In this document: piece after piece, positions 1-39,501 of the stretch
Layout of the letters: each line of letters starts with the position of its first letter
Position numbering within the stretch: position 1 is the stretch's first letter
NCBI GenBank assembly: GCA_022736555.1
Contig: DZCW01000007.1
Span: 1-39,501 of the forward strand
DNA from: Candidatus Saccharimonas sp.
Lineage (GTDB): Bacteria > Patescibacteriota > Saccharimonadia > Saccharimonadales > Saccharimonadaceae
Length of the DNA stretch: 39,501 nucleotides
Reading direction: 5' to 3'
Translations under genes and position numbers: made by a program
Notes under the pieces: generated by a model
Database searches by the model: none
What the model saw: only the letters and a program-made list of their open reading frames with translations
Told to the model about the DNA's origin: nothing

Positions 1-1633
1 GGGCTATTACCATTTTGGTTATGCGCCATTCGGTGGATTTACTCTTAGTATGGGTACGATAAAGGTTATAGAAACCAGGATCGGCAGACTGGGTATATGA
101 TAAGCTACCGACCGTTGGCACCATAGTAGCCATTGATGCCCCAGGTTCGAGTCTAGCGAAGAAATCATTAATACTAGAATTTAATATATAGTCATAACAT
201 GGGCCAAAAGAAGTACCAGACCATGAATTAGGTCCACCATAATTAATAGTCGTGTAGTCATATTTGGACGTGCCGTCATACCTATGCGGGCCGTTAGATG
301 TCGTGATCCATTGTTTAGGACTATACGACTTCCATCCATACTTAGGGGCTACTATTGGTGGGCCAGCACTACCAGGAGAAGTTTGACCCCAATATAGACT
401 TTCATAACCACTAGTAAAGTGATCAGAATAACTTGTTATATGGTTACTTGTCTCTGTAAAGGTTACCGTATATGAATCGCCCGTGGTATGGGTGGCGGTT
501 GGATTGTACTCGGTATGGCTCGAAACATTCGATAATACCGTATTAGTAGCGCCACTATATGTATTATAAGTAGTCGCATTAATAGGAATGGTTCTAGCAG
601 AGATAGCCGGATAGCTAGAGGGGTTATTAGTACTAGCAGAGACCGCAGGATACGTTTTTGGATCTGCTGAGATATTTGCAATCGGTCTGCATGCATTTGG
701 GGCAGGCGCACTAATGCTTACACAAGCACCAGCCGATTCTCGGTACACCCTATTGGTAGACCACCCGGGGTTGACATAGGCTGCGCCACAAAGTTGCCTA
801 CCAGCATCACCCGCTTGGACCGTATAACTCTTAGTGAATGTAGCGCCTTGACCAACTCCAGTGCCCGAACCAAGTGTCCCTTGCTGACCAGATGAGGTAT
901 TTGAACCACCAGTGTTTCTCCAACCGTAAGCCACCGACGTATTAATAGCGGAGCCACCTACGCCCACGCTATAAGTCCAAGTAACACTATCGCCTACGTT
1001 AGCAGTGCCACGACTCACGGAGGCTGACGGGACAACCTCCCATTGGGTAATTATTGGACCAACCGTAGGCCCTACTGGATTACCACAGTTTGATTTCAAC
1101 TGATAAACTGGTGTACCGCTACCCTTGTCATAAAAGACCAGAGCATCATGTGCCCCTGATCCGTAAATAAAATATTCATCCAAACCAGATCCAGAACCAC
1201 AACCAGAGTTAGAATAGCAACCAGAGTTGTAATCAAAAGTAGCGCCAGATACCCACCTTATACCTAGATTAGAATTATTGACGTGCGCTTTCCATGAATT
1301 AACATTCAAAGAGCCGGTCCTGTTCATCATCGTCAACATTATGAATCGTGCACCTAATGAATTTTGAGAAGACGTACAACCACCATTATAGTAAGACATG
1401 ATACGATTTATGAAAGTCGTCTTATCCTCCATACTGCTATTAAACGGATCACCACAATTCTTAGTAAGCACCGGGTCGACACTGTCATTATTGATAGTCA
1501 GCCCATCAAAATATCCCTTACGAAACGAAGCCCCACCAGGCAAAGCGTGTGTTGCCGTCGCCGGGGCTACAACACCAATAATAACCGCAACGACAAGACC
1601 GAAGAGCACCGATATTAAGGACGTCTTTTTCAC
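1..1633 (-). CDS. Secreted Ig-like surface protein, 3' end outside window
   Basis: The frame is open without a stop from a GTG at 1631-1633 to the left edge, giving at least 544 residues; the C terminus is missing. The product starts with a signal peptide: MKKTS, a hydrophobic core at about residues 6-23, and possible cleavage after A27 or A30 (ATA, THA). Residues about 195-305 look like an Ig/PKD-type beta domain, with a GDSVTWTYSV motif. The rest is rich in Ser, Thr, Tyr, Gly and Asn with scattered cysteines, as in exported adhesin-like proteins. The GTG overlaps the TGA of the upstream TPR-like gene (GTGA), and AGAGGA lies about 7 bases before it, so translation is probably coupled. The exact role is unknown; a cell-surface or host-contact protein is inferred. 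I checked the frame by reading every codon. Confidence 0.85.
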   Translation of the reverse strand, partial: MKKTSLISVLFGLVVAVIIGVVAPATATHALPGGASFRKGYFDGLTINNDSVDPVLTKNCGDPFNSSMEDKTTFINRIMSYYNGGCTSSQNSLGARFIMLTMMNRTGSLNVNSWKAHVNNSNLGIRWVSGATFDYNSGCYSNSGCGSGSGLDEYFIYGSGAHDALVFYDKGSGTPVYQLKSNCGNPVGPTVGPIITQWEVVPSASVSRGTANVGDSVTWTYSVGVGGSAINTSVAYGWRNTGGSNTSSGQQGTLGSGTGVGQGATFTKSYTVQAGDAGRQLCGAAYVNPGWSTNRVYRESAGACVSISAPAPNACRPIANISADPKTYPAVSASTNNPSSYPAISARTIPINATTYNTYSGATNTVLSNVSSHTEYNPTATHTTGDSYTVTFTETSNHITSYSDHFTSGYESLYWGQTSPGSAGPPIVAPKYGWKSYSPKQWITTSNGPHRYDGTSKYDYTTINYGGPNSWSGTSFGPCYDYILNSSINDFFARLEPGASMATMVPTVGSLSYTQSADPGFYNLYRTHTKSKSTEWRITKMVIA

Positions 1634-2169
1634 TTCTGATCCTCTAATTTACTAATTTTACCTTGGAGTTCTTGTATATCTAATTTATCCATACCAGAGG
1701 TACCTGTAATTCGACTAACGGAGAGTTTATATTTTGCAATGGCATCTGCTTTATCGTCTTTCTTAACTGCCGCATCTGCCATCATCTGGGCGCTGTATCT
1801 ATCCGGCCTAAGTTCTTCGGCTTTTTTAGCAAAGTTATAAGCATCGACATAGTTACCCGAGTTAAGCGCGATAGAAGACTTTTGGATATATGCCCAAGCC
1901 TTTGCACCGGGGTCGGTCGTACTATTAATTGATTTATCCAGAGCTGCTTGCCCATCTGCATACTTGCCAGTTACTATACTCTCAACTGTTCCACTAGAGT
2001 TGGCTTTGTCTGTATCCTGAGTACTAGAATTATTATTTAGATACCACCAAATACCCATACCAACACCAATTAGCAACACAAAAACAACTATAATAATTAA
2101 ACGCTTTTTTCGAGATATATATATATGCGCTCTCGGTTTAGGATCTTGAATATTTATGATATTACTCAC
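1630..2169 (-). CDS. Membrane-anchored TPR-like protein
   Basis: 179 residues starting at GTG (2167-2169). A short basic N terminus ending in SRKKR precedes one transmembrane segment at about residues 23-43, with several Trp/Tyr at its outer edge. A Ser/Thr/Asn-rich linker follows, then a helical region (about 70-170) with a TPR-like pattern, for example ALNSGNYVDAYNFAKKAEEL. The predicted topology is cytoplasmic N terminus and outward-facing TPR domain. It is the first gene of a two-gene unit with the secreted Ig-like protein, overlapping it by 4 bases, so a role in export, folding or anchoring of that protein is plausible but inferred. It has a normal Shine-Dalgarno site (AAGGGG). No specific family name is recognised. 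Confidence 0.8.
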   Translation of the reverse strand: MSNIINIQDPKPRAHIYISRKKRLIIIVVFVLLIGVGMGIWWYLNNNSSTQDTDKANSSGTVESIVTGKYADGQAALDKSINSTTDPGAKAWAYIQKSSIALNSGNYVDAYNFAKKAEELRPDRYSAQMMADAAVKKDDKADAIAKYKLSVSRITGTSGMDKLDIQELQGKISKLEDQK

Positions 2170-2177
2170 AACTAATA

Positions 2178-2203
2178 CCCCTTATGTTTGGCTTCATTAT
2201 AAT
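2178..2203 (-). promoter_or_regulatory. Promoter and RBS of the TPR/surface-protein unit
   Basis: On the minus strand a TATAAT box lies at 2201-2196, predicting a start near 2189. AAGGGG (2183-2178) sits 8 bases before the GTG start. No good -35 box is seen. Unlike many other first genes here, this one has a short leader with a Shine-Dalgarno site. Confidence 0.55.
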
Positions 2204-2260
2204 AATAGCACACCACATAAAACATAGTGATACCAGATACTCGTATTTTTTAATTACCTC

Positions 2261-2277
2261 TGTTAGAATATAGTTAT
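2261..2277 (+). promoter_or_regulatory. Extended -10 promoter of ychF, near-leaderless
   Basis: TGTTAGAAT (2261-2269) is an extended -10 box. Counting 7 bases from its last T puts the start of transcription near 2276, two bases before the ATG at 2278. No Shine-Dalgarno site is present between box and ATG. No convincing -35 box is seen. Confidence 0.55.
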
Positions 2278-3360
2278 ATGAGCCTATCAATCGGAATCGT
2301 CGGTCTACCAAACGTTGGAAAATCAACTTTATTCAATGCCCTGACAAATAATGATATTTTGGCGGCTAATTACCCATTTGCCACCATCGAACCAAATACC
2401 GGTATAGTCCCCGTCCCAGATGACCGACTAAATAAACTAGCAGCGCTATATAGCACGAAAAAAATAATACCAGCCACCGTTACTTTCGTAGATATCGCTG
2501 GCCTAGTAGCGGGCGCCAGTCAAGGCGAGGGTTTAGGTAATAAATTCCTAGCCAACATCCGTCAATGTGATGCGATTATACATATCGTTCGAGCCTTTCA
2601 CGACGATAACGTCATCCATGTATCCGAAAAAATCAATCCACGTGATGATATAGACATTATCAACACCGAATTGATCCTGGCCGACATTCAAACCATCGAA
2701 ACTCGCCTACCCAAAGTCATAAAAGATTCCAAAGCCCAGCCAAAGTTAAAAACCACCATCGACTATTTGAATGAATTACTAGATAAATTAAAGTCCGGCA
2801 CTCTGTTATCTGAAATTAAAAATCTAGATCTAGAGCTAGTCGCCGACTTACACTTACTGACGGCTAAGCCCGTGATTTACGCCTTTAACGTCGACGAGGA
2901 AACACTAACTAGCGAAGACAAAAAAACATCACTCGCTCAATTAGTATCACCAGCCCGAGCAATTTTTGTATGCGCCAAATTAGAGGATGAGATCAAAGGT
3001 TTAACGCCCGAAGATGCCACTGAACTACTGGAAAGTTACGGGGTTAAAGAAACCGGGTTATTACAACTAGTCCATGCTGCCTACGACATTTTGGGATTAC
3101 AGAGTTATCTAACTGCTGGGACTGACGAAGTTCGAGCCTGGACAATCAAAAAAGGCTCGACCGCTCCACAAGCCGCCGGTGTTATACATACTGATTTTGA
3201 ACGAGGCTTTATCGCCGCCCAAGTCGTTGATTACGATGATTTGATAAATGCTGGTTCAGAGGTCGTCGCCAAAAGCGCCGGCAAAATGCGCACCGAAGGC
3301 CGCGATTACGTTATGCGCCCCGGTGATATTGTCGAATTCCGATTTAACGTTAGTAAATAG
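2278..3360 (+). CDS. ychF: Ribosome-binding GTPase/ATPase YchF (Obg family)
   Basis: 360 residues, the usual length for YchF/OLA1. G1 (GLPNVGKS) is near the N terminus; G3 is DIAGLV, followed by the family-typical GASQGEGLGNKFLANI stretch; the G4 position reads NVDE, the NxxE form that gives YchF a preference for ATP. A helical insert occupies about residues 130-200, and the C-terminal TGS domain (about 275-360) ends in GDIVEFRFNV. YchF binds the ribosome and is linked to translation and stress control. It is a single-gene plus-strand unit with a near-leaderless promoter, ending 4 bases from the convergent tlyA with no obvious terminator between them. Confidence 0.97.
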   Translation: MSLSIGIVGLPNVGKSTLFNALTNNDILAANYPFATIEPNTGIVPVPDDRLNKLAALYSTKKIIPATVTFVDIAGLVAGASQGEGLGNKFLANIRQCDAIIHIVRAFHDDNVIHVSEKINPRDDIDIINTELILADIQTIETRLPKVIKDSKAQPKLKTTIDYLNELLDKLKSGTLLSEIKNLDLELVADLHLLTAKPVIYAFNVDEETLTSEDKKTSLAQLVSPARAIFVCAKLEDEIKGLTPEDATELLESYGVKETGLLQLVHAAYDILGLQSYLTAGTDEVRAWTIKKGSTAPQAAGVIHTDFERGFIAAQVVDYDDLINAGSEVVAKSAGKMRTEGRDYVMRPGDIVEFRFNVSK

Positions 3361-3364
3361 ATTA

Positions 3365-4087
3365 TTATTTAATCGGTTTTAATAGATAAAATCGTTCTTG
3401 ATTGCCCTTGGCACCGGCGACATCACTATCACGTTTACTGACCACAACAAATAAATCACGCGCCCATATCTCAAAATCTCTTAGGATTTGACGGCGCATA
3501 GCATCATTTTTAATAATTCCTTTATTAGTCTGGTCGCGGCCGGCTTCGAACTGCGGCTTAACCATAGCTACGATTTGCGTGTTATTATCAGACAAATGAT
3601 CATGAATATGAGGCAATATTTGACGTAGACTAATAAATGATACGTCAATTACAATAATATCTGGCAAAACCTTGGTGTAAAAATCACGGATATCGGTTTT
3701 TTCGTGTAGTTCGATTCGCTTATCACTGCGCAGACTAGGATGTAGCTGATCAGTCCCAACATCAACCGCCAAAACCTTTTTGGCGCCATGGCGTAGGGCG
3801 TAATCAGTAAAACCGCCAGTACTACTGCCGACATCTAACACTAATTTATCCCTAAAATCCAAGTTCAAAACATCAGTCACCGATGCTAGCTTCAAGCCAG
3901 CCCGACTGACATATCTTTCATCGGCCGTTAATTTAATATCACTATTAGGGTTAACGAAACAGCCAGACTTGGTTATAACCTTGCCATCGACAGTAACTTT
4001 GCCAAGCTTAATCCAGCTCTCGGCCTGAGAACGGCTCGTCGCTAACCCGCTACTCGCGAGTATTACATCAAGCCGTTGTTTTGTCAT
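3365..4087 (-). CDS. tlyA: TlyA-type rRNA 2'-O-methyltransferase
   Basis: 240 residues. An S4 RNA-binding domain covers about residues 1-60 (RLDVILASSGLATSRSQA), followed by an FtsJ/RrmJ-like Rossmann methyltransferase with the SAM-binding motif LDVGSSTGGFTDYAL (about 86-100) and DVGTDQLH. Family members 2'-O-methylate cytidines in 16S and/or 23S rRNA; some are described as haemolysins, but the fold is that of an rRNA methylase. It is the last gene of the rpsF-ssb-rpsR-efp-tlyA series, 9 bases after efp, which fits a ribosome-related job. Which rRNA site it modifies cannot be told from sequence alone. Confidence 0.93.
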   Translation of the reverse strand: MTKQRLDVILASSGLATSRSQAESWIKLGKVTVDGKVITKSGCFVNPNSDIKLTADERYVSRAGLKLASVTDVLNLDFRDKLVLDVGSSTGGFTDYALRHGAKKVLAVDVGTDQLHPSLRSDKRIELHEKTDIRDFYTKVLPDIIVIDVSFISLRQILPHIHDHLSDNNTQIVAMVKPQFEAGRDQTNKGIIKNDAMRRQILRDFEIWARDLFVVVSKRDSDVAGAKGNQERFYLLKPIK

Positions 4088-4096
4088 GAGATTTAG

Positions 4097-4663
4097 CTAA
4101 CCTTTTTTACGTTCACGGTAAACGCCGGTTGCAGTATCAACCGATATAACGTCGCCCGTTTTGATAAACGATGGGACTTTAACTACTAACCCCGTTTCCA
4201 AAGTTGCATCTTTTAGAACGCTACTGGTAGTATCGCCCTTGGTAATACTTTCAGTATAAGTCACTTCTAGATAAACATTTTTAGATAGTTCAACATTAAT
4301 AACATTATCGTTGAATGATTGAAGAGTTAAATCGTCGCCTTCTTTTAGATAGCTAGCGGCATCTTCGACAATGTCAGCTGGCAACTCAAATTGCTCAAAC
4401 GTCTCGGGATCCATAAAGTAAAATTTCGAACCATCATTATACAGATACTGTACGGTTTGATTAGAAACTTCAGCCGAATCAATCTTTTCCTGACCTTTGA
4501 AAGTTTTCGGTATAACACTACCGTCAATCAGGTTCTTAACCTTGACGTTAACGATGCTACCACCACGACCTACAACTTTTTGATTATATTCAAGTACCCT
4601 AAAAGGTTTGCCATCTAGCTGGATGACAACTCCTTTTCTTAATTCAGTTGGTTGATATGACAT
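4097..4663 (-). CDS. efp: Translation elongation factor P (Arg at the loop tip)
   Basis: 188 residues, full length for EF-P, with the KOW-like N-terminal domain and two OB domains (C-terminal motif about SVDTATGVYRERKKG). EF-P relieves ribosome stalling at polyproline. The loop that enters the peptidyl-transferase centre reads VVGRGGS, so Arg33 occupies the position of the modified Lys34 of E. coli EF-P. Arg there is typical of EF-P rhamnosylated by EarP, but no earP is in this window. The start lies 3 bases after the rpsR stop, so it belongs to the rpsF operon. Confidence 0.95.
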   Translation of the reverse strand: MSYQPTELRKGVVIQLDGKPFRVLEYNQKVVGRGGSIVNVKVKNLIDGSVIPKTFKGQEKIDSAEVSNQTVQYLYNDGSKFYFMDPETFEQFELPADIVEDAASYLKEGDDLTLQSFNDNVINVELSKNVYLEVTYTESITKGDTTSSVLKDATLETGLVVKVPSFIKTGDVISVDTATGVYRERKKG

Positions 4664-4666
4664 ATA

Positions 4667-4870
4667 TTAGCCCTGAGCTACGAATGGTAGCAACGCTAGA
4701 TGACGAGCACGTTTAATAGCAACTGATAGTTGGCGTTGCTGTTTAGCACTGAGACCAGTTTTACCAATTTGTTTAATTTGGCCGTAAATATCGACAAAAC
4801 GTTGCAGAGTTTTGACGTCTTTGTAGTCAAAATATACAGGCATGTCTTTTTTGAATCGTTTAATTATCAT
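4667..4870 (-). CDS. rpsR: 30S ribosomal protein bS18
   Basis: 67 residues, a little shorter than most bS18. The core is intact: [13 protein letters not shown], then a TG turn, then the signature [12 protein letters not shown] at the C terminus. It pairs with bS6 on the 30S platform. Its place behind rpsF and ssb is the widespread bacterial rpsF-ssb-rpsR order. GGAG lies just ahead of the ATG. Confidence 0.97.
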
Positions 4871-4888
4871 AAATTTTCTCCATTTTTC

Positions 4889-5329
4889 CTAGAAAGGAAT
4901 TTCACTTAAATCAATAGGTTTATCGTCAATATCTTCGATGATAACATCATCGGTTTTTTTACTAGTGCTGCTTTGGCTAGCTGCTGGTCTGCTGGCACCG
5001 GCGCTATCGCTTGGTCCATCCAGGAAGGTTACATCAGTAGCAACTACCTCGATACGACTTTGTTTTTTACCAGTTTCCTTGTCATCCCAACTGTCTTGGC
5101 GCAAACGTCCCTGAACTAATACGCGGCGGCCTTTGGCAAGATACTGCACAACTAGCTCGCCTAGTTTTTCCCAAGCCGTTACGTTAAAAAAGTCAGCCGT
5201 GTCATCTTGTGAAGCGCGATCAACTGCAATGCCGAAACTAGCAATAGTCTTACCGGTACTAGTCGTGCGCTGCTCGGGATCACGGGTCAAACGACCCATT
5301 AGGATAACTTGGTTAATGCTTTTTGCCAT
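4889..5329 (-). CDS. ssb: Single-stranded DNA-binding protein
   Basis: 146 residues. The N-terminal OB fold (about 1-105) starts INQVILMGRLTRDPEQR and includes FNVTAWEKLGE. A Ser/Ala-rich flexible linker follows, then an acidic tail ending DLSEIPF, equivalent to the DDDIPF tip through which SSB recruits replication and repair proteins. It sits 5 bases after rpsF; its Shine-Dalgarno (GAGGAG) is formed by the last glutamate codons of rpsF, so the two are tightly coupled. Confidence 0.97.
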   Translation of the reverse strand: MAKSINQVILMGRLTRDPEQRTTSTGKTIASFGIAVDRASQDDTADFFNVTAWEKLGELVVQYLAKGRRVLVQGRLRQDSWDDKETGKKQSRIEVVATDVTFLDGPSDSAGASRPAASQSSTSKKTDDVIIEDIDDKPIDLSEIPF

Positions 5330-5334
5330 GAGTT

Positions 5335-5685
5335 CTACTCCTCTTCTGTTGCATCGCTTTTGGATGCATTTAGTTTTGCATCTTCGAGAGCCTTACGACC
5401 CTTTTGGTCAACAACAACGAGTAAGTAACGTAACACTTCGTCGGTAATATTAAGCGTATTGCTAATTTTTAATGGTGCATCAGATGGCAATGAGATGTCA
5501 AAATAAACATACACTGCAAAATTTTCGTTTTTGATGCGATATGCTAGGCGTTTTTTGCCCCAGTTATCTTCTTTGGTGATTGTACCGCCGGCGGTCGTAA
5601 TAATATTACGAACTTTCGCAAGTGGTGTCTCTAGGTCGACCTCTAGGTCGGGGTGAATTAGAACGGTTAGTTCATATTCTTTCAT
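5335..5685 (-). CDS. rpsF: 30S ribosomal protein bS6
   Basis: 116 residues with the bS6 ferredoxin-like fold: start MKEYELTVLIHPDLE, central WGKKRLAYRI and NFAVYVYFDI, and an acidic tail ending EEE, as in many bS6 proteins. It is the first gene of rpsF-ssb-rpsR-efp-tlyA, preceded by a strong GAGGAGG and a leader of about 72 nucleotides. Confidence 0.97.
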   Translation of the reverse strand: MKEYELTVLIHPDLEVDLETPLAKVRNIITTAGGTITKEDNWGKKRLAYRIKNENFAVYVYFDISLPSDAPLKISNTLNITDEVLRYLLVVVDQKGRKALEDAKLNASKSDATEEE

Positions 5686-5775
5686 TAGATTTCCTCCTCT
5701 GGAATCCTTATGGATGCTTATATCTTTTATAATTAAGTATAAGCCGAGTTATTAACAGCTTAGATTATAGCAAAA
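5686..5775 (-). promoter_or_regulatory. rpsF promoter and structured leader
   Basis: On the minus strand TTTTGCTATAAT (5775-5764) contains an extended -10 box; transcription would start near 5757. The leader can form a hairpin from GCTTATA and TATAAGC (5744-5738 with 5722-5716), then a small ATCC/GGAT hairpin (5715-5704), directly before the Shine-Dalgarno (minus strand of 5693-5699). rpsF leaders in many bacteria bind the S6:S18 complex; I do not see the CCG element expected for that motif, so autoregulation is only a possibility. Confidence 0.5.
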
Positions 5776-5789
5776 CACTGTGGAAAAGT

Positions 5790-8039
5790 CTAGATCTCGT
5801 CGCTATCGTCGCTTGAGCCAAGACTATCGAAACTGCTAATTAAAACTTCACGCGGTCTAGCACCGTCAGCTGGCCCGATAATGCCCTGGTCTTCCATGTT
5901 CTCAATCAATCTGGCAGCCCTAGCGTAGCCGACACGTAAACGTCGTTGTAACAGACTGGCACTGGCTTTGCCGCTATCAATCACTACCCTAACTGCATCT
6001 TTGAATAAATCATCGTCATTATTACTATCAAAGTCCATCACTACCCCGCCCTTGCCATTCAAATGAACTGGCTGGCTAACAACTTCGTCGTTATATTGTG
6101 GCGGCGACTGCATACGTAGATAATCAGTAATCTTGTGGACTTCTTCGTCGGTTACCCATGCACCCTGAACACGCTTTGGTTTACTCATGCTAGTAGTTAG
6201 CAATAACATATCACCACTACCTAGTAGTTTCTCGGCACCAATTTGGTCAAGAATAATACGACTTTCAATCTGTGAAGCGACCGTAAACGCAATACGCGCT
6301 GGGATATTGGCTTTGATTAGACCAGTGATGACGTCAACACGTGGGCTCTGAGTAGCCAGCACTAGATGGATACCAACAGCACGAGCTTTTTGTGCTAAAC
6401 GTACAATCAAAGCCTCGACGTCTTTGGCGGCGACCATCATCAAATCGGCCAACTCATCGATCACGATCACAATATATGGCATAGCGCCGTTTTCATGTTC
6501 CTGTGGAATACCGGCTTCGTCAGCTACGGTAATCTTTTTACCCGACGAGGCAACTAATTGATTATAAGTCTTGATATCTTTGACTTTATGTTCAGCTAGT
6601 AAAGTATAACGCCGTTGCATCTCGTTGACCGCCCACTTTAGAGCGCTAATTGTTTTATCTGGTTCAGTAATAACTGGCGTCAACAGATGTGGAATATCAT
6701 TATATGGTGCCATCTCAACTTGCTTTGGATCAACCAAAATAACTTTCATATCGCTCGGACTGTTGTGATACAACAGGCTGGTTAACAAGGTGTTGATCAT
6801 AACTGACTTACCAGAACCAGTTTGACCAGCGATCAAAAGGTGTGGCATTTTATTGAGCTCGCCAACTGTTACTTCACCCGATATATCCTTACCGATTGCA
6901 AAGGATAATGGTTCGGTTTTCTTAGACCACTGACGGCTAGAAATAACCGAGAATAAACGCACATCAGCAGCTTTGCGGTTTGGCACTTCGATGCCGACGG
7001 CTTTTTGACCAGGAATCGGCGCTTCCATACGCAAACTCTGAGCAGCTAAATTAAGAGCAATGTTAGTTTCGAGCGCGGTAATACGTGTAAGTTTAACGCC
7101 ACTCGGTGGTCTGAGCGTGAACTGGGTTACGCGTGGGCCGATATTCGCCCCTTCCATTTCGACATCAATATCGAATTCACTCAAGGTGTTTTTGATTATC
7201 AAAGCATTCTGCTGAACATCGCCAGCATCGGCCGGAGATTGTTTTTTCTCGAGTAGATCAATACTTGGTGGTTGCCAGTTCGGATCGCTAACCGTAACTA
7301 GCGCCGCTTGTTCCTCGGCGACCTTATCGGTTACGATACTCCCCTTGATACTGGATAGTCTGGAATGTTTTTTATCAGCCGAGCCAGATTCCATGCTATC
7401 GAGCGTTGGTACGCTAGCATTTAACTTAAAATTACCAATTATATCGTTCGGGCTATCTATAATCGCAGCATTGCGCATCACCTTGACGTTCGCATCGTGC
7501 TCGGAAGTATCACGACGACTTAGTGACCATAATTTTTTGATAACCGTAAATGGCGAAACACGGGATATGAACAATAAAGTTATAGCCGTTAATAATACAT
7601 ATATAAATGCCGCAACGCTACTATTTACCAGCGCCAACATGCCCTTGTTAACAAAATCACCTATAAACCCACCAGTTGTCATGCCGTCTTTGTTTTGCAA
7701 TAAACCAAACAATGCAGCTAACCAAACAATTATCAAGGCCGTAGCTAGTTTCATAACCACTGGCAAACGGTTATCCTCTGCCCTGAATATTTCGATAGCT
7801 ACATATATAAATAGTGGCGGAATAATATATAGCGCGTAGCCAACGCTAGACAGAGTCGCATCATACAACCACTGTAATACTGGGCCACCAGCGTTAAACC
7901 ATGCAACTACGAATAGCAAGGAAATAGCAATTAAAACTACTGCCCAAATTTGCGGCCAAAAGCCACTAGGCAAATTATGCTGAGGTGCCGCCAATTTTGA
8001 CGACTTTTTTTTGTGTGAGTATTTTCTCTTTTTTGGCAT
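5790..8039 (-). CDS. ftsK: FtsK/SpoIIIE-type DNA translocase
   Basis: 749 residues, the compact Gram-positive/CPR size. A lysine-rich start (KKRKYSHKKKSSK) is followed by about four transmembrane segments (about residues 28-165), a short linker, and the hexameric motor: Walker A AGQTGSGKSVMI near 405, Walker B YIVIVIDELADL, and FtsK-type LVLATQSPRVDVITG. The C-terminal winged-helix gamma domain (about 675-735) reads ASLLQRRLRVGYARAARLI. It pumps DNA through the division septum. It follows RNase J in the same direction with an 84-base gap that carries its own promoters. Confidence 0.97.
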   Translation of the reverse strand: MPKKRKYSHKKKSSKLAAPQHNLPSGFWPQIWAVVLIAISLLFVVAWFNAGGPVLQWLYDATLSSVGYALYIIPPLFIYVAIEIFRAEDNRLPVVMKLATALIIVWLAALFGLLQNKDGMTTGGFIGDFVNKGMLALVNSSVAAFIYVLLTAITLLFISRVSPFTVIKKLWSLSRRDTSEHDANVKVMRNAAIIDSPNDIIGNFKLNASVPTLDSMESGSADKKHSRLSSIKGSIVTDKVAEEQAALVTVSDPNWQPPSIDLLEKKQSPADAGDVQQNALIIKNTLSEFDIDVEMEGANIGPRVTQFTLRPPSGVKLTRITALETNIALNLAAQSLRMEAPIPGQKAVGIEVPNRKAADVRLFSVISSRQWSKKTEPLSFAIGKDISGEVTVGELNKMPHLLIAGQTGSGKSVMINTLLTSLLYHNSPSDMKVILVDPKQVEMAPYNDIPHLLTPVITEPDKTISALKWAVNEMQRRYTLLAEHKVKDIKTYNQLVASSGKKITVADEAGIPQEHENGAMPYIVIVIDELADLMMVAAKDVEALIVRLAQKARAVGIHLVLATQSPRVDVITGLIKANIPARIAFTVASQIESRIILDQIGAEKLLGSGDMLLLTTSMSKPKRVQGAWVTDEEVHKITDYLRMQSPPQYNDEVVSQPVHLNGKGGVVMDFDSNNDDDLFKDAVRVVIDSGKASASLLQRRLRVGYARAARLIENMEDQGIIGPADGARPREVLISSFDSLGSSDDSDEI

Positions 8040-8095
8040 AACTTACTCTATTATAGGCGTTTTTGTTATTATTCTATAGATATATTATAGCAAAA
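8040..8095 (-). promoter_or_regulatory. Two candidate ftsK promoters
   Basis: Two TATAAT boxes lie on the minus strand. The distal one (8089-8084) is part of TTTTGCTATAAT (8095-8084) and gives a leader of about 38 bases without a Shine-Dalgarno. The proximal one (8055-8050) would start transcription near 8043, four bases before the ATG. The distal box overlaps a 7-bp stem (GCAAAAT/ATTTTGC) at the end of the RNase J transcript. Confidence 0.45.
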
Positions 8096-8123
8096 TTTAC
8101 TACATTTTGCAAGTAGCTTACGC

Positions 8124-10268
8124 TTAGTATTCGCGACGGTCGAATTTTGCCCGAGTTTCAGCTGCTTCGTTGTCAGCTACTTGTGGTTCTGGGAAGGTTT
8201 TCGGGGCAACCGGAGGACGATTCTGCTCTGGCCTTCGGTTCTGTTCGTTTGGCCTCTTAAAGTTTTGTACGCCACCATTACCGCCACCATTACCGCCCCC
8301 AATCTCATTTATAACCGGGATAACGATTGGTGTTCGCCTAGTTTGATCATACAAAATATGCGTAATTTCGTCCTTGAGCTCTTTTTTAATAACATCTAAA
8401 TCGACATGTTTGCCCGAGAAAGAACGAGCTACCTTTTGTTTTAGATACTGCCTGATCATACCCATCAATTCTTCACTATCGCGAAGATAGATAAAACCAC
8501 GACTAATAATATCAGGACTGGTCATTAGTCGACCACTGCCGCGCTGGACAGTTAAGACTACTACGAACATACCCTCAGAAGCCATATGAATACGGTCCTT
8601 TAAAACAACTTCGGAAACGACTGCGCCACTATCGTCGTACATGATACCACCAGCTGGAATACGGCCGGCTTTTCTAGTACCTTCACTAGTTATTTCTAGT
8701 ACATCACCACTGTCACAAACGAAAATATTTTCTCGTTTTATGCCTGCCGCCTTTTCGGCTAGTTCGGCGTTGTGGACTAACATATGAAACTCGCCGTGAA
8801 TTGGCAAATAATACTTTGGGTTAAGTGCCGTAATCAGCTGAACGTGATCGTCATAATAAGCATGACCCGAAAGATGTAATGGCCCAATACCAGTCAAATG
8901 AGTTTTACCATTCTGGATAACATCACTACCTTCACGCATTAGACCGTCAACCATTCGAACAACGAATTTTTCATTGCCAGGAATCGGGTTAGAACTAAAT
9001 ACAATAACATCGGTGTCTTTAATCTTTATAAATTTATGACTACCGCTAGCCATACGGTTAAGCACGGCGTTAAACTCGCCCTGTGAACCAGTACAAATAA
9101 TCGTAACTTTGCTGTCGGGCATCTTAATTATGTCTTCCATTTTGACGACAACGTCTTTGGGAATTTTGAGGATGCCAGAACGCAGCGCTACTTCTAACGT
9201 TTGGATCATGCTATAACCAGCAAAAGCGACCTTGCGATTATACTGCTTGGCTTCATCCAAAATGAGTTGCATACGATAGATATGGCTGCTAAAACAGCTA
9301 AGGATTAGGCGGCTGTTCGGGTATTTCTCCATAACCTGACCGATACTGTGTTGAATATCCTGCTCGCTATGCATATGAGTTCCTGCAGTTTCGCAGTTGG
9401 TCGACTCGTTCATGAGCATCAGAATACCTTCGGTTGTAGCAATTTCAGTCAAACGTTCCATATCGAATTTTTTGCCATCAACGGGTGCATCATCCATGCG
9501 CCAGTCACCGGTATGAATTAGTACGCCAAGTGGTGTGCGGATAACGATAGCTGAACAATCAGGCACTGAATGGCTAACCCTGACAAGCTCGATATTGAAG
9601 TTATCGCTAACCTGAATACGTTCGTGTTCTTCTGGGTTCATTTCGATATATTGAGGTTCATAGCCATCATTAACAGCCTCTTCCATGGTTCGTTTAACCA
9701 TATTGAGCGTGAATTTTGATCCGTAGACTGGTGCTGGCAGTTTATGGGCAATATGACGAAAAGCTCCGATGTGATCTAAATGAGCATGCGTAAAAATTTG
9801 CGCACGAATTTTGTGCTTGTTCTCCTCTAGATAAGTAATATCCGGGGTAATATAGTTAATTCCTGGATAATCCGCGCCCGGGAATAGAAAACCACAGTCG
9901 ATAATGATGATTTCATTATCATATTCGATTGCCATCATATTCTTGCCGATACCCATCTCGCCCAAACCACCGATTGGCATGACTTTGAGTTTTGGACCGT
10001 TGAATCTTGGCTGTTTCTTTTGTTCAACTGGGCTAAATTGTTTACCGCCGTATCCGTTATAGATCGACTTGTTAACCGGTACGTTAATAACGTGCTGGCT
10101 GGCACGCATATTTACGTTTTCGCTAGTTCGACGTTGCGCTCTAAACGCTTCGCCTTTTCGGACAGTCGTATTATTTAAGACTGTGTTGTTTGATTTCTGC
10201 CTGGGCTGTTGGTTTGGACGCTTTGACAAGTCGTCCCCCTGAGCGTTGGCGAGTCTTTGTTGACCCAT
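8124..10268 (-). CDS. rnj: Ribonuclease J
   Basis: 714 residues. An N-terminal extension of about 90 residues, rich in Gln, Asn and Arg, precedes the metallo-beta-lactamase domain with the metal-binding HAHLDHIGA and HTGDWRMDD. The beta-CASP insert and C-terminal motifs follow (CTGSQGEFNAVLNRM and HLSGHAYYDDH). The C terminus is low-complexity, with three GGGN-like repeats and a proline/arginine-rich tail. RNase J is a 5'-3' exo- and endoribonuclease in mRNA decay and rRNA maturation; together with PNPase just upstream it probably forms the main decay machinery. It starts 3 bases after the UDG stop, with AAGGAG ahead. The extension and tail are likely RNA- or protein-binding (inferred). Confidence 0.95.
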   Translation of the reverse strand: MGQQRLANAQGDDLSKRPNQQPRQKSNNTVLNNTTVRKGEAFRAQRRTSENVNMRASQHVINVPVNKSIYNGYGGKQFSPVEQKKQPRFNGPKLKVMPIGGLGEMGIGKNMMAIEYDNEIIIIDCGFLFPGADYPGINYITPDITYLEENKHKIRAQIFTHAHLDHIGAFRHIAHKLPAPVYGSKFTLNMVKRTMEEAVNDGYEPQYIEMNPEEHERIQVSDNFNIELVRVSHSVPDCSAIVIRTPLGVLIHTGDWRMDDAPVDGKKFDMERLTEIATTEGILMLMNESTNCETAGTHMHSEQDIQHSIGQVMEKYPNSRLILSCFSSHIYRMQLILDEAKQYNRKVAFAGYSMIQTLEVALRSGILKIPKDVVVKMEDIIKMPDSKVTIICTGSQGEFNAVLNRMASGSHKFIKIKDTDVIVFSSNPIPGNEKFVVRMVDGLMREGSDVIQNGKTHLTGIGPLHLSGHAYYDDHVQLITALNPKYYLPIHGEFHMLVHNAELAEKAAGIKRENIFVCDSGDVLEITSEGTRKAGRIPAGGIMYDDSGAVVSEVVLKDRIHMASEGMFVVVLTVQRGSGRLMTSPDIISRGFIYLRDSEELMGMIRQYLKQKVARSFSGKHVDLDVIKKELKDEITHILYDQTRRTPIVIPVINEIGGGNGGGNGGVQNFKRPNEQNRRPEQNRPPVAPKTFPEPQVADNEAAETRAKFDRREY

Positions 10269-10271
10269 ATT

Positions 10272-10877
10272 TTATTCATTCTCCTTTTCGTGGTTTAGAA
10301 TATCTATTATTTTTGGTAACTTCATAAAATCTTCGATTAGCGTGGTTCGCATGCCGCCGTTATAAAGCGCAGCAGCCGGATGATACAGTGGTACTACCAC
10401 CAGTTTCGTATCGCCAAACGTAATTCGTTTTGGCTGACCATGAACCATGCTAATTTTTTGTTCAGGCAAGAAATATTCCATGCTATGCCTACCTAATGTC
10501 ACAACTATTTTTGGTTGAATGACATCCAATTGACGTACCAAGTACGGCCAAAAAGCCGATTTTTCTTCTGGTAAAGGATCACGATTATTAGGCGGACGAT
10601 ACTTTACGATATTTGTTATATATACATCGCTACGAGCAATATCAGCATCAGCTAACATCTGGCTCAAAAACTTACCAGCAGCACCGACAAATGGCAACCC
10701 CTGTTCGTCTTCGTTTTTGCCTGGCGCTTCACCGATTAAGATAATATCCGTGTCGATATTACCATCGCCCATCACGAGATTTTTGGCTTCTCGAGCCAAA
10801 TCTGGGCAGATATTATTTTTGATAATATCTGCCTTAATTTGTTCAAGAAGGGCTTGTTTCTTATTCACTATTACCAA
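10272..10877 (-). CDS. Family-4-type uracil-DNA glycosylase lacking most Fe-S cysteines
   Basis: 201 residues with the type-4 UDG layout: motif A GEAPGKNEDEQGLPFVG, then KYRPPNNRDPLPEE, then the C-terminal motif YHPAAAL. The enzyme removes uracil from DNA. Family members normally hold a 4Fe-4S cluster with four cysteines; compared from memory with Thermotoga UDG, only Cys24 remains, while the other three positions are Asn21, Tyr93 and Phe109. The start is uncertain: TTG at 10877 or GTG at 10868, neither with a clear Shine-Dalgarno. It is translationally close to RNase J (3-base gap). A non-UDG function cannot be ruled out, but the active-site motifs are intact. Confidence 0.88.
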   Translation of the reverse strand: MVIVNKKQALLEQIKADIIKNNICPDLAREAKNLVMGDGNIDTDIILIGEAPGKNEDEQGLPFVGAAGKFLSQMLADADIARSDVYITNIVKYRPPNNRDPLPEEKSAFWPYLVRQLDVIQPKIVVTLGRHSMEYFLPEQKISMVHGQPKRITFGDTKLVVVPLYHPAAALYNGGMRTTLIEDFMKLPKIIDILNHEKENE

Positions 10878-10895
10878 CTACAAGACAAAATTTAT

Positions 10896-10911
10896 TGTCA
10901 CTATATTAGCA
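10896..10911 (-). promoter_or_regulatory. Candidate promoter of the UDG-RNase J unit
   Basis: TGCTAATAT on the minus strand (10911-10903) is an extended -10 box in the 57-base gap after pnp; transcription would start near 10896. No -35 box is clear. Confidence 0.4.
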
Positions 10912-10934
10912 TTTTGAGTATTTATATACAAGAC

Positions 10935-13046
10935 CTAAACGTCCTTAACACTTAAGCTGAGACGACCGCGGTCATCAATACCGGTTAATCTGACCTTGAT
11001 AATCTGACCTTCTGTTAGGATATCCGTCACCTTTTCAACCCGTTTATCGGATAATTCGCTGATATGAACCATGCCGTCGATACCAGGTAGAATATTCACG
11101 AAAGCACCGAAATCCTTGATACTAACAACTTTACCTTTGTAAACCGTGCCGACTTCTGGTTCTTCGGTTAACGCCCTGATCCAGTTCATAGCTTTTTCGA
11201 TCGCAGCAGTATCAACTGCAGCAACCGTAATCAAACCATCCTCAGCAATATCAATTTGAGCACCAGTCTCGGCGGTGATTTTTTTAATCACATCGCCACC
11301 CTTGCCTATGACTGCTCCAATTTTGTCTGGGTTGATCTGGATTTTTTCAATACGTGGAGCATATTCACTTAGCGCCGTGCGTGGTGCTGATAATGTTTCT
11401 AACATGTGTTTTAGAATAAATGCCCGACCAATTTTGGATTTAGTCAAAGCTTCGCGTAAGATCTCGACGGGCAGACCGTGAACTTTCATATCCATCTGTA
11501 GGGCTGTGATACCTTTTTCAGTACCAGTTACCTTGAAATCCATATCACCAGCAAAATCTTCGGCATCAGCAATATCACTCAGAACATATGGTTTATCACC
11601 GTCCATCATCAAACCCATAGCAATACCAGATACTGGCGCCTTAAGGGGCACACCGGCATCCATTAATGCCAAGCAGCTACTACAAGTAGCGGCCATCGAG
11701 GTCGAACCATTCTGACTCATAATTTCCGTAACGCTGCGAATTGCGTATGGAAAATCTTCACGAGCTGGCAAAACTGGAGCAAGTGCTCTCTCGGCCAAAT
11801 AACCGTGACCGATTTCGCGACGGCCTGGACCGCTAAGTCGACGAACTTCACCGACCGTAAAACCTGGCGCATTATAGTGATGCATATAAGTTCGTTCACC
11901 ATCAGTAACTTCCATGCTATCGACTAATTGAGCATAGCTAAGTGGTGCTAGGGTAATAATATTCATAGCCTGGGTTAACCCTCGGGTAAAGATACTAGAG
12001 CCGTGAGTTCGTGGCAGTATACCTACCTCTGACGATAACTGTCTAATTTCATCTAACTTACGGCCATCTGGGCGTACGCTTTTATCGACAATTCCCTTGC
12101 GGACGTCTTTGTGTAGTGCGCTAGTGAAAGCCTCGTCATATTCGTCATGCATAGCCTTGTATTCATCAGCACCTAATTGCTCACTCATCTGAGCATGAAA
12201 TGCCCAGCGCAAAGTTGACACTAGTTCATTGCGTTCAGCGTAAGGTTTGCGCAAGGCATCACCCAATTTGCCATCAACCCATTCGTCGACAGAGGTTTGG
12301 ATTTCAGCATTAGGTAAAATCAGTTCATATTCTAAAGCTACTGGCGCGACTTTTTTAGCTAATTCATTCTGTAATTTTATAGCTGGCTGATAAGCCTCGA
12401 ATGCCCAAGCTAGCGCTTCAGCGATAACCTCTTCACTGACTTCGTTAGCTCCGGCCTCTACCATAGTAATACCACTGGCAATACCAGCAACGACCAAGTC
12501 TAGATCACTCGCTTCACGCTCTTCGGGTGTCAAAAAGGCTTTGAATTCACCGTTGACACGACCAATACGGATACCAGCAACTGGACCATCAAATGGCATA
12601 CCAGCCAGCATCAAGGCAGCGCTAGCAGCAATCATAGCGATTGAATCTGGTCGGAAAGTTGGGTCTAGTGATAGAACACTTGATACTACTTGGACTTCTT
12701 GGCGATAGCCTTTTGGAAATAATGGACGAATTGGTCGATCGATTAGACGACCAATCAATATAGCTTCGTCGCTAGGACGACCTTCGCGTTTAATAAAGCG
12801 ACTGCCTGATATTTTGCCAGCTGCATAAAACTTTTCCTCATAGTCAATACTAAGTGGAAAATAATCCATTACGAGTGGTCGACTACTAACCATAGCCGTT
12901 CCTAATACTACGGTGTCACCGTAGGTAACCAAAACACTGGCAGTTGTTCGAAAACCAACGCGATTTACTTCGAGTTTGAGCGGTCGCCCACAAAAATCAG
13001 TGGTAACTGAGAAAATCTCTTTACCATTAGGGTTGATAGTAGACAT
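10935..13046 (-). CDS. pnp: Polynucleotide phosphorylase
   Basis: 703 residues, full length. Two RNase PH-like domains come first (the first with IKREGRPSDEAILIGRLIDRP, given here only as a pattern around residues 85-105; the second with GDMDFKVTGTEKGITALQMD), then a KH domain (GAVIGKGGDVIKKI) and an S1 domain (YKGKVVSIKDFGAFVNI). It degrades RNA 3'-5' using phosphate and can act in reverse. The order rpsO-pnp is conserved in many bacteria. A strong AGGAGG lies 7 bases before the ATG, and the leader has hairpins suited to autoregulation. Confidence 0.97.
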   Translation of the reverse strand: MSTINPNGKEIFSVTTDFCGRPLKLEVNRVGFRTTASVLVTYGDTVVLGTAMVSSRPLVMDYFPLSIDYEEKFYAAGKISGSRFIKREGRPSDEAILIGRLIDRPIRPLFPKGYRQEVQVVSSVLSLDPTFRPDSIAMIAASAALMLAGMPFDGPVAGIRIGRVNGEFKAFLTPEEREASDLDLVVAGIASGITMVEAGANEVSEEVIAEALAWAFEAYQPAIKLQNELAKKVAPVALEYELILPNAEIQTSVDEWVDGKLGDALRKPYAERNELVSTLRWAFHAQMSEQLGADEYKAMHDEYDEAFTSALHKDVRKGIVDKSVRPDGRKLDEIRQLSSEVGILPRTHGSSIFTRGLTQAMNIITLAPLSYAQLVDSMEVTDGERTYMHHYNAPGFTVGEVRRLSGPGRREIGHGYLAERALAPVLPAREDFPYAIRSVTEIMSQNGSTSMAATCSSCLALMDAGVPLKAPVSGIAMGLMMDGDKPYVLSDIADAEDFAGDMDFKVTGTEKGITALQMDMKVHGLPVEILREALTKSKIGRAFILKHMLETLSAPRTALSEYAPRIEKIQINPDKIGAVIGKGGDVIKKITAETGAQIDIAEDGLITVAAVDTAAIEKAMNWIRALTEEPEVGTVYKGKVVSIKDFGAFVNILPGIDGMVHISELSDKRVEKVTDILTEGQIIKVRLTGIDDRGRLSLSVKDV

Positions 13047-13178
13047 TTGATGTCCTCCTTTTTTTATTCACTCGCCTTATTTTTTTAGGCGAATAAGTAA
13101 CGGGTACAGAAATTTGTTCAAACAAATCACTCTATCCACCACTTCTTCGACCTAGCGTGTGATGTTAATATTGTATCA
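13047..13178 (-). promoter_or_regulatory. pnp promoter and hairpin-bearing leader
   Basis: TGATACAAT on the minus strand (13178-13170) is an extended -10 box, with transcription expected near 13163 and a leader of about 117 bases. The leader holds a small palindromic hairpin (ATTTGTT/AACAAAT, around 13112-13127) and a second hairpin, TCGCCT with AGGCGA (13092-13087 with 13077-13072), directly before AGGAGG (13059-13054). In E. coli the pnp leader hairpin mediates autoregulation by PNPase and RNase III; a similar use here is inferred. Confidence 0.5.
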
Positions 13179-13182
13179 TATA

Positions 13183-13211
13183 AAAACTCCGCAAATTATT
13201 TGCGGAGTTTT
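13183..13211 (-). terminator. rpsO terminator, stop codon in its loop
   Basis: A perfect 13-bp stem (AAAACTCCGCAAA with TTTGCGGAGTTTT) encloses a 3-base loop that is exactly the TAA stop of rpsO in the minus-strand RNA. The 3' arm runs into a T-rich stretch, so this is a Rho-independent terminator or strong 3' processing stop between rpsO and pnp. Confidence 0.85.
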
Positions 13212-13462
13212 AGGGTCGCTACGGTTTCTTTGTAACCGTCAAAATTTTTAGATTCAAGATATTTAAACAATTTCTTACGTTTGCCTACTATCTGAATCAA
13301 ACCACGACGAGCCATATGATCATGTTTATTGGTCTTTAGGTGCTCGGTGATTTCTTTGATACGAGTCGTTAAAACTGATGCTTGAGCTTGTGGGCTACCA
13401 ACATCATTTTTATGGGTCTGTGTCAAAGCAAAGGCTTTGGTTTTATTATCTGCTGTAATCAT
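13196..13462 (-). CDS. rpsO: 30S ribosomal protein uS15
   Basis: 88 residues from the ATG at 13462; a TTG one codon earlier is possible but would lie at the predicted transcription start. The four-helix uS15 core is clear: DVGSPQAQ, ILTTRI-like VLTTRIKEITEHLK, HDHMARRGLIQIVGKRKKLF and LKLRK at the end. It binds the central domain of 16S rRNA early in 30S assembly. It is followed by its own terminator and then pnp. Confidence 0.97.
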   Translation of the reverse strand: MITADNKTKAFALTQTHKNDVGSPQAQASVLTTRIKEITEHLKTNKHDHMARRGLIQIVGKRKKLFKYLESKNFDGYKETVATLKLRK

Positions 13463-13500
13463 CAAGTGTGTATTGTAGCAAAGTTTTGCACAGGTTTCAA
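13463..13500 (-). promoter_or_regulatory. rpsO promoter, near-leaderless
   Basis: Minus strand: TTGAAA (13500-13495), 17-base spacer, TACAAT (13477-13472) preceded by TGC. Start of transcription is predicted near 13465, three bases before the ATG, with no room for a Shine-Dalgarno. Confidence 0.7.
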
Positions 13501-13526
13501 CACCTATTATCTAATACCATATAACA

Positions 13527-13562
13527 TTGACTTTTTATCTGTTAGATGCTATTATAGAAAAC
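13527..13562 (+). promoter_or_regulatory. Promoter of the VirB6/TrbL-like gene, near-leaderless
   Basis: TTGACT (13527-13532), a 17-base spacer, and TATTAT (13550-13555) preceded by TGC. The predicted start of transcription is near 13562, four bases before the ATG at 13566. A TTG at 13527 that opens the same frame is the -35 box itself and so cannot be the start codon of this transcript. Confidence 0.75.
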
Positions 13563-13565
13563 GTA

Positions 13566-16352
13566 ATGTGGGAATTTGCGAGATTACCTTCGCATCGATA
13601 TACATCCATGCGGAAGATTTTTATTTACTCTATGGCTGCCATCGCAGCTGCTTTTTTGTGGGCGCTCGTTTTTACCTCTAATACTTTTGCCATTGATGCT
13701 AGCTGGAGTAACAAAACCGCAATCAGCTATGAGAGTAATGTCTACCTTGGCCCGGTTAATGAAACCGATAATGTAAAACTCGGATTACCAAAGGGCGCCA
13801 AAGCCTATACCTACACCGACCCTACCCTAGTTAACTCTAGCTCTACCGATCCACAAAAAATACATATTATATATTTTACGCCCGATGTCGATGTTAGTGC
13901 GGCCACTAGCGCAAAGTATAAAACCTTTTTATATAATGGTCCTGGCGATTTTTCTAGCCCATCATCACCCGTAGATATAGTTATCGGGCTACAGTCAGCC
14001 GCCCCTGATCCAGGGACTTCGTCCTGCGTAGTTGACGGTGGCTTAGGCTGGATAATTTGCCCAATAACTAATTTCATAGCTAACGGTATGGACCATATAT
14101 TCGGCATATTAAGTAATTTCTTGACCGTCAGACCAGTCGGGACCAATTCGGACAGTGCCCTTTTCCGAGCTTGGACTTACATGCGCAGCTTTGCTAACGT
14201 AGCCTTTGTCGCTGCCTTTTTGATCATTATATATTCACAATTAACAAACCTAGGTATTAGTAATTACGGAATTAAAAAGTTATTACCAAGGCTAATCGTC
14301 GCCGCCCTATTAGTTAACTTGTCTTATTACATATGCGCTATTGCTGTTGATATATCCAACATACTAGGACATTCCCTGCAAGATGTATTCATCAGTATGC
14401 GCAATAGCTTGGTTGGGTCTGAAGGTAATAATTGGAATACGATTAGTTTTAGTAGTATTTCTAGTTTTATATTGTCGGGCGGGACTCTCGCAACTGCCGG
14501 TGCGGTAGGTTTAGGCTTTACCTTGATGAATTACGGCATAGCTGGTTCGTTATTCCTATTATTACCGACATTAATGGCCGGATTAGTTGCCGTATTAATC
14601 GCACTGCTGATCATGGCTGCTCGTCAAGCGATTGTTACTATATTAATCATTCTATCGCCACTAGCATTTGTAGCCTATCTATTACCAAACACCGAGAAGT
14701 GGTTTGAAAAATGGCAATCGACATTTGTGACTATGTTAATTCTATTCCCTGCCTTTTCAATAGTATTCGGTGGCTCGCAATTAGCAGCGGCAGCTATTAT
14801 TCAAAACGCTGATTCGATTAACCTGATTATTCTAGGTATGGTTATCCAAGTAGTACCCCTATTCGTTACGCCACTACTTATCAATATGAGCGGATCTATC
14901 CTTGGTAAAGTCGCTGGTATTGTTAATAACCCCAACAAAGGCCTTATCGACCGAACCCGCAAATTCACTGATGATCGTGCCCAAAACATCATGGCAAAAC
15001 GCCTTGGTGCCAAGGCCCAGAATGGTGAATTCCTTAAACGAGGAGCTCAATATATGGATCACAGACGTCGCAAGCGCGAAGGTCTAAGGAGCGCTCGTAC
15101 TGGTATGACCGATGCTCGTTGGGCAAATTCCAGAGATTATAGCAATATTGATCAGATGTCACGCGAGGCATCTAGTAGTAAGTCTCTCGGTGAAGGTCGC
15201 TCGGAATTACGTTACAACAGCCAAAAGAATGTCACCGGCAGCCATATTCAAAATCTAGATATGCGCTTGCGTGAGAATAAACAGCAACTCGACAATACTA
15301 ACGCTAGAACCGAAAATATATTCAAGGCTTCGCCAAATTATAAATCACTCCACGAAGACGCTTATAAACTCGGGATCAGCAAGACCACGATCGAGCAAAC
15401 TCTTGAGCGCGATCTAAGCAGAAAGATTAGTGTTACTCCTGAGCTATTACGCAAAGAGATGAAATCACGTCTCACCACTAATGAGGCAACGTACGAAAAA
15501 GAGCTTATCAATAGAGTTGAACAAGAAATTAAGGCTGGTATAGATACGAGCACTACTGGCGCATTGTCTGCGCTGGCCGCTCACTCTGAACTAGTTACCC
15601 GTAATATTTCAATAAATGGGCTCGCAATAGAAAGCGCCAAACGCGTACAGCAACAGAACTTCGAGAAAGCGCTTGCTCCTACATTAGAAAAAGGCAAGAT
15701 AGTTGTTACGGATGCTGCAAGATTAGCAGCTGGTATTGATAGTAAACATGGTAGCGAACGCATACAGGCCCTTGTCAAATCAATGGAAGACAAGCGAGAT
15801 AATGAGGACGTAACGGCAATGATAACCTTGATGAACTCGAGCACCTCTGCTGAACGTAAGATTAATGATGCTAATAATTGGCTACGAGAAGCACGTAGCG
15901 AGGGCGACATCGTCAAAGGCTTTGCTGCTACTAAACTTCTCATGTCTACGGGTATGGCCGGTAAATTAAAGCTAGATAAGATAATCCGAGAGATACCAGC
16001 CGGTGATGATAGCTTGTTTGTGAATGAGCTAAAAGGGTTCTTGCTATCTAATGGCATCAAAGAGTCTAACGTAGCTATAGATAAATGGGCTATTAATGAG
16101 GATAAGCTAAGTCTTGACACGGTAGCAAACACCCTATCAACGTATCAGGGAGTCAATCTCGAAGATCTTGCTGGACAGGCCAATCACCTCCTTCGTGCCG
16201 CTTTGAATGCCGGGTATATAGATAGTAAATCGGCTGGTGAATTGCTATCGAACCCTAACTCGGCCAAAAGGCTCACAAAAGAACAGCGATCATTCTTTGA
16301 GGCTGTTAGAGATAATAGCCCAATACCACCATCATCAAAAACAGCTCCATAG
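13566..16352 (+). CDS. VirB6/TrbL-like polytopic membrane protein with long helical tail
   Basis: 928 residues from the ATG at 13566, chosen because the promoter puts transcription 4 bases upstream; the ATG at 13608 (MRKIFIYS) is an alternative. A signal-peptide-like hydrophobic segment lies at about residues 17-40, an extracellular domain to about 200, then six or so transmembrane segments at about 208-445. The stretch MAARQAIVTILIILSPLA followed by LLPNTEKWFEKW matches the conserved core of TrbL/VirB6-type type IV secretion channel proteins. From about 450 the protein is charged and helical, presumably cytoplasmic. No VirB4 or other secretion genes are beside it. Involvement in DNA or protein transfer or in type IV pilus-like machinery is inferred from the family. 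Confidence 0.8.
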   Translation: MWEFARLPSHRYTSMRKIFIYSMAAIAAAFLWALVFTSNTFAIDASWSNKTAISYESNVYLGPVNETDNVKLGLPKGAKAYTYTDPTLVNSSSTDPQKIHIIYFTPDVDVSAATSAKYKTFLYNGPGDFSSPSSPVDIVIGLQSAAPDPGTSSCVVDGGLGWIICPITNFIANGMDHIFGILSNFLTVRPVGTNSDSALFRAWTYMRSFANVAFVAAFLIIIYSQLTNLGISNYGIKKLLPRLIVAALLVNLSYYICAIAVDISNILGHSLQDVFISMRNSLVGSEGNNWNTISFSSISSFILSGGTLATAGAVGLGFTLMNYGIAGSLFLLLPTLMAGLVAVLIALLIMAARQAIVTILIILSPLAFVAYLLPNTEKWFEKWQSTFVTMLILFPAFSIVFGGSQLAAAAIIQNADSINLIILGMVIQVVPLFVTPLLINMSGSILGKVAGIVNNPNKGLIDRTRKFTDDRAQNIMAKRLGAKAQNGEFLKRGAQYMDHRRRKREGLRSARTGMTDARWANSRDYSNIDQMSREASSSKSLGEGRSELRYNSQKNVTGSHIQNLDMRLRENKQQLDNTNARTENIFKASPNYKSLHEDAYKLGISKTTIEQTLERDLSRKISVTPELLRKEMKSRLTTNEATYEKELINRVEQEIKAGIDTSTTGALSALAAHSELVTRNISINGLAIESAKRVQQQNFEKALAPTLEKGKIVVTDAARLAAGIDSKHGSERIQALVKSMEDKRDNEDVTAMITLMNSSTSAERKINDANNWLREARSEGDIVKGFAATKLLMSTGMAGKLKLDKIIREIPAGDDSLFVNELKGFLLSNGIKESNVAIDKWAINEDKLSLDTVANTLSTYQGVNLEDLAGQANHLLRAALNAGYIDSKSAGELLSNPNSAKRLTKEQRSFFEAVRDNSPIPPSSKTAP

Positions 16353-16359
16353 TCTTTCT

Positions 16360-17025
16360 CTAATCTTCAATATTGAAATCTACTAGTTTATTTGCTTCGG
16401 CAACATTCCAGTCACTAATACTAACCCGCCGCAATTGCGTACAATACGCACCGGTGTTTAGTACTTTACCAATATCTTCAGCTAAAGTGCGTATATAAGT
16501 ACCGCTCGAAACATGTACCCTAATCTTAATATCTGGGTACGTATAGTCGATCAGGTTGATCGAATATACCGTGATTATACGTTCTGGCATCTCAATTTTT
16601 TCACCCTTGCGCGCCAGTTTATAGGCCCGCTGACCATTAATTTTAATGGCGCTATAAATCGGCGGACGTTGAGTGATTTCGCCAGTAAAGCCCGTAAGTG
16701 TTTTATCGATTTCTGATTTAGTAGGTATTCTATCCGAAATATCAGTAATCTCACCTTCTGGGTCACCGGTTGTACTAGTTTGCCCTAGATGGATTGTTGC
16801 TTCGTAAATTTTATCGAGTTTGCTGTAAGAGCCAGCATTTTTACATTCTTGGCCGATTACCAATATCATTAGCCCGGTTGCGAAAGGATCTAACGTGCCG
16901 GTATGCCCTACTTTGACTTTCTTACCTTGCTGTTGTGATAAAACCCGTCGCACACGAGCTACCACACCAAAACTAGTCATATTAGCTGGTTTATCAATTA
17001 GTAAAATACCGTCTTGCATACTCAC
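16360..17025 (-). CDS. truB: tRNA pseudouridine-55 synthase TruB, no PUA domain
   Basis: 221 residues. It has the TruB catalytic core: GILLIDKPANMTSFGVV at the start, GHTGTLDPFATGLMILVIG with the catalytic Asp, RPPIYSAIKINGQRAYKLAR, and VHVSSGTYIRTLAEDIG. It makes pseudouridine 55 in the T-loop of tRNA. Typical TruB proteins are about 300 residues and end with a PUA-like domain; this one stops right after the catalytic domain. It lies 28 bases after the NrnA-like gene, matching the nrnA-truB adjacency of many bacteria. Confidence 0.95.
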   Translation of the reverse strand: MSMQDGILLIDKPANMTSFGVVARVRRVLSQQQGKKVKVGHTGTLDPFATGLMILVIGQECKNAGSYSKLDKIYEATIHLGQTSTTGDPEGEITDISDRIPTKSEIDKTLTGFTGEITQRPPIYSAIKINGQRAYKLARKGEKIEMPERIITVYSINLIDYTYPDIKIRVHVSSGTYIRTLAEDIGKVLNTGAYCTQLRRVSISDWNVAEANKLVDFNIED

Positions 17026-17053
17026 CCAGTATAACAGCCGGGGTTAGTGTTCC

Positions 17054-18604
17054 CTATTGGCCAGGAATTCTAAATTGGCTAGGATCATTAGCGTTTGATG
17101 GCGGTAGCGTACTGGTCATCGGTGTAACCGGTTCAACTACTGGTGCGCCAAAGCTCGGCATAGCCGGCATAGCCGTCGATACGGTCGATGCTGCCGTTAC
17201 TATAGGTATCGTAGGCATTGTTGTCATTGTTGTTGGGGGTGGCAAAGTCGAAAAATCAGGCAGCGGTGGGGGCAAAGGTAAATCAACAACCGACGGAGCA
17301 CTTGACATTGGGCCACTGCTAAATATATCAACAGATTGCGACGAATCCTCGGACTGTCCAGCGCTGTTTATTGGGGTGTTGGAAGTAGATGAACCACCTA
17401 AATAGGAATGAGACAATATCGTCTTATTTTGTTGGTCTTCTATATCGCGCCTAGCCTGTTCGGCAGCTTCTTCGGCTGTAGCGTTTAATGTACCGCCTAG
17501 TGATGGCTCGGCTGCAGCTCGGGGAATGGTCGTAGCAATTTGCGGCGCAATCGTTGAAGCAGGTGGCAATATCGGTGCCGGAGCCGCAACTGGAATTGGG
17601 GTTGTAGCTGGGATTATTAATGGTTCTATATTATGATTTTCAACAACTTCGGGTTTTATCGGCGGGACCGCAACTGAAGAAATCGGCACATCAACCGCTT
17701 TTTCCAACTGATGGTTTATAGTCAAATCCCCCGTGGGTAATGTCGAAACCGATGGTTCGGTTACAACCTGTGGAACTGGGCTGGCGATTTTAGTAGCAAC
17801 CGTACTGATATCAGCACTAGTTTCTGATGAATTTATCTCATGAGATTCTCTTAACTGCGTAGATATCAATTGCTGATCAGCCCCAGCCGCCATCAATTGA
17901 GCGGCAATGTTCATCGTGCTAGGAGATGTCAATATATTACTAAATCTATCAGTAGCCGCTACGATACCGGTTAATAATGAGGTCGAAATTTGCTTGTCTA
18001 ATAGAGATTTGTCAGTTTTTAGACTGTCGCTAATATTAGCCACCATCTCGCTTAGGCTACTAGCAGAACCGTCATGCCAGTCTAGACTGCCTAGTTGGCT
18101 AAATTTATCACCAGCACTAAATGTGACAATAGTCACATCTTGCAATACCTGCCCATGGGCTTCTAGCGACATATCTAGATGGTCTTTGCTGGCAACGCCC
18201 AAGGCTAATACTAATTCGACATTATAGTCACCTTGACTAAATTCTAGATCATTACTAGTGATAGTTGTTTTATATGGCGTAATAAAAATTTTCACTACAT
18301 CGCCATCAACTTTGTAACGTAGATGGTCGGCTTTTTCTTTATCTAAAGCAACTATAAAATCACGTAAGCTGTCGGCGCTGTTCTCGAATACCTTATCTGG
18401 GTTTAGGAATGAAATAGCTGGTGGAATTGCCCCGCTAAAAATAGCCGTGGCATGTTTATCTAGTTTATTCAAAAGCGCCGTCAAGCCGAGGGCTGCCGAT
18501 AAATCATCGACCGATGGGTCGCGACTGACGGTTATTAGAATATTGGTCGAACTTTTGATCTTGTCGACAATTTGTTGTTTTATCTTGAGGTCAGCATCAT
18601 TCAT
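17054..18604 (-). CDS. Degenerate NrnA/DHH-like protein with Pro-rich tail
   Basis: 516 residues. Residues about 1-275 follow the layout of NrnA-type DHH phosphoesterases: ILITVSRDPSVDDLSAALGL where NrnA has HxxPDxD, FSAGD where NrnA has the DHH motif, SASSLSEMV matching SASSVSEMI, and LTGIVAATDRF matching the GIVGDTGRF region. The metal-binding His and Asp residues are mostly gone, so phosphodiesterase activity is unlikely. Residues about 275-516 are low-complexity and rich in Pro, Ala, Ser and Thr, with repeats of the PPLPPP and PPPTT kind. Position next to truB supports descent from NrnA. The present role is unknown; a nucleotide- or RNA-binding scaffold is one guess. Confidence 0.75.
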   Translation of the reverse strand: MNDADLKIKQQIVDKIKSSTNILITVSRDPSVDDLSAALGLTALLNKLDKHATAIFSGAIPPAISFLNPDKVFENSADSLRDFIVALDKEKADHLRYKVDGDVVKIFITPYKTTITSNDLEFSQGDYNVELVLALGVASKDHLDMSLEAHGQVLQDVTIVTFSAGDKFSQLGSLDWHDGSASSLSEMVANISDSLKTDKSLLDKQISTSLLTGIVAATDRFSNILTSPSTMNIAAQLMAAGADQQLISTQLRESHEINSSETSADISTVATKIASPVPQVVTEPSVSTLPTGDLTINHQLEKAVDVPISSVAVPPIKPEVVENHNIEPLIIPATTPIPVAAPAPILPPASTIAPQIATTIPRAAAEPSLGGTLNATAEEAAEQARRDIEDQQNKTILSHSYLGGSSTSNTPINSAGQSEDSSQSVDIFSSGPMSSAPSVVDLPLPPPLPDFSTLPPPTTMTTMPTIPIVTAASTVSTAMPAMPSFGAPVVEPVTPMTSTLPPSNANDPSQFRIPGQ

Positions 18605-18655
18605 TGATATTTTTCCTGATTTTTATTTTGTCTAGAATTTAATGATAATATACCA
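18605..18655 (-). promoter_or_regulatory. Promoter of the NrnA-like/truB unit
   Basis: TGGTATATT on the minus strand (18655-18647) is an extended -10 box; transcription would start near 18640. The 36-base leader carries AGGA about 11 bases before the ATG. Confidence 0.45.
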
Positions 18656-18710
18656 TAAGTGTTTCATACTCGTCAACAGGTCGACTACATATAGGATAAT
18701 AGTGGCGCTC

Positions 18711-18739
18711 TTTACAATTTTAGGTTTTTACCTTATAAT
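18711..18739 (+). promoter_or_regulatory. Strong sigma-70 promoter of rpsT
   Basis: TTTACA (18711-18716), a 17-base spacer, TATAAT (18734-18739). Transcription is predicted from about 18746, leaving a 37-base leader with AGAGG about 12 bases before the ATG. Confidence 0.8.
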
Positions 18740-18782
18740 CACTCACTGATTGTATTATTATTTAAAGAGGTAAAGAAGCAAC

Positions 18783-19181
18783 ATGCCAATCATTAAATCA
18801 GCTATCAAGCGCGCCAAACAAACTATTAAACGCCGCGCACGAAACGTCGGCATTAAACACGACATCAAAGAAGCCAGCAAAGCTTTCGTCGCAAAGCCTA
18901 GCGCTAAAACTCTAGGTGCTACTTATAGCGAAATTGACACTGCTGTTAAAAAAGGTCTAATCAAGAAAAACACGGCTGCTCGTCGTAAATCACGACTATC
19001 AAAAGTTGCTAAAAACGCAGGTGTTAAACTAGCCTCTGCTAAGAAAGAAACTACTAAGGCAGCTCCAAAAGCCGAAGCTAAACCAGCTACCACTAAAGTC
19101 GCTGCTAAAAAAATAATTGCTAAACCTGCCGTAAAAAAGACCGTAGCTAAAAAACCAGCTGTTAAAAAAGCTGCTAAATAA
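18783..19181 (+). CDS. rpsT: 30S ribosomal protein bS20 with Lys/Ala-rich tail
   Basis: 132 residues. The first ~88 residues are a normal bS20 three-helix bundle (MPIIKSAIKRAKQTIKRRA at the start; KKGLIKKNTAARRKSRLSK later), which binds 16S rRNA at the base of the 30S body. From about residue 89 the protein continues with some 45 residues of Lys, Ala, Pro and Thr, with repeats such as AKKPAVKK. Such tails resemble histone H1-like tails and are absent from typical 85-95-residue bS20. It has its own promoter and terminator. The tail may bind RNA or DNA (inferred). Confidence 0.95.
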   Translation: MPIIKSAIKRAKQTIKRRARNVGIKHDIKEASKAFVAKPSAKTLGATYSEIDTAVKKGLIKKNTAARRKSRLSKVAKNAGVKLASAKKETTKAAPKAEAKPATTKVAAKKIIAKPAVKKTVAKKPAVKKAAK

Positions 19182-19200
19182 TCCCCTTCATAGAGGGACA

Positions 19201-19228
19201 AACAGCCCCACCTCGGGGCTGTTTTATT
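19201..19228 (+). terminator. rpsT terminator
   Basis: Stem AACAGCCCC (19201-19209) with GGGGCTGTT (19215-19223), five-base loop, running into TTTTATTT. It overlaps the last codon of the convergent yggU. Confidence 0.9.
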
Positions 19229-19448
19229 TGTCGATTTCGACTATTTTATGCCGGCTGGTATGCCCACGGATTATTTTCACCCGCGACTTTGGCACGCCAT
19301 AGTATTTCGACAGTAATTTAATCAAAGCTTCATTTGCCCGACCATCCGCCGCCACTTCCCGAATATAAACAATCAATAATCCATCAGACTGCGGTTCGAT
19401 TAGCGGGCCTTTAGTACTGTTGGGCTTGATAGTTATATTTATTTTCAT
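19224..19448 (-). CDS. YggU/DUF167 family small protein
   Basis: 74 residues: the whole length is a DUF167 domain (INITIKPNSTKGP, then VREVAADGRANEALIKLL-type IREVAADGRANEALIKLL, and KIIRGHTSRHKIVEI). The family is widespread from bacteria to humans and its biochemical role is not settled. It is convergent with rpsT and shares the terminator region. TATAAT-like boxes lie 12-25 bases before the ATG on the minus strand. Confidence 0.93.
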   Translation of the reverse strand: MKINITIKPNSTKGPLIEPQSDGLLIVYIREVAADGRANEALIKLLSKYYGVPKSRVKIIRGHTSRHKIVEIDK

Positions 19449-19624
19449 TGCTTAGATTATATTATAAAAACAGTGAATCGAGTCGTCATAATTTTCATTA
19501 TGATAATCAATCCTGCCCTCGGTTTTACCACAAATTCGATCTACACCACCTAGCAATTATTCGCGTGATCCGTCACCTGCGCGCATATTTAAGACTCGTT
19601 TCATAAGTACCATTATAACTTAGA
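19449..19624. other. Intergenic region with a GNRA-loop hairpin
   Basis: This 176-base gap between holA and yggU holds no convincing gene. In the minus-strand direction it can form TCATAAT-GAAA-ATTATGA (19503-19486), a 7-bp stem with a GAAA tetraloop. I looked for tRNA, SRP RNA and RNase P signatures and saw none. A-T-rich promoter-like sequence for yggU lies at its left end. Confidence 0.4.
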
Positions 19625-20530
19625 TTAGATATTCGCGATTTTAATCAGGGCACGCTCGACTAATAGCCACGGGTCGGTCTTTGATAATTTCATATCATCA
19701 TCAACCTCGGTTAAAATCGAGATTATTTTACTAACACCACCCTTGCCTACTCGCTTAGCAATCGGCGTTAATTTCGAAACAACATAGGGATGAATGCTAA
19801 AATCCTTGGCGATATTATCCGAATCCGTTGCCGATACAATCGCCGCTAGTTGAAAAGCCTGACTGAATAATAGTGCCGACAAACGATAAACATCATCAGA
19901 TTGTTCTAACACTCGTATCATTTGCACTAAATCATCAATGCGACCGCTTAGGGCTGTTTCAAAAAGGTTAAAGACGTTTTCAGTTAAATTGGCATCGATG
20001 ATATTTTTGATAGTTACCTCTGAAATATCGTCAACCATGGCTAACTTTTCGAGGGCGTGGAATAATTGCCACTGATCAATACCAACACGCTGCACTAAAA
20101 TTAGAGCACTTTTCCTATCCAATACAAAACCTAGTTTCTTGGCTTCTGAAATAACCCACTGCTCGGCTTTGGCGGTGTCGCGATCAGACCATGGCTGAAA
20201 TTCCCGAACCACGGCATTATCTTTTAAGGTCTTAAAGGTCGTAGTGCGCTTATCAGGTTTTGGCTCGATCAAAACTAAATGAATATCATCAGATATTTTA
20301 TCCAGCCAATCACCGAAAACCGTCCAAACGGCTTTATTTTCGCTAAGTCCCCTGACTATCAATAATCGCTTTTCAGCGAACAGACTCACGCCCATTAAAA
20401 TATCTGGCAACCGCGCCAGATTCAGATCGTTGCCATCAATCTTTTCGGATTCACCTATAAAATCGCTTTTGATTTCAGCCAAGGCACGTTCAATTTCGAA
20501 AGAGTTTTTACCAACCAACAAAGTAATCAT
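19625..20530 (-). CDS. holA: DNA polymerase III delta subunit
   Basis: 301 residues with the HolA pattern: start MITLLVGKNSFEIERALAEI, then LLIVRGLSENK and a C-terminal helical collar (LSALLFSQAFQLAAIV; KTDPWLLVERALIKIA). Delta opens the sliding clamp in the clamp-loader complex; it has the AAA+ fold without a working Walker A, as expected. It lies 15 bases after fpg, last in the polA-dut-HAD-fpg-holA series. The sequence is divergent but length and end motifs fit. Confidence 0.88.
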   Translation of the reverse strand: MITLLVGKNSFEIERALAEIKSDFIGESEKIDGNDLNLARLPDILMGVSLFAEKRLLIVRGLSENKAVWTVFGDWLDKISDDIHLVLIEPKPDKRTTTFKTLKDNAVVREFQPWSDRDTAKAEQWVISEAKKLGFVLDRKSALILVQRVGIDQWQLFHALEKLAMVDDISEVTIKNIIDANLTENVFNLFETALSGRIDDLVQMIRVLEQSDDVYRLSALLFSQAFQLAAIVSATDSDNIAKDFSIHPYVVSKLTPIAKRVGKGGVSKIISILTEVDDDMKLSKTDPWLLVERALIKIANI

Positions 20531-20545
20531 TGTATTTAGTATAGC

Positions 20546-21415
20546 CTAAAGCCGTTGGTCATGCGGACAGATGTGAGTACCGCGACCCGCTACTTTGATT
20601 TTAATTATTTCCGTGCCACAACGCGGACAAGGCAAACCTTCGCGCCTAAAAACACGGGCAAAATCCATGTAACTACCTTTTTTACCCTCGGCGTTAACGT
20701 AATTATGATTAGTACTACCGCCCTTTTCGATTGACAGGTTCATAACCGCACGAACCTCTGTGTATAGATCCTTAAATTCTTGGTCGGTAATAGATTCAAC
20801 TAAACGTTTTGGATGAATCTTGGCGCCCCACAGCGACTCATCGGCGTATATATTACCGACACCAGCAATCACCGTCTGGTCTAATATAGCGGCCTTAATG
20901 CTAGTTCTAGGTCGACGCTTAAACCGACTAATAAATTCCATAGCGTTAAAATTGGCTTCAAGTGGTTCGGGACCAACCTTTTTCATAAAATCTATATTAG
21001 GTACTTCGGGTGTTGGTAATAGTCTAACCCAACCAAATTTACGTTGATCATTGAAATATAAATGCGAGCCATCAGTAAAATCGAAGGTCACACGCGTTGA
21101 TTTGTCCGGTAAATTATTAATTAAACTGTCATTTGGGTGCCCTGCCCCAAATCGCGAGTTATCATCTACGAATACTAGCTGCCCAGTCATTTTGAGATGA
21201 ATCACTAATGTGTAATTCGTCGATAAATCAATTAATAAAACCTTGGCGCGACGGCGAACTTCACTAACATCAGCATTGACTAAAAAATTTTTAACATCAG
21301 CCGCGGCATTAGGAAAACTTTTGGGATTATCGTGATTAACGGACACAATTTTACGTCCGACAATTAACCGTTGCAGTCCGCGTTTGACAGTCTCGACTTC
21401 GGGCAATTCAGGCAT
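20546..21415 (-). CDS. mutM: Formamidopyrimidine-DNA glycosylase (Fpg/MutM)
   Basis: 289 residues. The catalytic N-terminal PELPEVETVKRGL is intact (Pro2 and Glu3), followed by the beta-sandwich with LVIHLKMTGQL, the helix-two-turn-helix region (AGVGNIYADESLWGAKIHP) and the zinc finger. It excises 8-oxoguanine and FapyG and cuts the strand. The finger reads Cys263-x2-Cys266-x16-Cys283-x2-Asp286, so the fourth zinc ligand, normally Cys, is Asp. The start overlaps the end of the upstream HAD gene by 8 bases, implying translational coupling. Confidence 0.96.
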   Translation of the reverse strand: MPELPEVETVKRGLQRLIVGRKIVSVNHDNPKSFPNAAADVKNFLVNADVSEVRRRAKVLLIDLSTNYTLVIHLKMTGQLVFVDDNSRFGAGHPNDSLINNLPDKSTRVTFDFTDGSHLYFNDQRKFGWVRLLPTPEVPNIDFMKKVGPEPLEANFNAMEFISRFKRRPRTSIKAAILDQTVIAGVGNIYADESLWGAKIHPKRLVESITDQEFKDLYTEVRAVMNLSIEKGGSTNHNYVNAEGKKGSYMDFARVFRREGLPCPRCGTEIIKIKVAGRGTHICPHDQRL

Positions 21416-21986
21416 TGTTTATTCTCATAAGCCTAGCTAACTCAACCTTTGCCTGTTGGACAGTGTTAAATATAATACCTTGCATACCAGCACTAACAGC
21501 TCCGTCAATATTAACCGCCATATCATCGATCATCACACATTCCGATGGCTCGACACCTAGTTTATTGGCCGTCAACTCGAATATAGCTACTTCAGGCTTA
21601 ACCATACCGACATCACCAGATATAATTATCTCGTCAAATAGATCTTCGTTACCTGCAATCAGAGTTTTGTCCAGCCAACCATGACCAACATTACTGAGCA
21701 TACCTATTTTATATTGGTTTGATGTTTTTAATTCGCGCGCCCAATCGATAGCTGCTTTGTTTTGTGAATTCACATCATAATAACGCGATCTAACCTCTTC
21801 GGGCGTTATACCAATCAATTCGGCCATAGCGATATCGAATTGTTGATGCGAGATCATACCGTAATCCGATTGGTGCTCTAAATCACTTATACTAGATATG
21901 AGGTGTGGGTAGGATTGATATAATAAATTACGCCCCGAAGTAATCAATACACCGAAACAGTCAAAAATAATTGCCTTTATAGCCAT
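21408..21986 (-). CDS. HAD-superfamily hydrolase
   Basis: 192 residues. HAD motif I is IIFDCFGVLI (nucleophile Asp9), motif II GMLSNVG, motif III Lys in GMVKPEVAIFEL, and motif IV CVMIDDMAVNIDGA. The layout with Phe two after the nucleophile resembles the YihX/epoxide-hydrolase-N-terminal and dehalogenase-like group. The substrate is not predictable; a sugar phosphate or nucleotide is likely. It sits 3 bases after dut and overlaps mutM by 8 bases; given the operon, a house-cleaning nucleotide phosphatase is a reasonable guess. Confidence 0.88.
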   Translation of the reverse strand: MAIKAIIFDCFGVLITSGRNLLYQSYPHLISSISDLEHQSDYGMISHQQFDIAMAELIGITPEEVRSRYYDVNSQNKAAIDWARELKTSNQYKIGMLSNVGHGWLDKTLIAGNEDLFDEIIISGDVGMVKPEVAIFELTANKLGVEPSECVMIDDMAVNIDGAVSAGMQGIIFNTVQQAKVELARLMRINNA

Positions 21987-21989
21987 GAA

Positions 21990-22454
21990 TTAATCCTTTT
22001 TATTATTTAAAACATCGCCCGTGCTACCAAAACCACCAGACCCACGTTCGGTTTGGCTAAGTGAATCAACTTGGTCCCAAGCCACATGTTCATATTTCGC
22101 AATCACCAGTTGGGCGACGCGCATATCAGGTTCAATCACAAACGGTTCACTACCCAAGTTAATCATTAGGACACCGTATTCTCCCCTATAATCACCATCG
22201 ATCGTGCCAACACCATTAACCATAGTCATACCGTATTTAATACTCATACCACTGCGAGCCCTAATTTGCGATTCATAGCCAGGTGGCAGTTCAATCGATA
22301 AGCCAGTCGGTATATTTACTCTCTCCATCGGCTGAACAATTACCGATGTATCCAAACAGGCATGCAAATCCATACCAGCGGCGTGTTCAGTTTGGTAAGC
22401 TGGCAGAATTGCATTTTCTTTGAGTTTCGTTATTTTTACATTTAGATCGGTCAT
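21990..22454 (-). CDS. dut: dUTP diphosphatase (dUTPase)
   Basis: 154 residues, trimeric dUTPase family. Conserved motifs in order: AGMDLHA, ARSGMSIKYGM, NGVGTIDGDYRGEYGV with the catalytic Asp, and ERGSGGFGSTG at the C terminus. It hydrolyses dUTP to dUMP and pyrophosphate, keeping uracil out of DNA and supplying dTMP synthesis. The ATG abuts the polA stop directly, with GGGGAG inside the end of polA serving as its ribosome binding site. It complements the uracil-DNA glycosylase elsewhere in the window. Confidence 0.97.
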   Translation of the reverse strand: MTDLNVKITKLKENAILPAYQTEHAAGMDLHACLDTSVIVQPMERVNIPTGLSIELPPGYESQIRARSGMSIKYGMTMVNGVGTIDGDYRGEYGVLMINLGSEPFVIEPDMRVAQLVIAKYEHVAWDQVDSLSQTERGSGGFGSTGDVLNNKKD

Positions 22455-24989
22455 TTATAACACTCCCCAATTCTTGCCAATATTGACATCAACTTTTAAT
22501 CTAATCCCGAGCTCTGGAATGATATTTTCAAGCGTATCCCGTAATACATCGGCAACTTTATCGGCATTCTCGGCTGGACATTCAACCAAGATACTATCGT
22601 GAACCTGCAAAATCTGTTCGCCTAACCCAGCTAATTTCTTATCAACCCTAATCATGGCTAATTTCATAATATCAGCCTCGGTGCCTTGGATCGGCATATT
22701 AGCCGCAGCCCGTTCAGCCGAAGCCCGAACCATAAAATTACTACTGAGCACATCTGGTGTCGGACGACGACGGCCAAAATAAGTTTCGACATAACCTTTG
22801 ATGCGAGCATCCTCGATAGTTTTATCGATATACTTACGGATTGGTTGACGTAATTCAAAATATTCATCAATGAATTTTTTAGATTCGGTAAAGTTCATGC
22901 CAGTAGCCGCACTCAAACCGTGCGGGCTCATACCGTATAAAACTCCGAAGTTAATAACTTTGGCGTTACGCCGTTGGGCTTTCGTGATATCATCCATCGG
23001 TATGCCGTAAACTTCACTAGCGGTTTTAGTATGGATATCAACATTGCTATTAAAATCATTGATCATATTATGATCATCCGCCAGGACTGCTGCTAAACGA
23101 AGTTCAAATTGTGAGTAATCAGCGCTAACAAATACCTTGCCACCGTCGGCCACAAAAGCTTCGCGAATCCGCCTACCTAATTCAGTTTTGATTGGAATAT
23201 TCTGTAAATTAGGGTTAGTACTGCTCAGGCGACCAGTACTAACTACATCCTGATTAAATGTAGTGTGAATTCGATTATTTTCGTCAGCAAGTTTTGGCAA
23301 CGTGTCGACATAGGTATTTTTGAGTTTAGCCAGTTCCCTGGTTCGTTCAATTAGTTCAATAATTGGATGTTGTCCGCGTAATTTATCCAACTCTTTTTGG
23401 CCAGTACTAAACCCTGTTTTGCCTCTTTTTATACCGCCAGTCGGTAATTGTAATTTAGTAAACAGAACTTCCGATAATTGAGCTGGGCTACCAATATTAA
23501 ACTCGTAGCCGACCATTGCAAACATTTCTTGTTCAAGCTTTTTGTGTTCATCGCCCAGTTCTTTGCTCATTGAATCTAATATTTTCGGATCAATCCGTAT
23601 GCCACGATTTTCCATAGAAAATAGAATATGAGTCAGAGGAAAGTCTAAGCCGTGCGCTACACTAGCTAACTTTGGCTCGGCCTTGAATAATTCAATTTGT
23701 TGATTATATACATGCCAAATCGCAGCTACGGCGATTTGCGGCGAATCAATATCATATCCAACTAAGCCAGCCAGTGATCTGTCACGCCTTAGCGGATCGA
23801 GTAAAAATGTCGACTGGTTTATGTCGTGCAATTCACTAAATTTCACCATGACATTTTGATCGGCCAACTGATGATATAGAATCTTAGTGTCATAACCAAT
23901 CACCGTTGCTAATTCAAAAACACGCCAAACACTACGATCTAGATTGCTAATTCTAGTTTGTGAAATCGTTTTTTGATCAGTCGATAGCCATAATGTGTCG
24001 TCATCAACATATAGAACAATTGGGGCATTTACCATCAGGCTGTCTGGCCAGGGTGTTTCCGTTAATAGATTAGGTTTAACCCTGGTATCAATGACTTCGC
24101 TGGCCGATTCGTTAGCCTGCATATGTTTTGGCAGGCGTTTTACGAGCGATGAAAACTCTAGTCGTTTTAAAATCGCCGCAACCTTATCCAGATCAGTATC
24201 ATTAACATCAGCAACATCCCAATCGAGTTTAACTGGGGCATCAACCCAAATTCGCGCTATTTTTTTTGTCATATATGCCAGCTCTTTACCAGCAATCAGT
24301 TTTTTAGCGACCGTGGGTTTAATGTCGTCCAGATGATCATAAATATCATCTAAATTACCAAACTGCTGCAATAGCTGGATGCCAGTTTTATCACCGATAC
24401 CGGGTACGCCCGGTAGATTATCCGATGAATCCCCAGCTAATGATTTCAGATCCAGGAACTGTTCAACCCCGATGCCGTATTTTTTTTCAAAATATTCGAC
24501 ATCAAACTCTTCCAGGTTAGATAGACCGTTCTTCAGTGCATAAACCTTGGTCATAGGCCCGATAAGTTGCAGAGCATCCAAATCACTAGTTAGCAAACAA
24601 GTCTCAATACCTCTTTCGGTCGCTTCCTTAGCAAAAGCTCCTAATATATCATCAGCCTCATAATCGTCTAGCTCGTATAATGGCCAGCCAAAAGCCTCGA
24701 GCAGCTCGTGCAAGATAGGAATTTGCTCGTAAAAGTCATCAGGCGCCTTTTTACGACCAGCTTTATACTCGGGATATATCTCACGGCGTTTGCGAATATT
24801 TGTGTCTTTTTTATCCCAAGCTACTGCCACATAGTCGGGTTCGAGCTTTTTGATCAGCTCAATCGCTAGACTAGCAAACCCGTAAACACCACCTGTAGGC
24901 GTGCCGTCGGCCATTGATAAATTCGGCATAGAATAATAACCACGATAAAAAACCGATTTACCATCAATCACAGCCAAACGTTTTGTCAT
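22455..24989 (-). CDS. polA: DNA polymerase I, proofreading domain inactive
   Basis: 844 residues from the ATG at 24989 (MTKRLAVIDG); a start 18 bases further upstream is possible but would lie in the promoter. Domains: 5'-3' nuclease (1-~290, with YEADDILGAFA and LTSDLDALQLI), a degenerate 3'-5' exonuclease-like domain (~310-460) without the DxE metal ligands, and the family A polymerase with motif A DYSQFELRLAAVLADD, motif B RRNAKVINFGVLYG and motif C QVHDSILVE. It fills gaps and removes primers, without proofreading. First gene of polA-dut-HAD-mutM-holA; predicted mRNA start is at the ATG itself. Confidence 0.97.
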   Translation of the reverse strand: MTKRLAVIDGKSVFYRGYYSMPNLSMADGTPTGGVYGFASLAIELIKKLEPDYVAVAWDKKDTNIRKRREIYPEYKAGRKKAPDDFYEQIPILHELLEAFGWPLYELDDYEADDILGAFAKEATERGIETCLLTSDLDALQLIGPMTKVYALKNGLSNLEEFDVEYFEKKYGIGVEQFLDLKSLAGDSSDNLPGVPGIGDKTGIQLLQQFGNLDDIYDHLDDIKPTVAKKLIAGKELAYMTKKIARIWVDAPVKLDWDVADVNDTDLDKVAAILKRLEFSSLVKRLPKHMQANESASEVIDTRVKPNLLTETPWPDSLMVNAPIVLYVDDDTLWLSTDQKTISQTRISNLDRSVWRVFELATVIGYDTKILYHQLADQNVMVKFSELHDINQSTFLLDPLRRDRSLAGLVGYDIDSPQIAVAAIWHVYNQQIELFKAEPKLASVAHGLDFPLTHILFSMENRGIRIDPKILDSMSKELGDEHKKLEQEMFAMVGYEFNIGSPAQLSEVLFTKLQLPTGGIKRGKTGFSTGQKELDKLRGQHPIIELIERTRELAKLKNTYVDTLPKLADENNRIHTTFNQDVVSTGRLSSTNPNLQNIPIKTELGRRIREAFVADGGKVFVSADYSQFELRLAAVLADDHNMINDFNSNVDIHTKTASEVYGIPMDDITKAQRRNAKVINFGVLYGMSPHGLSAATGMNFTESKKFIDEYFELRQPIRKYIDKTIEDARIKGYVETYFGRRRPTPDVLSSNFMVRASAERAAANMPIQGTEADIMKLAMIRVDKKLAGLGEQILQVHDSILVECPAENADKVADVLRDTLENIIPELGIRLKVDVNIGKNWGVL

Positions 24990-25001
24990 ACTATTAGTAT
25001 A
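24990..25001 (-). promoter_or_regulatory. polA promoter, leaderless
   Basis: TATACT on the minus strand (25001-24996) stands 6 bases before the ATG, so the predicted first transcribed base is the A of the start codon at 24989. No clear -35 box. This also argues for starting polA at 24989. Confidence 0.6.
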
Positions 25002-25022
25002 CCGCAATCGTCAGTGATAATC

Positions 25023-25038
25023 TGCTACAATAACTGAT
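25023..25038 (+). promoter_or_regulatory. Promoter of the small kinase gene, leaderless
   Basis: TGCTACAAT (25023-25031) is an extended -10 box; transcription is predicted at 25038, one base before the ATG. It is divergent from the polA promoter, both within 49 bases. Confidence 0.65.
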
Positions 25039-25614
25039 ATGACTATCAATAAAAACATTAAAATCGTAGCCATCGTCGGCCTTTCTGGCGCTGGTAAAAG
25101 TTCAGTTGTTGATTATATTGCCGAAAAAGGCTACCCTAAAGTTTATTTTGGAGGAGTCCTCTATGCGGCAATGGATAAAGCCGGTGTCGAGATCACACCC
25201 GAAAGCCAACAAATATTCCGTGAAGAAATCCGTGAAAAAGAAGGTAAAGATTTTGTGGTCAAGCGCATCATAAGCCAAATCCATGACCTAATTGATGCCG
25301 GTCAACACCGAATCGTCGCCGACGGATTATATTCTTGGACAGAATACAAAATTATGAAGCGTGAATTCCCAGGTGAATTTTCGGTCGTGGCCGTCGTAGC
25401 ACCAAAGCATCTTCGCCATCACCGCCTCGCTAATCGCCCGGAACGACCGTTTACCGACACCGAAGCTAACGAACGTGACTGGTCTGAAATTGAGAATCTA
25501 GAAAAAGGCGGACCGATAGCTATTGCCGATCACTTCATTATAAATAACGGCAGCATGGACCATTTGCATCAACAAGTTGACGATATACTAAACGAAACTG
25601 AATTTTACGAATAA
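25039..25614 (+). CDS. P-loop nucleotide kinase (dephospho-CoA kinase / UPF0200-like)
   Basis: 191 residues. Walker A is GLSGAGKS at about residues 14-21. Further on are RIVADGLYSWTEYK, then RHHRLANRPERPFTDTEANERDWSEI (only its pattern is given: Arg-rich lid followed by a conserved RDxxEI), and ADHFIINNGS near the end. This order matches dephospho-CoA kinase-like and archaeal UPF0200 kinases. The phosphate acceptor cannot be told; CoA precursor or nucleotide are both possible. A single-gene unit with its own leaderless promoter and a terminator shared with rpoD. Confidence 0.8.
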   Translation: MTINKNIKIVAIVGLSGAGKSSVVDYIAEKGYPKVYFGGVLYAAMDKAGVEITPESQQIFREEIREKEGKDFVVKRIISQIHDLIDAGQHRIVADGLYSWTEYKIMKREFPGEFSVVAVVAPKHLRHHRLANRPERPFTDTEANERDWSEIENLEKGGPIAIADHFIINNGSMDHLHQQVDDILNETEFYE

Positions 25615-25617
25615 ATA

Positions 25618-25650
25618 AAACCTCCGCCCATTCCGGCGGAGTTTTTATTT
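25618..25650. terminator. Bidirectional terminator between kinase gene and rpoD
   Basis: Stem CTCCGCC (25622-25628) and GGCGGAG (25635-25641) with a six-base loop, followed by TTTTTATTT on the plus strand and by TTTTATTTATT on the minus strand. It serves both converging genes. Confidence 0.9.
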
Positions 25651-25655
25651 ATTAC

Positions 25656-26651
25656 CTAACCCAGATACTCGTGTAATTTTTTGGCATCTTTGTGTTTACG
25701 CAGCTTAGCTAACGCCTTGGCTTCGATTTGGCGAATACGTTCGCGAGTAACAGCAAATTCACGACCCACCTCTTCTAGGGTGTGGCTTTTGCCATTTTCT
25801 AGACCGAATCGCATTTTAACAATTTTTTGTTCACGATCAGAAAGTGTCGATAGAACTGATTGAACCTGTTCTTTTAGCAGCTGCGAAGTGGCTGATTCTT
25901 CTGGAGTGGCGCTGTCGCCATCCTCAATGAAATCACCGAGTACTGAATCCTCATCCTCACCATCGCGACCAACACCGGCATCTAGCGATGTGATGTCTTG
26001 TTTAATCTTGATAACATATTCGACTTTGGCAGGTTCCATTTCAAGCTCGACAGCCAATTCTTCGATGGTTGGCTCGCGGTTTAATTCCTGAGTCATACGG
26101 CGCTGGGTACGTAGCAATTTATTAATAGTCTCAACCATGTGAACTGGAATACGAATCGTTCTGGCTTGGTCAGCAATAGCACGTGTGATCGCCTGGCGAA
26201 TCCACCAAGTAGCATAGGTTGAAAACTTAAAGCCCTTGTCTGGATCGAATTTTTCAACTGCACGCAGCAAACCCGTGTTACCCTCTTGGATTAAGTCTAG
26301 GAAATCAAGCCCACGACCACTATAACGTTTAGCAATCGAAACTACTAAACGCATATTAGCTTCGGCCATTTTGTCTTTGGCTTTTTTATCACCTTCAACG
26401 ACTCGTTTAGCTAGAGCTAACTCTTCTTCGGAGTTAAGTAGTGGAATTTTACCAATTTCGCGCAAATACAAACGGACACTATCGTCACTAGCATCGTCGA
26501 AATATTGACCCTTATTAAGGGTATTCTCGTCATCTTCCTCTTCGTCCTTCAACTCATCAGGTGCGGGTTCTTCTAGATCACTTAGTGAAAAACCATCCGC
26601 ATCAATTAGGTTCGGGTCGATTACAATTCCTTCTTCGTTATCTTTGACCAC
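25656..26651 (-). CDS. rpoD: Primary sigma factor RpoD/SigA
   Basis: 331 residues, a compact primary sigma. After an acidic N terminus come region 1.2 ([16 protein letters not shown]), region 2 ([29 protein letters not shown] for -10 melting), region 3 and region 4 ([32 protein letters not shown] for -35 contact). Region 1.1 is reduced to about 50 acidic residues. The start is GTG at 26651 with AAGGAG 7 bases ahead; it overlaps the end of dnaG by 14 bases, so the two are coupled, the classic dnaG-rpoD pair. It probably reads the TGnTATAAT-type promoters noted here. Confidence 0.97.
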
Positions 26652-28386
26652 TTTGTATCTCCTTTATGAGTTTATTTAGTTTGGCACGAATCTCATTTGC
26701 CAAGACATCATCGCCCAAGGTCTCTGCATCGCGCAGTTCATTAGTTAGAATGTCTTTTTGTTTTTTCTTGTTTTCGTTGGTAACCTGGCGGAGCAATCGA
26801 GCTGTTTCAAAGTAACGATCTTGGTCGTTCCAGTCAGCATAGCGAGCGTCGGCCTTTAATAGTAGTATCTTTACATAGATATCGTAATCTTGCAACTGTT
26901 CGGGTGTATCTTTGACAGATTTACCACCATTATCAGCTAAATACCTAGCAACCGCCTGCCGTTCTTCACCGACTAGCGCGCTAGGGTCAAACTGACGGAA
27001 TAGATCATGGGTAGCACCGTCGATTAAGGCAACCGCTAATAAATTATCCTGATAAGATAACGAATTTTGAACAGTCTCGAATTGTTGAGCAGATTTTCTG
27101 TATACTTTTTGAGAGTTTTCGCCACCACTGCTCATCTTTTCCTTTAATGCCTCAGTTGAGGAATCGCTATATTCGGCAATCTTGGCAATATAATGTTCTT
27201 GCTCGACCGAATCCTGCAACATACGCACCACATCCAATGCCGCCGTGGTAAATCGACGTTTACCGGCTGCGGCTTTCAAATCTTCGCGCAGTGAATATTG
27301 TCTCAACAACCAATCAACAGCCGGTTCGGATGCTTCAATCGCCTGCAACCATAATTTCGGGTCTTGTTTGATTAATTCATCGGGATCTTTGGCACTTTCG
27401 GGCATGGATACTATCGTCAGGTCGATACCGACACTCTGAGCTATCGGGATAGCCCGCTCGGTAGCAGCTAGGCCAGCTTTATCGCCATCAAATGCTAATC
27501 GCACGTGATTACTAAGGCGAACTAAGGCTCGCAGATGGTTCTCGGTCATAGCTGTTCCAGCCGTAGCCACAACCTGCGATATATCAACCTGATGGCTACT
27601 AATAACGTCTAGATTGCCTTCAACGATCACTGCGTAATCATTGGCTCGAATCGCCTCTTTGGCCTGCGATAGCCCGAAAACGTGGCGACCTTTGTCATAA
27701 AGTAAAGTTTGGGGCGTGTTTAAATATTTTGGAGCATTTGGGTCATCAACGATAATACGTCCAGTAAAGCCAATCACCTGCCCCGTACCATCCATCAGAG
27801 GCACAGTCATACGACCACGGAATAAATCACCACCAAAACGATTAGTTAATCCCGCCTGAGTTAATTCGTGCGCCGTAAAACCTTTTTTAGCCATGAATTG
27901 AACCAGGGCATCGCCACTAGTTGGCGCATACCCAATCCTAAAATCTTGGACAATCTGTTTGCTCAAACTACGCTTCTTGAAAACGTACTCCAAAGCATGC
28001 TGGTTCTTTATTAGGCTTTGCTGATAATAATTAGCGGCTAGATCTAACGCGGTTAGCAATCGTTTTTTCAGTCGAGCAATTTCTTGGTTACCCTTACTGT
28101 CATAAATCGACAAGTCGACACCTGCTTTGCGTGCTAAATGTTCTAATGCCGCCCGAAAATCTATACCCTCAACTTCCATAACAAACGCAAAGACATCACC
28201 GCCTTTATTGGATGAAAAATCATGCCAGATATGTTTATCTGGGCTAACGTAGAAACTAGGTGTTTTTTCGCTAGTAAAAGGACTGGTGCCCTTAAAGTTA
28301 CGCCCGGCACGCTTCAGCTGGACATAATCACCAATTACATCCTCAATGTTGAGCCTAGCCCGCACTTCTTCCTTGGCATCTTGCAT
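26638..28386 (-). CDS. dnaG: DNA primase DnaG with non-zinc N-terminal domain
   Basis: 582 residues. The N-terminal domain keeps the DnaG zinc-ribbon frame ([16 protein letters not shown], then [15 protein letters not shown]) but the four usual ligands (Cys, His, Cys, Cys) are Ser35, Thr38, Asp56 and Ser59. The TOPRIM core is intact: [15 protein letters not shown] with the catalytic Glu, and LAFDGDKAG for metal binding. The C-terminal helicase-binding region is present but divergent. It makes replication primers. First gene of dnaG-rpoD, with a predicted leaderless mRNA. Confidence 0.97.
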
Positions 28387-28420
28387 GTCACTATTATACC
28401 TCTGTTAAGAGATAACTCAA
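28387..28420 (-). promoter_or_regulatory. dnaG-rpoD promoter, leaderless
   Basis: Minus strand: TTGAGT (28420-28415), 16-base spacer, TATAAT (28398-28393). The predicted first base, 28386, is the A of the dnaG ATG. Confidence 0.75.
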
Positions 28421-28466
28421 AACAACCAACAAAAAGACGACTAAATTTGAGTATTAAAGCCGATTA

Positions 28467-28484
28467 TGGTTAAATAACAGGAGT
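28467..28484 (+). promoter_or_regulatory. Promoter of the one-TM protein gene, near-leaderless
   Basis: TGGTTAAAT (28467-28475) is an extended -10 box; transcription is predicted at 28482, three bases before the ATG. An AGGAG at 28479-28483 is too close to the ATG for normal use. Confidence 0.5.
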
Positions 28485-29090
28485 ATGTATCCTAATAGTA
28501 ACCAACCAACACCATCTCTGGATTATTTAAACCAAATCGCACCAAAAGCGCCACCAAAGGTGAATAATCTATTCAAAAAGCCAATATTTTTAGGCGCTGC
28601 CCTAGGTATCGCTATATTATTGACGATTATACTAACAGTCGCCTCTAGCCAGCCTAAATCGACCGAGTTATTAGCAGCCCGCCTAACAACAACCGCTAAC
28701 ACCGCCGATAGTGCGACAACTAATATCAAAAGTACTCAATTACGCGCTTTTAACAGTAATCTAAAATTATATCTGACCAATACCGTTCGCGACATCACTC
28801 CTATCCTGGCCAAGGATGGTATAGATATAACAAAACTGGATAAAAAAATAACCACTGCCGAATCGAACACGGATCTATTATCTACACTCGAAGATGCTCG
28901 ACTGAACGCAGTCTATGATCGAACCTACGCCCGCGAGATGGCCTATAGATTAGATACCGTAATAACACTGATGCGACAAATTAATGGTAATACTAACAAC
29001 AAAGATCTAAAAAGTTATCTGAACGATGCTATAACTAACTTAACTCCGATTCAAAAACAGTTCGCAGACTTCAACGCAGCTAATAGTTAG
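28485..29090 (+). CDS. One-TM protein of unknown function
   Basis: 201 residues, not recognised. A proline-rich cytoplasmic N terminus (about 1-30, ending LFKKP) precedes one transmembrane helix (about 33-53). The remaining 145 residues are polar and helical, rich in Thr, Asn, Asp and Leu, predicted to be outside the membrane, with no cysteines or catalytic motif. It reads away from dnaG-rpoD and converges with yjbR, ending 3 bases from it. Length, codon pattern and a promoter at the start support a real gene; the function is open. Confidence 0.7.
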   Translation: MYPNSNQPTPSLDYLNQIAPKAPPKVNNLFKKPIFLGAALGIAILLTIILTVASSQPKSTELLAARLTTTANTADSATTNIKSTQLRAFNSNLKLYLTNTVRDITPILAKDGIDITKLDKKITTAESNTDLLSTLEDARLNAVYDRTYAREMAYRLDTVITLMRQINGNTNNKDLKSYLNDAITNLTPIQKQFADFNAANS

Positions 29091-29093
29091 TAG

Positions 29094-29444
29094 CTAAAGT
29101 TCGGATGGCTCACCGTCAACTAGACGGTAACTGAGCGATATCAAACTTTTTAACTCATCATCTGGCACTTGGCCGGTGCAGATAATCGTATTCCAATGTT
29201 TTTTGTTCAGGTGATAACCAGGCAAGACCGTTTCGTAATCTTCGCGTAATTTTTCAGCTAGTAGCGGATCGCATTTTAGACTAATCCGAAGCGGCTTGGT
29301 CCCCTCGGCGATGAGAGCGAACATCCTACCACCACCGTTCTCGGCATGCCCGATTTTATAGACCGAAGTGCTCTCGCCAAACGGAAAATCCAACCAAGTG
29401 TTTGGAAAACTTAATAGGTATTCATGAATTTCAGTATGTGTCAT
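29094..29444 (-). CDS. MmcQ/YjbR family protein
   Basis: 116 residues of the MmcQ/YjbR (CyaY-like fold) family: start EIHEYLLSFPNTWLDFPFGE, middle MFALIAEGTKPLRISLKCDP, then GYHLNKKHWNTI and a last helix LISLSYRLV. Family members are small DNA-binding-like proteins of unclear role. It starts 9 bases after capA, so they are probably one transcript. Confidence 0.9.
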   Translation of the reverse strand: MTHTEIHEYLLSFPNTWLDFPFGESTSVYKIGHAENGGGRMFALIAEGTKPLRISLKCDPLLAEKLREDYETVLPGYHLNKKHWNTIICTGQVPDDELKSLISLSYRLVDGEPSEL

Positions 29445-29453
29445 AGCCCTATT

Positions 29454-30671
29454 CTACAGGCTACTGTATGGCGCTTGCAAATTATCCATGGCGGATTGCC
29501 ATTTTAACCTCTGCAAAATGTCGGTTTGTTGCTGAGCTGTTGCCGGTTTTACGATCTTGTCGGCATCATTCGTACCAACAACTCCGAATTGATAACTAAT
29601 ATTAAGTTTAGTAAGTCCCTGCTCTGCGACCTGGGCCAAACAATCATCCTTAAACTTTACGCAAGTTTCGCCCAGGTTCAACCACTTTTTAAGTAGTGAC
29701 GAACTTTGATCGTTAGTTTTCATCACAACCCTAATCCCAGCCGAACGCACCACTTCGAGAGTATCCTGCTGATCAAACATGAAATTACCCATCGAATAGA
29801 CGATCAGATGGCCTTTGTAGCTCTCGGCGGGCTGAATCCAATGCGGGTGGTCACCTAGAACAATATTGGCGCCACCATCAATCAAACTTCGGTAAAAATC
29901 AGTTTTGATCTGGTCTTGTGCCGATTTATATTCCGCGCCCATATGTGGCATAGCTATAACGGGCATGTAAGGACTGTATTTTTGTATTTCGGCCACCGAT
30001 TCGGGTGGCGGTATCTGAAATATACCGTGGTAACTGCACACCGCAATCGGCAGCTTACCTTTCGTTGTCGTTTTGTCATCATTCGCTACCATGACCGGTA
30101 GCCCGATCACTTCGCAAATATCACCTATTACTTTTGGATCATAGTTGCCAAAATATTGAATATTGTTTTTATCAAGTTGCTGCTTGGTTTCCGTAAACCC
30201 ATCAGCCCCCTGATTATCCGTATGATTATTAGCGAGCGTAAATGCCGTGAACCATTTAGCCGCTTCGGGTAAATAACTCGGTGAACAATTGAATTGCAAC
30301 GTACTATCCTCTTCGGCTGACGTCATATTAACGCCCGCTACAAGTGGGCATTCAATACCTGAAATCCAAGCATCATACTGATCACGATTGAACTCGTTCA
30401 GCCGCGAGAACGGATAGCTATATTTCAATGGGCTAGCCATCGACCAGTCATTAATATACCTACCCCAGAATGTATTACCCAAAAACAGTACGTTCGACGA
30501 TATCGTTTTTGGTTGAGCAACTTTTTTAACAATTTGAGTTTTTTCAATAGAGTCAGTAACGCTAGGTTTTGTCGTCCATAACAAAGCAAGCGCGGAGCCG
30601 CCAATCAACAAAAACGTCATTAATACTAAAAAGATTAGAAAGCTATTACGGCGAAGTTTCACCTCTAACAT
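29454..30671 (-). CDS. CapA-like metallophosphatase-fold protein, membrane-anchored
   Basis: 405 residues. Hydrophobic N-terminal segment (about 10-32) is a signal anchor. The rest is a PGA_cap (CapA) domain of the calcineurin-like fold: NVLFLGNTFWGR, SGIECPL, TLANNHTDNQGADGF, MPHMGAEY, LGDHPHWIQPAE and YSMGNFMFDQ. In capsule systems CapA acts in polyglutamate production or export; no capB/C is near. The first motif has GN where metallophosphatases usually have GD, so activity may be altered. Possible cell-envelope function outside the membrane. Confidence 0.88.
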   Translation of the reverse strand: MLEVKLRRNSFLIFLVLMTFLLIGGSALALLWTTKPSVTDSIEKTQIVKKVAQPKTISSNVLFLGNTFWGRYINDWSMASPLKYSYPFSRLNEFNRDQYDAWISGIECPLVAGVNMTSAEEDSTLQFNCSPSYLPEAAKWFTAFTLANNHTDNQGADGFTETKQQLDKNNIQYFGNYDPKVIGDICEVIGLPVMVANDDKTTTKGKLPIAVCSYHGIFQIPPPESVAEIQKYSPYMPVIAMPHMGAEYKSAQDQIKTDFYRSLIDGGANIVLGDHPHWIQPAESYKGHLIVYSMGNFMFDQQDTLEVVRSAGIRVVMKTNDQSSSLLKKWLNLGETCVKFKDDCLAQVAEQGLTKLNISYQFGVVGTNDADKIVKPATAQQQTDILQRLKWQSAMDNLQAPYSSL

Positions 30672-30689
30672 TATGCTGTTATTGTAGCA
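30672..30689 (-). promoter_or_regulatory. capA promoter, near-leaderless
   Basis: TGCTACAAT on the minus strand (30689-30681), predicted start 30674, three bases before the ATG. It directly follows the stop codon of orn. Confidence 0.55.
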
Positions 30690-31244
30690 CTACTTGACCT
30701 TTGTAAGGTAATATTTCAACTCTTCGATGCTGCCGCGAATATCATCAAGGGCACGATGCGCATCGGGTTTTGCATATTTTTTCTTGAACTTGTTTTCAAA
30801 AACAACCTTCCAGGCGCTAACATCCAACATACGATAATGTAGGCGCGCATCTAGCTTAGGCCACTTTGCTACGATGAATCGCCTGTCCATGTGGATTGAA
30901 TTACCGCCTAGTAAGACTGGCGCATCAGCCTTGAAATGAGCGTTTATAAAATCGAGTAGCTCGGTTTCTATTTTTGACGAAGATTTGCCAGTTTCATTTT
31001 GCGCCAGTAGCCCGTCACGAGAATCAGGATGAGCATCCCAAAACGATGCGTTAATAACCATACGTTTACGAACTGCTGCCGACTTGCTGCCGACCACCCC
31101 TTGATAAGTTGCAATTTCCTTGAAATCCCAATCAGTTACAATTGCCGCAACCTCCAAAATTAGATCGTCAACTGGCGACAATAGCCCGGTCATTTCTAGA
31201 TCGATCCATAGAATCCGGTCGGATTTTGTATTTTTCTTGGCCAT
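30690..31244 (-). CDS. orn: Oligoribonuclease
   Basis: 184 residues, DEDDh exonuclease: IDLEMTGL (Asp and Glu), NSIHMDRRFI, MLDVSAWK and HRALDDIRGSIEELKYYL (His and Asp). It degrades short oligoribonucleotides of 2-5 nucleotides to mononucleotides. This matters because the NrnA-like protein in this window appears inactive, leaving Orn as the likely nanoRNase. It starts one base after mscL in the argS-mscL-orn unit. Confidence 0.96.
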   Translation of the reverse strand: MAKKNTKSDRILWIDLEMTGLLSPVDDLILEVAAIVTDWDFKEIATYQGVVGSKSAAVRKRMVINASFWDAHPDSRDGLLAQNETGKSSSKIETELLDFINAHFKADAPVLLGGNSIHMDRRFIVAKWPKLDARLHYRMLDVSAWKVVFENKFKKKYAKPDAHRALDDIRGSIEELKYYLTKVK

Positions 31245-31245
31245 A

Positions 31246-31671
31246 TTATTGTTTTGGCTTGTCTATTTTATCGAACCTTAGTAATTTAACGATGAAATAA
31301 ATTACTAAAGCAATGACGATAAAGTTGATAAAATCATTCAGAAACACCCCATAATGTAGCACCGCTGCCTGACCACCGTTGGTTTTACCTATAGCCCAGT
31401 TTAGTCCTTTTAGGCCCTCGGCCGAGCCCAATAACAATCCGAGCGGTGGCATAACGACATTATCGACTAGCGATTTCACCAAAACGCTAACAGAACCACC
31501 CAATACTAAACCAACAGCCAAACCAACTACGCCCTGAGTACGGATAAAGTCCATAAAAGCCCTTAGTTGCGACCCACCAGCCTTAACGATAGTGATCGGC
31601 CTAATATTAATTTGCTGTGCAGCCTTGATTATTTTTGATTTACGGATTGATTGTTTCTTGGATGCTGGCAT
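31246..31671 (-). CDS. mscL: Large-conductance mechanosensitive channel MscL
   Basis: 141 residues. After about 33 basic residues the MscL core appears: RAFMDFIRTQGVVGLAVGLV (N-terminal helix and TM1), LVDNVVMPPLGLLLG, a periplasmic loop and TM2 (DFINFIVIALVIYFIVKL). It opens on membrane stretch to release osmolytes. The basic N-terminal extension is longer than in E. coli MscL. It has a Shine-Dalgarno (AAGAGGA) and may have its own promoter behind argS. Confidence 0.95.
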   Translation of the reverse strand: MPASKKQSIRKSKIIKAAQQINIRPITIVKAGGSQLRAFMDFIRTQGVVGLAVGLVLGGSVSVLVKSLVDNVVMPPLGLLLGSAEGLKGLNWAIGKTNGGQAAVLHYGVFLNDFINFIVIALVIYFIVKLLRFDKIDKPKQ

Positions 31672-31675
31672 AAAA

Positions 31676-31707
31676 TCCTCTTATCTTTTGTATAAAATAT
31701 TATATCA
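31676..31707 (-). promoter_or_regulatory. mscL-orn promoter and RBS
   Basis: TGATATAAT on the minus strand (31707-31699) in the gap after argS; start near 31692, with AAGAGGA (31682-31676) ahead of the ATG. So mscL-orn may be transcribed apart from argS. Confidence 0.5.
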
Positions 31708-31715
31708 TTCGTATA

Positions 31716-33410
31716 TTACATACGTTCTGGAGTCGGGATACCTAATACTCTCAGGCCGTTCCCAAGCACTATAGTATAGGCCTTAACTAAACGCGATCGT
31801 AACTGTTCTCTATCATCACCAATAACTTTGCTATTCTCGTAGAAACGATTGAAAACTTGGGCTAGCTCGTACAAATAAGTACATAAATAGTGCGGAGAGA
31901 ACTCGACTGTAGCCTGGGCTATTACATCAGGATATTCCGTGAGCTTGAATATTAGGGTTCTTTCGTATTGGGTATATTGATCGTCCGTCATTTCGATAGT
32001 CGAGTTAATATCACCCAACTTTTGCAAAACCGAATTTGCTCTAGCAAGTGAATATTGCAGATAAGGTCCGCTATTACCGTGTAAACTTACAGACTCTTGC
32101 GGTATGAACACACTGTCAGCCCCAATACGGAATTTCAAAAAGGCATATTTTATAGCACCCAGCACTGGCTCTTCGTTGCGGTTTCCTTGTACTGCCTCAT
32201 TTTCGTCAGCTACCATGTCGAGTACATCAGTTGCACGCAAAAAATTGCCTTTTCGACTGCTCATTTTGACACTACCGGCTAATTTAATATTGCCGTGTGT
32301 TATATGTTTAGTTCGAGCCGTTAGCTCTGGCTTGAATTGCTCGATGCTTTTCAAGACGACTTTCATGTATTCGATAATGTCGTTGCCGGTGATAATTATA
32401 GATTCATCAAATTCGTAATCTTGCCATTTTTTGATACTAAGTCCGACATCTTTGGCTTCGTAGGTCGGCAACCCTTCGCTGTTTATAAAAACACGAGTAT
32501 GCAGTCCATAAGGCTCGCCCTTGAACACAACCGCCCCATCGCTGTCCTGATATACACCATTATTTTTTTGTTCAATAACTGTCGCTAAACCTAATGCCGC
32601 AGTTTCGCTCTCTGGATAATATTTTTCAAATGTAGTACCGATTCGTTTATAAAACGCGTTAAAGTAATCGTAACTCCAAGTTCGACATGTCCAATAAATT
32701 TGCGCAAAAGTCGATTCATGATCGTTGTCGGTATGTAGTTGATACACTTTTTTATTTATAGAAATAATTTCCGATTTCGATTTCTCGTCGTCCTCGTAAG
32801 CTCTAGTGCCTTCGACATAACAGGCTGCCATCCATTCCGAGCGACCTTTTTCGTCTATTTCGGCTAATTTTTCAGGGTTTTCACCACCTAATTTATTGAT
32901 TATTGCCCACATCGTTTTTCCGACATGTAGGCCAACATCACCACCAAAATTAACTCGATGAACTTTGCCGCCGGCATATTCAATTAAATTCGATATAGCA
33001 TCGCCGATAACACTGGTATAAAAATGGCCAACATGCAGAACCTTGAATGGGTTCGGATCAGAATATTCAGTTACGACCACCTTACTACTATAGATTTGTG
33101 ATTTACCGTAGTTAGTAGGACTACTGATGATATTTTCAAGCTCTGACGTTAACGTACTGTCCTTGACTTTTAGGTTTATAAAGCCAGGGCCAGCTATGGT
33201 TACTTCTGAGAAATCACCAACTTCACGTAACTTGCTAGCTAACTGCTCGGCAATATCACGTGGGTTTTTACCTAATTTTCCAGCCAACTGCATAGCCACA
33301 TTAGTTGAATAATCACCAAACTGCGGATCAGGACGGCTCAATTGAGCCGCCTGATCAATATCAAACAGTTGATGTATTATTTCCGAGATTATTAGAGAAA
33401 CCTTATCCAT
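31716..33410 (-). CDS. argS: Arginyl-tRNA synthetase
   Basis: 564 residues, class I. The N-terminal Add1-like tRNA-binding domain is followed by DPNPFKVLHVGHFYTSVIGD (HIGH motif as HVGH) and VKMSSRKGN (KMSK motif as KMSS), then the anticodon-binding DALR domain and a C terminus ending GLRVLGIPTPERM, typical for ArgS. It charges tRNA-Arg. First gene of argS-mscL-orn with a near-leaderless promoter. Confidence 0.97.
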   Translation of the reverse strand: MDKVSLIISEIIHQLFDIDQAAQLSRPDPQFGDYSTNVAMQLAGKLGKNPRDIAEQLASKLREVGDFSEVTIAGPGFINLKVKDSTLTSELENIISSPTNYGKSQIYSSKVVVTEYSDPNPFKVLHVGHFYTSVIGDAISNLIEYAGGKVHRVNFGGDVGLHVGKTMWAIINKLGGENPEKLAEIDEKGRSEWMAACYVEGTRAYEDDEKSKSEIISINKKVYQLHTDNDHESTFAQIYWTCRTWSYDYFNAFYKRIGTTFEKYYPESETAALGLATVIEQKNNGVYQDSDGAVVFKGEPYGLHTRVFINSEGLPTYEAKDVGLSIKKWQDYEFDESIIITGNDIIEYMKVVLKSIEQFKPELTARTKHITHGNIKLAGSVKMSSRKGNFLRATDVLDMVADENEAVQGNRNEEPVLGAIKYAFLKFRIGADSVFIPQESVSLHGNSGPYLQYSLARANSVLQKLGDINSTIEMTDDQYTQYERTLIFKLTEYPDVIAQATVEFSPHYLCTYLYELAQVFNRFYENSKVIGDDREQLRSRLVKAYTIVLGNGLRVLGIPTPERM

Positions 33411-33432
33411 TACTCTCAGTATTATAGCAAAA
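33411..33432 (-). promoter_or_regulatory. argS promoter, near-leaderless
   Basis: TTTTGCTATAAT on the minus strand (33432-33421), predicted start 33414, four bases before the ATG. It lies in the 37-base gap after the glutamate dehydrogenase stop. Confidence 0.6.
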
Positions 33433-33447
33433 TACCGTGAAAACCGG

Positions 33448-34665
33448 TTACAAAGCCGCTTTGATTGTATCGAGCGCCGCGATAAATGCCCCCATGCGTA
33501 AGCTGGTTTGCGATTCTTTGGCTTTTTCGGATATTTTATTAGCCGAACTTGCCATCATCGTGCGGAGTTTATCAAATACTTCCTTCTCAGTCCAACTATC
33601 ACCGCTAAGGTTCTGCTCCCATTCAAAATAAGATACAGTTACACCGCCGGAATTTGCTAATATATCTGGCACGATAGGAATATTCTTTTGGAATAGTATC
33701 TCGTCCGCTTTTGGCGAAACAGGGCCGTTAGCTAGTTCTAAAATAGCCTTGGCTTTGATTTTATCGGCGTTAGCTTCGGTTATAGTATTCTCGAATGCAG
33801 CTGGGATAAGCAAATCGCAATCAACGCCTACCAACTCCTCGTTAGTTATATCTGTACCGCCCGAAAAGCCTAGAACCGAACCGGTATTCTTTTTATGATC
33901 TGTTAACTTTGCTATATCTAGACCATCTGGGTTGTAGATACCACCTTTGGAGTCGGAAATAGCAACAACGCTATAGCCAGCCCTGTCCCAAATTACAGCA
34001 GCATTCGCACCGGCATTACCGAAGCCCTCAATAGCAACTCTACAGCCTTCATCTAGGCCTAATTCTTGTCGCAACGCTTCAAAAGCATAAAAACCACCCT
34101 GGGCTGTTGCTGTATCACGGCCCAACGAACCACCTTGACCAACTGGCTTACCTGTAATAACCGCACCGGTTTTATCGCCAGTTATTTTGGCAAACTCATC
34201 CGCCATCCAAGCCATTATTTCAGGTGTAGTATTAACATCCGGAGCTGGCACATCCTTGTTTGGCCCTAGATTATCTGAAAGCTTTTGTATCCAACCACGC
34301 GAAAGTCGCTCTAATTCACCCTTAGACAATTCCTTTGGATTAACTGTAATTCCGCCTTTACCGCCACCCATTGGAATACCGACAACGGAACATTTTAACA
34401 CCATCCAAAACGCTAGAGCTTTGACTTCATTTATTTCAGTGTTCTGGTGGTATCTGATACCGCCTTTGTAGGGCCCCATGGTGTTGTTATATTCAACCCT
34501 ATAGCCTTCAAATATTTTGAGTGACCCGTCATCCATTTTGACAGGAATAGATACCCTAATATCACGATCTGGCTGCCTTAGTCTCAATATGAACTCATCA
34601 CCGAAGTTCCTTATTTTGGCGACTTTATCTAGTTGTGTCATTGCATTATCAAATGGATTTTGCAT
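33448..34665 (-). CDS. Glutamate dehydrogenase (Glu/Leu/Phe/Val dehydrogenase family)
   Basis: 405 residues, typical of the hexameric bacterial family. Substrate domain: YKGGIRYH, VVGIPMGGGKGGI with the catalytic Lys, DVPAPDVNTTPEIMAWM. Rossmann domain: VAIEGFGNAGANAA, then ELANGPVSPKADEIL and DILANSGGVTVSYFEW. It interconverts glutamate and 2-oxoglutarate with ammonia. The second glycine motif GFGNAG does not settle NAD versus NADP. It starts 22 bases after pyrG; TATAAG six bases before the ATG is a possible leaderless promoter. In a cell with few pathways it may link peptide-derived glutamate to malic enzyme carbon flow. Confidence 0.95.
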   Translation of the reverse strand: MQNPFDNAMTQLDKVAKIRNFGDEFILRLRQPDRDIRVSIPVKMDDGSLKIFEGYRVEYNNTMGPYKGGIRYHQNTEINEVKALAFWMVLKCSVVGIPMGGGKGGITVNPKELSKGELERLSRGWIQKLSDNLGPNKDVPAPDVNTTPEIMAWMADEFAKITGDKTGAVITGKPVGQGGSLGRDTATAQGGFYAFEALRQELGLDEGCRVAIEGFGNAGANAAVIWDRAGYSVVAISDSKGGIYNPDGLDIAKLTDHKKNTGSVLGFSGGTDITNEELVGVDCDLLIPAAFENTITEANADKIKAKAILELANGPVSPKADEILFQKNIPIVPDILANSGGVTVSYFEWEQNLSGDSWTEKEVFDKLRTMMASSANKISEKAKESQTSLRMGAFIAALDTIKAAL

Positions 34666-34687
34666 AAAATACTTATAACCTTCCCTA

Positions 34688-36274
34688 TTATTTATTTTTT
34701 AGACTTGCCCTGATCAAACCAACAAATAACGGAGATGGCCTGATTGGCCGCGAACGAAATTCAGGATGAGCTTGAGTAGCGATAAAATAATCATTCTGTG
34801 GTGCTTCAATAAATTCGACTAAACTACCGTCCGGCGAAGTACCACTAACTACTAACCCACCCTTACTAATTTCATATAAAAATTGTTGATTAACCTCGTA
34901 TCGATGACGATGGCGTTCGGTGACTTTAGTAGTTCCATAAACCTTTTCAACTAACGAGCCTTTGACGAGTCTGGCTGGATAATCACCTAGTCGCAACGTA
35001 CCGCCGGTTGATTCTTTACCGGCTTGACCATCCATAATATAGACAACATCACAGCTACATTTCGGAGCGAATTCGGTACTATTGGCATCATCTTGCCCCG
35101 CTTTTCTAGTTGCTGCAATAACTGCTACCTGCAAGCCCAAACATAGCCCCAAATAAGGCACATTATTATCTAAGGCATAACGCGCTGCGGCTATCTTGCC
35201 TTCGACACCACGGGCACCAAAACCACCAGGCACTAAAATCGCATCAACTTTTTTAAAATCTTTTTTAGTCGCAGTTTCGGCATTAACCCATTTGACTTTC
35301 AACCCTACTTTTTCATGCCAGGCTGCTGCCTTTAAGGCCTCGATTACTGAAATATAAGTATCTTCGTTATCGATATATTTAGCCACCAAGCCAACTGTGA
35401 CTGTTTTTTCAGGCTTACTCATTTGTTGGTTGATGATCTTTTCCCAAGCCGCTAGATTAGGCTTTTTGTGCAGTCCCGAAAAATCGGATAATAATTTACT
35501 AAATCCACTTTTCGCCAAAATTAGCGGTACGCGAAAAACCGTATCAGCGTTCGGCATCATAATAATATTTTCTTTGGCAACACCACCGAATAGACTAATC
35601 TTGTCCGCAACACTATCGGGCGCCGGATAATCAGTTCTAACAACCACAGCATCCGGCACAATACCGAACCCACGTAGGTCATTTAGGGCATTCTGAGCTG
35701 GTTTGGTTTTGAACTCTTTACTAGTGCAAATAAATGGAACGTAGACAACATGTATGAATAAACAATTACTGCGGCCGACTTTTTGAGAAAATTCTCGGAT
35801 CGCTTCGACAAAGCTAAGGCCTTCATAATCCCCAACCGTACCGCCAATTTCAACAATATGAAAATCGCTGCCATCAGCTGCTTGTAATATGGTCTGCTGA
35901 ATAGATTGGGTGAGGTGAGGTATTAACTGAACGGTCTTGCCGCCAAACTTACCAGCGCGCTCATCAGCGATCAAATCAAAAAGAAGCCTACCTGCCAAAG
36001 TAGCGCTCTTTTGAGTTAGTTCGATATCTAGGAAACGTTCGTAATGGCCTAAGTCTAAATCAGTTTCAGCCCCGTCCTTAGTGACGAAACATTCACCGTG
36101 TTCTCTGGGGTTTAACAGACCCGCATCTACATTCAGATATGGATCACATTTTTGGATCGAGACTTTAGCGCCTTTGGCCTGCAGGACAGCACCAATACTA
36201 GCGGCAGTAACGCCCTTTCCAACCCCAGACAAAACACCTCCAGTTACAAATATATATTTTTGTTTTTCCCTCAT
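34688..36274 (-). CDS. pyrG: CTP synthase
   Basis: 528 residues, full length. The amidoligase domain has FVTGGVLSGVGKGVTAASIG and DPYLNVDAGLLNPREHGE; the class I glutamine amidotransferase domain has PGGFGARGVEGK, YLGLCLGLQ with the catalytic Cys, and AHPEFRSRPIRPSPLF with the catalytic His and Glu. It makes CTP from UTP and glutamine. An extended -10 (TGCTAAAAT) precedes a 21-base leader with AGAGG close to the ATG. Confidence 0.97.
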   Translation of the reverse strand: MREKQKYIFVTGGVLSGVGKGVTAASIGAVLQAKGAKVSIQKCDPYLNVDAGLLNPREHGECFVTKDGAETDLDLGHYERFLDIELTQKSATLAGRLLFDLIADERAGKFGGKTVQLIPHLTQSIQQTILQAADGSDFHIVEIGGTVGDYEGLSFVEAIREFSQKVGRSNCLFIHVVYVPFICTSKEFKTKPAQNALNDLRGFGIVPDAVVVRTDYPAPDSVADKISLFGGVAKENIIMMPNADTVFRVPLILAKSGFSKLLSDFSGLHKKPNLAAWEKIINQQMSKPEKTVTVGLVAKYIDNEDTYISVIEALKAAAWHEKVGLKVKWVNAETATKKDFKKVDAILVPGGFGARGVEGKIAAARYALDNNVPYLGLCLGLQVAVIAATRKAGQDDANSTEFAPKCSCDVVYIMDGQAGKESTGGTLRLGDYPARLVKGSLVEKVYGTTKVTERHRHRYEVNQQFLYEISKGGLVVSGTSPDGSLVEFIEAPQNDYFIATQAHPEFRSRPIRPSPLFVGLIRASLKNK

Positions 36275-36301
36275 ACACCTCTTGTACCCCTATGGAATTT
36301 C

Positions 36302-36310
36302 ATTTTAGCA
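36302..36310 (-). promoter_or_regulatory. pyrG promoter -10
   Basis: TGCTAAAAT on the minus strand, predicted start near 36295, leader of about 21 bases. No -35 box is clear. The surrounding 87-base gap also has a weak TAGCGT/ACGCTA stem just after the malic enzyme stop. Confidence 0.45.
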
Positions 36311-36361
36311 CAATGAGTATAGACTACACTACATCTAGCGTGCTATGTTGTTTATTCTACG

Positions 36362-37510
36362 CTATTTATACCTCTGTATGGTCTCGGAAACAACAGTGAC
36401 CACACTTCTATCAAACATAGTCGGCAATATCTTTTTGGGCGATAAATCAGTTACGGAATCGGCCACCGCTTGAGCAATAGCACTAAACATTTCTATCTTA
36501 AACTGAGGGATATTAGCATCTAACATACCTTTAAAAGCACCAGGGAAAACAATCGAGTTATTTAATTGATTTGGAAAATCGCTTCGACCAGTCCCAACAA
36601 TAAATGCCCCAGCCTCATACGCCTCGTCCGGCATTATTTCAGGAGTTGGGTTGGAAAGTGCAAATATAATCGGCTTGGCTGACATCGAACGAACCATATC
36701 TTTAGTTAACAACCCTGGTTTAGACAGACCAATAAACACATCAGCGCCTTTAACAGCATCGGCAAGCGCACCTTCGAATGATTTGGCAGTACTACCATCT
36801 AGTAGTTCCTGTTTTTCTTTGGTTAAGCTATCTCGACCGCTATGAATAATACCTTGGCTGTCACAATATAGAATATTATTTATCCCATAAGCTAACAATA
36901 AACGTGCCGTGGCCACACCAGCCACACCAACACCACTAATTACAACTTTAACAGCTTCCTTGGTTTGATTAGTAAGTTTAATAGAATTAATTAGCCCAGC
37001 CAAAGCCACCGTCGCAGCCCCCCACTGGTCATCGTGCATAACCGGGATCGATAATTCTTTGCGTAAACGTTCTTCGATTTCAAAACATCGTGGTGCCGAG
37101 ATATCTTCTAGGTTAATACCACCAAAAACCGGTGCAATTTGTTTAACAGCCTTGATAATTTCTTCGGTATCCTGAGTGTCTAGGCATATTGGAAAGGCAT
37201 CAACGCCAGCAAACTCCTTGAATATAGCCGCCTTACCCTCCATTACGGGAATAGCCGCTAAAGCCCCTAAATTACCAAGCCCTAATATAGCCGAACCGTC
37301 CGAAACAACTGCTATAGTATTATGCTTTAGGGTATATTCACGAGCTAGTAGTGGGTCTCTGGCGATTTCTCGTGATACTTCTGCTACGCCCGGAGTATAT
37401 GCCAACGATAACATTTCAGCCGAATCAAGCTTTAATTTACTAACGGTCTCGATCTTGCCATGGTTATTCTGATGTAATTCTAATGACTCTTTATATACGT
37501 CGTTTTGCAT
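36362..37510 (-). CDS. NAD(P)-dependent malic enzyme
   Basis: 382 residues, the short single-unit bacterial malic enzyme without a phosphotransacetylase domain. Motifs in order: SLAYTPGVAEVSREIA, VVSDGSAILGLGNLG, NLEDISAPRCFEIEERL, MHDDQWGAATVALAGLIN, GVGVAGVATARLLLAYG and FALSNPTPEIMPDEA. It decarboxylates malate to pyruvate, reducing NAD(P). AAGGAG lies a few bases before the ATG. With glutamate dehydrogenase nearby it may give a route between amino acids and pyruvate in an organism lacking a full TCA cycle (inferred). Confidence 0.95.
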   Translation of the reverse strand: MQNDVYKESLELHQNNHGKIETVSKLKLDSAEMLSLAYTPGVAEVSREIARDPLLAREYTLKHNTIAVVSDGSAILGLGNLGALAAIPVMEGKAAIFKEFAGVDAFPICLDTQDTEEIIKAVKQIAPVFGGINLEDISAPRCFEIEERLRKELSIPVMHDDQWGAATVALAGLINSIKLTNQTKEAVKVVISGVGVAGVATARLLLAYGINNILYCDSQGIIHSGRDSLTKEKQELLDGSTAKSFEGALADAVKGADVFIGLSKPGLLTKDMVRSMSAKPIIFALSNPTPEIMPDEAYEAGAFIVGTGRSDFPNQLNNSIVFPGAFKGMLDANIPQFKIEMFSAIAQAVADSVTDLSPKKILPTMFDRSVVTVVSETIQRYK

Positions 37511-37571
37511 ATTTTACTCCTTGATAAATTTAAATATCGGCACTTAGCGCTCTATATATACTAGCCTACTT

Positions 37572-37600
37572 TTGCAGAACAGAACATCAAATCGTATAAT
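37572..37600 (+). promoter_or_regulatory. Promoter of the two-TM zinc-ribbon gene
   Basis: TTGCAG (37572-37577), 17-base spacer, TATAAT (37595-37600). Start near 37607; GAGG (37617-37620) 7 bases before the GTG start. Confidence 0.7.
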
Positions 37601-37627
37601 AGTCACAGTAACGACTGAGGATAATTC

Positions 37628-37984
37628 GTGCTTAAAAGATACTTACTGTATTTAATGCGCTGGCAGCTTTCAACTCCTATATTGGCAGTCTGTTTAATGT
37701 ATCTACATTTCGGGGTCACCTGGAATACCGTGGTCGCTAATTTAGTAGGTGGGCTAATATTCTTCTGGGTAGACAAGTTCATTTTTACATCCAAAATCAT
37801 AGCACCTCAATGGGAAGTGGCTGAAAATATAGTTTGTCATGATTGTGAAAAGCCTGTGTTTAGAGGTTATAGATTAGTAAGAGCAAAGAACTACGACAGA
37901 ACATCAGCAGTCCCTGAATTTAGATGTGAAAAATGCAGTCAGATAAAGCTCGATAAACAAAAGAAAAAAGGGATAATATCGTAA
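37628..37984 (+). CDS. Two-TM membrane protein with C-terminal zinc ribbon (GtrA-like N terminus)
   Basis: 118 residues from GTG at 37628. Two hydrophobic helices (about 14-30 and 34-54) end with GLIFFWVDKFIFT, reminiscent of half a GtrA-like domain. The soluble part has two Cys pairs, CHDC (about 75-78) and CEKC (about 101-104), spaced as a zinc ribbon, and a lysine-rich end. Function is unknown; a small membrane protein with a cytoplasmic zinc ribbon. It has its own promoter, a Shine-Dalgarno and a strong terminator, so it is a complete single-gene unit. Confidence 0.75.
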   Translation: MLKRYLLYLMRWQLSTPILAVCLMYLHFGVTWNTVVANLVGGLIFFWVDKFIFTSKIIAPQWEVAENIVCHDCEKPVFRGYRLVRAKNYDRTSAVPEFRCEKCSQIKLDKQKKKGIIS

Positions 37985-37999
37985 GCCTAATATGATAAA

Positions 38000-38032
38000 A
38001 ATAAGTTAGCCATTTGGCTAACTTATTTTTTA
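38000..38032 (+). terminator. Strong Rho-independent terminator
   Basis: Perfect 13-bp stem AATAAGTTAGCCA (38000-38012) with TGGCTAACTTATT (38015-38027), two-base loop, followed by TTTTAT. It ends the two-TM zinc-ribbon gene and marks the last element similar to the sequence on its left. Confidence 0.95.
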
Positions 38033-38252
38033 TGGCGGTGTTTTTTGATTGATGTTCGAACTTTTTTTGACGAAAATCCTGAAAACTAATTTGGACTCGG
38101 CGGGGCAAACTATTTTTCTGGGGGAATGGAATTGCCCCGCCTCGGCTTTCTTCCCGCCCGCAGGAGGGGTCTGGGGAGGAATGCGGGCGGGTTTTTGAAC
38201 CTTTCCTTTTTCGCTTCCGAATTTCGTGCCAGTTGAAAACTGGCGCGCCACC
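38033..38252. repeat. Non-coding segment with three inverted repeats, foreign-looking
   Basis: No convincing gene is seen here. Two perfect 10-bp inverted repeats follow each other: GGCGGGGCAA (38099-38108) with TTGCCCCGCC (38132-38141), and CCCGCCCGCA (38153-38162) with TGCGGGCGGG (38182-38191, then TTTTT). A third is GCCAGTT (38228-38234) with AACTGGC (38238-38244), overlapping the palindrome TGGCGCGCCA (38241-38250). The G+C-rich stretches are unlike anything to the left. Minus-strand reading frames through it are proline- and lysine-rich and look like translated repeat, not protein. It resembles a dispersed intergenic repeat; I could not test that. Confidence 0.6.
38153..38196 (+). terminator. 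Terminator-like hairpin in the foreign segment
   Basis: A 10-bp G+C-only-type stem (CCCGCCCGCA/TGCGGGCGGG) with a 19-base loop, followed by TTTTT, in plus orientation. It could insulate the downstream promoter from read-through. Confidence 0.5.
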
Positions 38253-38287
38253 TAAATGTATTTTTATCTTATCAGAAATAGAACATA

Positions 38288-38316
38288 TTGACAATGAAAT
38301 ATTATGGGTATATATT
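38288..38316 (+). promoter_or_regulatory. Consensus sigma-70 promoter of the DUF5320-DUF134-TDT cluster
   Basis: TTGACA (38288-38293), exact consensus, 17-base spacer, TATATT (38311-38316). Start near 38323. This is the best -35 box in the window. Confidence 0.8.
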
Positions 38317-38320
38317 CATA

Positions 38321-38351
38321 ATAGATAGTAGGTAAAGGTCGAGCTATCTAT
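38321..38351 (+). promoter_or_regulatory. Inverted repeat at the predicted transcription start (possible operator)
   Basis: ATAGATAG (38321-38328) and CTATCTAT (38344-38351) form a perfect 8-bp inverted repeat with a 15-base centre, spanning the predicted start site. It could be an operator for the DUF134 helix-turn-helix protein encoded downstream, or a 5' RNA hairpin. Both readings are inference. Confidence 0.5.
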
Positions 38352-38379
38352 TAAAATTAAGAAAGGAGGTGAGAATATT

Positions 38380-38622
38380 ATGCCAAAATTAGATGGGACA
38401 GGCCCAATGGGTCAAGGTGCGGGAACTGGCCGAGGAATGGGTCCTTGCGGTGCTGGTTCAGGAATGGGACGAGGTTGCTGTGGTGGATATGGTTTCGGTC
38501 GAAGGAGATTTATTTCTCCCAAAAACGAGCTATCCGCTTTAGAGAACGAGGAAAAAATGCTTGAGGAAGAATTAGCGGCAATCAAAGAAGAAAAATCAGC
38601 CCTGCAAGCCCTGCAAAAGTAA
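38380..38622 (+). CDS. DUF5320-type small Gly/Cys-rich protein
   Basis: 80 residues. The N-terminal half is the DUF5320 signature: MPKLDGTGPMGQGAGTGRG, then a run of Gly, Met and Arg with three cysteines (GPCG and GCCGG). The second half (about 50-80) is a charged coiled coil rich in Glu, Lys and Leu. Family proteins are commonly found near DUF134 and Fe-Mo-cofactor-like (NifX/NafY) or Mrp genes, and are suspected in metal handling, but the role is not proved. The start has a near-perfect AGGAGGTGA 10 bases ahead, stronger than most sites to the left. Confidence 0.88.
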   Translation: MPKLDGTGPMGQGAGTGRGMGPCGAGSGMGRGCCGGYGFGRRRFISPKNELSALENEEKMLEEELAAIKEEKSALQALQK

Positions 38623-38623
38623 A

Positions 38624-38672
38624 AGAAGGCACGGGAGCCGGCCTCTTTGAAAAAGAGGCCAGTTGGCCTTCT
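38624..38672 (+). repeat. Nested inverted repeats between DUF5320 and DUF134
   Basis: Inner stem GGCCTCTTT (38640-38648) with AAAGAGGCC (38652-38660), loop GAA; outer stem AGAAGGC (38624-38630) with GCCTTCT (38666-38672). No T-run follows, so an mRNA-stabilising or attenuating structure is more likely than a plain terminator. Confidence 0.6.
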
Positions 38673-38715
38673 CTTAATTAAGAATTTATCATAAAATATA
38701 GAAAGGATCAAATAT

Positions 38716-38997
38716 ATGCCAAGACCAAGACTTTGCCGAAAAATAGAATTTAATCCGAATATAACTTATTTCAAACCTCAAGGCGTGCCGATGAGGGAGC
38801 TTGAAATTGTAGAGCTTACCGCCGAAGAAATAGAGGCGTATCGTTTGCGACACATTAACGATATGGAACAACAAGAAGCGGCGGACAAAATGCACACTTC
38901 CCAAAGCACTTATCAAAGGATTTTATATTCTGCATACAAAAATATCGCCGATGCCTTGATAAATGGGAAAACAATTAAAATAATTAAAAATAAATGA
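38716..38997 (+). CDS. DUF134 helix-turn-helix protein
   Basis: 93 residues. DUF134 pattern: MPRPRLCRKIEFNP at the start, then IVELTAEEIEAYRLRHI and a helix-turn-helix with QEAADKMHTSQSTYQRIL, resembling sigma region 4/ECF-type HTH. Usual family members are about 90-130 residues and are thought to be DNA-binding regulators. AAAGGA precedes the ATG. It lies behind DUF5320 and directly before the transporter gene, 1 base apart, so it may regulate this cluster through the inverted repeat at 38321-38351 (inferred). Confidence 0.9.
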   Translation: MPRPRLCRKIEFNPNITYFKPQGVPMRELEIVELTAEEIEAYRLRHINDMEQQEAADKMHTSQSTYQRILYSAYKNIADALINGKTIKIIKNK

Positions 38998-38998
38998 T

Positions 38999-39501
38999 AT
39001 GAATAGAATTAAAAATTTTCCAATCTCTTTCTTTTCGGTGGTGATGGGTCTGGCAGGATTAACTATTGCCCTGCAAAAGGCAGTGGGTATATTGCGAATT
39101 AGTCAAGTCATCTCGGATTTCTTTTTATATTTCTCGATTGCCGTCTTTGCAATTATTTTAATATTATATCTTTTTAAAATATTGTTTTATTTTGATGAAG
39201 TAAAAAAAGAAATAAACCATCCTGTAAAAATCAATTTTTTGCCAACTTTTTCTATTAGTTTACTATTAATTAACGTCGCTTTATTGCCAATCAATATAGT
39301 TTTATCATCATATTTTTGGTGGGCTGGGATAATCATACATTTTATTTTTAGTCTGGGAATTATAAGCACATGGATGCATTATGATAAATTTCACATTAAT
39401 CATATGAATCCATCGTGGTTTATTCCTGCTGTTGGAAACATCCTTGTGCCTGTTGCTGGCGTGTCGCATTTTAACCCGGAATTATCTTGGTTTTTCTTTA
39501 G
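38999..39501 (+). CDS. TDT/SLAC1-TehA family transporter, 3' end outside window
   Basis: Open frame from ATG 38999 through the right edge; 167 residues are visible. It begins MNRIKNFPISFFSVVMGLAG, shows about five hydrophobic helices, and carries the family motif MNPSWFIPAVGNILVPVAG. This is the tellurite-resistance/dicarboxylate transporter (TDT) family, also called SLAC1/TehA, of anion channels and C4-dicarboxylate or sulfite exporters. The substrate cannot be told. It starts one base after the DUF134 stop with no clear Shine-Dalgarno, suggesting coupled translation. Confidence 0.9.
   Translation, partial: MNRIKNFPISFFSVVMGLAGLTIALQKAVGILRISQVISDFFLYFSIAVFAIILILYLFKILFYFDEVKKEINHPVKINFLPTFSISLLLINVALLPINIVLSSYFWWAGIIIHFIFSLGIISTWMHYDKFHINHMNPSWFIPAVGNILVPVAGVSHFNPELSWFFF

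Follow-up and report, generated by a model that had tools for sequence, protein, structure and literature searches.

FtsZ and SSB each combine a folded domain with a poorly conserved linker and a short conserved C-terminal docking peptide. DHH proteins that have lost catalysis have been described on the RecJ side of the family: Cdc45 and the inactivated archaeal RecJ represent a DHH nuclease that was retained as an apparent structural part (PMC3307487), and in Haloferax RecJ4, which is missing active-site residues, forms a complex with RecJ3 and aRNase J (PMC10470531). The cited account of the NrnA side treats active enzymes and laboratory mutants (PMC9757072), and among open-licence papers we found none that linked Saccharibacteria to DHH and phosphoesterase, DHH-DHHA1 to a pseudoenzyme, or Patescibacteria to either NrnA or a pseudoenzyme.

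The protein examined here resembles each of these systems in part. It has the DHH fold of NrnA and the T. maritima phosphodiesterase (TmPDE) and a common ancestry with them, but it lacks their two-metal site and DHHA1 domain and carries an insert of about 50 residues and a long disordered tail. With Cdc45 it has in common a DHH fold, an inactivated site, and conservation across a lineage; however, Cdc45 and the archaeal RecJ belong to the RecJ lineage, to archaea and eukaryotes, and to the replication helicase, whereas this protein is bacterial, of apparently NrnA-like lineage, and equipped with a scaffold-like tail. The Haloferax RecJ3 and RecJ4 differ in being archaeal RecJ-type proteins with OB/S1 domains, and the cited sections mention no disordered tail. 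In architecture the protein is like FtsZ and SSB, to which its fold and peptide sequence are unrelated, and like RNase E-type degradosome scaffolds it has a disordered tail with conserved segments, which would serve for docking.

The gene encodes 516 amino acids from an ATG start (open reading frame and translation at positions 17054-18604, minus strand) in a 39,501-nucleotide stretch of a Candidatus Saccharimonas genome, the whole of which was analysed and is referred to below as the window. Family models alone recover it poorly: the Pfam DHH match (E 0.027) falls below the cut-off, and the NCBIfam NrnA model gives 24 bits where its cut-off is 350, a threshold that decides nothing since the intact NrnA of the same genome falls short of it too (104.9 bits). 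A PDB sequence search found 3dev (E 3e-7). The AF2 model of residues 1-266, built from 62 aligned sequences, had a pLDDT of 95.3 and a pTM of 0.90, and Foldseek placed TmPDE and NrnA at the top of its matches, closely followed by GdpP (E from 2e-13). In VIA comparisons the model matched TmPDE (5o4z) with Z 27.4 and 2.1 Å across 206 residues, Bacillus NrnA with Z 24.5, and RecJ with Z 13.8, at 22-24% identity to NrnA and TmPDE. Based on the model and these matches, the DHH fold is established as far as prediction can establish it, in agreement with the sequence-only reading, which had traced the fold through SASSLSEMV and LTGIVAATDRF (both present in the translation) and had proposed the structural comparison with NrnA. 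The folded domain comprises residues 1-262 (17819-18604, minus strand; AF2 model and PDB matches), including the insert and without DHHA1. Approximately 60 of the 266 modelled residues are unaligned to the PDB matches, which agrees with an insert at residues 77-128, and the Pfam DHH match spans 194 residues here versus 146 in the genome's NrnA. We consider it reasonably probable that this protein was once a DHH phosphodiesterase and that, its catalysis lost, it has been remodelled into a scaffold or adaptor.

To assess the catalytic site, we compared metal-ligand columns in 79 proteins of the window's family (L009, L117, and L118 excluded), 27 further proteins of its order, and 20 from other orders of its class with those of 17 intact orthologs from other Patescibacteria; family, order, and class are kinship labels of the genome search, the class presumably being Saccharimonadia, and identical proteins were merged beforehand (185 loci to 159 proteins). 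The seven ligand columns read D, D, D, D, H, H, D in 17/17 intact orthologs. In the window protein only the second aspartate of the DxD motif remains among the ligands of DxD, motif II, DHH, and motif IV. Across the family, where kinship among rows inflates all such counts, the first aspartate of motif I (DPSVDDLSAA, 18491-18520, minus strand; serine in the window protein) is S or T in 77 of 79 proteins (one D, one N) and in 26 of the 27 additional order proteins. The second, D33, is retained in 77/79, 27/27, and 20/20 proteins of the family, order, and class sets, respectively. The aspartate of motif II (LVLALGVA, 18191-18214, minus strand) has become G, as it has in 64/79 family proteins (N in 8, D in 6) and 27/27 others of the order. 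The former DHH motif III (IVTFSAGDK, 18104-18130, minus strand) is lost and its constraint relaxed, the aspartate of DHH being S or T in 63/79. Lastly, the metal aspartate of motif IV (LLTGIVAATDRF, 17942-17977, minus strand) is replaced by A, a residue found in 54/79 family proteins, none of which has D. The 27 further order proteins show a similar ligand pattern with mostly E at motif IV, and the 20 proteins from other orders of the class mostly read D-[YF]-H at DHH, an intermediate state. Most intact relatives have the GGGxH motif of DHHA1; no class member of the insert-bearing clade described below has it, and a Pfam DHHA1 match was found in the intact L054 but not in the window protein, L050, or L163. 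The sequence-only reading had described the PDxD and DHH motifs as decayed; they are indeed gone, but the word is too weak, as the lost residues of motifs I and II are replaced by new conserved S/T and G, the loss is class-wide, and conserved peptides occur in the tail. Given the retention of the second aspartate of motif I in 77/79 proteins, that residue may still support some metal or phosphate binding.

A tree of DHH proteins (86 rows, with crude intact or degenerate pattern labels that mislabelled some short NrnA rows) resolved two DHH clades in the phylum: a short NrnA of about 330 aa and an insert-bearing form of about 385 aa in many outgroups. The window gene is a member of the insert-bearing clade, in which the class rows form one clade of 36 rows (SH-aLRT 99), all inactive by motif. 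Both kinds were present in 18/18 re-searched outgroup genomes, and the window genome has, in addition to the window gene, a separate short NrnA (L002) with intact DHH and DHHA1 motifs, as well as RecJ, Orn, and RNase Y. The ancestor of the window gene is an insert-bearing paralog with DHH and DHHA1 domains, which other Patescibacteria still have in intact form. An orn gene lies in the window (30690-31244, minus strand; NCBIfam oligoribonuclease, 138 bits against a cut-off of 106), as had been noted from the sequence; its presence shows that another gene can supply the nanoRNase function. We rejected the idea that the organism's NrnA had gone dead and been replaced by Orn, as an intact NrnA is encoded elsewhere and the window gene represents a different paralog clade. 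A second, outgroup clade has also lost the motifs (9 rows, SH-aLRT 92: L082, L085, L091, L096, L268, L270, L271, L273, and L276), and the tree is compatible with one loss or two. Its members keep full length and have gained no tail, and Pfam DHHA1 was not found in the five that were scanned (L082, L085, L091, L096, and L268). That the same paralog was also inactivated in this second Patescibacterial clade may indicate that a role independent of catalysis goes back to the ancestral protein.

The coexistence of an inactive and an intact DHH protein in one genome raises the alternative that the pseudo-DHH protein is the regulatory partner of an active nuclease, either the intact NrnA or RNase J, and determines where that enzyme acts or how active it is. 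The RNase J gene is in the window, and the Haloferax complex of RecJ4 with RecJ3 and aRNase J provides a precedent (PMC10470531). We nonetheless regard this as unlikely, given that the domain has no close sequence similarity to the short NrnA clade and that DHHA1 has been lost. The window's RNase J (8124-10268, minus strand) carries about 93 residues ahead of its family-model match that are rich in N, Q, and R.

We then compared relative conservation along the domain between 17 diverse pseudoenzymes (family and order) and the 17 intact orthologs, which have similar mean identities (0.46 and 0.48, respectively). The insert (residues 77-128, about 50 residues between motifs I and II; 18221-18376, minus strand), which is missing from the genome's own NrnA, is the most conserved region of the pseudoenzymes and below average in the intact relatives. 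It shows the largest rise (+1.03 SD), and motif III the largest fall (-1.18 SD), each value being attained in 3 of 249 circular shifts. From this we infer that a new binding surface took over from the active site. The zones of motifs I and II stay conserved in the pseudoenzymes (z 0.33 and 0.56), and this, together with the near-invariant D33, could also be expected of a ligand sensor, in which the domain would bind a nucleotide through the remaining D33 together with two conserved loops, SVD and LGV, and would pass the signal on through the tail. Such a role appears rather improbable, however, as the substrate-gripping DHHA1 and most of the ligands are gone and the greatest loss of constraint falls on the motif III zone.

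The remainder of the protein is a tail rich in Pro, Ser, Thr, and Ala (residues 263-516; 17057-17818, minus strand), predicted by the full-length model to be disordered except for a helix at 377-396 and a better-scored short stretch at about 441-450. It measures about 255 residues, or 262 by another cut, for which P+S+T+A make up 50%; the sequence-only reading had put such a tail at about 240 residues. The mean tail length in the family is 362 residues. Conserved segments include PSLGGTLNATAEEAAEQARRDIEDQQNKTILSHSYL, which contains the predicted helix (17399-17506, minus strand), the region around PPPLPDFSTLPPP (17234-17278, minus strand), and the C-terminal peptide DPSQFRIPGQ (17057-17086, minus strand), an instance of the D-P-x-Q-F-x-I-P-G-Q ending of the window's family. 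Using regular expressions composed after the sequences had been seen, and leaving out rows with an open 3' end, we found LGG..NAT in 29/79, NKTIL.H in 45/79, PLPDF[SG]-like segments in 52/79, and ERLGDI-like segments in 22/79 family tails, compared with less than 0.4% of shuffled tails for each. C-terminal [FY]x[IV]P occurred in 79/79 family proteins (81/81 complete tails with two more rows) and in 0.25% of shuffled tails. Among the named records it ended 53 of 57 closed tails (two further loci are open), the closed tails without it being L250, L252, L256, and L258 (masked). The motif was found in 2/23 proteins of the order's other families, 18/23 of which have PPP[VIL]PPP-like segments close to the C-terminus, and in 0/20 of the other class proteins. 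As the peptide is confined to the window's family and two neighbouring families, its partner would be lineage-specific. A QFxIPG pattern searched in the DNA of eight genomes matched in seven, once per genome in the gene and twice elsewhere; the two outside matches (L194 and L196) were taken as chance, and that of L196 lies within a reading frame that by eye resembles a sortase. A Pfam ASFV_J13L match in 1/54 proteins (E 0.0048) was taken as low-complexity noise.

The gene has a recurrent neighbourhood, consistent with the orthology in the tree. It is flanked on the same strand by truB (16360-17025, minus strand; Pfam TruB_N), the divergent neighbour is rpsT, encoding S20 (18783-19181, plus strand), and pnp lies at 10935-13046 (minus strand). 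In the 20 class loci fetched, S20 was beside the gene in 20, TruB nearby in 19, and HolA in 18; in 20 outgroup loci, the window TruB as query matched in one, pnp was found in eight, and several had the order DHH-rpsO-pnp, with rpsO read from the sequence by eye. The proposal that the place next to truB is ancestral is thus only partly borne out: it holds within the class, but in the outgroups the window TruB matched at a single locus and rpsO-pnp follow the gene in several. Between truB and pnp on the opposite strand is a 941-aa frame (13527-16352, plus strand) that looks like a membrane protein, TrbL/VirB6-like by eye only, with no Pfam or NCBIfam match; relatives of 40-41% identity occur in 2/20 fetched class loci (L057 and L062). 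In five other loci (L058, L059, L061, L063, and L065) the pseudo-DHH gene is separated from truB by a convergent gene that carries KKIIFGxFAHPDDEAF close to its start and looks, by eye, like a PIG-L deacetylase.

The presence of HolA in 18/20 class loci also bears on a possible role as a replication accessory, a bacterial Cdc45 analogue whose C-terminal QFxIP would be a clamp-like or SSB-like docking motif. QFxIP may resemble clamp motifs such as the QLSLP of Hda. Inactive RecJ paralogs are moreover replication parts in archaea (PMC3307487). We consider this very unlikely: the domain model is closer to NrnA and TmPDE than to RecJ (Z 27 versus 13.8, in a comparison of structures, the tree having been built without RecJ rows), and the gene order may be ancestral.

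The gene was found in 191/195 genomes of the class, 26/28 of the genus, and 98 of 101 of the family, of which 97 are clear; the remaining family match, a 350-aa frame in G053 with E 8.6e-5 and 24% identity, probably represents NrnA. The phylum count of 223/286 is an upper bound that includes weak matches. For the four genomes of the class without the gene (G469, G470, G190, and G392), another class member as query returned nothing or one weak match. In one genome (G510; L117, L119, and L122) the gene is in several broken pieces, probably an assembly fault in a fragmented genome. The selection test that had been suggested for the folded part was run on pairs of relatives. For the four closest (dS 0.61-1.35) it returned dN/dS values of 0.008, 0.027, 0.020, and 0.033, and across the 14 least-diverged pairs, the first excepted, 0.02-0.13, indicating strong purifying selection. 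The domain's median identity to the window (68%, 15/15 loci) compares with 69% for TruB (14/15), 73% for MutM (12/15), and 48% for HolA (12/15). A pseudogene or relic was rejected on account of the low dN/dS, the conservation, and the lack of internal stops in the listed matches. That the protein still works as a conventional DHH phosphodiesterase, only with an atypical catalytic site, is hardly credible, as the fold and D33 are kept but metal ligands are lost at fixed positions class-wide together with DHHA1.

Thus, we provide evidence for a real and strongly conserved pseudoenzyme family. The structural or regulatory role first proposed from the sequence is favoured by the confirmed fold, the loss of catalytic and substrate motifs, and the strong purifying selection. 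As the cutting site has been lost, a tail with a conserved tip has been gained, and the protein is kept nearly group-wide, it is probably a connector rather than an enzyme. As a scaffold or adaptor, it would tether partners and would not cut RNA: the insert face of the folded domain would hold a single constant partner (or the other half of a dimer), the flexible tail would reach outward from this platform, and the C-terminal DPxQFxIPGQ and internal segments would dock on further proteins. Nanoribonuclease work done by Orn and NrnA would have freed the insert-bearing paralog for this change. As for the complex, our first guess from the rpsT/holA-truB-rpsO-pnp neighbourhood and the nanoRNase-like ancestry is one with PNPase, RNase J, or RNase Y that serves RNA turnover or RNA processing linked to the ribosome, although the gene order may be inherited and not functional. 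We did not find RNase E/G in the genome, and RNase Y, RNase J, and PNPase are present, making it possible, judging by gene content, that the window protein organises a degradosome-like hub.

Structural inactive DHH proteins are already known on the RecJ/Cdc45 side, and the present protein is a case on the NrnA side, in ultrasmall bacteria. The insert and the C-terminal peptide offer two concrete handles for a partner search, and genetic manipulation has been reported for Saccharibacteria (PMC10633639). Only tentatively, we suggest that Saccharibacteria near-universally have a hub in which a dead NrnA-like nuclease, with the insert as its main face and a C-terminal docking peptide, would organise an RNA-turnover or replication complex. 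Given that these genomes are reduced, and that almost every genome in the class retains this 516-residue protein although it seemingly does no chemistry, the protein must matter to the organisms that carry it.

Follow-up and report, generated by a model that had tools for sequence, protein, structure and literature searches.

A likely serine-recombinase element end at the tRNA-Ser(CGA) site of a Candidatus Saccharimonas genome, and its relatives in other CPR lineages

Bacteria of the Candidate Phyla Radiation (CPR) are mostly uncultured and have tiny genomes, and the vehicles for gene movement among these organisms are poorly described. The closest described systems to the locus presented here are the ssrA islands of Dehalococcoides and the tRNA islands of tyrosine integrases. 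Like the CPR elements described below, the Dehalococcoides islands insert in a structural RNA gene, at its 3' part, and use a serine-family integrase, DsiB, whose gene overlaps attL and takes its end from the target gene (PMC3146451). They are tandem cargo islands that lack conjugation genes; none were recognised in the small CPR elements read. The tRNA islands catalogued by Islander resemble the CPR elements in being site-specific at the tRNA 3' end, in leaving the tRNA intact and in bringing cargo aboard (PMC4383910). According to the Islander paper of 2014, serine integrases are not known to target tRNA genes (PMC4383910), and a 2017 review of mobilizable elements has serine-recombinase elements inserting within genes (PMC5704250). 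Our literature search, which covered open-access papers, returned none on these CPR elements.

The boundary at position 38033

The window, that is, the whole stretch of DNA analysed, is the entire contig C7 (39,501 bp) of a 692-kb genome in nine contigs (96.6% complete), and position 39501 is thus the contig end. A first-pass annotation, made from the sequence alone, had reported a sharp change of sequence character at 38033 and left open whether it marked an acquired module or a contig join. The change is real. The GC skew switches sign at the break, from about -0.15 to +0.17; in tetranucleotide use, 38261-39500 lies at a distance of 0.471 from the rest, larger than in any of 119 equal-size windows (maximum 0.398); and the long matches in other genomes begin at query base 3, corresponding to 38033. 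An order-3 Markov score was unremarkable for the right-hand part (z 0.6) and did not separate the two parts. The boundary can be placed to within a few bases, and the abrupt change is a genuine insertion boundary of a mobile element. The features on either side are listed below (LSR, large serine recombinase).

37628-37984: gene of 118 aa, ending left of the terminator
37997-38031, no strand: native host flank with a bidirectional terminator, a perfect inverted repeat that also serves the 118-aa gene
38033-38086, + strand: outer element end, predicted attR-side half site; common start of the copies from many genomes
Within 38033-38086 (outermost ~50 bp), + strand: C-terminal tail of an LSR, WRCFLIDVRTFFDENPEN*
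38099-38141, no strand: G+C-rich hairpin GGCGGGGCAA ... TTGCCCCGCC, stem 38099-38108/38132-38141
38153-38191, no strand: second G+C-rich hairpin CCCGCCCGCA ... TGCGGGCGGG, stem 38153-38162/38182-38191
38218-38253, + strand: inner A-type terminus GAATTTCGTGCCAGTTGAAAACTGGCGCGCCACC; in relatives' elements the motif is at one end and a B-type terminus at the other
38228-38234/38238-38244: stem of the hairpin GCCAGTT-GAA-AACTGGC in the A-type terminus, with compensatory variation between genomes
38288-38316, + strand: sigma70-like consensus promoter TTGACA-17-TATATT, conserved ahead of DUF5320 at dozens of CPR loci
38302-38321, no strand: conserved near-palindrome TTATGGGTATATATTCATAA over the -10; candidate operator, probably of DUF134
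38364-38371: ribosome-binding site AGGAGGTG for the DUF5320 gene
38380-38622, + strand: cargo gene 1, DUF5320 protein, 80 aa (PF17253, E 1.3e-8)
38716-38997, + strand: cargo gene 2, DUF134 (UPF0251) helix-turn-helix protein, 93 aa (PF02001, E 8e-21)
38999-39501, + strand: cargo gene 3, first 167 aa of a TDT/SLAC1-family transporter whose gene runs off the contig (PF03595, E 1e-31; TIGR00816, E 4e-31)

The individual features that the first-pass annotation had named were all recovered. Left of the break, the gene ends at 37984 and is followed by a perfect stem-loop (37997-38012/38015-38030). To the right, three stems account for the reported G+C-rich inverted repeats, in a region whose DNA fold has a z of -4.2 (none of 200 shuffles was equally stable), the exact-consensus TTGACA is at 38288-38293, the strong Shine-Dalgarno sequence precedes the first ATG, and profile matches identify the DUF5320-DUF134-TDT set. 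No credible Rfam family was found within 37500-39501. The tRNA, the integrase and the mechanism discussed below were not part of that annotation.

Element ends and cargo in other CPR genomes

The proline/lysine-rich frames across 38033-38252 had been suspected to belong to a repeat dispersed in CPR genomes, and such a repeat was indeed found: several CPR genomes have near-identical copies, and many have copies that are still recognisable. A DNA search recovered 38033-38255 nearly full-length in two other CPR genomes at 85-92% identity, namely Patescibacteria UR.bin13 (92% over 221 bp) and Komeilibacteria S5_K13 (85%). Of the 380 Patescibacteria genomes sampled, 37 have a detectable copy of the end (36 of 313 genera, own genome counted), and the DNA of 38031-38275 is single-copy in its own genome. 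No other genome of the window's family in this phylum sample matched the end. The sole other sign of the element within the genus is a relic in congener G010 (L021 2770), where a degenerate element end directly follows the CCA of tRNA-Ser(GGA), an older insertion. Phage and plasmid collections gave no DNA match to the element end, and no relatives turned up in viral contigs searched with the TDT fragment.

Copies of the end occur as inverted pairs, 1.6-3.7 kb apart, and wherever an element can be classified, one of its inner termini is of A-type (GAATTTCGTGCCAGTT..AACTGGCGCGCC) and the other of B-type (GAATTTCGTATTT..AAATGCGCC), the hairpins of both types varying in a compensatory way between genomes. 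The window copy shows the A-end. In the relatives a gene for a 65-71 aa XRE-type HTH protein adjoins the B-end and is followed by the cargo, which comprises Eco57I-like and type I restriction genes, CfrBI-like restriction and others, as well as an antiporter with a hemerythrin-like protein (assigned by eye). At four B-ends (L239, L126, L128 and L131) a conserved hairpin, TTGTGTTTGACCCGCCCACCC..GCGCACACAA, and then CTCCCT precede the XRE gene. No direct repeat was seen by eye in the few complete elements, and no relaxase or conjugation genes were recognised in the small elements read. We also considered a simple invertible segment and rejected it; the B-end faced the LSR in all classifiable elements, which argues against free inversion.

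The cargo of the window has its closest relatives outside the host's own lineage. The DUF134 protein shows 85-93% identity with its WWE3, Zambryski-, Komeili-, Gribaldo- and Kuenenbacteria counterparts but only 62-69% with those of the same genus, and the tree places it with the other CPR lineages (100/98), with the native copies in a separate group (99/96); the transfer between CPR lineages that had been proposed fits these data. A native DUF5320-DUF134 pair is present on contig C1 of the same genome, its DUF134 being 64% identical to the window copy. This native pair (L016, C1:199252-199524) is close to a ZIP-like transporter and a rhodanese-like gene, and has its own copy of the operator-like sequence. 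An A-type terminus lies just upstream of DUF5320 in the WWE3 and UML_A.mb.15 loci too, so such elements have probably carried this cargo more than once. Since the cargo varies from copy to copy, the element would move small adaptive gene sets between CPR lineages.

A promoter with the near-palindrome TTATGGGTATATAYTCATAA over the -10 is common to DUF5320-DUF134 pairs at dozens of CPR loci, native copies included (about 60 loci in many CPR lineages for the near-palindrome), and the simplest reading of this shared promoter is that DUF134 represses its own expression. Further TTATGGGTATATAYTCATAA sites occur in loci L019 and L064, and the motif may serve as a DUF134 operator and regulon marker. 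The genes downstream of the pair in other genomes encode YibE/F, thioredoxin-like, peroxiredoxin, ZIP transporter and Mrp/NUBPL ATPase proteins. This neighbourhood points to a putative role in metal or redox homeostasis; in the window, the TDT-family transporter occupies the downstream slot.

Serine recombinase and tRNA target site

The LSR of the relatives has Resolvase, Recombinase and Zn ribbon domains, lies 134-331 bp outside the B-end and is transcribed away from it. The outermost bases of the element, read from the outside inwards, encode the end of an LSR, as does the tail given for the window above, and the B-side outer flank encodes the preceding LSR residues (..FRIADRTLVLDFKNAFKIAEKYHAE..DFTKSEN followed by WRCFLNEVRTFFDENP). 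This flank is an inverted copy of the 3' end of the neighbouring LSR gene, with 100% identity over 40-47 codons in two genomes, and the LSR tail joined to the element end reads W-R-C-F-L-x-x-V-R-T-F-F-D-E-N-P. For a coding test we used 44 distinct tails, chosen as open in the LSR-tail frame; the other two forward frames contained stops in 24 and 35 of them, the diversity at the three codon positions was 0.22/0.12/0.33, and pN/pS was 0.47. Complete LSR genes in relatives continue through the same W codon into tRNA antisense (..FAECKT-WRRGRDSNPGG..), this codon, TGG, being the complement of the tRNA 3' CCA. The core common to tRNA and element ends is TGG, extended with tRNA-Ser to TGGCGG. The LSR also has relatives in phages, the best-covering of which are ~25-27% identical.

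LSRs were detected in 104 of 362 genomes at a threshold of E <= 1e-60. At 24 of 30 further LSR loci read (a few of which had been seen earlier in the analysis), a tRNA or tmRNA 3' end coincides with the 3' end of the LSR gene, the targets being Ala, Val, Gln, Gly, Ser, Asn, Trp, Leu, Pro, Ile and Arg tRNAs and tmRNA; four of the six loci without such an overlap are apparently cut by contig ends. It is unlikely that another enzyme, such as a tyrosine recombinase or a DDE or HUH transposase, moves the cassette between the A- and B-ends while the LSR next to it belongs to a separate element at the same tRNA site. The cassettes do have long inverted, transposon-like ends and the LSR unit has inverted ends of its own, but cassette end and LSR unit meet in a single reading frame at a single junction, and among the cassette genes read none stood out as a transposase.

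In one locus (L209 350-436) only 85 bp, and in another (L220 141-163) only 22 bp, separate two inverted P-type ends, which are the LSR-unit termini. These minimal remnants adjoin element ends close to tRNA-Ser(CGA) and look as though they had lost the LSR gene by deletion. The genome of the window encodes another serine recombinase on contig C9 (L258 7066-8137), ~35-40% identical to these LSRs, and no tRNA was detected at its 3' end.

From the loci compared, tRNA-Ser(CGA) is a recurrent target among the relatives of the element: it is the LSR-side neighbour in L239, L222, L208, L133, L218 and L220, and in L209 it stands beside the element. In the single-contig complete genome G411, an intact tRNA-Ser(CGA) is accompanied by a displaced copy of the tRNA 3' end at the element edge. 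In the genome of the window, contig C9 opens at base 1 with an intact tRNA-Ser(CGA), CCA end first (TGGCGGAGAGGGAGGGATTCGAACCC). An A/T-rich bidirectional terminator directly follows the CCA of this tRNA in 14 of 18 same-genus genomes, against 3 in 1000 for random positions. Viewed from the tRNA side, the stretch before 38033 forms a terminator of this native type, with an 18-bp stem. The start of C9 and the native-type terminator together place the element at the 3' end of tRNA-Ser(CGA). The terminator at 37997-38031 most likely once stood 3' of the tRNA CCA end, and the original site would most likely have been tRNA-Ser(CGA)-CCA, terminator and 118-aa gene, with the element inserted exactly after the CCA. 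We infer that C7 and C9 are linked; a contig beginning precisely at the CCA would also be expected if the assembly graph branched there between empty and occupied sites. A preference of the element for terminators as such was considered and set aside, as the adjacency is accounted for by the tRNA position, terminators following tRNA genes.

In congener G012, an ortholog of the 118-aa gene lies 6.8 kb from tRNA-Ser(CGA), on its 3' side, and the gene order around the tRNA differs locally between the two genomes. A join of C7 to C8 through a G012 neighbour gene was also considered and rejected; the ortholog is internal to C8 and has no element end beside it, so gene order is uninformative for that join. 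A small multidrug-export-like gene on C8 (L006 5716-6162), beside a CPA2-type antiporter, has an in-frame TAG and is a probable pseudogene; its counterpart in G012 is intact and adjoins the 118-aa gene.

Of the two possibilities raised at the outset, the acquired module has stood and the contig join has not. An assembly chimera, in which the last 1.47 kb would come from a different CPR organism and be joined in error, might be suspected from the position of the foreign part at a contig end, its best homologs in other CPR lineages and its atypical tetranucleotide profile. However, the join is the natural end of a mobile element and falls at the exact base where the tRNA-Ser(CGA) CCA end belongs, the left flank is a native-type terminator, C9 of the same genome starts at that CCA base, and the relatives of the element use the same tRNA. 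Contigs C1 and C6 moreover overlap by exactly 55 bp, suggesting a k = 55 assembly, in which a false join would require common 55-mers. The precise element end, the terminator and the start of C9 thus disfavour a chimera; the break is very probably not one, and an erroneous join is highly improbable. A passive REP- or MITE-like repeat, placed beside host genes by chance with no serine-integrase mechanism, would suit the hairpin-rich ends and the many copies without a visible LSR but is scarcely tenable, given that the ends encode an LSR tail with a coding-like substitution pattern, that the LSR flanks the B-end at a similar distance and in constant orientation, and that LSR 3' ends coincide with tRNA ends.

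It is therefore very likely that 38033-39501 is the distal (attR-side) end of an LSR-borne integrative element at the 3' CCA end of tRNA-Ser(CGA). In the relatives the integrated order is host flank, A-end, cargo, small XRE-type HTH gene and B-end, followed by the inverted copy of the LSR 3' end, the LSR gene and the tRNA 3' end. The LSR is predicted to catalyse recombination at the short TGG core common to the tRNA end and the element ends, presumably via a circular form of the element. The tRNA stays intact, with the element sitting between it and its former terminator, and the LSR gene overlaps the attachment site, its last codons coming from tRNA antisense when integrated. The sequence to the right of 39501 is accordingly predicted to hold the end of the TDT gene, the XRE gene, the B-end, the LSR and TGGCGGAGAGGG, so that B-end, LSR and tRNA of the window copy would all lie there. 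Several observations weigh against this reading: the LSR and B-end of the window copy were not found in the assembly, and no other contig end of the genome carries the TDT remainder or an element end; the cargo genes point away from the A-end, opposite to their direction in most relatives; the local gene order around the tRNA is unlike that of G012; and the element is rare in the family.

Comparison with described mobile elements

We lean, with modest confidence, towards a broader model in which the LSRs of a CPR-wide clade have specialised for tRNA and tmRNA genes, at their 3' CCA ends, and carry small cassettes with long hairpin-rich inverted ends from lineage to lineage, the LSR tail being exchanged on integration. 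If true, the exchange of an element-encoded for a tRNA-antisense-encoded tail could serve as a built-in state switch, and the overlap of integrase gene and att site makes such regulation testable. A site-specific element that is spread across the phylum and has a universal landing place would go some way towards explaining the movement of restriction systems, transporters and regulators among remote CPR lineages. Short CPR 'hypothetical proteins', which would be translated element ends, and assembly breaks at tRNA-Ser may have their origin in it as well.

The elements share features with several known systems. Their resemblance to integrons, and it is a resemblance only, lies in a recombinase gene divergent from captured cargo and in hairpin-rich recombination ends; integrons, however, use the tyrosine integrase IntI with attI and attC, whereas the CPR elements have a serine recombinase and paired inverted ends and lack attI and attC. 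Integron-like cassette capture was dropped as the main reading, as the LSRs end in tRNA genes. Mobile insertion cassettes and MITEs with cargo are similar in their small size and in the terminal inverted repeats around non-transposase genes, but the CPR element ends code for the tail of an integrase and abut the CCA of tRNA genes, and no IS relationship was found for the elements read. The displaced tRNA fragment in G411 is a further likeness to the tRNA islands of Islander; those islands use tyrosine integrases (PMC4383910), whereas the CPR relatives carry a serine recombinase at this position. The Dehalococcoides islands are confined to one genus and have a tmRNA target, a 20-bp direct repeat and a two-recombinase SCC-like module (PMC3146451), whereas the CPR elements have one LSR, a core of 3-6 bp and long inverted ends, and are found mainly at tRNA 3' CCA ends in many CPR lineages.
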